A stretch of 39,442 nt of DNA from Erysipelotrichaceae bacterium (GCA_015058955.1 SVBJ01000017.1:1-39442); one strand, 5' to 3'. Counted from the first letter of the stretch, positions 1 through 39,442 are shown. Translations and numbers: made by a program. Notes: generated from the sequence alone by a model not told the origin.

Positions 1-9
1 GTATGATTT

Positions 10-1047
10 ATGAATAAGATCTGTTTTAACAATGACTACAGTGAAATTGCCTGTCCCGAGATCATCGAGAACATTTCCAAATACAGCAAGGGCCATTATA
101 TAGGTTATGGCGGAGATGAAATATGCGAATCAGCCAGAGAAAAGATAAAGAAGTATCTGGGTGATGTTGACTGCGACATTCATTTCCTGGTAGGGGGAAC
201 CCAGGCCAATACCGTAATGATCGATGCCATGTTAAAACCGTGGGAAGCCGTAGCTTCAGTTGTCAGCGGTCATATCAATGTTCATGAAGCCGGCTCCATT
301 GAAAGTGTTGGTCATCGCATTGAACCGCTGCCTGAACATAACGGCAAGATGGATCCGGAAGAACTTGACAAGCTGTGTGTCGTTCATGAATTTGAACACA
401 TGACAGATGTCAAGGGCGTTTACATTTCCCAGGCTACGGAAACAGGAACCGTCTATACCAAGCAGGAATTACTGGCCTTAAGAGAAGTATGCGACAAGCA
501 TAACCTGTACATGTTTGTGGACGGGGCCCGCATGGGTTCAGCCATGATGTCAGAGGGAATGGATCTTACCTTAGAAGATATGGCAAAGATAGCTGACTGC
601 TTCTACATCGGTGCTACCAAGAACGGCGGTATGATCGGTGAAGCCATGGTCATTACCAATGATGAACTTAAGCCTAACTACAGAAGACTGATGAAGCAGC
701 ACGGTGCCTTACTGGCCAAGGGTTTCATTCTTGGCATTCAGTATGATACCCTGTTTACTGACGGTCTGTTCTTCAGACTGGCCAAGCATGAAAATGACAT
801 GGCCATGTACCTGAAAAAGGGCATGAAGAAGCTCGGCGTCAAGTTCCGGTTTGATTCCGTAACCAATCAGCAGTTCCCGGTATTTGAAAACAGCATTGTT
901 GAGAAACTGGCAGAAAGATATCAGTTTGAGATCTGGGAACCGGGTGACCAGGAAACCACGATCAGATTCGTCTGTTCCTGGGCTACGGTAAAGGAAGACA
1001 TCGATTCCTTACTGAAAGACATTGAAATCATAACTGCCCAAGCATAA
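10..1047 (+). CDS. ltaE: Low-specificity L-threonine aldolase
   Basis: PLP-dependent fold-type I enzyme that splits L-threonine or allo-threonine to glycine and acetaldehyde in the cytoplasm. The 345-residue length is normal for the family. The pattern VDGAR with Asp171, which contacts the PLP ring nitrogen, is followed by FYIGATKNGG, where Lys204 is the expected Schiff-base lysine; GGTQAN near residue 62 is the usual phosphate-binding segment. An in-frame TGA at positions 4-6 makes ATG at 10 the first possible start; its ribosome site lies at or beyond the window edge. The gene ends at a terminator shared with the convergent TPM gene. The related beta-eliminating lyases (tryptophanase-like) are less likely because the length and the GATKNGG motif fit threonine aldolase. 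Confidence 0.92.
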   Translation: MNKICFNNDYSEIACPEIIENISKYSKGHYIGYGGDEICESAREKIKKYLGDVDCDIHFLVGGTQANTVMIDAMLKPWEAVASVVSGHINVHEAGSIESVGHRIEPLPEHNGKMDPEELDKLCVVHEFEHMTDVKGVYISQATETGTVYTKQELLALREVCDKHNLYMFVDGARMGSAMMSEGMDLTLEDMAKIADCFYIGATKNGGMIGEAMVITNDELKPNYRRLMKQHGALLAKGFILGIQYDTLFTDGLFFRLAKHENDMAMYLKKGMKKLGVKFRFDSVTNQQFPVFENSIVEKLAERYQFEIWEPGDQETTIRFVCSWATVKEDIDSLLKDIEIITAQA

Positions 1048-1050
1048 TAA

Positions 1051-1078
1051 AGATCAGCTCTGAAAGCTGATCTTTTTT
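1051..1078 (+). terminator. Rho-independent terminator after ltaE
   Basis: A perfect 9-bp stem, AGATCAGCT with AGCTGATCT, has a 5-base loop and is followed by six T. It starts two bases after the aldolase stop region and lies just before the end of the convergent TPM gene, so it may also weakly stop leftward transcription, although the T-run on that strand is poor. Confidence 0.9.
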
Positions 1079-1081
1079 CTG

Positions 1082-1987
1082 TTAATGATGTCTTCCGGCT
1101 CCGGCTCCTCTTGATGAACCGCCGTGTGATGAACCTGAACCGAATGATGATGAATGTGACGAAGACGAATGTGAACTGCCTCCGCCTGAGTAACCGCCTC
1201 CACCGGAATAACTGGATCCACCGCTGCTGTGAGAACTGCCTGACGGCCTGTAATGATCATAGCTGTAATAGGTGGATGGTCTGTAGGTGAACGGGCTGGT
1301 ATATGTCCTGTATCTAGGACGGGTATAGTAGTAAGTTGGCTGATAGTATCTGCGGGTTGACCGGGTGATGATCCTGTAGATCATGATTACCACGACAATG
1401 ATGATCCGCAGTTCAACCAGCAGCATGAACCAGCTATAGGTATAACTGGTGCCGCCGTTGCCGCCTCCGCCATTGCCTCCGTTGTTTCCATATATTACCT
1501 GATCTATGTAATCATAGGTCTTTTCATATACTCTTCTGACCCCGCGGTCATAATCCTTGGCAGCGAATGAAGGTTCCAGGTAGTCGTCGAGCAGCTGCTG
1601 AATGTCATAGATCGGGAAGGAATCTTCCAGACCTCTTCCTATCATCATGTAATAGTCATCGTCGCCGATCGACAGCAGTAAAAGTACACCGTTGTTTAAT
1701 GACGAATCTCCCAGTTTCCATTGATTGAATATGGCCAGTGCGTAGTCATCGATGCTGCCGGTGACAAAGTCAACGGTAACGACCATGATGCAGGCACTGT
1801 ATTCGTCAGCCAGTATCTGGGATTTCTCCTGGATGTAGGCTTCGGTTTCACTGGAGAGCACATCGGCGTAATCTTCTACCCAGGTTTTATTGCTGGTCCT
1901 TTCAGGTACCTTAATGCTGGCTGACACACTTGTCAGTGACAGCAGCATGGCAACTGTAAGGATGATAGCGGTAAAAACTTTCTTCAT
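1082..1987 (-). CDS. TPM-domain protein (YgcG family), membrane-anchored
   Basis: The 301-residue product has an N-terminal signal peptide (MKKVF, then a hydrophobic run, then SVSAS), so its TPM domain (about residues 30-165) is predicted to lie outside the membrane. The domain shows the usual start with DYADVLSSETEAYI and the central NNGVLLLLSIGD strand and MIGRGLED motif. A Gly/Asn linker leads to a hydrophobic segment (about 185-207), an Arg/Tyr-rich stretch and a Ser/Gly/His-rich tail, the YgcG layout. TPM proteins are often found beside LemA, as here; their activity is not settled (phosphatase and scaffold roles have been proposed). It is the last gene of the leftward operon and has its own AGGAGA ribosome site. 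Confidence 0.85.
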   Translation of the reverse strand: MKKVFTAIILTVAMLLSLTSVSASIKVPERTSNKTWVEDYADVLSSETEAYIQEKSQILADEYSACIMVVTVDFVTGSIDDYALAIFNQWKLGDSSLNNGVLLLLSIGDDDYYMMIGRGLEDSFPIYDIQQLLDDYLEPSFAAKDYDRGVRRVYEKTYDYIDQVIYGNNGGNGGGGNGGTSYTYSWFMLLVELRIIIVVVIMIYRIITRSTRRYYQPTYYYTRPRYRTYTSPFTYRPSTYYSYDHYRPSGSSHSSGGSSYSGGGGYSGGGSSHSSSSHSSSFGSGSSHGGSSRGAGAGRHH

Positions 1988-1995
1988 TTCTTCTC

Positions 1996-2529
1996 CTATT
2001 CGAAATACTCAGCTTTCTTGGCAATCAGTCTGAACAGTGAACCAGGGATACCCTTGGTTTCATCATAATACTGTCTCACCAGTGTATTGTAGTTATCACT
2101 GTTGATCGTATTTGTCTCGGAACGGTACTGACTCTGGTATTTGGTCAGCAGTTCTTTATGGGTAGCTGACAGAGACTTGTTTGTCAGTTCAGAGAGTAAC
2201 CAGTCAACATCACTGTCCAGAGCTTTCACATATCCATAGAGTTTTGATATGGATTTGGTTTCCGGAATGTCATTGACCAGTTTCTGAATTTCCTTGATGT
2301 GAGAATCATTGGAACTGACATATTCCTTTGCAAGCTTAATCAGATTACTGGCGATTTCTGTCTTGTCAATGATGTCATTGTAAATTGACAGATTATCGTT
2401 GTGGTCGCCTGCATAGAAATGAGTCTCCAGCTTGGTTACCATACTGTTCATGGAACTGACGGCGGAAATTGTTGAAGAACCTAAAATCGCTACCAGCATG
2501 ATAATAATTGCGGTTCTTGTTTTAATCAT
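1996..2529 (-). CDS. LemA-like membrane-anchored helical protein
   Basis: The 177-residue product has one N-terminal hydrophobic helix and an otherwise helical, charged body, which is the LemA layout and size (about 180-190 residues). The C-terminal GSLFRLIAKKAEYFE resembles the LemA ending, in which a hydrophobic stretch precedes a terminal EYF. The remaining identity to classical LemA is low, so this is a family-level call. The ATG lies two bases after the stop of telA with only a weak ribosome site, which points to translational coupling. Placement between TelA and a TPM protein supports the call because LemA and TPM genes commonly travel together. Confidence 0.65.
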   Translation of the reverse strand: MIKTRTAIIIMLVAILGSSTISAVSSMNSMVTKLETHFYAGDHNDNLSIYNDIIDKTEIASNLIKLAKEYVSSNDSHIKEIQKLVNDIPETKSISKLYGYVKALDSDVDWLLSELTNKSLSATHKELLTKYQSQYRSETNTINSDNYNTLVRQYYDETKGIPGSLFRLIAKKAEYFE

Positions 2530-2531
2530 TG

Positions 2532-3683
2532 TTATTTTACTCTAACCTCTAATAATTTTGCCTTTAACTCTTCTTCGAGCTTTCTGAGTTCTACTTCAGC
2601 AGCAGCTCTCTTTGTACGTCCTTCATCCTGGATCTTCAGAACTTCGTCCAGAGTATCGATCAGAGACTGGTTAGTGAACTTCAGGGTTTCAACTTCAACG
2701 ATTGAACGTTCGCTTGCCTTGGCAGTGTCGATTGTTGAAGTCTTTAACTTTTCAGCGTTCTTTCTTAACAGTTCGTTGGTAACTCTGTCAACTTCTTCTT
2801 CAGCCTTGATGGCATCCTGAGAATGCTGTAAGCCTAAGGCCAGAACCATCTGTGACTTCCACAGAGGGATGGTATTTGTCAGGGTTGACTGGATCTTTTC
2901 AGCCATTAAGGTGTCATTGTTCTGGATCAGACGGATCTGTGGTGCCATCTGGATTGAAACCATTCTGGTTAATTCCAGGTCATGCAGCTTCTTTTCGAAA
3001 CGGTTGATCAGGTTGGCATAGTCGTTAGCTTTCTGAGCGTCTTCTTCGTCGCCTGTTTCCTTAGCCCTGGCGATTAATGCCGGTAATTCAACTTCCTGTG
3101 CATGTTTCAGTTTCTTCTGGCCGGCCAGGATGTACATGGTCAGTTCCTTCTTGTTCTGAATGTTGCGTTCATATAATTCGTCAAGAACAGTGATATCCTT
3201 CAGTAACTGGATCTGATGGTCTTCCAGCAGGTTGGCAACCTTGGTAACGTTCAGCTCAGCATCATCGTATCTTGCCTTTAACTGTGTGAAAGAGTTACCG
3301 GCTTTCTTGAAGATGTTGAACAGGCTGAAGAAACCCTTTTCTTCCTGATCGATGTCAAAACCCTTTAATTCAACAACGAGATCGGAGATCATGTTACCGA
3401 TTTCGCCTAAGTCCTTGGTCTTGATGTTATTCAGTGTGCTGTCGGAGAAATCAGCGATCTTCTTCTGAGCACTGGCACCATACTGCATGACTGTATCAGT
3501 CTGAGTGATGTCGATCTTCTTGGCGAAATCTTCAACCATCTGTAATTCTTCCTTGGAAAGGGATGAAGAATCAAGTGGTGCAGGAGCAACTTCTGTTGCT
3601 GTCTGTTCCTCAACCTGAGCGATTGCTTCAGCAACCGGGTCACTCTGAGGATTCAGGGTCAAAACGATTTTTTCTTCTTCCAT
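2532..3683 (-). CDS. telA: TelA/KlaA family toxic-anion resistance protein
   Basis: A 383-residue soluble, mostly helical protein. The segment TRMVSIQMAPQIRLIQNNDTLMAEKIQSTLTNT split over residues about 240-275, followed by IPLWKSQMVLAL, is characteristic of TelA (tellurite and toxic-anion resistance). The N-terminus is acidic and low-complexity and the C-terminus is a long coiled coil. The family has been tied to tellurite, nisin and cell-wall antibiotic tolerance, but no biochemical activity is established. The start is supported by AAGGAG eight bases upstream. It follows an XpaC-like gene directly, a pairing seen in many Bacillota. Confidence 0.88.
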   Translation of the reverse strand: MEEEKIVLTLNPQSDPVAEAIAQVEEQTATEVAPAPLDSSSLSKEELQMVEDFAKKIDITQTDTVMQYGASAQKKIADFSDSTLNNIKTKDLGEIGNMISDLVVELKGFDIDQEEKGFFSLFNIFKKAGNSFTQLKARYDDAELNVTKVANLLEDHQIQLLKDITVLDELYERNIQNKKELTMYILAGQKKLKHAQEVELPALIARAKETGDEEDAQKANDYANLINRFEKKLHDLELTRMVSIQMAPQIRLIQNNDTLMAEKIQSTLTNTIPLWKSQMVLALGLQHSQDAIKAEEEVDRVTNELLRKNAEKLKTSTIDTAKASERSIVEVETLKFTNQSLIDTLDEVLKIQDEGRTKRAAAEVELRKLEEELKAKLLEVRVK

Positions 3684-3695
3684 ATTTAGTTCTCC

Positions 3696-4358
3696 TTAAT
3701 TATCTTTATTGTCAAGGTCAATGAGACCTTCCTGAACAAATATCTTTTCCAGAACCTTGACTTCACTGTTGATGTCCAGGGTATCGGTATCATACAGGGA
3801 ATTCAGCTGGTTTCTGAAGGCGACGTTAGTGGTTCTGATCAGATCTTCCACTTTCTTCTTGCTGTCGACGACCTTGTCAACGGTCTGTTCCTCAACTTCA
3901 TCGTATCTGGTCAGCAGTTTTTCAATGGTCGGCAGGTAGTAGTTAACGAGTTTTCTCAGGCTGCTGGCGGCTGTTTCATGTTCATAGACGTAATCCAGGA
4001 TCTTGTCGCTGGTTTCGACCAGTTCTCTGACGTTTTCATTGAGTTCCGGATTATCGATCCTCTTGTTGATATCAATGATGCTGTTAAGAGTTCTGGTACC
4101 GTCTTCGATGAACTGCTGCTGCAGCTTTGAGTGATATGATCTCAGTGTTTCAACTTCGTATTCCTCTTCAACATCAGGGAAGACCATCTTCCTGAGAATG
4201 AAGTAGGCAGCTACACTGATGACGCCGAGAATCAGATAACTGTACAGTTTATACATCGGCAATACCAGCGTACCCAAAGCCCATAAAAGAGCGATGGCAT
4301 AGAATACTTTATTATTCGGAACTTTTCTGGTATGCACTTCTTTTACTGGCTGTAACAT
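3696..4358 (-). CDS. XpaC-like membrane protein (5-bromo-4-chloroindolyl phosphate hydrolysis family)
   Basis: Two adjacent hydrophobic helices near the N-terminus (about residues 17-55) are followed by a cytoplasmic helical domain of about 150 residues, as in XpaC. Despite the family name no enzyme active site is visible. I use ATG at 4358 (220 residues): a GTG at 4364 would abut the GGAGG ribosome site with no spacing, whereas the ATG is six bases from it. It lies between the AAA+ ATPase and telA in the leftward operon. XpaC and TelA are habitual neighbours, which suggests that TelA is recruited to the membrane by this protein; that is inference. Confidence 0.78.
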   Translation of the reverse strand: MLQPVKEVHTRKVPNNKVFYAIALLWALGTLVLPMYKLYSYLILGVISVAAYFILRKMVFPDVEEEYEVETLRSYHSKLQQQFIEDGTRTLNSIIDINKRIDNPELNENVRELVETSDKILDYVYEHETAASSLRKLVNYYLPTIEKLLTRYDEVEEQTVDKVVDSKKKVEDLIRTTNVAFRNQLNSLYDTDTLDINSEVKVLEKIFVQEGLIDLDNKDN

Positions 4359-4378
4359 ATGCACCCTCCTATAAACAA

Positions 4379-6445
4379 TTATATATTATCTGATTTGATT
4401 TTAAAATCTATGTCTTCCAGGATGATCAGGTCGAGCTCGGCATCCTTGTCGGCGATGATTCTCTTGGACTGATGGATGATGGCTTCTTCGATCATGTTTC
4501 TGGCTAATCGTCCGTTACCGCTTCTGACGGAATCGGAAGCCTGAACCTGTCTGTAGTATTCGGTTAACGGCTCCCTGATCAGTTCATGAAGACGGTAGCC
4601 CTTGCTCTTGGCCTGAATGACGGTGATGTCATACAGTTCTTCAGCAGTGTAGTCCGGGAATTCGATCTGATTAGGGAAACGGGAAGCCAGACCGGAGTTG
4701 GACTCCAGGAAGACCTTCATTTCCTTGGTGTAGCCGGCCAGAATGACGATCAGGTCGTCTCTGTTATCTTCCATGGCTTTAACCAGGGTATCGATGGCTT
4801 CCAGACCGAAGGAATCGTTGGTTCCGCGGTACAGTGAATAGGCTTCGTCAATGAACAGAATGCCGCCTAAGGCTGACTTGATGACCTGCATGGTCTGCGG
4901 AGCGGTGTGTCCCAGATACTTGCCGACCAGGTCATTACGTGATACTTCCACCAGCTGGCCGTTACTTAAGACACCGATGGCCTTGAGATACTTGGCCAGC
5001 ACTCTGGCGATGGTGGTCTTGCCGGTACCAGGGTTGCCGGTGAAGATCATGTGCTTGGAGACCTCTGAGGTCTTCAGGCCCTGTTTCTCCCTGATCTTCT
5101 GGGCTTCGTAGAAGTCTTCCAGAGACAGGATGTATTTCTTTATTTCTTCCAGGCCAACCAGCTGATCCAGTTCCTTCTGGGCTTCTTCCTTGGCATTTTC
5201 CAGTACGTGAGGAAGCAGCTCTTCCAGCTTGCTTTCTTCTTGATCCTTGATGAAGACGATCTGGTTGTCCTTGACAGATATCTTCAATGAGATGACTTCA
5301 TCGGTCAGGTTCTTCAGCTTGTATTCAGCCAGGGCTTCGTAGCATCTGTCAAAGAAATTGTTGAGATACCGGACGTTTTCACGGTCGATGAAGTTGTCAT
5401 TGAGGTATGTTCTGACAGCCTTGGAGGCCTTGATGTCGATCTTCAGCAGGTCCATGCACTTCTTCCGGAAGGCTTTCAGCTTGACCGGATAGATGACTTC
5501 AAGATCTTCCTTGACGATGTCCTTGGTCTTGATGACATCGCCCATGGTGTTGATGAATCTGGCACCGACAACTTCCAGCAGCTTTTCAACCTTTAAGGTT
5601 GTCATGAAGACAAGGTATTTGCCCTTGAAGCTGATGGTCTTGACGGTGTCCTTTACCAGGGAAGTAGCGGTTTCCACCAGCTGCTTGTTGGAAAGGGTAT
5701 ATCTCTTGGACAGGGTCAGCTGTCCGTCGGTTACTATTTCGGTAATTGTCGGCAGGAAGTTGGCTGAGATGGTCTCCAGGTTGTCAAAGACGATGATGGC
5801 TGACTTGTGGGTAGCCGTGTAGAGGTCCTGAACCAGATTAGCTTCAAATTCCTTACCGGAATACTGGGACAGGTCAATGAATGACAGTTCGTCATTGCTG
5901 ATGAGTTCCTGTTCCTTTAAAAGTCTGGAGATCAGATTGACGGAAGTGTGTCTTCCGGTGGCTTTCTGTCCAATGATCAGGATGGAATTCTTCAGACCGC
6001 TTGGCTGAACGCCCATGATGGTCGGCCTTCTGAAGGCGACGGTCAGGGAGTGGTTGTAATCCTTCTGGCAGAGTACTTCCTCATTCAGCCTAGCCTCGAC
6101 ATCTTCATACTTGGAATTGAGAGACATCTGCTGGTGAATGACGGTCAGCTCTTCCTGGGTTTCAACCGGCAGCTGATCGCCGAAATCCTTTCTGATCTCG
6201 TTTCTTAACCGGTCCAGATCAGCATCGGTAAAATTGTTCAGCATCTGCTGAGTCTGTTCCTGCAGTTTCTGACTGTTTTCCTTGATGGACTTCCATTCCG
6301 GGGAAAGGCTGTCAATGTCCAGAAGATTGGCACGCAGCAGTTCCAGGTCTTCTTCCGTAAGGCGGCGGTTAGGTGCATCCTTGCCGAAGACCTTTTCCAT
6401 CAGTTTTTCTTTTTCTTCTTCTTTTCTTCTTCTGTAATCGGCCAT
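4379..6445 (-). CDS. Two-module AAA+ ATPase, CbxX/CfqX (SpoVK-like) type
   Basis: 688 residues: a charged coiled-coil N-terminus (1-125), a first AAA-like module (about 125-400) and a canonical second module (about 425-680). Module 2 has Walker A GNPGTGKT (470-477), Walker B ILFIDE (529-534), sensor-1 region VILAGYTKEM, a probable arginine finger Arg589 in GLASRF and sensor-2 GNGRLARN near 643-650, the pattern of CbxX/SpoVK remodelling ATPases. Module 1 aligns with the start of ClpB-type modules but its Walker A is GQKATGRHT (159-167), lacking the lysine, and its Walker B reads IIVFDNLE, lacking the catalytic Glu, so it is probably structural. The start follows AGGAGGAG. Such ATPases act as hexameric remodelling factors; the substrate here may be one of the operon's XpaC, TelA or LemA proteins. 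Confidence 0.85.
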   Translation of the reverse strand: MADYRRRKEEEKEKLMEKVFGKDAPNRRLTEEDLELLRANLLDIDSLSPEWKSIKENSQKLQEQTQQMLNNFTDADLDRLRNEIRKDFGDQLPVETQEELTVIHQQMSLNSKYEDVEARLNEEVLCQKDYNHSLTVAFRRPTIMGVQPSGLKNSILIIGQKATGRHTSVNLISRLLKEQELISNDELSFIDLSQYSGKEFEANLVQDLYTATHKSAIIVFDNLETISANFLPTITEIVTDGQLTLSKRYTLSNKQLVETATSLVKDTVKTISFKGKYLVFMTTLKVEKLLEVVGARFINTMGDVIKTKDIVKEDLEVIYPVKLKAFRKKCMDLLKIDIKASKAVRTYLNDNFIDRENVRYLNNFFDRCYEALAEYKLKNLTDEVISLKISVKDNQIVFIKDQEESKLEELLPHVLENAKEEAQKELDQLVGLEEIKKYILSLEDFYEAQKIREKQGLKTSEVSKHMIFTGNPGTGKTTIARVLAKYLKAIGVLSNGQLVEVSRNDLVGKYLGHTAPQTMQVIKSALGGILFIDEAYSLYRGTNDSFGLEAIDTLVKAMEDNRDDLIVILAGYTKEMKVFLESNSGLASRFPNQIEFPDYTAEELYDITVIQAKSKGYRLHELIREPLTEYYRQVQASDSVRSGNGRLARNMIEEAIIHQSKRIIADKDAELDLIILEDIDFKIKSDNI

Positions 6446-6453
6446 AACTCCTC

Positions 6454-6984
6454 CTATTTAAGATTGTTGGAAAGCTCTCTTAAGCGGGCAAGCTTGGAAT
6501 TGTGCAGTACTTTCTTGACCATGGTCAGGGCATCGTAATAGCCCTGGGTATAGCCGTCGATCGTGATGGTATTCATCTTCTGGGAACAGGTTTCCAGATC
6601 GGAAGCGACCTGCTGTTCAACGTGCAGAAGATTGTTCTTGTACTGAGTGGTCATCTGAATGTATCTGTCAATGGCCTGCTGATAGCCGTCCTTCTTGCCG
6701 GCGGCATAGTTATCGTAGACGATGTTTGACAGGGAGGCGATGATCTGTTCGTAACGTGAATTGAAGGAGGCTACTTCAACGTCAGCCTTGATTCTCGGCC
6801 TGACGGTTGAATAGGTAGATCTGGTGTAGCTTCCGGATGTACCTCTGCTTCTCTTGCTGGTGTTGTATCCTTTTACGGTATTGGAGAATTCATGCATTGA
6901 CTGATCGGCAAAGTCGCCGGAATTCAGTTTTTCCAGTAATTCATCCAATGGATCGCTGTTATAGTTGTATTTCCTGTTAGCCAT
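6454..6984 (-). CDS. Conserved-looking soluble protein of unknown function
   Basis: 176 residues from ATG 6984 (MANRKYNYNSD), preferred to the upstream ATG 7026 because it has the ribosome site AAGAAGGTGG and overlaps the upstream gene's stop by 8 bases, typical of coupled translation. The protein is hydrophilic: an N-terminal half rich in Ser, Thr, Arg and Tyr (likely disordered) and a C-terminal helical half with DGYQQAIDRYIQ and DGYTQGYYDALTMV. No family was recognised. It sits between an XpaC-like membrane protein and the AAA+ ATPase, so it may be an adaptor between the two; this is inferred from position only. Confidence 0.75.
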   Translation of the reverse strand: MANRKYNYNSDPLDELLEKLNSGDFADQSMHEFSNTVKGYNTSKRSRGTSGSYTRSTYSTVRPRIKADVEVASFNSRYEQIIASLSNIVYDNYAAGKKDGYQQAIDRYIQMTTQYKNNLLHVEQQVASDLETCSQKMNTITIDGYTQGYYDALTMVKKVLHNSKLARLRELSNNLK

Positions 6985-7951
6985 TTGATTCCACCTTCTT
7001 CTCCTGAGACTGTTTGAAGTTTTCAAAAGTCATTTCATCCTGAACCAGGCCGTCTTTCTTTAACAGAGCTTCCAGAGTCTTCATGTCAACTGAAGATTCG
7101 GTATAGTATTCTTCCAGAAGGGTATGAGTCAGGGTATCCAGGGCACCGTTGATCAGTACCAGGGTCTTGAGCAGACGGTCTTCGTTTTCCTTGAATTCCT
7201 TGCTCTGAGTTGAACCGACGCTCAAGCGCTTGTAGTTTTCCAGAATATCCAGCAGCATAGGCAGGTAATACTGGTACAGCTTGGTGGTCTTGTCCTTGCT
7301 CTTAGGGAAGGTCTTTTCAATGTCTCTGATCTGAGATAGATACTGTACGGACTTGTTGAGATGTTCCGTAATGGTTTCCTGCTCAATGGACTCATTCATC
7401 TTGCTCAGGGAGTCAATGTAGTACTGAGCATCCTTGAGATAGGTTGACTTGGTCTGAGTTTCCTTCGGAGTATTGCTGACAGGCTTGCTCCGGGAAACAT
7501 TGCGGCTGTTGGTATAGTTGAGGATCATGTCAACGAAAGTGTTGTATGAGTTCGGGAAAGCGATCTTGTATTCGCTTAAGGTTGAGATGTATTCATCGCG
7601 CATGTAAATGCCGACATTATCCAGGGTGATCGGTCCGTCAGCTAACGGGGTCAGATAGGTTTCCTGGTCAAACAGCAGTCTGGCATCACTCTTGAAGTGA
7701 TTGTCCAGGGCCTTGACGAACTTGGCTTCATTAGGATTGGTTCTGGAAGTCGGTGCAGAAGCCGTTCTGGTCTTGAAAATGCTGTCGGTCTTCTTGTTCT
7801 TGCCGGTAAACATACGAATGATGTACACGAAAATGCCAATGGTGATCAATGGTCCGAAGACATCCATTGCTACTCCGAATATTTCAAATCCTACCGAGAG
7901 AACAGTGAGTCCCGCGAATAAGGAAAATAAGAATAATATTAATCCAATCAT
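6977..7951 (-). CDS. XpaC-like membrane protein, long form
   Basis: 324 residues, first gene of the leftward operon. Two hydrophobic helices occupy residues 1-50 (ending in FTGKNKK), followed by a Ser/Thr-rich linker and a helical domain of about 200 residues. The last 180 residues, with YYIDSLSKMNESI, KLYQYYLPMLLDILENY and a final KDGLVQDE, resemble the second XpaC-like gene at 3696-4358, which has VNYYLPTIEKLLTRY and VQEGLIDLD at matching places. The operon therefore probably holds two diverged XpaC paralogues. The promoter lies about 30 bases upstream, with AAAGGA as ribosome site. Confidence 0.65.
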   Translation of the reverse strand: MIGLILFLFSLFAGLTVLSVGFEIFGVAMDVFGPLITIGIFVYIIRMFTGKNKKTDSIFKTRTASAPTSRTNPNEAKFVKALDNHFKSDARLLFDQETYLTPLADGPITLDNVGIYMRDEYISTLSEYKIAFPNSYNTFVDMILNYTNSRNVSRSKPVSNTPKETQTKSTYLKDAQYYIDSLSKMNESIEQETITEHLNKSVQYLSQIRDIEKTFPKSKDKTTKLYQYYLPMLLDILENYKRLSVGSTQSKEFKENEDRLLKTLVLINGALDTLTHTLLEEYYTESSVDMKTLEALLKKDGLVQDEMTFENFKQSQEKKVESNG

Positions 7952-7980
7952 AAGGCATCAATCCTTTCATGCTATTTTTA

Positions 7981-7989
7981 ATTATATCA
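7981..7989 (-). promoter_or_regulatory. Extended -10 promoter of the XpaC-AAA-TelA operon
   Basis: Reading leftward the sequence is TGATATAAT, an extended -10 element 30 bases before the first operon gene. No good -35 hexamer lies 17 bases upstream, as expected for extended -10 promoters. It is back to back with the rightward promoter of the GNAT gene. Confidence 0.6.
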
Positions 7990-7996
7990 TTATTTT

Positions 7997-8025
7997 TTGC
8001 CTGCTAGGTATATTTTTTATATAAT
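7997..8025 (+). promoter_or_regulatory. Promoter of the GNAT gene
   Basis: TTGCCT at 7997 and TATAAT at 8020 are 17 bases apart. The predicted start is around 8032, giving a short leader with GAGGGG before ATG 8047. Confidence 0.6.
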
Positions 8026-8046
8026 AGTAAGGCATGAGGGGCCATT

Positions 8047-8544
8047 ATGAAATACACGATTATTACCATTACTGAAGAAATGTTTGACCAATTGGAAAAA
8101 CTGGCTGATCAGCTGTGGCATGAAAGCTATGGAGAGTTGCTTTCTTGCGGACAGATCAACTATATGTTACGGCAGTTTCAATGCCGTAAGGCCTTTGAAA
8201 GACAGACCCGTGAAGGATACATTTACCGTGGACTTGTGATTGGCGGAAACCTTGTCGGCTATACAGGATCACAGCAGCAGGGTGACAGGATATTCCTGAG
8301 CAAGCTGTATCTTTCAAAGAAGTATCACGGTCTGGGTTTGGGAAAAGCACTGCTTGAGGACTGCATTTCCCTGTATCCGGAATGCCATGCCATCTATCTG
8401 ACAGTGAATAAATACAACCCGAGCTATGACATCTACAGGCATCTTGGCTTTGAAGTCATCGACAGTGTGGTAACGGACATCGGTGAAGGTTATGTAATGG
8501 ATGATTATATCATGCAAAGAAAGTTACTGAATAAGGTAAAGTAG
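8047..8544 (+). CDS. GNAT-family N-acetyltransferase
   Basis: 165 residues with the GNAT core: the acetyl-CoA pyrophosphate loop KKYHGLGLGKALLE (about 91-104), a preceding beta strand IFLSKLYLS, then AIYLTVNKYNPSYDIYRHLGFEVI, the usual motif B in which the Asn-rich strand and the Tyr helix close the acetyl-CoA site. The substrate (protein, amine or antibiotic) cannot be told. It ends 14 bases before uvrA and may be a separate unit reading through into it. Confidence 0.88.
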   Translation: MKYTIITITEEMFDQLEKLADQLWHESYGELLSCGQINYMLRQFQCRKAFERQTREGYIYRGLVIGGNLVGYTGSQQQGDRIFLSKLYLSKKYHGLGLGKALLEDCISLYPECHAIYLTVNKYNPSYDIYRHLGFEVIDSVVTDIGEGYVMDDYIMQRKLLNKVK

Positions 8545-8546
8545 AG

Positions 8547-8552
8547 TATAAT
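8547..8552 (+). promoter_or_regulatory. Possible -10 element placing the uvrA start at +1
   Basis: TATAAT ends seven bases before the uvrA ATG, so a transcript from it would begin at or very near the A of the start codon. The sequence between has no ribosome site. A -35 hexamer is not convincing (TTACTG at 17-base spacing), so the promoter call is tentative. Confidence 0.35.
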
Positions 8553-8558
8553 TAAGAC

Positions 8559-11384
8559 ATGGACACAGATAAGATCGTTATAAAGGGGGCCAGGGAAAAC
8601 AACCTCCGCAACGTGTCTCTCGACATACCGAGAAACAGGTTCATCGTCATGACGGGATTAAGCGGCAGCGGTAAGACATCGCTGGCTTTTGACACGCTTT
8701 ATGCCGAAGCCCAGAGACGATTCATTGAATCCCTGAGTTCCTATGCCAGACAGTTTCTGGGCAATGTGGACAAGCCGGATGTAGACAGCATCGAAGGTCT
8801 TTCACCGGCCATTTCCATTGACCAGAAATCCACCAATAACAACCCGCGTTCAACCGTAGGTACGGTTACCGAAATATATGACTACCTCAGACTGCTTTAT
8901 GCCAGAATAGGAGTTCCATACTGTCCTAATCACAACATTCCAATCACTTCCCAGACGATTAAGCAGATGCTGGAGCAGGTCATGGCCTTACCGGAAGGTA
9001 CCAGGATCATGATCATGGCTCCGCTGGTCCGTCAGAAAAAGGGCCAGCACAGGGATCTTCTGGACAAGATGAGAAAGGAAGGTTATGTCAGAGCTGAGAT
9101 CGACGGGGAAATGGTTCTGCTGGAAGAAGAAATCAACCTGGATAAGAACCGGAAACACGACATCAGCATTGTCGTTGACAGAATGGTATTAAGGGAAGAA
9201 AACCGTTCCCGTATCCATGATTCCCTGGAAACGGTCCTGAAGCTTTCCGATGGGTTAGTGGTAGTTAAGCATGGGGATGAGGAACTGCTGTTCTCCAACA
9301 AGTACGCCTGCAAGTACTGCGGCTTTTCTGTGCCTAATCTGGAACCGCGTCTGTTCTCATTCAACTCACCTCTGGGAGCCTGTCCTGACTGCAACGGTCT
9401 GGGCTTCAAGCAGAAGGTAGACCTGGATAACCTGATCCCTGACCCGGATAAATCCATCAGGGAAGGCGGTATCCGCTATTACAAGAACATCGTGGACAGT
9501 GAAGTCATTGAATGGCAGTCCTATAAGGCACTTCTTGACCACTATCACATTTCCCTGGACAAGCCGTTAAAGGATTTCTCCAAAAAGGAAATGGATATCA
9601 TTCTCTACGGTTCAAAGGAACCTATTAATTATGAAATCAATTCCCGAGGGGGAACGTCATACAAGAAAACCGGCTTCATTGAAGGCGTTGTCAGCCTGAT
9701 TGAAAGAAGGTTTGCGGAAACCACTTCAAGCATGTCCCGTGAATGGTACGGATCATTCATGGCTGATCTGGAGTGCCCGACCTGTCATGGCCGCCGTCTT
9801 AATGAGATGGCTCTGGCTGTCAAGGTCGGGGGTCTGAACATTATAGAATGGACACAGATGTCCATCAAGCAGGCCGTTGACTTCATTGAAAACCTGCAGC
9901 TTACCGAAACCCAGAAAAAGATCGGTGAACTGGTAATAAAGGAAATCTATAACAGACTGAAGTTCTTAAAGGACGTCGGTCTGGAATACCTGACTCTGGA
10001 CCGCATGGCCGGTACCTTAAGCGGCGGGGAATCCCAGCGTATCCGTCTGGCTACTCAGATCGGATCCAAGCTGACGGGAGTTCTGTATGTTCTGGATGAA
10101 CCGAGCATCGGTCTGCATCAGAAGGACAATGCCAAGCTGCTGGCAGCCTTAAAGGAAATGAGAGATCTGGGCAATACTCTGATCGTGGTTGAACATGATG
10201 AGGAAACCATGAGAGAGTGTGACTGGATCGTTGACGTCGGCAGATTTGCCGGCATCCATGGCGGTGAGATCGTATACAACGGTCCGGCTGAGGGTATCGT
10301 TAACTGCGAAGATTCCATTACCGGTGATTATCTCTCGGGCAGAAGAACGATAGAGATCCCGGAAAAGAGAAGAAAAGGTAACGGCAAGTTCATCAAGATC
10401 ACCGGAGCTGAGGAAAACAACCTGAAGAAACTGAATGTTTCTCTGCCTCTGGGAACTTTCATCTGTGTTACCGGTGTTTCCGGTTCCGGCAAGAGCACGC
10501 TGGTCAATGAAGTACTGGGAAAGAGCGTTCTGAAGGCTCTCGGTCGTGCCAGGGTAAAACCGGGCAAGGTCAAGAAGATTGAGGGCATTGAAGAACTGGA
10601 CAAGATCGTCATCATTGACCAGGATCCGATCGGCCGTACGCCGCGTTCCAACCCGGCTACCTATACCGGTGTCTTTGATGACATCAGAGGTCTGTTTGCG
10701 CAGACTCCGGATGCCAAGATGAGAGGCTATGACAAGGGACGCTTCTCCTTCAACGTTCCGGGTGGGCGCTGTGAAGCCTGCTGGGGCGATGGTGTCAAGA
10801 GGATCTCCATGAGCTTTTTACCTGATGTCTATGTTCCTTGCGAGGAATGTCACGGCACCAGATACAATGAGGAGACTCTGCAGGTCAGATTCAAGGGCAA
10901 AAACATTTACGATGTGCTGGAGATGACCGGGGATGAGGCTCTGGAATTCTTCTCATCAGTGCCTAAGATCAGAAACAAGCTGCAGACCCTGATCGACGTA
11001 GGTCTGGGATACATGAAACTCGGTCAGAGTGCGACCACCATTTCCGGCGGTGAAGCACAGAGAGTAAAACTGGCCAGCGAACTCCAGAAGAAGGCTACCG
11101 GAAAGACCTTGTTCATTCTTGACGAACCGACTACCGGTCTGCACAGTTATGATGTGGACAGATTGCTGAAGGTGCTGCAGAGGATAGTGTCACACGGTGA
11201 TACCATACTGGTAATTGAACACAACCTGGACATCATCAAGAATGCAGACTATATTATAGATCTTGGACCGGAAGGCGGAGACGATGGCGGTACGGTTGTT
11301 GCCAAGGGTACTCCTGAAGCTGTCGCCAAAGTTGAGAAGAGCTATACCGGTCAGTATCTCAAGAAGATTCTGGGAGGCAGGTAA
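8559..11384 (+). CDS. uvrA: Excinuclease ABC subunit A
   Basis: 941 residues, the normal UvrA length. This is the DNA-damage recognition ATPase of nucleotide excision repair, acting with UvrB. Two ABC ATPase modules are seen: Walker A GLSGSGKTS near 34 and GVSGSGKST near 640, signatures LSGGESQRIRLA near 490 and ISGGEAQRVKLA near 830. Zinc modules are present as CKYCGF with CPDCNG and as CEACWGDG with CEECHG. No uvrB is adjacent; in Bacillus uvrB precedes uvrA. The start lacks a visible Shine-Dalgarno sequence (see the -10 element just upstream). Its TAA shares one base with the hprK ATG (TAATG). Confidence 0.98.
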   Translation: MDTDKIVIKGARENNLRNVSLDIPRNRFIVMTGLSGSGKTSLAFDTLYAEAQRRFIESLSSYARQFLGNVDKPDVDSIEGLSPAISIDQKSTNNNPRSTVGTVTEIYDYLRLLYARIGVPYCPNHNIPITSQTIKQMLEQVMALPEGTRIMIMAPLVRQKKGQHRDLLDKMRKEGYVRAEIDGEMVLLEEEINLDKNRKHDISIVVDRMVLREENRSRIHDSLETVLKLSDGLVVVKHGDEELLFSNKYACKYCGFSVPNLEPRLFSFNSPLGACPDCNGLGFKQKVDLDNLIPDPDKSIREGGIRYYKNIVDSEVIEWQSYKALLDHYHISLDKPLKDFSKKEMDIILYGSKEPINYEINSRGGTSYKKTGFIEGVVSLIERRFAETTSSMSREWYGSFMADLECPTCHGRRLNEMALAVKVGGLNIIEWTQMSIKQAVDFIENLQLTETQKKIGELVIKEIYNRLKFLKDVGLEYLTLDRMAGTLSGGESQRIRLATQIGSKLTGVLYVLDEPSIGLHQKDNAKLLAALKEMRDLGNTLIVVEHDEETMRECDWIVDVGRFAGIHGGEIVYNGPAEGIVNCEDSITGDYLSGRRTIEIPEKRRKGNGKFIKITGAEENNLKKLNVSLPLGTFICVTGVSGSGKSTLVNEVLGKSVLKALGRARVKPGKVKKIEGIEELDKIVIIDQDPIGRTPRSNPATYTGVFDDIRGLFAQTPDAKMRGYDKGRFSFNVPGGRCEACWGDGVKRISMSFLPDVYVPCEECHGTRYNEETLQVRFKGKNIYDVLEMTGDEALEFFSSVPKIRNKLQTLIDVGLGYMKLGQSATTISGGEAQRVKLASELQKKATGKTLFILDEPTTGLHSYDVDRLLKVLQRIVSHGDTILVIEHNLDIIKNADYIIDLGPEGGDDGGTVVAKGTPEAVAKVEKSYTGQYLKKILGGR

Positions 11385-12319
11385 TGAGCAGTAAAGTATA
11401 TGTAAGAGACATCTACAATTATTTTGGATACCGTCAGATCTCAGGTGACGATTCATCACTGGACCGTCTGGTTACGGTGAGTGACGTCATGAGACCGGGA
11501 CTGGAGCTTACGGGACACTTTGAACATTCCCCGGGCAGAATAGTCATTCTCGGCAGCAAGGAAATGAACTTCATCAATACGATGATGGATCATGACCTGC
11601 AGGTAAAGGCCTTTGATTTTCTGACCAGGGATGAAATACCGATGATCCTTATTTCCAAGGACATGGCATGCCCTGAAGTCCTGCTGGAGATCGCCAGGGA
11701 AAAGAACTTCCCAATCTTTACCTCATATGCCCATACGGTTTCACTGATCATGGAACTGCTGAACTATCTGGAAGATTTCTTTGCGGAAGTCGAGTCAGTT
11801 CATGGCGTACTGATGCAGGTTTATGGCCGTGGGGTACTGATCACCGGTGAAAGCGGCATAGGTAAAAGTGAAATTGCTCTGGAACTGATCAAAAAGGGCC
11901 ATATTCTGGTCGCTGATGACAGAGTGGATGTTTACAGAGCTCATAACAAGATCTTCGGGGAAGCACCGGAATTATTAAGAAACATGCTGGAGTTAAGGGG
12001 CGTTGACGTCATTAACGTAGTAGACATGTTCGGCGTAATGGCTTCCACGGAGAAGTCATCAATTGAATGCATAGTCGAGCTGAAACGCTGGACTCAGGAT
12101 AATGATTTTGACCGACTTGGTCTCAATAACAGTCAAGTTGAAACGCTTTTCGGTATTGATCTGCCGAAAATGGTCATCCCGGTCAGGGAAGGCCGTTCAA
12201 TCGCTGCCATCATTGAGGCTACGGTTACCAATATAATTCTGCGTCAGAAAGGCGTCAATTCTTCCGAGGTATTCGGACAGAAGGTGGCTGAACTGATCGA
12301 CAGAAACAAAGAGGAGTAA
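11384..12319 (+). CDS. hprK: HPr kinase/phosphorylase
   Basis: 311 residues. It phosphorylates HPr on Ser46 and reverses this with phosphate, releasing pyrophosphate; it is the sensor of carbon catabolite repression in Gram-positives. Visible are the conserved His140 in ESVHGVL, Walker A GESGIGKS (155-162), the VADDR acidic pair (178-179) and a variant of the HprK signature, LELRGVDVINVVDMFG (203-217). It overlaps uvrA by one base and is four bases from lgt, so the operon is tightly coupled. A PpaX-like pyrophosphatase domain, which would remove the PPi made by the phosphorylase reaction, is fused to the next gene product. Confidence 0.96.
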   Translation: MSSKVYVRDIYNYFGYRQISGDDSSLDRLVTVSDVMRPGLELTGHFEHSPGRIVILGSKEMNFINTMMDHDLQVKAFDFLTRDEIPMILISKDMACPEVLLEIAREKNFPIFTSYAHTVSLIMELLNYLEDFFAEVESVHGVLMQVYGRGVLITGESGIGKSEIALELIKKGHILVADDRVDVYRAHNKIFGEAPELLRNMLELRGVDVINVVDMFGVMASTEKSSIECIVELKRWTQDNDFDRLGLNNSQVETLFGIDLPKMVIPVREGRSIAAIIEATVTNIILRQKGVNSSEVFGQKVAELIDRNKEE

Positions 12320-12323
12320 GATT

Positions 12324-13778
12324 ATGGAGTTTTTCCCAAGCCATCAGGTACTGTTAAGGATAGGCAACTTTGAACTTCGCTGGTATGCCTTTCTGATCAT
12401 GACCGGTGCCCTGCTGGCATATTTTCTGACAAACAGAGGTCTGAAAAAGGCCGGTTATGATGATGATGTGGCTGATGATCTGTTTGTCGGCTGTTTAAGC
12501 TGCGGAGTTATCGGAGCCCGTCTGTGGTATGTACTGTTTTCCGATCTGAGTGCCTATCTGGCTGATCCGTTAAGTATCTTCAAGGTCTGGGAAGGCGGTC
12601 TGGCCATCCACGGCGGGGTCATTGGTGGCCGGTTATTCGTACTGTGGTATGTCAGAAAGCATAATTATGCGTTCCTGCACATTACTGACATTGTATTGCC
12701 AACCGTTCTGCTGGCTCAGGCCACTGGACGCTGGGGCAATTTTGCCAACTTTGAGTGCTACGGTCCGGAAGTTGATGAAAGCTTCTTTGACGGCATTCTC
12801 AGCTTCATCAAGAAGGACATGTATATTGACGGTGCCTACCGCATGCCGATGTTTTTCTTCGAAAGCGTGTTATGCGTGCTGGGCTTCTTCCTGATCCGTC
12901 TTTATCAAAGACGCAAGGGTGTCAGAAGAGGGGACGGTACCTTCGGATACATTCTGTGGTATGGAGCAGTCCGTTTCTGGATCGAATCATTCCGTACCGA
13001 CTCTCTGATGATCGGACCGTTCAAGATGGCTCAAGTCGTTTCAGTTGTCGGAGTCGTTGTCGGTCTGGCTGGCATGCTTGGTGCCTTTGACAGATGGATC
13101 AAGGGTAAGAAGCCGCTGCTGGTATTTGACAATGACGGAACCCTGCTGGACACTGAGGAATGCATTACCAGATCATTTGACATTGTTCTGAAGAAGCATG
13201 TTCCGGGCATTGTCCTGACTGACCGGGATTATGCCGGTTTCCTGGGACCAACGCTGCAGGAATCATTTGAAAAGTATGCCCCGGGCCAGGATGTGGAAAA
13301 ACTGGTCGAGGAATACCGCGAGATCAACAGGCAGATGCATTTCCAGGGAGCAGTCAAGCCGATGAAAAATGTACCGGAGCTGCTGGAATGGCTGAAGAAG
13401 GAAGGCTATGAAATCGCCATCGGTTCATCAAAGAAAGCCGCAACCGTCAGACTGGGTCTGGAAGTATGCGGACTGGAAGATTATTTTGATACCATTATCG
13501 GCGTCGATGACGTCAAGAAACATAAACCTGACAAGGAAACGATCGTTAAAGCCTGCAGGGCTAAGAAAGGCTGTCTGTCCAACTGCATCTATGTTGGCGA
13601 TTCAGCTGGGGATGTGGAATGTGCCCGCAATGCCGGCGTGTTCTCCATTGCCTTATGTTCCAATGAACTGAAGAGGCAGGAACTGCTGGATGCCAAGCCT
13701 AACAGACTGATCGATGATATGCGGGAAATCAGGGAGATACTGAAGGAGGATCATCCATGGACATACAATATGATGTAG
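12324..13778 (+). CDS. lgt: Lgt-PpaX fusion: prolipoprotein diacylglyceryl transferase with C-terminal HAD phosphatase
   Basis: 484 residues. Residues 1 to about 256 form a complete Lgt: several membrane helices, GGLAIHGGVIGG (91-102, catalytic-region His96), GRWGNFANFECYG (135-147, essential Arg136 equivalent) and a final helix KMAQVVSVVGVVVGLAG. After the short linker FDRWIKGKK an entire HAD hydrolase follows (263-484): nucleophile and acid in FDNDGT (Asp269, Asp271), motif II GSSKKAATVR, KKHKPDKET and the metal-binding VGDSAGDVE. In Bacillus lgt and ppaX are separate neighbours after hprK; here they form one reading frame. The HAD part is predicted to face the cytoplasm. The stop overlaps trxB by 22 bases. 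A simple sequencing join is unlikely since the linker reads smoothly, but this was not tested. Confidence 0.93.
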   Translation: MEFFPSHQVLLRIGNFELRWYAFLIMTGALLAYFLTNRGLKKAGYDDDVADDLFVGCLSCGVIGARLWYVLFSDLSAYLADPLSIFKVWEGGLAIHGGVIGGRLFVLWYVRKHNYAFLHITDIVLPTVLLAQATGRWGNFANFECYGPEVDESFFDGILSFIKKDMYIDGAYRMPMFFFESVLCVLGFFLIRLYQRRKGVRRGDGTFGYILWYGAVRFWIESFRTDSLMIGPFKMAQVVSVVGVVVGLAGMLGAFDRWIKGKKPLLVFDNDGTLLDTEECITRSFDIVLKKHVPGIVLTDRDYAGFLGPTLQESFEKYAPGQDVEKLVEEYREINRQMHFQGAVKPMKNVPELLEWLKKEGYEIAIGSSKKAATVRLGLEVCGLEDYFDTIIGVDDVKKHKPDKETIVKACRAKKGCLSNCIYVGDSAGDVECARNAGVFSIALCSNELKRQELLDAKPNRLIDDMREIREILKEDHPWTYNMM

Positions 13779-14677
13779 TAATCGTCGGCAGCGGCCCGGC
13801 AGGGCTGACTGCAGCAATCTATGCATCTCGTGCCAATCTGAAGACCGTCATTCTGGAAGCTGACACTCCGGGTGGAAAGCTGACCAAGACCTATGAAATC
13901 GAGAATTATCCGGGCATTGCCAAAATATCCGGTGTCGATCTGGCCATGCAGATGATGGAACACAGCGGAAACTGGGGTGCCGAAATCGAATATGACGGCT
14001 GTGAAAAGGTCATCCCGCACGAGGGATACTTTGAAGTCGTCTTAACCAGCGGCAATGTCATGACCACTAAAACCGTCATCGTTGCCAGTGGAACCAGGGA
14101 AAGACTGCTTGATCTGCCGCATGCAACTGAGTTTACTGGCAGAGGCATTTCCTACTGTGCCGTCTGTGACGGGGCGTTCTATAAGAACAAGGATGTTGTC
14201 GTAATCGGCGGAGGAAACAGTGCACTGGAAGAGTCACTCTATCTGACTCAGCTGGTCAACAGGGTTTACATCGTGATCAGAAGAGATGTTTTCCGTGCTG
14301 AACCGAAGGTTGTGGAAAAAGTCAGAAGCAACCCGAAGATCACGCTGATCACCAAGTCACTGCCTGATGCTCTGGTCATTGAAGACAATAAGGTCACAGG
14401 TCTGGTCATTAAGAATGTTGACAGCGGTGAACTGACGACTCTGGATTGTGCCGGAATATTCCCTTACATCGGAGCAGATCCGGCAACCGGTTTCCTGCAG
14501 GATCTCGGTGTACTCAACAAGAACGGGTACATGGAAGTTGACCGGAACATGGAAACAGCCATCAAGGGACTTTATGGTGCCGGTGATGTCGTTGTCAAGG
14601 ACTTAAGACAGGTAGTAACGGCCACCAATGACGGTGCCATTGCCGCCAACAGCGCTGCCAGAAAGATCAACGGTTAA
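13757..14677 (+). CDS. trxB: Thioredoxin-disulfide reductase
   Basis: 306 residues, the usual low-molecular-weight TrxB. FAD-binding GSGPAG at 11-16, redox-active CAVC (Cys134, Cys137) in GISYCAVCDG, NADPH-binding GGGNSALEES, and a final FAD motif GLYGAGDVVVKDLRQVVTA. It reduces thioredoxin with NADPH. Translation starts inside the end of the lgt fusion gene with GAAGGAGGATC as ribosome site. trxB in the hprK-lgt neighbourhood is a conserved Bacillota arrangement. Confidence 0.97.
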   Translation: MDIQYDVVIVGSGPAGLTAAIYASRANLKTVILEADTPGGKLTKTYEIENYPGIAKISGVDLAMQMMEHSGNWGAEIEYDGCEKVIPHEGYFEVVLTSGNVMTTKTVIVASGTRERLLDLPHATEFTGRGISYCAVCDGAFYKNKDVVVIGGGNSALEESLYLTQLVNRVYIVIRRDVFRAEPKVVEKVRSNPKITLITKSLPDALVIEDNKVTGLVIKNVDSGELTTLDCAGIFPYIGADPATGFLQDLGVLNKNGYMEVDRNMETAIKGLYGAGDVVVKDLRQVVTATNDGAIAANSAARKING

Positions 14678-14702
14678 CCTGAGAAACAATTACCGGTTTT
14701 TA

Positions 14703-14731
14703 TAGTCAAATTGTTTGCGGTATTCTATAAT
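14703..14731 (+). promoter_or_regulatory. Promoter of the PTS IIA gene
   Basis: TAGTCA at 14703 and TATAAT at 14726 are 17 bases apart, 50 bases upstream of the ribosome site AGGAGG of the IIA gene. The 104-base gap after trxB indicates a separate transcription unit. Confidence 0.5.
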
Positions 14732-14781
14732 GTCTTTGTAAAATACAGAAATAATAATCGTTTCAAAACAGGAGGTATAGA

Positions 14782-15291
14782 ATGGGATTATTTGATTTTT
14801 TCAAGAAAAAAGAAAAAGTAGTTCTGGAACCGGTAAACGTAGATGATGATGCCATCGTCGCTCTTAACGACGCCAAGGTCATTGACATCGCTGAAGTTTC
14901 AGATCCTGTATTCGCCCAGAAGATGATGGGTGACGGCATAGCATTTGTATTTGAAGGTGATAAGACTGTTTTATGCGCACCTGCCAATGGAACGTTAACA
15001 GTCCTCTTCCCGACGGGACATGCTTTTGGCGTTACCACCAACAATGGCGTTGAACTGCTGATCCATTGCGGTATTGATACCGTTAATGCCAATGGTGATG
15101 GGTTCAGGCTTCTGACGAAGAAACAGGGCGATACTGTCAAGGCCGGCGATCCGATCGTTGAAGTTGACCTGAAGAAACTTTCTGCCAAGTACGACATGAG
15201 CACAATGCTGATCGTAACCAATGCCAACGGCAGAGAAATTACCTTCATTGATCCGGCTGAAGTAAAGCGCGGGGAATCCGTAATCAAGTAA
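14782..15291 (+). CDS. crr: PTS glucose-type IIA component
   Basis: 169 residues, a stand-alone EIIA of the glucose superfamily. It accepts phosphate from HPr and passes it to an IIB domain. The two active-site histidines are visible: His80 in TGHAFG and His95 in ELLIHCGIDT (the phosphorylated one), with the following VNANGDGF. The N-terminal MGLFDFFKKKEK is an amphipathic, lysine-rich leader as in the E. coli protein, probably membrane-associating. No IIBC gene lies nearby, so it serves a permease elsewhere. It is not in the hprK operon but lies near it and is functionally linked through HPr. Confidence 0.9.
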   Translation: MGLFDFFKKKEKVVLEPVNVDDDAIVALNDAKVIDIAEVSDPVFAQKMMGDGIAFVFEGDKTVLCAPANGTLTVLFPTGHAFGVTTNNGVELLIHCGIDTVNANGDGFRLLTKKQGDTVKAGDPIVEVDLKKLSAKYDMSTMLIVTNANGREITFIDPAEVKRGESVIK

Positions 15292-15303
15292 TTAACTGAA
15301 AAG

Positions 15304-15329
15304 AAGAACAGAGCGATCTGTTCTTTTTT
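15304..15329 (+). terminator. Terminator after the IIA gene
   Basis: Stem AGAACAGA with TCTGTTCT, GCGA tetraloop, then TTTTT, 12 bases after the stop codon. Confidence 0.88.
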
Positions 15330-15338
15330 ACGCACTGA

Positions 15339-15363
15339 AAAGGATCTGCAATGCAGACCCTTT
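15339..15363 (-). terminator. Second hairpin, probably leftward terminator
   Basis: An 11-bp stem with one mismatch (AAAGGATCTGC with GCAGACCCTTT) and a 3-base loop. On the minus strand it is followed by T-rich sequence and stands just after the end of the leftward remnant at 15369-15492; on the plus strand it is followed by TGTTTTCT and could back up the IIA terminator. Confidence 0.5.
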
Positions 15364-15368
15364 GTTTT

Positions 15369-15492
15369 CTATGAAGCTTTTCTTTTTCCGTCAAACAGTA
15401 TCATCGCCAGTGCCAATGACAGACAGCGTCAGCAGGATAAAGACAGTCAGAAGACAAAATGATATGGTTTTAACAGACGGTAGTTATTTCAT
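15369..15492 (-). pseudogene. Possible decayed small membrane-protein gene
   Basis: On the minus strand a good ribosome site (GGAGG, eight bases before ATG 15492) leads into ATG AAA TAA, then an open frame encoding VKTISFCLLTVFILLTLS, a typical transmembrane helix. After a CTGTCTGTC slip-prone repeat the reading continues in another frame as LALAMILFDGKRKAS before TAG. Joined, this would be a microprotein of about 40 residues with one helix and a basic tail. Two lesions (a stop at codon 3 and a frameshift) would be needed, so I call it a remnant rather than a gene. The ribosome site, hydrophobic frame and following hairpin argue against pure chance. The rest of the 447-base gap between the IIA gene and mgtE shows the two hairpins and AT-rich sequence only. 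Confidence 0.3.
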
Positions 15493-15738
15493 GAGTTTTG
15501 CCTCCAGGAAATGAAGTTCATAATATTTAATTATAAATTGTTTTACGGTTAAATCAGTATTCTGTTACAGTTTTCCTGCTTGGCTGCATTCTGACTGGTT
15601 CTTTGTGCAAAATCGGTGTTTTTATTGTCCCGTTTTTCCAAAATAGAGGTTGAAATGCTTTTTTTTGACTGTTTCAGAATATATAATTTACTTGATAACA
15701 ATGCTTTTTCTGTTGTTTTCCGGGGGAGGATTTTCCGC

Positions 15739-17133
15739 ATGCAGAACATGGATTATTTACAGGACGAGAATGTCAAAGAGATAATTGAACTTATCAAGAC
15801 CATTAAGCAGCCTCGTAAGCTGCGCCGGGAACTGGAGAATTACCATGACAATGACATCTCCTATGCCCTGGAAGGACTGACCAAAGAAGAAAGACTCTCT
15901 CTGTATCAGATCATCGGCCTGGAAAGAACCGCCGATGTATTCTCCTATCTTGATGATGTTGACGAGTATCTCTCAGAGATCAACCTGAATGATGCCGCCA
16001 GGATCATTGAAGAAATGGACTCTGACGATGCCGTTGACGTACTGGAACAGATCGATGATGAATTTGCGGACAAACTGGTTTCCTTACTGACAAAGAAGAC
16101 CAGCCGTGACATCAGACTGATCAGATCATATGATGAAGATGAGATCGGTTCCAAGATGACAACCAACTATGTTTCCATTCCGCGTACTTCAACCATCAAG
16201 GAAGCGATGAAGGAACTGGTCAGACAGTCAGAAGACAACGACAATATCGATCCAATCTATGTTACTGACGAAAAGGATCAGTTCTATGGAGAGATCCCTC
16301 TGAAGGAACTGATCAAGGCCAGAGCCAATGCCAATCTGGAAAACCTCATCATCACTGAATACCCGGTCATTCATGACCACGAGAAGATCGCTGATGCCCT
16401 GACTTACATCAGGGAATATGCAGAGCAGTCCATCCCGGTAATCAGTGAGGATAACAGGCTGCTTGGTGTTCTGACTGCTCAGGACATCATTGAAACAGTT
16501 GATGAAGAGCTGTCGGAAGACTACGCCAAGTTGGCCGGCTTGACCGCTGAAGAAGACCTGAATGAGTCACTGTTTGATTCCATGAAGAAAAGGCTGCCAT
16601 GGTTAGGCGCTCTGCTGGTATTGGGCATGATGGTTTCCTCAGTGGTAGGCATCTTTGAGGGTGTCGTAGCTCAGATAGCTATCATCGTCTGCTTCCAGTC
16701 ACTGGTACTGGACATGGCCGGTAACGTCGGGACACAGTCTCTGGCTGTTACCATCAGAGTACTGATGGATGAAGACGTTACGTTTAAGCAGAAGTGGGGA
16801 CTGATCCTCAAGGAAGCCAGAGTAGGCCTGGCCAACGGACTGTTATTAGGTGCGGCTTCATTCCTGTTCATTGGTCTGTATGTGCATTTCTTCAAGGGGT
16901 ATCAGTGGGGCTTTGCCTTTGCGGTATCCTTCTGTGTCGGTGTGGCATTACTGGTAGCCATGCTGATATCATCACTGGTAGGAACCACGGTTCCAATGAT
17001 CTTCCATAAGCTTAACATTGACCCGGCTGTAGCTTCCGGACCATTCATCACAACGATCAACGACCTGGTGGCCGTAGTCTCATATTACGGTCTGGCCTGG
17101 ATCCTGCTGATTAATGTATTAAAGTTAGTGTAA
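15739..17133 (+). CDS. mgtE: Magnesium transporter MgtE
   Basis: 464 residues from ATG 15739, which follows GGGGGAGGA; an upstream in-frame ATG at 15616 would add 41 residues of Phe/Tyr-rich sequence not found in MgtE and lacks a ribosome site. Order: MgtE N domain of helical repeats (about 1-130, acidic, with LNDAARIIEEMDSDDAVDVLEQI), two CBS domains (about 135-260), a plug helix and five membrane helices (about 285-464) including the conserved GNVGTQSLAVTIR. It is a Mg2+-gated channel in which the N and CBS domains sense cytosolic Mg2+. It is followed after 20 bases by the phosphate cotransporter gene. A -10-like TATAAT at 15682 lies upstream; I see no M-box-like structure in the leader. 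Confidence 0.93.
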   Translation: MQNMDYLQDENVKEIIELIKTIKQPRKLRRELENYHDNDISYALEGLTKEERLSLYQIIGLERTADVFSYLDDVDEYLSEINLNDAARIIEEMDSDDAVDVLEQIDDEFADKLVSLLTKKTSRDIRLIRSYDEDEIGSKMTTNYVSIPRTSTIKEAMKELVRQSEDNDNIDPIYVTDEKDQFYGEIPLKELIKARANANLENLIITEYPVIHDHEKIADALTYIREYAEQSIPVISEDNRLLGVLTAQDIIETVDEELSEDYAKLAGLTAEEDLNESLFDSMKKRLPWLGALLVLGMMVSSVVGIFEGVVAQIAIIVCFQSLVLDMAGNVGTQSLAVTIRVLMDEDVTFKQKWGLILKEARVGLANGLLLGAASFLFIGLYVHFFKGYQWGFAFAVSFCVGVALLVAMLISSLVGTTVPMIFHKLNIDPAVASGPFITTINDLVAVVSYYGLAWILLINVLKLV

Positions 17134-17153
17134 AACACTGAAAAGGAGTTTAT

Positions 17154-18902
17154 ATGGATATTTACTCGGTACTGCAGGTAGTAGCCGGTCTGGCATTCTT
17201 CCTATATGGCATGAGCGTCATGTCATCATCACTGGAAAAGATGGCCGGCGGTTCACTCGAACTCACAATGAAGAAAGTCACCAGCAACAAGTGGCTGAGC
17301 TTTTTGCTGGGCCTGCTGATAACATGTGCGATCCAGTCTTCTTCCGGCGTCATTGTCATGCTGGTAGGTCTGGTTAACTCAAACATCATAGCCTTCAAGG
17401 ATACTCTGCCTATCATTCTGGGAACAAACGTCGGTACGACAATTACCGGCTGGATCCTGACCCTGACCGGCATTGACAGCTCCGGCTTTTCAATCATGTC
17501 AGTGCTCAGCCCTAAGTTCTTCACTCCTATTCTGGCTTTGGCCGGTGTCATCATGAGAATGGTGGCCAAGAAGGAAAAGCAGAAGGATCTGGGAACCATT
17601 TTCCTGGGCTTTGCGATCTTAATGTATGGCATGACCTTCATGTCTGATTCCGTCAAGCTGATGGCTAATGAACCTTGGTTTGCCAACATCCTGCTGATGT
17701 TTACCAACCCTATTCTGGCAGTACTGATTTCCATTCTGGTCACTGCCGTCATTCAGTCTTCCGATGCCACCATCGGTATTGTTGAAGCCTTTGCTTCTTC
17801 CGGTCAGATCACTTTAGGCATGGCTGTTCCACTGGTTCTGGGTGCCAACATCGGTACCTGCGTTACCGGTCTGATCAGCTCCATAGGTGTAGCCAAGAAC
17901 GCCAAGCGCGTCAGTGTACTGCAGGTAATGGTCAACTGCACCGGCGCCATTCTGGTACTGATCGTTCTGCTGGTTATCGGCAAGATGCCTTTCCTGCAGG
18001 GTACAACGAACCATGTCGGCGTTGCTCTGACACATACACTGTTCAATGTCTTTGTCACCATCGTTGCCTTCCTGGTTGAACCTCTGCTCATCAAGGCTGT
18101 CAAGAGCATTGTCAAGGACGATCCAAGTGATCTGCCTAAGATCCTCATCGACGACAGACTGCTGGGTCAGCCTTCAATCGCCGTTAACGAGTGTCTGGGC
18201 AATACGATGGTAATGGGCATGATGGCCCAGGAAGAAATGGATAAGGCTCTGAGTCTGTTTACCGAATATGATGAAAGCATCTATAACCAGATCGTGGAAA
18301 ACGAGGATATTCTGGACTGGTATGAGGACCAGCTGGATACTTATCTGGTCAAGCTTTCCAAGATCGCATTATCTGATGAAGCCAGCACCAGTGTTTCCAA
18401 GATGCTGCATGTCGTTACCGACTTTGAAAGAATCGGTGACCATGCTCTTAACGTAGCAGAACTGGCTAAAAAGTATCATGAAACAAACAGCAGTTTCTCC
18501 AATCAGGCTGTTAAGGAAGTTGGAGTGCTGACGACGGCCATCAGGGAAATCATGAGTTTTGCGATTGAGTCATTCAACAGCAACGACCTGGCTTCAGCTG
18601 CTCAGGTAGAACCTCTGGAAGAAGTCATTGATGCCATTACAAGTGACATGATGGATACTCATATTGAAAGACTGGTCAGAGGAGAATGCACCATTGAACT
18701 GGGATTCATGCTCAGCGATCTGATCAATAACTGCGAAAGAGTAGCTGATCACTGCTCCAACATTGCGGTATGTGTCATCGAAGTTTCCGATGATGAGTTC
18801 TATTCTCACCAGTACCTCAATGATGTCAAGCATGAGTCAGATGCCTTCAAGGCTCTCTATAAGTACTATCTCGACAAGTACTCACTGAAGAGCATTCAGT
18901 AA
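17154..18902 (+). CDS. Na/phosphate cotransporter family protein with C-terminal PhoU-like domain
   Basis: 582 residues. The N-terminal half (1-320) is the NptA/PNaS transporter with the duplicated QSSS motif: AIQSSSGVIVMLVG near 61-75 and VIQSSDATIGIVEA near 200. The second copy reads QSSD. The C-terminal part (about 350-575) is a helical PhoU-like domain with repeated ERIGDHALNVAE and ERVADHCSNIAV, typical metal-binding PhoU motifs. It probably imports phosphate with sodium. The ribosome site AAAGGAG is five bases from ATG. It probably shares a transcript with mgtE and ends at a strong terminator. Confidence 0.92.
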   Translation: MDIYSVLQVVAGLAFFLYGMSVMSSSLEKMAGGSLELTMKKVTSNKWLSFLLGLLITCAIQSSSGVIVMLVGLVNSNIIAFKDTLPIILGTNVGTTITGWILTLTGIDSSGFSIMSVLSPKFFTPILALAGVIMRMVAKKEKQKDLGTIFLGFAILMYGMTFMSDSVKLMANEPWFANILLMFTNPILAVLISILVTAVIQSSDATIGIVEAFASSGQITLGMAVPLVLGANIGTCVTGLISSIGVAKNAKRVSVLQVMVNCTGAILVLIVLLVIGKMPFLQGTTNHVGVALTHTLFNVFVTIVAFLVEPLLIKAVKSIVKDDPSDLPKILIDDRLLGQPSIAVNECLGNTMVMGMMAQEEMDKALSLFTEYDESIYNQIVENEDILDWYEDQLDTYLVKLSKIALSDEASTSVSKMLHVVTDFERIGDHALNVAELAKKYHETNSSFSNQAVKEVGVLTTAIREIMSFAIESFNSNDLASAAQVEPLEEVIDAITSDMMDTHIERLVRGECTIELGFMLSDLINNCERVADHCSNIAVCVIEVSDDEFYSHQYLNDVKHESDAFKALYKYYLDKYSLKSIQ

Positions 18903-18910
18903 ATATGTTC

Positions 18911-18934
18911 AAAGGACCGTCAAGGTCCTTTTTT
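18911..18934 (+). terminator. Terminator after the Na/Pi cotransporter gene
   Basis: Perfect 8-bp stem AAAGGACC with GGTCCTTT, loop of five, followed by further T residues. Confidence 0.92.
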
Positions 18935-18999
18935 CTGTGGAGAAGAGACAGAAAAAACTTATTATTTGGCAATATTTGCATATTTTTAAATAATAAAAA

Positions 19000-19028
19000 T
19001 AGAAACATCCTGTAATGTTGGGTATAAT
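19000..19028 (+). promoter_or_regulatory. Promoter of the ABC exporter operon
   Basis: TAGAAA at 19000 (four of six consensus bases) and TATAAT at 19023 are 17 bases apart. Predicted start about 19035, followed by the ribosome site AAAGGAG. The region upstream, 18935-18999, is AT-rich with no gene. Confidence 0.6.
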
Positions 19029-19059
19029 AACAGTATTGTCTGGAAAGGAGATGATATCG

Positions 19060-20826
19060 ATGGACACCAGAAAAACGACCGGCAGACTCGGCATGTATCT
19101 GAAGAAGCACGCCGGTGAATACCTCCTCGGTATCGCCATTCTGCTTTCAATTGACTATCTCAATCTGTTCATTCCGCAGTTTACCGGTGAGATAACTGAC
19201 GGTCTGACGGCCCATACCATCAACAGTGCCGGCATTTCCAGCACCGTCTGGAAACTGGTTGGCTGCGCTTTTCTGCTGGCTGTTGGAAGGTTCCGGTACA
19301 GACAGTTCATCATCGGTACTTCCCGTAAGATCGAACGTTCAATGCAGAATGACATTTTCGGTAAGCTGGAAACATTGTCCCGGCGTTACTTTAATCTGAA
19401 TAAGACCGGCGACCTGATGGCCTATTTCACCAATGACCTGGAAGCCATCAGAGAAGCCATCGGCTGGAGCGTTGTCTCTGCTGTTGATGCCCTGGTACTG
19501 ACCTTAATGTGTCTGTACCGCATGATGGTGTACGTCAATGTCAGGCTGACCTTATATGTTCTGGCTCCGATGATCTGCATCGGTTTTTACGGTTTCTTCA
19601 TCTTCAAGCAGTTTGACAAGAGCTACGAAATGAAGCAGGATGCCTTTGCCAAGCTTTCCGATGAAGTTCAGGAAAGTGTTTCAGCTGAAAGAGTCATTAA
19701 GGCCTTTGTACAGGAAGAAAAGCAGCTTGAACACTTCAAGGAAGCAAATGAGCGCAACAGACAGATCAACCTGAAACTGGTCAGATTAAGAGCTTATGCC
19801 TGGCCGGTTCTGGAGGTCTTCATCGGGGTTGCCTATGTAATAGCCATTCTGGTCGGTGGCTACTATACGCTGATCAATGTCATTACCTTAGGCAAGTTCG
19901 TCACCTTTGCCAGCTATGTTGGAACCATGGTTTGGCCGATGCTGGCCTTCGGCGACTGCATCAATACCTTTACTCTGGGCTATGCCGGGGTAAAGCGCAT
20001 CAATAAGGTCTTTGCTGAAGTGCCAGAGATCACGGACAGTGAAAACCCGGATGATGTCAGGAAACTGAGCGGGGAAATTGAATTTGACCACGTTTCCTTT
20101 AAATACAGCGATGATCTGCCGGAAGCTCTGCATGATCTGGACTTCACGATTAAAAAGGGTGAAACCTTTGCGATCATGGGCCGTACCGGAGCAGGCAAGA
20201 CCAGTACCGTCAATCTGATCACCAGGATCTATGACGTTACTGACGGTGAGATCAGGCTGGACGGACACCCGATCAAGCAGATCCCGTTAGGGGTCTTAAG
20301 GGAAAACATCGCCTATGTTCCACAGGATAATTTCCTGTTCTCGGAAACTCTTAAACAGAACATTTCCTTCGGCAAGCAGGATGCGACCATGGATGAGATC
20401 ATTGAAGCCTGCAGGATGGCTGACATCCATGACAACATCAGTGAATTCCCGTTGAAATATGAGACAATGGTCGGTGAAAGAGGCGTTACTCTTTCCGGCG
20501 GCCAGAAACAGAGAGCATCCATTGCCAGGGCTTTGCTGAAAGACAGCCCTATCCTGATCATGGATGACTCCTTAAGTGCGGTCGATACCGACACGGAAGA
20601 TACGATCCTTGCCAATCTGAAGAAGTTAAGAGAAGGCAAGACGACCATCATGATTGCCCACCGAGTATCTACGGTCCAGAATGCGGATCACATTCTGGTT
20701 CTTGATGACGGCAATACCGTTGAATACGGTACCTATGACGAGCTGATGGCCAGGGATGGCGAATTTGCCCGCATGGTCCGCAAGCAGCAGCTGGAAAAAC
20801 AGCTGGCGCGGGAACAGGAGGTGTAA
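19060..20826 (+). CDS. ABC exporter half-transporter, BmrC-like, degenerate catalytic site
   Basis: Fused membrane (six helices, about 1-310) and ATPase (340-580) half-transporter, 588 residues from ATG 19060 (MDTRKTTGRL); ATG 19051 is closer to the AAAGGAG site and a frame upstream to 19015 has none. Walker A is GRTGAGKTS, the signature LSGGQKQRASIARAL is canonical, but the Walker B is ILIMDDSLSAVD, with Asp where the catalytic Glu should be. This D-for-E change marks the degenerate subunit of heterodimeric exporters such as BmrC/YheI. The partner follows after one base. The likely role is export of drugs or other hydrophobic compounds. Confidence 0.92.
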   Translation: MDTRKTTGRLGMYLKKHAGEYLLGIAILLSIDYLNLFIPQFTGEITDGLTAHTINSAGISSTVWKLVGCAFLLAVGRFRYRQFIIGTSRKIERSMQNDIFGKLETLSRRYFNLNKTGDLMAYFTNDLEAIREAIGWSVVSAVDALVLTLMCLYRMMVYVNVRLTLYVLAPMICIGFYGFFIFKQFDKSYEMKQDAFAKLSDEVQESVSAERVIKAFVQEEKQLEHFKEANERNRQINLKLVRLRAYAWPVLEVFIGVAYVIAILVGGYYTLINVITLGKFVTFASYVGTMVWPMLAFGDCINTFTLGYAGVKRINKVFAEVPEITDSENPDDVRKLSGEIEFDHVSFKYSDDLPEALHDLDFTIKKGETFAIMGRTGAGKTSTVNLITRIYDVTDGEIRLDGHPIKQIPLGVLRENIAYVPQDNFLFSETLKQNISFGKQDATMDEIIEACRMADIHDNISEFPLKYETMVGERGVTLSGGQKQRASIARALLKDSPILIMDDSLSAVDTDTEDTILANLKKLREGKTTIMIAHRVSTVQNADHILVLDDGNTVEYGTYDELMARDGEFARMVRKQQLEKQLAREQEV

Positions 20827-20827
20827 C

Positions 20828-22906
20828 ATGGCTGCAATTGAAAAAGAACAGGTCATAACCAATTACACCGGCAAGCTGTACTCCCGTCTGTTTGGCTACA
20901 TGAAGCCTTACATGAGCAAGTTTATTATCGCTCTTATCATGGTGCTGGTTGTTTCAGCTATTTCACTGTATGAACCGATGTTAATAGCCAGAGCCATTGA
21001 TACCTACATTTCCGGTTACAGCAGACCTTATGCCGTAACGGTTGACTCCCTGGCCCAGACCCAGTATCAGGGTCAGTATCTGACCAAGGAATTTGACTTT
21101 GACTATGATCAGGTCAGTATTGGCAAATATGCCCAGATGTTCTATCACGAGGATGAATACTACTTCATCACTGATCTGGACCATGATCAGTCAGCTGAAG
21201 TGCAGTTGCTGGCCAATGATGCCCTGCCTGTCGTCAGCAAGACCGCTGGAGGCATTGTCATCCAGGGTGCTTCACAGACCTACAGTGCCCGTAAGCTTGA
21301 TAAGGAAGACATGCGCATCTTAAGAAACATGGACTATATCGGGGTCATCAAGGTAGCCATCACCTATGTGGTGATCATGCTGGTAATGACCGTCTGCAAC
21401 ATTTCCCAGACCTGGATACTGCAGAGTACCGGTCAGAACATCATCTATAATATCCGCAATCAGATATTTGAACATATCCACACACTGCCGTTAAGATTCT
21501 TTGATACCCATCCGGTCGGTCAGATCGTGACCAGAGTAACCAATGACGTTGAATCGCTGAACCACATGTATGCCAACGTGGCGGTAAGCCTGATCAGAAA
21601 TGTCATCATGATCATCGGCTATGGGGTGGTAATGTTCATGCTCAATGTCAGGATGGCTCTGGTAGGACTGATCCTGCTGCCGTTTGTGGTGGCAACGACC
21701 TATGCCTTTACCAAGATGTCACGCAGCATTTACCGTAAGATCAGAACCAAGGTATCTGCTCTGAATACCTTCTTAAGTGAGCATATTTCCGGCATGAAGC
21801 TGATTCAGATCTTTGCCCGTGAACAGGCCAAGTATGATCAGTTTGCCCGGGCAACCGATGATCTGTACAGATCCAGAAGAAAAGAACTGATGGTTTATGC
21901 AGTCTTCAGACCTCTGATGAACTTCACGGCCAACCTGGCCATGGCCATCATTCTTTACCGTGGGGCTCATTCTGTTCTGGAAGGTGTCCTGAGTGTGGGA
22001 ACGCTGTATGTGTTTACCAGCTACATCCGCTCATTCTTTGAACCGATCCAGGCTCTGACCGAACAGTTCTCTACGATGCAGAATGCCTTCGCTTCCGCTG
22101 AGAAGATCTTTACTCTGCTGGATGAAAAGAACACCATCGTGGAAAAAGCTGACCCGGTCATTCTGGATGAGGTAAAGGGTAACATTGAATTCCGCAATGT
22201 CTGGTTTGCCTATGAAAATGAGGATTATGTCTTACGAGATGTATCATTTACCATCAAGCCTGGTGAAAAGGTGGCCTTTGTCGGAGCTACCGGTGCCGGC
22301 AAGTCTTCGATACTGAACCTGATTGGACGTTATTACGACATCCAGAAGGGTGAGATCCTGATTGACGGCGTCAATATCAAAAACCTGTCTACAAAGCAGA
22401 TACGCGGGGCCATCGGCCAGGTACAGCAGGATGTCTTTGTCTTTACCGGCAACATCAGGGACAATATCAGACTGCTTAATACGGACATAACTGAAGAAAA
22501 GATCGTCAGTTCGGCCATCGCGGTCAATGCTTCGCACTTCATTGACAATCTGCCGGGCAAATATGATGAACCGGTAACGGAAAGAGGATCAACTCTTTCA
22601 GCCGGTCAGCGACAGTTACTGTCATTTGCCAGAACACTGGCCATTGATCCGGCCATTCTGGTAATGGATGAAGCGACCGCAAATATTGATACCGAAACTG
22701 AGCAGCTGATTCAGGATGCTCTCAAGACCATGATGGAGGGCAGAACCACGATCATGGTAGCTCACCGTCTTTCCACGATCCAGCACGCTGACAAGATCAT
22801 TGTCATTCACAAGGGCAAGATCAGAGAAAGCGGTACTCATCAGGAATTACTGAAAAAAGACGGTATCTATAAGAAACTTTATGAGTTACAATTATATTCT
22901 AAATAG
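20828..22906 (+). CDS. ABC exporter half-transporter, BmrD-like, with extracytoplasmic insertion
   Basis: 692 residues from ATG 20828 (MAAIEKEQ), preceded by GGAGGTG and one base after the partner's stop; the frame is open upstream only inside the partner gene. Between helix 1 and helix 2 there is an insertion of about 100 residues rich in Tyr, Asp and Gln (about 45-150), matching the extracellular domain described for BmrD/YheH. The ATPase has GATGAGKSS, a signature of LSAGQRQ (Ala for the first Gly) and Walker B ILVMDEATANID with the catalytic Glu. With its partner this makes one competent ATP site (this Glu with the partner's LSGGQ) and one degenerate site. Confidence 0.92.
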   Translation: MAAIEKEQVITNYTGKLYSRLFGYMKPYMSKFIIALIMVLVVSAISLYEPMLIARAIDTYISGYSRPYAVTVDSLAQTQYQGQYLTKEFDFDYDQVSIGKYAQMFYHEDEYYFITDLDHDQSAEVQLLANDALPVVSKTAGGIVIQGASQTYSARKLDKEDMRILRNMDYIGVIKVAITYVVIMLVMTVCNISQTWILQSTGQNIIYNIRNQIFEHIHTLPLRFFDTHPVGQIVTRVTNDVESLNHMYANVAVSLIRNVIMIIGYGVVMFMLNVRMALVGLILLPFVVATTYAFTKMSRSIYRKIRTKVSALNTFLSEHISGMKLIQIFAREQAKYDQFARATDDLYRSRRKELMVYAVFRPLMNFTANLAMAIILYRGAHSVLEGVLSVGTLYVFTSYIRSFFEPIQALTEQFSTMQNAFASAEKIFTLLDEKNTIVEKADPVILDEVKGNIEFRNVWFAYENEDYVLRDVSFTIKPGEKVAFVGATGAGKSSILNLIGRYYDIQKGEILIDGVNIKNLSTKQIRGAIGQVQQDVFVFTGNIRDNIRLLNTDITEEKIVSSAIAVNASHFIDNLPGKYDEPVTERGSTLSAGQRQLLSFARTLAIDPAILVMDEATANIDTETEQLIQDALKTMMEGRTTIMVAHRLSTIQHADKIIVIHKGKIRESGTHQELLKKDGIYKKLYELQLYSK

Positions 22907-22912
22907 GAACAG

Positions 22913-23755
22913 GTGAAGAAATTGAACGCAGTAGAAGTCAGAAATCTGAGTTTCAGCTACGACCCGCAGGTTAAAACCAAAACCATTGACGGGGTCTCTT
23001 TCAGCATACCTTCCGGCAGCTATACGACCGTCATCGGTCATAACGGTTCAGGTAAAAGCACTATAGCCAAGCTGTTATTGGGCTTATTGGAAAAGGCTGA
23101 AGGGGAGATCTTCATTGACGGACTGGAACTGAATCTGGAAAACCTCAGAGAGATCAGAGGAAAGATCGGCATTGTCTTCCAGAACCCTGACAACCAGTTC
23201 ATCGGTTCAACTGTCCGTGACGACATTGCCTTCGGTCTGGAAAATCACTGTGTGCCACAGCGGGAGATGGACGGCATCATTGAGAAGTTTGCCGCCAGAG
23301 TCAACATGTCGGATTTCCTTAACAGTGAACCGACCAAGCTGTCCGGTGGACAGAAGCAGCGTGTTGCCATTGCGGCTGTATTGGCCATGCGTCATGACAT
23401 CATTGTCTTTGACGAGGCTACCAGCATGCTTGACCCAACGGGAAAAAGAGAGATCAACAACCTGATCAAGGAACTGCACAAGGACAAAAGACTGACTGTC
23501 ATTTCCATTACGCATGACATTGAGGAAGTGGCACAGTCAGACAATGTCCTCGTTGTCAATAAGGGTAAGATTGCCCTGGTGGGAACACCGAAGGAAGTAT
23601 TCCGGAATGAAAAGCTGATGGAAAGCATGCAGCTGGATATTCCTTTTGTATACAAGGTCAGAAATGCTCTGAGAAAGAAGGGCATCAGAGTTTCTGATGA
23701 GCTTGACATGGAAAGGATGGCTGAGGAAGTATGCCGTTACGTTTTGAAAAAGTAG
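22913..23755 (+). CDS. ecfA1: Energy-coupling factor ATPase EcfA1
   Basis: 280 residues from GTG 22913; a TTG at 22922, six bases after AGGTGA, is an alternative giving 277. ABC ATPase of a group II ECF vitamin or metal importer. Walker A GHNGSGKST, Q-loop NPDNQFIGSTVRDDIAFGLEN (the NPDNQ form typical of EcfA1), signature LSGGQKQRVAIAAVLAM and Walker B IIVFDEATSMLDP. It pairs with EcfA2 under EcfT. It overlaps ecfA2 by 25 bases. Confidence 0.95.
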   Translation: MKKLNAVEVRNLSFSYDPQVKTKTIDGVSFSIPSGSYTTVIGHNGSGKSTIAKLLLGLLEKAEGEIFIDGLELNLENLREIRGKIGIVFQNPDNQFIGSTVRDDIAFGLENHCVPQREMDGIIEKFAARVNMSDFLNSEPTKLSGGQKQRVAIAAVLAMRHDIIVFDEATSMLDPTGKREINNLIKELHKDKRLTVISITHDIEEVAQSDNVLVVNKGKIALVGTPKEVFRNEKLMESMQLDIPFVYKVRNALRKKGIRVSDELDMERMAEEVCRYVLKK

Positions 23756-24585
23756 ATTTCGAATACTCTCCGGGTACGCCTTTCGCTTTCCAGGCCCTTA
23801 AGAACATTGATCTGGAACTGGCTGAGGGCAAGATGACTGCCATCATTGGGGCTACCGGTTCCGGTAAGACCACGATGGTACAGCATCTTAATGCCTTATT
23901 GCTGCCTTCCAAGGGAACCGTTAATGTTCTGGATTTTCAGATCACTGCCGGTAAGAAGTTCACGGAAGTCAAGAAGTTAAGACATCAGGTCGGCCTGGTC
24001 TTCCAGTTCGCTGAATATCAGCTGTTTGAGGAAACCATTCTGAAGGATGTCTGCTTCGGACCGCTCAACTTTGGTGTTGCGGAAAAGGATGCCGAGACTA
24101 TTGCCAGAAGATGTCTGAAGACTGTCGGCATTGATCCGGCTGATTATGATAAGTCACCGCTGGAACTTTCCGGCGGTCAGAAGAGAAGAGTTGCCATTGC
24201 GGGCATACTGGCCATGAGACCGAAGGTGCTGGTTTTGGATGAACCGACTGCCGGTCTGGATCCTCAGGGTGCTCAGACCATGATGGAACTGTTCCGTAAG
24301 ATCAATAAGGAAGAAGGCATTACCGTTCTGGTCGTTACCCACAACATGGAACATGTGCTGGAATTCTGTGATGAGGTAGTCGTTCTGGAAAAGGGTGAAC
24401 TGTTAATGCAGACAGACATCAGGACCTTCTTTGAAAACTATGAATACATGGAAAAGGCCAACATCAATCCGCCTGCCATCATCCGTTTCAAGGAACTTTT
24501 AAGAAAGAACGGAATGGAGATCAGCTCGGATGTGCTGGACATTGAGGCACTGGCAAGCGCCATTGCCGGGAGGCGTGTAAGATGA
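23731..24585 (+). CDS. ecfA2: Energy-coupling factor ATPase EcfA2
   Basis: 284 residues. Walker A GATGSGKTT, Q-loop VFQFAEYQLFEETILKDVCFGP (FAEYQLF is typical of EcfA2), signature LSGGQKRRVAIAGILAM and Walker B VLVLDEPTAGLDP. Start ATG 23731 has GAGGAAG upstream within ecfA1. It overlaps ecfT by four bases (ATGA), consistent with equimolar expression. Confidence 0.95.
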   Translation: MPLRFEKVDFEYSPGTPFAFQALKNIDLELAEGKMTAIIGATGSGKTTMVQHLNALLLPSKGTVNVLDFQITAGKKFTEVKKLRHQVGLVFQFAEYQLFEETILKDVCFGPLNFGVAEKDAETIARRCLKTVGIDPADYDKSPLELSGGQKRRVAIAGILAMRPKVLVLDEPTAGLDPQGAQTMMELFRKINKEEGITVLVVTHNMEHVLEFCDEVVVLEKGELLMQTDIRTFFENYEYMEKANINPPAIIRFKELLRKNGMEISSDVLDIEALASAIAGRRVR

Positions 24586-25388
24586 AGAACATAACTCTGG
24601 GTCAGTACATACCTCTGGATTCCTTCTTCCATAAGCTGGATCCCCGCAGCAAGATCTGTGCGATGATGGCCATTCTGATTGCCATTTTCGTGCCGGCCGG
24701 TTTTATTGGCTATGCCATTCTGGCAGTGGTATTAGTTGCCTGCATTCTGCTGGCCAAACTGCAGATCTCCTTTGTCATTAAAGCCATGAAGCCGATGGTC
24801 ATGATGATGTTCTTCCTGACGATTATCAATGTCTTTGTGATCAAAACCGGCAACCTGTTATGGACCTTAGGTCCGATCACCATCTATGATGATGCCCTCA
24901 AGCAGACCGGCTACATCGTAGTCAGACTGGCCTTAATGATCATGACGACTACTTTATTAACAGCTACGACCAAACCAATGGACATGACTCTGGGTATTGA
25001 AGACCTGCTTTCTCCACTGGAAAAGCTGCATGTTCCTACTCATGACATTGCGATGATGATCGCTCTGGCCTTAAGATTCATTCCAACGCTTATTGATGAA
25101 GCAGAAAGGATCCTGAAGGCTCAGGCTTCCCGCGGTGTTGACTTTGAAAATGGCAGTCTGAAGGAAAAGATCTCCGCCATCATGTCACTGATCGTGCCGA
25201 TGTTTGTTTCCTGTTTCCAGAGAGCTGATGATCTGGCTGATGCCATGGAAGCCAGAGGATATGTGGTCGGGGCCAAGCGTGTCAGATATAAGATACTGAA
25301 GTTTACAACCGGTGACTATGCCGTGATAATCATAGCCAATTTATTACTGGCCGGAATGATTTTCCTGGCCGTACGAGGTACTGTATGA
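24582..25388 (+). CDS. ecfT: Energy-coupling factor transmembrane protein EcfT
   Basis: 268 residues, about five membrane helices, with the two EcfT coupling motifs QASRGVDFENG and DAMEARGYVVGAKR whose Arg residues dock on the ATPases. Substrate choice lies with S components encoded elsewhere; none is present here. It overlaps truA by four bases (ATGA). Confidence 0.95.
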   Translation: MKNITLGQYIPLDSFFHKLDPRSKICAMMAILIAIFVPAGFIGYAILAVVLVACILLAKLQISFVIKAMKPMVMMMFFLTIINVFVIKTGNLLWTLGPITIYDDALKQTGYIVVRLALMIMTTTLLTATTKPMDMTLGIEDLLSPLEKLHVPTHDIAMMIALALRFIPTLIDEAERILKAQASRGVDFENGSLKEKISAIMSLIVPMFVSCFQRADDLADAMEARGYVVGAKRVRYKILKFTTGDYAVIIIANLLLAGMIFLAVRGTV

Positions 25389-26119
25389 GATATAAAGCAA
25401 TTGTAAGTTATGACGGAACCGCCTATCAGGGCTGGCAGAAACAGCCTGATAAGAATTCCGTTCAGGCAAAAATAGAAACTGCCTTAAGCAGACTGTGCCG
25501 GCAGAGTGTCAAGATCACCGGAGCCGGCAGAACCGACAAGGGTGTTCATGCCTTTGGTCAGGTATTCCACTTTGATACCGACAAGGAATTCAAGGACATT
25601 ACCAAGTCCATCAACAGCCAGCTGCCTGAGGATATCAGAATCGTCAGCTGCAAGCCGGTAAGTGATGAATTCCACAGCCGTTATGATGCCAAGTGGAAGC
25701 ACTATTCCTACATCATCAATACGGGAAAATTCAACCCGATCCAGAGAAACTATGCCTATCAGTTAGGCATTGATCTTGATGAGGAAAAGATGCAGGAAGC
25801 TGCTAAGGCATTAGTGGGAACACACGATTTCTCCAGTTTCAACGCAACCAGAAAAGATGAAATTGAAGACCAGGTCAGAACCATCTATAAGATCGAAGTA
25901 AAGAGAAGAGGTTCACTGGTAACCGTTGACTATTACGGTGACGGTTTCTTAAGATACATGATCAGAATGATGACAGGCGCACTTATTGAAGCCGGAAAGG
26001 GCAAGATAACAGCTGAAGACATTCAGAATATCATGGGAAAAATGGATAAAACAGCCTGTAACTATAACGTTCCAGCCTGTGGCCTGTATTTAATTGAGAT
26101 TAGTTATACCAATTTCTGA
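25385..26119 (+). CDS. truA: tRNA pseudouridine synthase A
   Basis: 244 residues. It isomerises uridines 38-40 of tRNA. The catalytic Asp51 stands in GAGRTDKGVHAFGQ; DFSSFNATR and DGFLRYMIRMMTGALIEAG are further TruA signatures. In most Bacillota truA closes the EcfA1A2T block, with rplM-rpsI following; here a tRNA gene and a prophage follow, so the ribosomal genes are either displaced by the insertion or located elsewhere. Confidence 0.97.
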   Translation: MRYKAIVSYDGTAYQGWQKQPDKNSVQAKIETALSRLCRQSVKITGAGRTDKGVHAFGQVFHFDTDKEFKDITKSINSQLPEDIRIVSCKPVSDEFHSRYDAKWKHYSYIINTGKFNPIQRNYAYQLGIDLDEEKMQEAAKALVGTHDFSSFNATRKDEIEDQVRTIYKIEVKRRGSLVTVDYYGDGFLRYMIRMMTGALIEAGKGKITAEDIQNIMGKMDKTACNYNVPACGLYLIEISYTNF

Positions 26120-26128
26120 GAAATAGGG

Positions 26129-26134
26129 TATAAT
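26129..26134 (+). promoter_or_regulatory. -10 element of the tRNA-Leu promoter
   Basis: TATAAT in GGGTATAATATATAG, 10 bases before the mature tRNA end. The -35 is not clear. It lies only nine bases after the truA stop. Confidence 0.5.
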
Positions 26135-26144
26135 ATATAGGCAC

Positions 26145-26229
26145 GCACTGGTGGCGGAATAGGCAGACGCGTACGTTTGAGGGGCGTATGACAGCAGTCG
26201 TGTGGGTTCAAGTCCCATCCAGTGCACCA
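26145..26229 (+). tRNA. tRNA-Leu (GAG anticodon)
   Basis: The acceptor stem GCACTGG pairs with CCAGTGC, followed by A and an encoded CCA. The anticodon stem TACGT/GCGTA holds the loop TTGAGGG, anticodon GAG (Leu codons CUC and CUU). A long variable arm marks a class II tRNA, and GGTTCAAGTCC is the T-loop region. A prophage begins just beyond its 3' end, making this gene the probable attachment site. Confidence 0.95.
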
Positions 26230-26236
26230 TGTAATC

Positions 26237-26265
26237 AAAAAGCCCAGTAAATACGGGCTTTTTTT
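26237..26265 (+). terminator. Terminator after tRNA-Leu
   Basis: Stem AAAAAGCCC with GGGCTTTTT, 9-base loop, T-run. It lies between the tRNA and the integrase stop and, being nearly symmetrical with As and Ts, could also end the leftward integrase transcript. Confidence 0.9.
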
Positions 26266-26280
26266 GATGCCGATATGCTC

Positions 26281-26304
26281 TAGGCGAACTTTTAGGCGAA
26301 CTTT
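26281..26304. repeat. 12-bp perfect tandem duplication at the integrase stop
   Basis: TAGGCGAACTTT occurs twice with no spacer. Read leftward it gives codons KFA-stop twice, so the integrase end and its stop codon are duplicated. It could be a replication slip or part of arm-type or core attachment DNA. Confidence 0.9.
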
Positions 26305-27479
26305 TTTGATGATTGTTTTTCTAATTTATTGATTTCAACCACTAAATCATCAAGTTTTGAGCGATATAAATGGCTGTATCTATTCAGTGTCATTGCCACA
26401 TCCTTATGACCTAAATAACGTGAAATCAGCATAATATTATCAATTCCCAGATTATTTATCAGATAAGACGCACAGCTGTGTCTGAAATCGTGTAATCTGA
26501 TCGGATCCAGTTCAGCTTTTGCAAAATACTTATTTTTGACATTTGTAACAGTAGACTCAGAGAGAGGCCTAATGCCACCAAATACAAACCATTGTTTACT
26601 GAAATAATCGTGAGTAGAAAACAGGTCGTAGAGAGCCTGTAGCTTATTCCTTACAACATCCGGCATAGGCAGGGTGCGATTGCTGGTACTTGTCTTAGGA
26701 GGATTCTCAATAAAGTTACCATCTTCATCTTTTCTTTTGGTAGAGATCGTTTTATTGACTGACAATATGTTTTTATCAAAATTGATGTCTGACCATCTGA
26801 GAGCGTTTGCTTCACCGATTCTCAATCCCATGAAGTACAGAGTGGTAAACAACGCATCATACTGAGGGTCGTCTACCACGCTGATCAGCTGTATGAACTG
26901 ATCATGAGTGATAAACTTCATTTCGATGTTTTTCGCTAAGGTTGGCTTATCTTTGAAACTATCGAATCTATCCGGAACATCTGTAGTTAGATTAAACATT
27001 TTTTTGCCATAGGCGATCATAGCTTTGAAGTTGTTTATGACGGTGTTTTTATATCTTGCAGAGAAAGGCTTTCCGTTCCTTTTCAGGTTATCAAGTTCGT
27101 ATAGGGCTTTTTGGTACTGCTGAATCGTAAGCTTATTTACTGTTATATTGCCGAGCTGATCGGTCATATGCTTCAGCATTGCCTTTTGGTTGATGAATAC
27201 GTTCTGCCTGAGCTCATTCTTGCGTTTTGCAAGATAAAGTTCCTCCAACTGCTTAAAGGTCATGGATTCGTCTTCTATCTCTCCCAGAGTCGCAAGAAAA
27301 GCTCTCTCAGCGTTTGCTGCAGTCTTTGGGGATTTATACTTCTTGGACTTTTTCTTTCTTCTCTTGCCGTTGTTATCGATCCAGAAAACCTCAAAGAAAT
27401 AACGCTTACCATCCTTAATAGCAACCGGATTAGTTCTTGGAGTACCATCTTTTTTCATTAGTGCATCATAAACGGGCAT
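26292..27479 (-). CDS. int: Tyrosine-recombinase phage integrase
   Basis: 395 residues: an N-terminal arm-binding domain rich in Lys and Arg (about 15-60), a core-binding SAM-like domain (70-170) and the catalytic domain (185-385). Catalytic residues are visible: Arg220 in MGLRIGEANAL, beta-lysine candidate Lys262, His330 and Arg333 in LHDFRH, His358 in LGHKD and the nucleophile Tyr368 in NRYSHL. It integrates and, with an excisionase, excises the phage at the adjacent tRNA-Leu. The ribosome site AGGAGG precedes ATG. The gene is read toward the tRNA, typical of such prophages. Confidence 0.96.
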   Translation of the reverse strand: MPVYDALMKKDGTPRTNPVAIKDGKRYFFEVFWIDNNGKRRKKKSKKYKSPKTAANAERAFLATLGEIEDESMTFKQLEELYLAKRKNELRQNVFINQKAMLKHMTDQLGNITVNKLTIQQYQKALYELDNLKRNGKPFSARYKNTVINNFKAMIAYGKKMFNLTTDVPDRFDSFKDKPTLAKNIEMKFITHDQFIQLISVVDDPQYDALFTTLYFMGLRIGEANALRWSDINFDKNILSVNKTISTKRKDEDGNFIENPPKTSTSNRTLPMPDVVRNKLQALYDLFSTHDYFSKQWFVFGGIRPLSESTVTNVKNKYFAKAELDPIRLHDFRHSCASYLINNLGIDNIMLISRYLGHKDVAMTLNRYSHLYRSKLDDLVVEINKLEKQSSKKFA

Positions 27480-27542
27480 ATTAAAACCTCCTATTCACAA
27501 ACAAGGAATTTATTTCGAAAACATACAATATTATGTATGATG

Positions 27543-28280
27543 CTATTTTTTCTTTTTTAGGAATCTTCCATCCTTAGTGTTAAGCCCGTCTATATGTTCA
27601 AACAGATTATCTTTAACATTAGCTCCTAAAGGGTCGAGAATAAAGTCAATTCCTTCACGGCGAGCAAGTTTAGCAGCTGGCACAAAATCGCTGTCTCCAG
27701 ATATCAGAACTATTTGATTGACTTCCTTCTTATATGCTAATGAGGCAATGTCTAAGCCTATTCTCATGTCTACACCTTTTTGCATCATACTAAGCTGCAG
27801 ATCGTTTTCGGTGACATCTTCTAATTTTAGTTTCCCACTAAGGATAGCTTTGGTTTTTGCTGGCCCTAAAAAATATCCAACATTGTTATCAGATAATTCT
27901 CCAAGTCGTAAAGCAAATTTTCTTTTTTCTTTAAGGGCTTTGAAAAACTCTTCAGTCCATTGATAACTCATAGTTTTTGATAATTCATCATTTTGTTTTG
28001 TTATTGGATTATATACCGCCTTCTTTGAAGGAGGGCAGTCATAGTAAAATATACGATATAATTTATGATTATGTTTTGCTCCATAAATGGTTTCAACCAG
28101 ATGCTTTTTGCAATAAGCTTCTAGTTCATCAGCTCTTTCCTGAGGCAATTTAGAACCAATACAGCTATTGGCTCTTACCCTATAAAAACCACCGTCTATA
28201 AGAATGGCTGTTACAACATTGTCATACACGACAGGTTCTTCAGGTTGTTTTACTTTTGTTTTTTTGTTTGTAGTATTCAT
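27543..28280 (-). CDS. NYN-domain putative ribonuclease (LabA/DUF88-like)
   Basis: 245 residues with a NYN (PIN-like) fold. Likely metal-binding acidic residues are Asp in AILIDGGFY near 27, Asp in KGVDMRIGLDIA and Asp in ISGDSDFVPAAKLARREG, the hallmark GDSDF motif of the family. The C-terminus is lysine-rich. NYN proteins are usually RNA-cleaving enzymes; prophage copies beside the repressor are candidates for defence or host-takeover functions, which is inference. It has its own consensus promoter about 110 bases upstream and a folded leader with a terminator-like hairpin. A weak hairpin (CATACA/TGTATG) at 27522-27539 lies between it and int. Confidence 0.85.
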   Translation of the reverse strand: MNTTNKKTKVKQPEEPVVYDNVVTAILIDGGFYRVRANSCIGSKLPQERADELEAYCKKHLVETIYGAKHNHKLYRIFYYDCPPSKKAVYNPITKQNDELSKTMSYQWTEEFFKALKEKRKFALRLGELSDNNVGYFLGPAKTKAILSGKLKLEDVTENDLQLSMMQKGVDMRIGLDIASLAYKKEVNQIVLISGDSDFVPAAKLARREGIDFILDPLGANVKDNLFEHIDGLNTKDGRFLKKKK

Positions 28281-28296
28281 ATTATCCCTTTCTACG

Positions 28297-28352
28297 AAAA
28301 AGCCTTAGTCTCTGCATTCCTCCTATGATTGAGGTAGCATACTGCTAAGGCT
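28297..28352 (-). terminator. Terminator-like attenuator hairpin in the NYN leader
   Basis: Leftward, AGCCTTAG and CTAAGGCT form a perfect 8-bp outer stem followed at once by TTTTT; the 36-base loop contains a CCTC/GAGG inner pairing and an AGGAGG sequence. A transcript from the promoter at 28389-28417 must cross it before the NYN start at 28280. A tiny frame MQRLRLFRRKG (28317-28282) begins one base after the AGGAGG and stops one base before the NYN ATG. The rest of the 180-base gap between the NYN and repressor genes holds the promoter and a small ACTAG/CTAGT inverted repeat (28368-28382). Confidence 0.5.
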
Positions 28353-28388
28353 GTTGTATTCTTTTCGACTAGTTTTGCTAGTAACTTA

Positions 28389-28417
28389 ATACTAACCCTT
28401 AGCATTTCATATGTCAA
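28389..28417 (-). promoter_or_regulatory. Leftward promoter of the NYN gene
   Basis: On the minus strand TTGACA and TAGTAT are separated by exactly 17 bases (-35 at 28417-28412, -10 at 28394-28389). The -35 is a perfect match. Predicted start about 28382, giving a leader of roughly 100 bases. The NYN gene is thus expressed independently of the repressor in the lysogen. Confidence 0.75.
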
Positions 28418-28460
28418 TTGGTTAGGCAAATTTCACATAATCTTCTAAAATCTCACATAT

Positions 28461-29126
28461 CTATTCCGCTCTCCACTTTACTTCTTTGACGATATACTTA
28501 AGTAGTCCTACCATGCGGAAGTCCATATCCTCAGTAATTTCTATCGGAAGGTAGTTTTCGTTTGCGGAGAGGAGATAGTAACGGCCATCAATGATCCTGA
28601 AGATCTTGCAGACGCAGGTTGAGTTGTTCAGAGAGAAGGAGCCTATCATATTGTTTTCAGGAGAGTTATATGTTTCAAAAACAAGGAGATTACCGTCTTC
28701 GATACCGGCGTTGATCATGGAGTCACCCTTGGCAACCTGGGCGAAGTATTTCTTATGCTTATTGAAGGAGTAGACAGATCTAGGAAGGCCAACATAGTCG
28801 ATTATATCCTCTTCAGCCCAGGAACCGGTGCCACATGAAGCAGTTACGTTTTCGAGAATTGGAATAGACATCATATCGGTGATTACGTTCAAAGGAATAA
28901 TTTCGTCAACGTTATCGTCCCAACCCATAAGATAAGAAGGAGTAGTATTAAGCGCATTAGCAAAAGCAACAATCTTAGATTGATTTAAACCTCTTTTGGT
29001 ATTAACACCACTCTCAATTTTATTAATTGTTGATTTTGAACTGTAATTTACCTTTAAAGCGAGTTCTTCTTGACTCATGCCTAACTCTAATCGTCTTTCT
29101 CTGATTCTTTCACCTATAGTTTTCAT
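28461..29126 (-). CDS. CI-type phage repressor (XRE HTH plus S24 peptidase)
   Basis: 221 residues. The N-terminal HTH (about 5-65) reads RRLELGMSQEELALKVNYSSKSTINKIESG. The C-terminal S24/LexA domain (about 85-215) has a Cys98-Gly99 cleavage site (TASCGTGSW), catalytic Ser136 in KGDSMINAG and Lys174 in CVCKIFR, spaced as in LexA and lambda CI. It should therefore be cleaved with RecA help during SOS, inducing the phage. Its own promoter and three operators lie in the 183 bases between it and the divergent cro-like gene. Ribosome site AAGGAG. Confidence 0.95.
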   Translation of the reverse strand: MKTIGERIRERRLELGMSQEELALKVNYSSKSTINKIESGVNTKRGLNQSKIVAFANALNTTPSYLMGWDDNVDEIIPLNVITDMMSIPILENVTASCGTGSWAEEDIIDYVGLPRSVYSFNKHKKYFAQVAKGDSMINAGIEDGNLLVFETYNSPENNMIGSFSLNNSTCVCKIFRIIDGRYYLLSANENYLPIEITEDMDFRMVGLLKYIVKEVKWRAE

Positions 29127-29152
29127 ATTAAAAATCTCCTTGTAATAAAACT

Positions 29153-29181
29153 ATCTTAACATGTGGTTGACACAATATCAA
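29153..29181 (-). promoter_or_regulatory. Leftward repressor promoter
   Basis: On the minus strand TTGATA (29181-29176) and TAAGAT (29158-29153) are 17 bases apart. Operator O1 overlaps the -35 and spacer, so binding there would control repressor synthesis. Confidence 0.65.
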
Positions 29182-29182
29182 C
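29166..29182. promoter_or_regulatory. Phage operator O1
   Basis: GTTGA-N7-TCAAC, a 17-bp dyad lying on the repressor promoter. Confidence 0.75.
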
Positions 29183-29207
29183 ATAATTAAATAATGCGTT
29201 AAAACCT

Positions 29208-29224
29208 GTTGACAATCAATAAAC
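29208..29224. promoter_or_regulatory. Phage operator O2
   Basis: GTTGA-N7-TAAAC, one half-site imperfect. It covers the -35 of the rightward early promoter; its centre is 42 bases from that of O1. Confidence 0.65.
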
Positions 29225-29237
29225 TATACCTTATAAT
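29209..29237 (+). promoter_or_regulatory. Rightward early promoter (PR-like)
   Basis: Perfect consensus: TTGACA at 29209, 17-base spacer, TATAAT at 29232. O2 overlaps the -35 and O3 the start site, so repressor bound at both should shut off the early arm. Confidence 0.88.
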
Positions 29238-29245
29238 CGAATTAG

Positions 29246-29262
29246 GTTGACGAAACGTCAAC
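29246..29262. promoter_or_regulatory. Phage operator O3
   Basis: GTTGACG-AAA-CGTCAAC, the core of a perfect 19-bp palindrome (29245-29263), centred 38 bases from O2 and at the predicted transcription start. As the most symmetric copy it is probably the strongest site. Confidence 0.78.
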
Positions 29263-29309
29263 CATAATGAATTAGGTTCCAACAATAGTTATTGAAAGGA
29301 GACAGAACC

Positions 29310-29540
29310 ATGACTAATAGTTTAGTTTTAAAGGCTGAGATTTTGAAGAACGGGTTTACTTTCAACAAACTTGCAAAAGCAATTGGCATTTCATATGTAT
29401 CGTTATCCTACAAAGTTAATAACAAAAGAGAGTTTAATCAGTCAGAGATTGCTTCTATTTGTTCCATTCTTAATCTGGACGATGCTTCGAGAAATGCCAT
29501 TTTTTTTGCAAATCAAGTTGACGAAATGGCAACTAATTAA
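29310..29540 (+). CDS. Cro-like HTH regulator (DUF739 type)
   Basis: 76 residues from ATG 29310, eight bases after AAAGGAG; an upstream GTG/ATG frame at 29292 would include the ribosome site. The protein is a single HTH: ILKNGFTFNKLAKAIGISYVSLSYKVNNKREFNQSEI split over residues 8-46, then a short C-terminal helix. It is the first gene under the rightward early promoter, the position of Cro, and resembles DUF739 phage regulators. It likely competes for the GTTGA-N7-TCAAC operators. Confidence 0.85.
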   Translation: MTNSLVLKAEILKNGFTFNKLAKAIGISYVSLSYKVNNKREFNQSEIASICSILNLDDASRNAIFFANQVDEMATN

Positions 29541-29575
29541 AGTAGTAGTAAGGTGAAACCGGAAAGGAGAAGGGG

Positions 29576-29776
29576 ATGCATATATATGTAGTCAGGCTTG
29601 GGTTTTTATACTTCCAGCGCTATCACGAAGAATCAGAAGGCATTTTATTCACACCTAATCTCAAAGATGCACACTGGATGAACAAATCCACTGCTGAAAA
29701 AGTCCGAGGAGAAATAGGTGGAGAAATCTATTTGTTAGAAATAAGCCTTGCCAAATATGACAAGGCTAATGCTTAG
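29576..29776 (+). CDS. Small phage protein of unknown function
   Basis: 66 residues, strong ribosome site GGAAAGGAGAAGGGG right before ATG. Aromatic-rich N-terminus (MHIYVVRLGFLYFQRYHE) and an acidic/basic helical C-terminus. No family recognised. Its stop overlaps the stop of the opposite-strand gene that follows (CTTAG shared), a tight convergent end. Confidence 0.7.
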   Translation: MHIYVVRLGFLYFQRYHEESEGILFTPNLKDAHWMNKSTAEKVRGEIGGEIYLLEISLAKYDKANA

Positions 29777-30018
29777 ACAATTACTGGTGGAACAGAATTG
29801 TCTATAGCTTTGATGGAAATAATGTTTGCTTTGTTGAATACATATTTCGCAGTATTTGATGCAACTGTAATTATGTTTTCGTCATTACGCATCATGGATT
29901 CAACTAAAACAAAGTCTTCCAACACATCGCTAACAGGAATTCCGCATAATTCATCTGTTTTGCGTAAAGTATAGTTTTTTCCATCAACTGTTGTTATTAC
30001 AACCTGAATATTTATCAC
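29773..30018 (-). CDS. Counter-oriented small phage protein, unknown function
   Basis: 81 codons on the minus strand inside an otherwise rightward early operon. The frame is clean and protein-like (IQVVITTVDGKNYTLRKTDE, then DVLEDFVLVESMMRND), suggesting a small alpha/beta protein. An extended -10 (TGTTATAAT, 30042-30034) and a perfect ribosome site AAGGAGG stand directly in front. The site abuts GTG 30018 with no spacing; an ATT at 30009 has ideal 8-base spacing, so the real start may be the rare codon ATT. The plus strand here has no comparable frame. Confidence 0.6.
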   Translation of the reverse strand: MINIQVVITTVDGKNYTLRKTDELCGIPVSDVLEDFVLVESMMRNDENIITVASNTAKYVFNKANIISIKAIDNSVPPVIV

Positions 30019-30033
30019 CTCCTTCCAGAGGTC

Positions 30034-30042
30034 ATTATAACA
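30034..30042 (-). promoter_or_regulatory. Extended -10 for the counter-oriented gene
   Basis: Leftward TGTTATAAT; predicted start about 30027, only a few bases before the AAGGAGG ribosome site, giving a very short leader. No good -35 is present. Confidence 0.5.
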
Positions 30043-30059
30043 GAAAGGAGCGTATTGCC

Positions 30060-30269
30060 ATGATAAAAATCACCACACCGTTTATTACAACATCAATGTT
30101 GTCAGACAACTTCCAGGTTGCTAGACATGAAGCCAGAAACATCATTGATGCTGTTAATAAAGAACTTGAAGAGAAGGGATGCTACATCCCAAAGACCAGA
30201 GAAAAAATGGCACCGACAGAGCTGGTGCTGAAGAAGATGAACTTAAAGCCAAAGGAGTATATGGAATGA
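30060..30269 (+). CDS. Small helical phage protein, DUF3173-like, possible excisionase
   Basis: 69 residues from ATG 30060 after AAAGGAG. Pattern: a short N-terminus, SDNFQVARHEARNIIDAVNKELEEKGCYIP, then PTELVLKKMNLK. The layout of two helices, a Gly-Cys-Tyr turn and a final helix resembles DUF3173 proteins of phages and integrative elements, which are winged-helix-like and lie near integrase control regions. A role as DNA-binding excisionase is possible but unproven; the similarity is by eye. It ends ATGGAATGA, overlapping the next start by four bases. Confidence 0.6.
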   Translation: MIKITTPFITTSMLSDNFQVARHEARNIIDAVNKELEEKGCYIPKTREKMAPTELVLKKMNLKPKEYME

Positions 30270-30394
30270 ATTTAAGAGAATTATCAAAAGAGATCATGTG
30301 TAAAGTCATGTTTGCCGGATGTGTAATACTGGCTACATATCCGCTTTTGGTACTGTTGATTATATATGTTCGGTACAAATTTAGCGGAAGATAA
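30266..30394 (+). CDS. Single-pass membrane microprotein (42 aa)
   Basis: ATG 30266 overlaps the previous stop (ATGA), with AAAGGAG ten bases upstream. MNLRELSKEIMCK is followed by a hydrophobic helix (about 14-35, FAGCVILATYPLLVLLIIYV) and the basic end RYKFSGR, so the C-terminus is probably cytoplasmic. Function unknown; small phage membrane proteins of this kind may act in superinfection exclusion, but nothing specific is seen. Confidence 0.65.
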   Translation: MNLRELSKEIMCKVMFAGCVILATYPLLVLLIIYVRYKFSGR

Positions 30395-30461
30395 AAAAAG
30401 ACATCTCGATGAGCTGAAAAGAGATGTCTCAGTGACGATGCTATTGCATTCATCTAAGGAT
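30393..30461 (-). ncRNA. Candidate leftward small RNA before yqaJ
   Basis: The minus strand has an extended -10 TGGTATAAT (30476-30468) and, about 40 bases on, a perfect intrinsic terminator: AGACATCTC with GAGATGTCT (30399-30407 with 30421-30429) followed by a run of seven T. A transcript of roughly 70 bases would start near 30461 and end near 30393. No leftward gene is present there, and on the plus strand the same hairpin has no T-run. It would be antisense to the leader of the yqaJ operon. The -35 is poor, so the call is tentative. Confidence 0.4.
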
Positions 30462-30503
30462 ATACAAATTATACCAAAAAATAATGGAAAGGGAAACAAC
30501 GAA

Positions 30504-31151
30504 ATGAACAGAGAGCAATGGTTGCAGGCAAGGACTAAAGGTATTGGTTCAAGCGATGTTGCTGCAGTTCTGGGGCTTTCTCCCTATAAGACGAATGTTG
30601 AACTGTGGGAAGAGAAAATGGGCCTCAGGAAGCCTAAGGACATCTCTGATGTTGAGTATGTTCAGAATGGCACTAACAGTGAGGACCCTCTGAGAAAACT
30701 GTTTGCCGTCGATTATCCGGATCTGGAAGTAAGGCATGTTGAAAATGGAATTATGATCCATCCTAAACATGACTTCATAAGATGTTCACCGGACGGAATA
30801 CTTGTTGAAAAGGAAACCGGCAGACTGGGATTTCTGGAAATAAAAAGATGTGAGATAGCAAGCGGTCAGGCCTATCTGAAATGGAAGGATGGGGCAATAC
30901 CTGATTACTATTACACACAGACCTTACAGTATTTTCTGGCTAATCCAAAGATACAGTTCGGATATCTGAGAGCATACCTGATCAGGCACATGGCTGACGG
31001 TAGCATCTTCAGAGAAATAAGAGATTACAAGATAGCCGACACCAGAGAAGAGGTTGAAGAGGATCTTAAGTATCTCTTACCAAAAGAAATCGAGTTCTGG
31101 GAATGCGTAAAACAGCGCAGGAGACCAGCACTTATATTGCCAATCATCTAA
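30504..31151 (+). CDS. YqaJ-family viral exonuclease
   Basis: 215 residues from ATG 30504 (MNREQWLQARTKGIGSSDV), preceded by AAAGGG; an upstream frame to 30366 lacks a ribosome site and would add a segment unlike the family. YqaJ fold of the lambda exonuclease superfamily: GIGSSDVAAVLGLSPYKTNVELWEEK, Glu in NSEDPLRKLF, Asp in RCSPDGIL, and Glu-Ile-Lys in GFLEIKRCE form the metal-binding catalytic set. It resects 5' ends so that RecT can anneal strands. It heads the recombination cassette with DUF1351 and RecT. Confidence 0.93.
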   Translation: MNREQWLQARTKGIGSSDVAAVLGLSPYKTNVELWEEKMGLRKPKDISDVEYVQNGTNSEDPLRKLFAVDYPDLEVRHVENGIMIHPKHDFIRCSPDGILVEKETGRLGFLEIKRCEIASGQAYLKWKDGAIPDYYYTQTLQYFLANPKIQFGYLRAYLIRHMADGSIFREIRDYKIADTREEVEEDLKYLLPKEIEFWECVKQRRRPALILPII

Positions 31152-31167
31152 GGAGGTAAAAAGGAAA

Positions 31168-32019
31168 ATGGAAGAAAGATTGGAACTGGTGGTTTCTCCT
31201 ATACCGGAGATGCCAAAGTTGATTTCCAACATTGATGAGCTGAAAGAACAGTTGGAAGTCAGTTTAAAGAAGTATCAGAACCTGGTGGTTACTGAAGATG
31301 GTATCAAGGATGCCGAAAGAGACAGAGCAAACCTGAACAAACTGAAGAAGGTCATTGCTGATGAGAGAATCAGACAGAAAAGGAACTTCTACTCACCGTT
31401 TGAAGAATTTGAAACGAAGTGTAAGAACGTAGAGAAAATGGTCGATGAGACCGCAAAGGCAATTGACACACAGGTAAAAGCATTTGCTGACAGAGAAAAA
31501 GAAGCTAAGAGATTGGAAATTCAGGCTCTGTATGATCAGAACATCGGCCCATATGCCAAGCTGATCCCTTTAGAAAAGATCTGGGATGACAGATGGCTGA
31601 ACAAGACTTACAAACTCAGAGATATCGGAAACATGATCTCAGCTACTAGGATCTCTGCAGATCTGCATCTCAGACAGGTCCACGAACTGAATTCCGAATT
31701 TGAAGAACAGCTCAAGAACAAATATTTTGAAACACTAGATATAAGTGCTGTCTTAGCAGAAAACACACGCCTGGCGCAGCAGAAAAAGCTCATGGAAGAG
31801 CTGAAGGAAAAAGAATTGCTCAGGCAGGCTGAAGAAGCCGTTGCAGTAGAGGCAGAAGCAGAGATTAAAACACAGAACGAACCTGTGGCTATCGGACAGA
31901 TCAAGGCAGAAGAGCCTGAACTCATAACGATAGCATTCAGAGTATCCTGCACCAGAGAGCAATTAAAGGCTCTAGGCGAATATATGAAGGCTAATGGTAT
32001 CAAATACGGGAGGGCATAG
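31168..32019 (+). CDS. DUF1351 phage protein
   Basis: 283 residues. An N-terminal helical part (about 10-110, TEDGIKDAERDRANLNKLKKVIADERIRQKR), a middle IWDDRWLNKTYKL motif typical of DUF1351, a long coiled coil rich in Glu, Lys and Ala, and a small C-terminal alpha/beta domain (TIAFRVSCTREQLKALGEYMKANGIKY). DUF1351 genes lie between YqaJ and RecT in many Bacillota phages; the function is not known, though a recombination accessory role is likely from context. Ribosome site AAGGAGG. Confidence 0.88.
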   Translation: MEERLELVVSPIPEMPKLISNIDELKEQLEVSLKKYQNLVVTEDGIKDAERDRANLNKLKKVIADERIRQKRNFYSPFEEFETKCKNVEKMVDETAKAIDTQVKAFADREKEAKRLEIQALYDQNIGPYAKLIPLEKIWDDRWLNKTYKLRDIGNMISATRISADLHLRQVHELNSEFEEQLKNKYFETLDISAVLAENTRLAQQKKLMEELKEKELLRQAEEAVAVEAEAEIKTQNEPVAIGQIKAEEPELITIAFRVSCTREQLKALGEYMKANGIKYGRA

Positions 32020-32022
32020 AAA

Positions 32023-32925
32023 ATGGCAGTAGCAAACAGTTTAACAGCCAATAAGAAACCACAGTTTCAGGCAGTAATCAAATCAGATCTATATCAGAAA
32101 AACATCATCAGTACATTGGGGGATGCCACAAAGGCTAAAGGATTCACAGCATCCGTTATCAGTGCTGTAGGAACTAATCCGGCATTATCAGAATGCACAC
32201 CGGCAACAATCATCAGTGCTGCGTTGCTGGGAGAGAGCCTGGAATTATCTCCAAGCCCACAATTGGGTCATTACTATATGGTGCCTTATGCTGATGGGAA
32301 GACCGGAGCAAAGAACGCTCAGTTTCAGATGGGATATAAAGGATACATCCAGTTGGCAATTAGATCCGGTCAATACAAACACATTAACGTTGTAGCAATC
32401 AAACAGGGGGAACTGATAAAGTTCAACCCACTGACAGAAGAAATAGAAGTAAATCTTATCGAAGACGAATTAGTCAGAGAAAAGACACCGACAATCGGAT
32501 ATTACGCAATGTTCGAATTGGTAAATGGATTCAGAAAGGCCATTTACTGGAGCAAATCAAAGATGGAAGCCCATGCTTTGAGATATTCAAAAGGCTATGC
32601 TGCTAAGAAGGGTTATACCTTCTGGGAAAAAGACTTTGACGGTATGGCGTATAAAACGATGCTGAGGCAGCTGATCAGCAAGTGGGGAATCATGAGCATC
32701 AAGATGCAGACAGCAATGATCAACGATATGACTACCATCAGCGAAGATGGAAAACCCACGTATGTTGACAGTTCAGACATTGATGAAACAGCAAAAGTTA
32801 TTACAGTTGAGCCTGTCGAGGTAAAAGAGGTTCCAAAGGTTGAAAAAGAACCGATCAAGGAACCTGAGACCGAAGAGGAGCCATTATCATTCGAAGATGC
32901 ATTCTTCGCAGACTCGGGACTTTAA
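32023..32925 (+). CDS. recT: RecT single-strand annealing protein
   Basis: 300 residues. Typical RecT features: the start NKKPQFQAVIKSDLYQKN, SAVGTNPALSECTPATIISAALLGESLELSPSPQLGHYYMVPY, then FQMGYKGYIQLAIRSG and YKTMLRQLISKWG. It anneals complementary single strands after YqaJ resection. The acidic C-terminal tail (PEVEKEPIKEPETEEE type, ending DAFFADSGL) probably interacts with SSB or regulates filamenting. Ribosome site GGGAGGG. A structured non-coding stretch follows. Confidence 0.95.
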   Translation: MAVANSLTANKKPQFQAVIKSDLYQKNIISTLGDATKAKGFTASVISAVGTNPALSECTPATIISAALLGESLELSPSPQLGHYYMVPYADGKTGAKNAQFQMGYKGYIQLAIRSGQYKHINVVAIKQGELIKFNPLTEEIEVNLIEDELVREKTPTIGYYAMFELVNGFRKAIYWSKSKMEAHALRYSKGYAAKKGYTFWEKDFDGMAYKTMLRQLISKWGIMSIKMQTAMINDMTTISEDGKPTYVDSSDIDETAKVITVEPVEVKEVPKVEKEPIKEPETEEEPLSFEDAFFADSGL

Positions 32926-32930
32926 AAAAG

Positions 32931-33025
32931 ATATGTAGCGTCCTACTACAATCCCAATTTATCCAGTAAATAGAAAGACTCATTAAACCACCTCGAGATT
33001 AACAATCGGTGGGACGCTTGCATAT
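32931..33025. ncRNA. Folded intergenic RNA candidate after recT
   Basis: A 224-base gap (32926-33149) with no convincing rightward gene. Its first 95 bases fold as a closed multi-branch shape: outer stem ATATG+AGCGTCC (32931-32943) with GGACGCT+CATAT (33012-33025), hairpin ATTTA/TAAAT (32957-32971), and hairpin CCACC/GGTGG with an inner GATT/AATC (32988-33012). ACAATCG (33002-33008) can alternatively pair with CGATTGT (33053-33059). On the minus strand the outer stem is followed directly by TTTTTT, so it could end a leftward RNA. The remainder to 33149 holds a CTTCTG/CAGAAG hairpin (33115-33129) before the next gene's AAGAGGA site. The strand is unresolved. Confidence 0.45.
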
Positions 33026-33149
33026 AGCAGGAGCTGGGCTGAGACTCCATTGCGATTGTCATAATATGGATTTCTCCTTTCCCGAAGTTTCAACAGATTA
33101 GGGTCGAGGCTTAGCTTCTGCTTCAGAAGAAGAAAGAAGAGGAAGAACA

Positions 33150-33554
33150 ATGTTAACAGAAAAACAGCAAAAGCTTTATGAATATCTGCTTAGAAAAGCG
33201 GTTGTCACACAACACTACATTACCAAAGAGGAGATCTGCAAGGATCTTCACGAGTATTATCCGAGGTATGCTGAGAGAATGAGCGAACACAATTCTACGG
33301 CATATCACCAAATAAGGAATGATATCAAGGCTATTAACAATCAGCCTCCTGGAGAATATCTACTGGTAGCATCCTGCCCCAGAGGATATAAGATCGCTGA
33401 TAAAGAAGATGCCGAGAAATACATACAGAGGCGATTTAAGAGCCATTTCGCCGGTCTGAAAAGGACATGGGCCATGCGGAGAAAAGCCGGCTTAGACGGT
33501 CAGATGGTCTTAGGAGAGGAAATCACAGAATTAAAGACAGTCTTGGGAGAGTAG
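33150..33554 (+). CDS. Winged-helix-like phage protein, unknown function
   Basis: 134 residues. The first 80 residues look like a DNA-binding winged helix: KLYEYLLRKAVVTQHYITKEEICKDL as helices, then STAYHQIRNDIKAINNQ as a recognition helix and YLLVASCPRGYKIAD as a wing. The C-terminal tail is basic (RRFKSHFAGLKRTWAMRRKA). Its place directly before the replisome organizer suggests a replication or early-control role. No family name is recognised with confidence. Confidence 0.75.
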   Translation: MLTEKQQKLYEYLLRKAVVTQHYITKEEICKDLHEYYPRYAERMSEHNSTAYHQIRNDIKAINNQPPGEYLLVASCPRGYKIADKEDAEKYIQRRFKSHFAGLKRTWAMRRKAGLDGQMVLGEEITELKTVLGE

Positions 33555-33557
33555 CTG

Positions 33558-33953
33558 ATGAAAGAGGTTGGATGGATAAAACTGTCAGTCAACACTCCCA
33601 GGGATGAGAAGATTCGCAAGTTGAAAAGGAAGAACAAAGAGTTTCCTTGGATCTGGATCTGTCTTCTGACATTGGCCGGCAGAACTAACGAAAACGGTCT
33701 GATACAGTTTGCTGAAGGGATTCCATATACTATTGCTGACCTAGCTGATTATACCGGGTGTCAGGCGAGAACGATGGAGAGTGCCATTGCTGCAATGTAT
33801 GAGTTGGAGATGCTTGGTAACACCGAAGGGTTCCTTACTATCATCAATTGGGAGAAGTACCAGAATGTGAAATCTCTGGATGATGTGAAGGAAGATAACC
33901 GCATCAGAAAGCAGAGACAAAGGGCAAGACAAAAGTGTGACATGTCACGGTAA
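33558..33953 (+). CDS. Phage replisome organizer, N-terminal domain protein
   Basis: 131 residues. MKEVGWIKLSVNTPRDEKIRKLKRK, WIWICLLTLAGRTNENGLIQ, PYTIADLADYTG and a helix TMESAIAAMYELEMLG followed by FLTIINWEKYQN are hallmark segments of the replisome organizer N-terminal domain that binds the phage origin. The protein stops after a basic stretch (RIRKQRQRARQKCDMSR), shorter than many relatives of 250-300 residues. Beyond the stop a further frame could read on only after a frameshift. The 3' end carries an iteron-like array. Ribosome site GGGAG before ATG. Confidence 0.85.
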   Translation: MKEVGWIKLSVNTPRDEKIRKLKRKNKEFPWIWICLLTLAGRTNENGLIQFAEGIPYTIADLADYTGCQARTMESAIAAMYELEMLGNTEGFLTIINWEKYQNVKSLDDVKEDNRIRKQRQRARQKCDMSR

Positions 33954-33983
33954 TGTCACGTGACAGGTCACGCAAATGTCACG
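33942..33983. repeat. Iteron-like array, candidate phage replication origin
   Basis: Four direct copies of ATGTCACG (the third is AGGTCACG) begin at 33942, 33953, 33965 and 33976, i.e. 11-12 bases apart, one helical turn. They include two perfect 12-bp palindromes, GTGACATGTCAC and TGTCACGTGACA. The array starts in the last codons of the replisome organizer gene and extends past its stop. The following 34000-34110 is strongly A-rich, a likely unwinding region. Origins inside or beside organizer genes are usual in such phages. The 178-base gap to the next gene holds nothing else. Confidence 0.6.
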
Positions 33984-34131
33984 CATTTCCTCTTTTGAGA
34001 AAGAAGAAGTAAGAACTACTCAATATAGATAGTGCTATAAGCAGCAGAAACGAATGTAAGTTGGAAAGAAAGAAAACAAGCAAAGAGAAAATCAAAGAAA
34101 TCTATATATAAAAAGAAAGGTGGTGTGTGCT

Positions 34132-34530
34132 GTGGCTGGTTTACCGGACCCTAAGATGCTTAAAGAATACTATGATTCCAAGCAGTATACCTTCAATCTA
34201 AGGGAATTCTGGAATAAATATGTTGATCAGGAAGTGACTAACTGGCGAAGATTAGTCGACAAATATGAAGAAGTTTTCAAACAGAAAACGGAAACAAATT
34301 CATCAAGAATACCAGACTTTGAACTCAGAAAAGAATCAAGGGTGAACGATATGAATAAGATATATCGAGAGGTATTCGGAAAAGATGGTGAGTGGATGCA
34401 TGAAAGACTTTTAAAGAGAAAAGCAGCATTAGCAAGACTCAAGGAAAGAGGTGTCAGTCCAATTACGATAAAAGATGTAGACAGGGAGATGATGTGCCGA
34501 TATGGTATTGTTCAAAAGCCTACACCATAA
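34132..34530 (+). CDS. Phage protein of unknown function next to the origin
   Basis: 132 residues from GTG 34132 (AGLPDPKMLKEYYDSKQY), chosen because AAAGGTGG lies eight bases before it; GTG codons at 34120 and 34123 are too close to that site. Helical and charged, with NLREFWNKYVDQEVTNWRRLVDKYEEV and a basic C-terminus (HERLLKRKAALARLKERG). No domain was recognised. Its position after the organizer and origin suggests a replication accessory, possibly a helicase-loading partner, by context only. Confidence 0.65.
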   Translation: MAGLPDPKMLKEYYDSKQYTFNLREFWNKYVDQEVTNWRRLVDKYEEVFKQKTETNSSRIPDFELRKESRVNDMNKIYREVFGKDGEWMHERLLKRKAALARLKERGVSPITIKDVDREMMCRYGIVQKPTP

Positions 34531-34693
34531 GTGGATTTGGATAAGTGAGAGGAAGGCACTTAAAATAGCCACAAGACTGTACCAACTGGCATCAGATAAG
34601 AATTGTATCGGAGATATCAACAAACGATTCAGAGAGATAGAATTCACTAAAGAGCAGTTGCATGACTTGCGGTACAGAAGAAAGGAAAGATGA
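34502..34693 (+). CDS. Small basic phage protein, unknown
   Basis: 63 residues. ATG 34502 lies within the end of the preceding gene (29-base overlap), with GGGAG about a dozen bases before it. Highly basic: KALKIATRLYQLASDKNCIG and a C-terminal KEQLHDLRYRRKER. Its stop overlaps nothing, but the next gene begins one base later, consistent with a coupled cistron. Function unknown; it may bind nucleic acid, given its charge. Confidence 0.55.
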   Translation: MVLFKSLHHKWIWISERKALKIATRLYQLASDKNCIGDINKRFREIEFTKEQLHDLRYRRKER

Positions 34694-34694
34694 A

Positions 34695-35048
34695 ATGACG
34701 ATAGATGAATTGCTGAAAGCTAAGGATAAAAACGAGCAGATAATCGCTGACTACTTGAAGAAGTACTCTGCAGACAATCACTGGAGCCAAATAGAGGCCA
34801 CGCAGAGGCCGTTAAGCGAATGCATGAGTAAGATTAAGGAGCTGGCCAGAAAAAAGGCTGTAGGAGGCTGTGCGTGCATCGCTGATACTGAGGTGTTTCA
34901 GTGGGCTGTTGACTTCTACAATGGAGTAGAGCCTAGAGTAGAACCTCTGGCTGAAGAACCGGTAAAGACAGAAAAGCCAAAGCCAAAGAAAACGGTGGAA
35001 AAGAAGGTGGAAAACGATGAGCAGATGTCACTCTTTGACTTCCTGTGA
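34695..35048 (+). CDS. PcfK-like protein
   Basis: 117 residues from ATG 34695 (MTIDELLKAKDKNEQIIADYL); an upstream frame at 34662 lacks a good site. Recognised by the PcfK layout: N-terminal helices, CMSKIKELARKKAVGGCACIADTEVFQWAVDFYNG, a Lys/Glu/Pro linker and the terminal MSLFDFL. PcfK is named from the conjugative plasmid pCF10 and has no assigned activity. It overlaps the PcfJ-like gene by 32 bases, the usual pairing. Confidence 0.85.
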   Translation: MTIDELLKAKDKNEQIIADYLKKYSADNHWSQIEATQRPLSECMSKIKELARKKAVGGCACIADTEVFQWAVDFYNGVEPRVEPLAEEPVKTEKPKPKKTVEKKVENDEQMSLFDFL

Positions 35049-36273
35049 AGATCTGAAACTTGGAGTACCGGTAGAAGTAAGTAAGTATGCAAAAGAATTC
35101 ACAAAGAAAGGATATGTGCCTTATAGCAATGACGTATCAGTCAGCTGGATCCAGAAGATAGGGAAAAGGTTTCTCTGCAGGACGTTTGCCATCAGGAAGT
35201 ATAAGAACGGATCTGTTACTGTTGCTGAGATTAGAAGGCAGTTTGCAAATGAGACTCCGATGTTATGTCACACAGAGTACAGATGTATGGGCGGATGGGT
35301 ACATGACCATGGCGCAAAATGGACGTCTAAAGGCGCCTACCGATACTGGGGCCAAAATAAAAACGGGGGACCGTTTATCGGAAAGATCCTCAATATGGAT
35401 GTAGTGATTGATAAGTATTTTCCATATTGTGCATGGTATCAATCAGAAGCAAATATAAACTTTTGGGAGTACATACAGATCTATATGAGAGAGCCAAAGG
35501 TGGAACTGTTATGCAAGGCTGGATATTCGACATTTGTAACATGCATCAGATGCCTGAACACCAATGAGAAGAGCCTGGATAAGATCCTGAAGGTGAAACC
35601 TAAGTGGGTGGAATACCTGAAGGGTAAGAGTTATTACCATCTGATGGCCTGCAGGAAGTCTTATGTGAAGACAGAAGAGGATGCAGATGCAATAGCGGAT
35701 GTCTACAGCAACAAAGAAGCCTTGTCCATGCTAAAGTTTGCACCAAAGGGCATGGAATTGCGGATGTGTGAGTATCTTCACGGTCAAGCTTTCTACAAGG
35801 CGAGATTCTACAATGACTATCTTACGTTCCGGAAAGAATTAGGGTATCCGCTGCATGAGAGAAAGTATCTGTTCCCAGATAATCTGGATCAGGCTCATGA
35901 TGAAGCGTGGAAAAAGGTTAAAGAAGTTCGAGATGCAAAAACAAATGCATTGATAAAAGAGCAATATGCTCAATTGATAAAATATCAGTTCACTGATGGA
36001 GATCTGCTGATCAGACCAGCAGAGAGTTGTGATGAGCTTATTGAAGAAAGTAAACAGATGAATAACTGCGTAAGGACGTATGCTGAGAACTATGCAAAAG
36101 GTATTACAGCAATATTCTTTATCAGACAGTGTTCACGTCCGGATAAGTCGTATGTAACGCTGGAACTGAAGAACAAAAATGTCAGGCAGGTATATGCGTT
36201 TCACAATAGCAAGCCAAATGATGCTGTTATGAACTTTGTTAAGAGCTGGAAAAAAGAATTCGCCCTGACGTAA
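35017..36273 (+). CDS. PcfJ-like protein
   Basis: 418 residues, start ATG 35017 inside the end of the PcfK-like gene. The conserved PcfJ core is at the C-terminus (about 325-410): DELIEESKQMNNCVRTYAENYAKG, then AIFFIRQ, SYVTLELKNKNVRQVYAFHN and a final FVKSWKKE. The NCV motif and the strand with VTLEL are typical. The N-terminal 150 residues are Trp/Tyr-rich (CRTFAIRKY, YRYWGQNKNGGPF). PcfJ and PcfK occur together in plasmids, integrative elements and phages, usually near replication genes; their job is unknown. Confidence 0.85.
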   Translation: MSRCHSLTSCEDLKLGVPVEVSKYAKEFTKKGYVPYSNDVSVSWIQKIGKRFLCRTFAIRKYKNGSVTVAEIRRQFANETPMLCHTEYRCMGGWVHDHGAKWTSKGAYRYWGQNKNGGPFIGKILNMDVVIDKYFPYCAWYQSEANINFWEYIQIYMREPKVELLCKAGYSTFVTCIRCLNTNEKSLDKILKVKPKWVEYLKGKSYYHLMACRKSYVKTEEDADAIADVYSNKEALSMLKFAPKGMELRMCEYLHGQAFYKARFYNDYLTFRKELGYPLHERKYLFPDNLDQAHDEAWKKVKEVRDAKTNALIKEQYAQLIKYQFTDGDLLIRPAESCDELIEESKQMNNCVRTYAENYAKGITAIFFIRQCSRPDKSYVTLELKNKNVRQVYAFHNSKPNDAVMNFVKSWKKEFALT

Positions 36274-36286
36274 GGAGGAGAATGTG

Positions 36287-36391
36287 ATGAGTAATGTTAT
36301 TTGGTTTTTACTTGGTGTGATTGTGGGTATGGTGATATGCTATGTCACATTGTACCTGATCGTGAAGAAACACAGGAAGGAGAGCAAATGA
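36287..36391 (+). CDS. Single-pass membrane microprotein (34 aa)
   Basis: ATG 36287, with GGAGGAG about eight bases upstream. MSNVIWFLLGVIVGMVICYV continues into TLYLIVKKHRKESK: one membrane helix with a strongly basic end, so the C-terminus should be cytoplasmic. It has a GxxxG-like face (LGVIVGMV). Its stop overlaps the next start (ATGA). Function unknown. Confidence 0.65.
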   Translation: MSNVIWFLLGVIVGMVICYVTLYLIVKKHRKESK

Positions 36392-36498
36392 ACTTGGCAA
36401 TAACAGTGATTCTGTGGACACTCGCAATTCTGTTTATTGCAGTGACAATAGCGATGATAATTTACCTCATTGTCTATATAGGAGATTTATTTGAATGA
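36388..36498 (+). CDS. Single-pass membrane microprotein (36 aa)
   Basis: ATG 36388 overlaps the previous stop; GGAAGGAGAG lies just upstream. Almost entirely hydrophobic (NLAITVILWTLAILFIAVTI, then AMIIYLIVYIGDLFE), with an acidic end. With the basic-tailed neighbour it could make a helix pair. Its stop overlaps the next start (ATGA). Confidence 0.62.
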   Translation: MNLAITVILWTLAILFIAVTIAMIIYLIVYIGDLFE

Positions 36499-36638
36499 AA
36501 GACAATAAGGCAATTCCTGTCGAGTGGTTATGCAGAAAATATCTTGATATAACCAAGAAGAATTGGTCGGCAGTAATATGCTTGATCGTGAATAAAATCA
36601 TACATACGTGGGAGAAAGAAAATGGAAGAAGTGAGTAA
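36495..36638 (+). CDS. Small phage protein, HTH-like (47 aa)
   Basis: ATG 36495 overlaps the previous stop. MKDNKAIPVEWLCRKYLDITKK leads to NWSAVICLIVNKIIHTWEKE; the IPVEWLCRKY phrase is common in small phage proteins of this region. The amphipathic helices are compatible with a mini helix-turn-helix, not shown. The end overlaps the next start by 17 bases. Confidence 0.6.
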   Translation: MKDNKAIPVEWLCRKYLDITKKNWSAVICLIVNKIIHTWEKENGRSE

Positions 36639-36705
36639 GTGGTTAGCAATTGTTGGTATTACATTACTATTTTTATCATTTGTGCTTATGATGTTCGATT
36701 ATTAG
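36622..36705 (+). CDS. Single-pass membrane microprotein (27 aa)
   Basis: ATG 36622 is preceded by the cassette GGAGAAAGAAA. MEEVSKWLAIVGITLLFLSF then VLMMFDY: a minimal transmembrane peptide. It is the fourth of a chain of overlapping tiny cistrons. At 27 residues the call rests on the ribosome site, chain position and hydrophobicity. Confidence 0.5.
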   Translation: MEEVSKWLAIVGITLLFLSFVLMMFDY

Positions 36706-36715
36706 GAGAAAGAAA

Positions 36716-36925
36716 ATGAAACAGTTTAAGAACGGTGAATATTTTATTTATGTCAATGGCGACAAGTATGAACTAGGTAAGGTTAAAAGGCCAAATAACT
36801 CTGGCGATGGATATTTTTGCTGGTATCACGAAGGTGAAACATGCGCTAATACTCCTATAGACTGTATGCACAAATTAGTTAATGCTTATATCATCAGGGA
36901 AGATGGTTTTGGAAAAGCACAATAA
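36716..36925 (+). CDS. Small conserved-looking phage protein
   Basis: 69 residues, ribosome site cassette GGAGAAAGAAA. The sequence has a beta-rich start (KNGEYFIYVNGDKYELGKVKR) and an aromatic centre with Cys (YFCWYHEGETCANTPIDCMHKL). It reads like a small SH3-like beta barrel, but no family was recognised. Confidence 0.7.
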   Translation: MKQFKNGEYFIYVNGDKYELGKVKRPNNSGDGYFCWYHEGETCANTPIDCMHKLVNAYIIREDGFGKAQ

Positions 36926-36939
36926 ATGGGAGAAAGAAA

Positions 36940-37338
36940 ATGAGAAAAGTTAAATACTACTGTGATTTATGCGGAAAAGAAATATCGGAAGAATATGTAA
37001 TTGATGAGAAGTTGGCAGAGAAAAGAGAGCTTCATATTGGAGAACGTTATTTTGCAATTTGTGACGATTGCTACAATATCATTGCTAAAACAATGAGAGC
37101 AATACATTCAAAAGATGCTAATATTGAAGAACTAGATTTATCAGTAAGAGCATATAATCTATTGGCACGTGCAAATATTCAAACGATAGAAGAACTGCAA
37201 GGCAAGACTAAAAGTGAAATAACGAGAGTTAAAAATATGGGGTTGAAATCGTTAAGGGAAATAGAAGAAAAACTAATTAAAGTTACAGGTAGTGGCTTTG
37301 CTGATGAGAGGGAAGAAAATGGCAAAGACAGTGAATGA
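36940..37338 (+). CDS. Zinc-finger protein with RNA polymerase alpha-CTD-like domain
   Basis: 132 residues. N-terminal zinc motif: Cys8 and Cys11 in YYCDLCGKE with Cys41 and Cys44 in ICDDCYN. Residues 62-113 match the RpoA C-terminal domain: IEELDLSVRAYNLLARANIQ, TIEELQGKTKSEI and NMGLKSLREIEEKL. The DNA-contact residues of E. coli alpha (Arg265, Asn268, Gly296, Lys298, Ser299, Glu302) appear as Arg70, Asn73, Gly101, Lys103, Ser104 and Glu107. It may therefore bind promoter UP elements or mimic alpha to redirect host RNA polymerase; that is inference. Ribosome site GGAGAAAGAAA. It overlaps the next gene by 20 bases. Confidence 0.85.
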   Translation: MRKVKYYCDLCGKEISEEYVIDEKLAEKRELHIGERYFAICDDCYNIIAKTMRAIHSKDANIEELDLSVRAYNLLARANIQTIEELQGKTKSEITRVKNMGLKSLREIEEKLIKVTGSGFADEREENGKDSE

Positions 37339-37531
37339 CTTGTTAAAAGAATTTGAAGAACTCTGCCGATATGTAAGAGAGATACATGGCGACGATACCG
37401 TATGCGGTTATTGCGAATATGATGCAGGGTTTATTGGTGAGGAACCTGTCGAATGTCCAGGCTTTGTAAGCAACGAGTGCTTTGTGCTTAAAAAATCATT
37501 TCGTAAAGAGTATGAAGTTAGGAAGAATTAG
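37319..37531 (+). CDS. Small Cys-rich phage protein
   Basis: 70 residues from ATG 37319 (MAKTVNDLLKEFEELCRYV), after GAGGGAAGAAA within the preceding gene. CGYCEYDAGF and ECPGFVSNEC give four Cys that could bind zinc. Unknown function. A tandem decamer (GGAAGAATTA twice) follows its stop region. Confidence 0.65.
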   Translation: MAKTVNDLLKEFEELCRYVREIHGDDTVCGYCEYDAGFIGEEPVECPGFVSNECFVLKKSFRKEYEVRKN

Positions 37532-37540
37532 GAAGAATTA
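37521..37540. repeat. Tandem decamer
   Basis: GGAAGAATTA twice in a row, overlapping the stop of the preceding gene and leading into the GGAGAAAGAAAATG start cassette of the next. Confidence 0.85.
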
Positions 37541-37551
37541 GGAGAAAGAAA

Positions 37552-37836
37552 ATGAGACTAATTGATGCTGACAAAGTACGCACCATTATTGTTGATGTGA
37601 TGTGGGATGCTGACGACCTTCCACACGATGAACAACAGGCGGTGTTGAGGGCTTGTTACAGTATAATGGAACGAATTGAGAAACGTGCTACGGTAGTCAA
37701 AGCAATTCCTATTGAGTGGATAAAGAACTATGCAAGCCACAAAGCATCAAAAGACTTAATTGATTGTTATTGGCACTTTTGGGAAGATGATGTCTTAAAA
37801 ATGGTCGCAGATTGGGAGGAAGAAAATGAGGCCTGA
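37552..37836 (+). CDS. Phage protein of the LIDADK-start type, unknown function
   Basis: 94 residues. MRLIDADKVRTIIVDVMWDA is a frequent beginning of small phage proteins in Bacillota. Acidic and helical, Trp-rich toward the end (CYWHFWEDDVLKMVADWEEE). Ribosome site cassette GGAGAAAGAAA. It overlaps the next gene by 11 bases. Confidence 0.68.
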   Translation: MRLIDADKVRTIIVDVMWDADDLPHDEQQAVLRACYSIMERIEKRATVVKAIPIEWIKNYASHKASKDLIDCYWHFWEDDVLKMVADWEEENEA

Positions 37837-37990
37837 GATTCAAAAAGCGCTGAACCAGTTATATCACAATGGTGAAATGAGCGTCGAATTAGTTAACCGG
37901 ATAGTCAGTTATATTGAAAAGTTGGAAGCTGAAAACGGAATGCTGAAACTTCAAATTGCAAAGCTGGTGAAACTGTATGACCAAGAATAA
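37826..37990 (+). CDS. Small coiled-coil phage protein (54 aa)
   Basis: ATG 37826 after GGGAGGAAGAAA. MRPEIQKALNQLYHNGEMSV leads to a leucine-zipper-like helix (VNRIVSYIEKLEAENGMLKL, then QIAKLVKLYDQE) with heptad hydrophobics, so it likely dimerises. Overlaps the next gene by 14 bases. Confidence 0.6.
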   Translation: MRPEIQKALNQLYHNGEMSVELVNRIVSYIEKLEAENGMLKLQIAKLVKLYDQE

Positions 37991-38174
37991 AATGTTGAAG
38001 TTGGAAGATATTGTTGGTGATGTAGTTTACATAAATCTGGACGATATCAGTTATCTGGAAACTGACGAATTATCTTCTTCAGTGAAGATTAAATTCAAAA
38101 ACACAGTCGATGAGCATAAGTTTACAGATATTACTACTACGTGTATTGATAGTATAAAGAAGTTATTTCCATAA
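37977..38174 (+). CDS. Small phage protein, unknown
   Basis: 65 residues from ATG 37977 (GGTGA six bases upstream); ATG 37992 is an alternative. Beta-rich: DIVGDVVYINLDDISYLETD, then SSSVKIKFKNTVDEHKFTDI and a closing helix. The pattern faintly recalls the LytTR beta core, but it is too short to claim. Followed by a 63-base gap with a promoter-like element. Confidence 0.6.
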   Translation: MTKNKMLKLEDIVGDVVYINLDDISYLETDELSSSVKIKFKNTVDEHKFTDITTTCIDSIKKLFP

Positions 38175-38181
38175 TACATAG

Positions 38182-38192
38182 ATGTTATATTG
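38182..38192 (+). promoter_or_regulatory. Extended -10-like element before the DUF1492 gene
   Basis: ATGTTATATTG, containing TGT-TATATT. The same 11 bases recur at 38673-38683 before the terminase genes. No clear -35. Confidence 0.4.
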
Positions 38193-38237
38193 CTGATCTA
38201 AGGAAAACGGCCATGTTGGTTCAGGAGGTAGACAGCT

Positions 38238-38654
38238 ATGAGAATGGAAGACCTGGGACGGATTACCGGCCTGAGAAATGAAATAAGGTCCATTGAAGAG
38301 CAAATAAAAGACTTGGAAAAGTGGGGGACGATTCCAAGCGCACAGAACCCTTTCGATGTTTTAAGCAATGGATCTTCAATAAGAGTCCCAGGGAATCCCA
38401 CAGAGGCCTGGGTAAACAGAATGTGGCAACTGCGTACAAGGCTACTTGAAAAAAAGAAAATGCTTCTGGAAGAGGTTGTACGTATTGAGCAATGGATTGA
38501 TGAAGTAGATGATAGCCAAGTGAAGGCTATTATCAGATACCACTATTTACTTGGATATACCTGGAGACAAACAGCAATCAAATGCTGCAACAGTCAAAAC
38601 AAAGAAACTGCCTTCCTGATAGTCAAAAGGTATATTAAAAGTCAAAGTTGTTAA
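38238..38654 (+). CDS. DUF1492 phage late transcription regulator (ArpU/RinA-like)
   Basis: 138 residues. An N-terminal coiled coil (LRNEIRSIEEQIKDLEKWG) and a C-terminal sigma-4-like HTH (DDSQVKAIIRYHYLLGYTWRQTAI, then VKRYIKS) are the DUF1492 layout. Proteins of this group sit just before terS and control late genes in Gram-positive phages. Ribosome site GGAGGTAG. Two tandem GTTAACCC repeats at its very end may be its own binding sites. Confidence 0.85.
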   Translation: MRMEDLGRITGLRNEIRSIEEQIKDLEKWGTIPSAQNPFDVLSNGSSIRVPGNPTEAWVNRMWQLRTRLLEKKKMLLEEVVRIEQWIDEVDDSQVKAIIRYHYLLGYTWRQTAIKCCNSQNKETAFLIVKRYIKSQSC

Positions 38655-38682
38655 CCCTGTTAACCCCTACCTATGTTATATT
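38650..38682 (+). promoter_or_regulatory. Putative activated late promoter
   Basis: Tandem GTTAACCC at 38650 and 38659 occupy the -35 region of an extended -10, TGT-TATATT (hexamer 38677-38682). A missing -35 replaced by repeats is typical of activator-dependent promoters. It lies directly upstream of the packaging genes. Confidence 0.5.
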
Positions 38683-38704
38683 GTATGTGGACAACATGGC
38701 AGCC

Positions 38705-38727
38705 GGAGCGGAAACGCTCCTTTCTTT
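38705..38727 (+). terminator. Hairpin terminator before terS
   Basis: GGAGCG and CGCTCC with a GAAA tetraloop, followed by TTTCTTT. It sits between the putative late promoter and terS, so it could act as an early-late boundary or antitermination target. A role in cos/pac recognition by the small terminase is an alternative. Confidence 0.65.
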
Positions 38728-38749
38728 ATGCCTTGAAAGGAGGGAATGT

Positions 38750-39127
38750 ATGCTGACACCAAAGCAGGAGATCTTTGTAGCATCCTTAGTCAAGGGAAAC
38801 AGCCAGAGGCAGGCATACATTGAAGCCTATCCAAATGCTGCTAAATGGAAGGGTGAAAGCGTTGATTCCAAAGCAAGTAATCTTTTAAAAACAGACAAGG
38901 TTCAGACAAGGTATCAGGAACTTCTGAAAAAGGCAGAGGACGAGTCGATCCTGACTGCTGTAGAGAGAAAAAGATGGCTTACAAGTGTTATTAAGGGTGA
39001 AAAGATCACAACAGCTGATAAGCTCAAAGCCCTGGATTTGCTGAATAAGATGGATGGCCAGTACATTGACAAGGTTGAAGTCAAACGGATAGAAACGGAC
39101 TGGTTTATAGATGGCGAGAAGGCTTAA
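38750..39127 (+). CDS. terS: Terminase small subunit
   Basis: 125 residues from ATG 38750 (MLTPKQEIFVASLVKGNSQRQAYIEAYP), six bases after AAAGGAGGG. The opening LTPKQEIFV and SQRQAYIEAYPNA with a helix-turn-helix are the Terminase_2 pattern; it recognises the packaging site. The C-terminal half (ADKLKALDLLNKMDGQYIDKVE) is the oligomerisation region. Overlaps terL by 17 bases. Confidence 0.93.
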   Translation: MLTPKQEIFVASLVKGNSQRQAYIEAYPNAAKWKGESVDSKASNLLKTDKVQTRYQELLKKAEDESILTAVERKRWLTSVIKGEKITTADKLKALDLLNKMDGQYIDKVEVKRIETDWFIDGEKA

Positions 39128-39442
39128 TCCCCGGATCTTCAATGATTGGGTGTATGAAGGCATATCCGATTATACCCACAGAACGGAGGTATACATGGGT
39201 GGTGCCGGATCTGGTAAGAGTTACGGTGCAACTCAAAAAGTATTGCTGAAGGCTTTAAACAGCAAGAGAAAGATACTTGTAGTCAGAAAGATACAGAACA
39301 CTATCAAGCACAGCATATGGTCCCTGATGATCTCACATTTGCAATCCAGCGGGTTTTATTCATATTGCAGGATAAACAGATCAGACTTTGAAATAGAGCT
39401 CCCTAACGGCTCTATTTTCATTTTCAAAGGGTTAGATGATCC
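39111..39442 (+). CDS. terL: Terminase large subunit, N-terminal part (cut by window end)
   Basis: 110 codons visible from ATG 39111. RRLNPRIFNDWVYEG, then YMGGAGSGKSYGATQKVLLKAL contains Walker A GGAGSGKS of the packaging ATPase, followed by KILVVRKIQNTIKHSIWSLM and a strand ending FKGLDDP, as in PBSX-type large terminases. The nuclease domain is outside the window. Confidence 0.93.
   Translation, partial: MARRLNPRIFNDWVYEGISDYTHRTEVYMGGAGSGKSYGATQKVLLKALNSKRKILVVRKIQNTIKHSIWSLMISHLQSSGFYSYCRINRSDFEIELPNGSIFIFKGLDD

Follow-up and report, generated by a model that had tools for sequence, protein, structure and literature searches.

We identified a seven-gene operon in a stretch of 39,442 nucleotides from an Erysipelotrichaceae bacterium (GCA_015058955.1; the whole stretch is referred to as the window). 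The operon is a variant of the XpaC-TelA envelope-stress operon and consists of two fixed groups of genes with the gene of an AAA+ ATPase between them. The association of this ATPase with TelA across genomes is well supported. By family profile and predicted fold, the ATPase is a degenerate ClpC/ClpB D2-like module followed by an intact CbbX-like motor, and a dead Clp D2 module ahead of a live CbbX-type motor is an unusual build for an AAA+ protein. XpaC-TelA pairs recur in responses to envelope stress and antimicrobial peptides, and the literature gives no settled mechanism for them. Because the ATPase almost never occurs without TelA and its motor belongs to a partly understood clade, the function of TelA becomes testable. 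We give an even chance to the proposal that the seven genes specify an envelope-stress system anchored in the membrane, with the AAA+ protein as a dedicated remodelling chaperone of a TelA/XpaC assembly, and not as an unfoldase for degradation.

Organization of the operon

The features of the operon, from the promoter side to the terminator side, are the following:

7981..7989, minus strand: extended -10 promoter-like element TGATATAAT, about 30 bases 5' of the first start codon (a sequence reading)
6977..7951, minus strand: long XpaC-like membrane protein, 324 amino acids, with two N-terminal hydrophobic segments (residues 1-50 transmembrane-like)
6454..6984, minus strand: p176, soluble helical protein, 176 amino acids; its first 8 bases lie within the end of the long XpaC gene
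4379..6445, minus strand: AAA+ protein, 688 amino acids, with a predicted Clp D2-like module (about 104-403) and a predicted CbbX/SpoVK/EccA-type motor (about 409-681)
3696..4364, minus strand: short XpaC, 222 amino acids when counted from GTG 4364, with N-terminal membrane segments (residues 19-63 transmembrane-like)
2532..3683, minus strand: TelA, soluble protein, 383 amino acids (PF05816, 1e-117)
1996..2529, minus strand: LemA-like protein, 177 amino acids, with one N-terminal membrane segment
1082..1987, minus strand: TPM-domain protein, 301 amino acids, with a signal peptide-like start, the TPM domain, a membrane segment (182-209) and a Ser/Gly-rich tail
1049..1075, minus strand: terminator-like hairpin downstream of the last gene, which could serve either strand

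Mechanical ORF calling placed seven ORFs on the minus strand, from 7951 to 1082, each where the preliminary description had it. The genes run in the order long XpaC, p176, AAA+, short XpaC, TelA, LemA-like and TPM with intergenic spacings of -8, 8, 14, 12, 2 and 8 bases, confirming the earlier description of seven leftward genes with tiny gaps or overlaps. That the operon has no internal terminator was also borne out: the only minus-strand terminator-like site within positions 1-8000 is the one at 1075-1049, after the last gene. The single extended -10 element described upstream is present as a sequence at 7989-7981 and is sigma-70-like in its letters; since shuffled sequences give promoter-like matches at least as often as this region does, TGATATAAT is to be taken as a reading of the sequence. 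The likelier start of the short XpaC protein is ATG 4358, since the ribosome-binding site leaves no room before GTG 4364. The -10 element of the operon lies back to back with a promoter-like site of a divergent GNAT gene (window 7981-8025), with uvrA next after it; a second locus of the same genus (L033) has kept this flank.

The family assignments differ in strength. The short XpaC protein (PF10112, 5e-11) and the TPM protein (PF04536, 1.6e-27, 96 bits against a cut-off of 22) score above their Pfam cut-offs. The long XpaC protein matches PF10112 below the cut-off (3e-5); since its family profile groups it with XpaC proteins, the weak call is upheld. The LemA-like protein does not reach the cut-off of PF04011 (0.009; 16.3 against 26.2 bits), and four of the seven members of its family match this domain, with 2e-5 as the best value. 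We call it LemA-like because its family profile matches the solved LemA structure 2etd at 1e-7. A canonical LemA (5e-53) is encoded elsewhere in the same genome (G000:C35:35473-35913), so the protein of the operon is a divergent paralogue. For p176 no family match was found in Pfam or NCBIfam. A C-terminal helical bundle is predicted for it in a model built on four sequences, and the fold gave no significant match in the PDB. By hydropathy both XpaC proteins, the LemA-like protein and the TPM protein are membrane proteins, and TelA, p176 and the ATPase are soluble.

Comparison with described operons

The short XpaC gene lies directly upstream of telA with a gap of 12 bases, and both proteins score above their Pfam cut-offs, so the operon has the arrangement of XpaC directly followed by telA that marks the XpaC-TelA envelope operon. 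The same succession is found in xpaC-yaaN of B. subtilis, lmo1966-lmo1967 of Listeria and llmg_1115-telA1 of Lactococcus. These operons are under envelope-stress control (SigW, CesSR) and are linked to nisin tolerance; in B. subtilis, xpaC-yaaN(telA) counts among the core operons of SigW (PMC3498285). Unlike those operons as published, the operon in the window adds the AAA+ protein, p176, a second XpaC, the LemA-like protein and the TPM protein. In the literature searched we found no paper that describes the full seven-gene set, in agreement with the earlier statement that no such system is known to have been described. The operon also resembles the LemA-TPM pair in that a LemA-like gene is followed by a gene for a TPM-domain protein, and it departs from that pair in having a LemA-like protein that has diverged as a paralogue and is tied to TelA.

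The name of TelA suggests an operon for the detoxification of tellurite or other toxic anions, a reading that we regard as very improbable here. Mutation or down-regulation of telA has been reported to raise tellurite sensitivity, and a Listeria telA mutant is more sensitive to both nisin and tellurite by a mechanism that was left unexplained (PMC12791056). The same mutant, however, is hit harder by nisin than by tellurite, and no recognised transporter or reductase is encoded in the operon. With the Ter system the operon shares a member of the TelA family, but TerB, TerC, TerD and nucleotide-signal genes are absent from the seven; searches of the seven proteins in Pfam and NCBIfam gave no match to TerB, TerC or TerD.

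The AAA+ protein combines a Clp D2-like module and a CbbX-like motor

The Pfam AAA+ match of the ATPase (3e-19) covers the C-terminal module only, and the same holds for the NCBIfam matches. In NCBIfam the C-terminal module matches SpoVK (5e-93), EccA (4e-75) and CbbX (1e-71). The scores against the equivalog cut-offs of SpoVK, CbbX and EccA (311/423, 253/467 and 241/459 bits, respectively) stay below the cut-off in each case, indicating that the protein is not SpoVK, CbbX or EccA proper. A profile built from 22 relatives matched CbbX (1e-89) and EccA (2e-85) over residues 409-680, and ClpC (9e-25), mostly its D2 module, over residues of about 38-405. The N-terminal module alone reached only 0.0035 to ClpC in a single-sequence search, so at the sequence level its Clp assignment is carried by the family profile. 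The predicted structure (mean pLDDT 84) agrees with this division: predicted residues of about 104-403 superpose on the D2 modules of ClpA, ClpC and ClpB with Z scores of 22-24, and predicted residues of about 394-686 superpose on CbbX with a Z score of 25. The preliminary description had read the protein as two CbxX-type modules, which is refuted by the profile and the fold of the N-terminal module.

The motor residues of the C-terminal module are conserved throughout the family. Its Walker A lysine, both Walker B acids and Arg589 are invariant in all 72 relatives, and the pore tyrosine is kept in 67 of them. Also invariant are G571 and Y572, which form the GY signature of sensor 1. The clade is further marked by an Asn that precedes the first arginine finger by four residues; here N583 is invariant, but most members have Lys or Ala four positions after it. 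This core, with intact Walker A and B and the sensor 1 GY, is what the protein has in common with the SpoVK/CbbX/EccA clade, from which it differs in its N-terminal partner, a dead Clp D2-like module where members of that clade have a TPR, a beta-prism or the SpoVK N-domain. The N-terminal module in turn is like the D2 ring of ClpC/ClpB in fold and profile. Unlike in those rings, its Walker A lysine and threonine and its Walker B glutamate are mostly replaced, and a working AAA+ motor follows. Its Walker A reads GxxxxG[R/K]H, with the lysine replaced by Arg in 48 and the threonine by His in 60 of the 72 relatives, and the Walker B position is most often EN instead of DE, with the glutamate mostly replaced. 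Because these residues are replaced, the N-terminal module presumably no longer turns over ATP. Apart from the modules, a conserved EVLGK motif at the N-terminus of the ATPase was considered and rejected, since it is not general.

The domain build bears on whether the ATPase could be an unfoldase of the Clp type, handing its clients to a protease, for example ClpP. The N-terminal module descends from the Clp D2 fold, which carries the ClpP contact in ClpA and ClpC. However, this module lacks the residues for ATP use and sits at the end of the protein that does not suit a stack like that of ClpA/ClpC, and the motor belongs to a clade for which no protease links are known; we therefore consider a protease-feeding role extremely improbable. 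Likewise, a Clp/Hsp100 disaggregase requires two working Clp-type modules, whereas this protein has a single one, in which the Walker residues are lost. The SpoVK/CbbX/EccA clade is made up of dedicated chaperones, which recruit through N-terminal domains that vary and for which no protease partner is known. Among them, SpoVK is the activator of MurG, and the tail of Rubisco is the target of CbbX (PMC10659427). These precedents agree with the remodelling chaperone that we propose.

Conservation of the gene order

The gene order was compared in 148 genomes of the order Erysipelotrichales. All seven genes occur in the same order in five genomes of three genera, namely the window, L033 (same genus), L039 and L040 (a second genus) and L061 (a third genus). 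The order is therefore not private to the strain in which it was first described, and a chance adjacency of the genes is ruled out. The last five genes are present at L064, where the contig then ends, and in another family (L084) the succession ATPase-XpaC-TelA-LemA-TPM is found.

The two-module ATPase, counted from full-length places and the divergent G065, is present in 56 of the 148 genomes. Among the 51 ATPase loci not truncated by the end of a contig, 45 have a long XpaC gene (about 300-377 amino acids) directly upstream of the ATPase, with or without p176. The two genes are separated by p176 in 28 of these 45 loci and by a shorter ORF without a match in one; they adjoin directly in the remaining 16, most of which belong to one genus. 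TelA is found within about 5 kb downstream of the ATPase in 23 loci. The p176 profile is present in 40 of the 148 genomes, where it adjoins a long XpaC wherever this was checked, and it is absent from one whole genus. A hidden or fused p176 was rejected for this genus, as there is no ORF between XpaC and the ATPase there, and so was a relocated copy, as none was found elsewhere in those genomes.

The remaining parts of the operon also occur as separate groups. Long XpaC with p176 stands separately at L240-L242, L244-L246, L248, L251, L252 and L254, and short XpaC-TelA-LemA-like-TPM stands separately at L243, L247, L250, L253 and L255. Three modules are thus fused in the window and found apart elsewhere, consisting of long XpaC with p176, the AAA+ protein, and short XpaC-TelA-LemA-like-TPM. 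At two of the separate loci (L240 and L241, from G095 and G070) there are two tandem long XpaC genes followed by p176; in these genomes TelA is encoded elsewhere and the two-module ATPase is absent.

The conserved unit also informs a reading in which the ATPase works as SpoVK does, as a chaperone for some other client in the envelope, for instance a cell-wall synthesis enzyme, and XpaC and TelA do no more than localise or regulate the ATPase. SpoVK, which belongs to this clade, has MurG as its target and answers to a distinct binding partner, and the closest genetic neighbour of the ATPase is the long XpaC gene and not telA. Yet the conserved unit contains no cell-wall enzyme gene at the loci compared, and the gene that tracks the ATPase across genomes is telA, which leaves this reading quite unlikely in our view.

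Co-occurrence of the ATPase and TelA

TelA is encoded in 64 of the 148 genomes. Both genes are present in 55 genomes, the ATPase only in one, TelA only in nine and neither in 83, so that TelA accompanies the ATPase in 55 of 56 genomes against 9 of the 92 others; most of these pairs are unlinked. Counted by genus, the numbers are 23 with both, none with the ATPase only, five with TelA only and 38 with neither. The Fisher test, which ignores kinship, gives p values of 8e-30 by genome and 3e-13 by genus. Canonical LemA served as a control and was not positively associated with the ATPase (present in 24 of 56 genomes with it and in 56 of 92 without it). The nine genomes with TelA and without the ATPase indicate that TelA can function on its own in this respect; a lower-scoring type of TelA is carried by at least four of these genomes, and the TelA of the window falls in the higher-scoring group. 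Both genes are absent from G086, G132 and G139, of three genera, although congeners have both; incomplete assembly is possible for these genomes.

Outside the order, the ATPase occurs in Lachnospiraceae, Oscillospiraceae and others. TelA was found in 19 of 20 genomes obtained in the ATPase search, which include some Erysipelotrichaceae and four genomes with a form of 1,100-1,200 residues. In a Lachnospiraceae sample, TelA is present in 76 of 150 genomes and the two-module ATPase in five, all five with TelA on another contig (p of about 0.03, where one of the five is the seed genome).

The co-occurrence also weighs on a reading in which the operon is a co-regulated envelope-stress regulon without physical coupling, with the ATPase, TelA/XpaC and LemA/TPM doing separate jobs and being kept together by shared regulation. 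The modules are apart in many genomes and the known xpaC-yaaN operon sits in the broad SigW regulon, as this reading would have it. However, the ATPase and TelA keep occurring together where their genes are unlinked, a pattern for which shared promoters do not account, and the adjacency of long XpaC and the ATPase is nearly fixed. We consider co-regulation as the whole explanation rather unlikely.

The N-terminal tail of TelA carries a conserved motif

TelA of the window has an acidic disordered N-terminal tail (window 3560-3683) outside the Pfam domain, and this tail carries an LTL motif (IVLTLNP). An LTL-type motif is present in 50 of the 51 TelA proteins of the ATPase-bearing Erysipelotrichales set, where about three would be expected from shuffled sequences, and a PTLTLDP-like form is present in 15 of the 17 TelA proteins from ATPase-free genomes. 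A motif specific to ATPase-bearing genomes was therefore rejected; the LTL tail is general to TelA and is not by itself an ATPase tag. The tail may nevertheless be a natural candidate site for binding or pulling. No solved structure of TelA was found by sequence.

A model for the system

The earlier proposal of one machine around the ATPase holds as an association: the conserved unit, the conserved sub-modules and the co-occurrence of the ATPase and TelA even when unlinked support one functional system. Physical contact, the identity of the client, an adaptor role of p176, the direction of signalling, the stress trigger and the role of LemA and TPM are the parts that we infer. In the model, TelA and XpaC would form an assembly at the inner face of the membrane, with the AAA+ protein as its non-proteolytic remodeller. 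In the context of the Ter system, TelA was suggested to make up structures beneath the membrane (PMC7824862). Docking of the ATPase to the membrane would be the task of long XpaC, helped by p176 as a small adaptor, and the dead Clp D2-like module would serve as a scaffold and a platform that recruits the client. The intact CbbX-like module would hydrolyse ATP and pull on or loosen TelA or XpaC subunits, which would thereby be assembled, reset or activated, much as CbbX does with Rubisco. The LemA-like and TPM proteins would be outward-facing partners of the XpaC-TelA half. The division of the proteins into soluble and membrane ones fits the needs of this remodelling model; contrary to it, the ATPase gene is not next to telA in most genomes. 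The lack of p176 in a whole genus, the Lachnospiraceae loci that have the ATPase and no XpaC beside it, the nine genomes with TelA only and the LTL motif in genomes lacking the ATPase also speak against the model. A more specific and rather doubtful extension is that the ATPase is the missing energy-using partner of TelA, which would dock on or pull the LTL tail in order to put together or take apart a TelA/XpaC coat beneath the membrane when the envelope is stressed; this would apply to Erysipelotrichales and also to clostridia in which the gene lies far from telA.

Related ATPase genes at other loci

Longer relatives of the ATPase (1,128-1,213 residues), apparently with a further AAA+ module, were found in Lysinibacillus, Paraclostridium, Sporanaerobium and Terrisporobacter (L111, L112, L113 and L117). 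The genome of the window also encodes, at L089 (G000:C19:82000-100000), an 834-residue protein with two CbxX-type modules, which is unlike the ATPase of the operon. At the three Lachnospiraceae loci that were available in full (L098, L101 and L106), the ATPase stands beside gapA or pgk and without XpaC. This orphan gene adjoins gapA at all three loci and lies near pgk and tpiA at L101 and L106.
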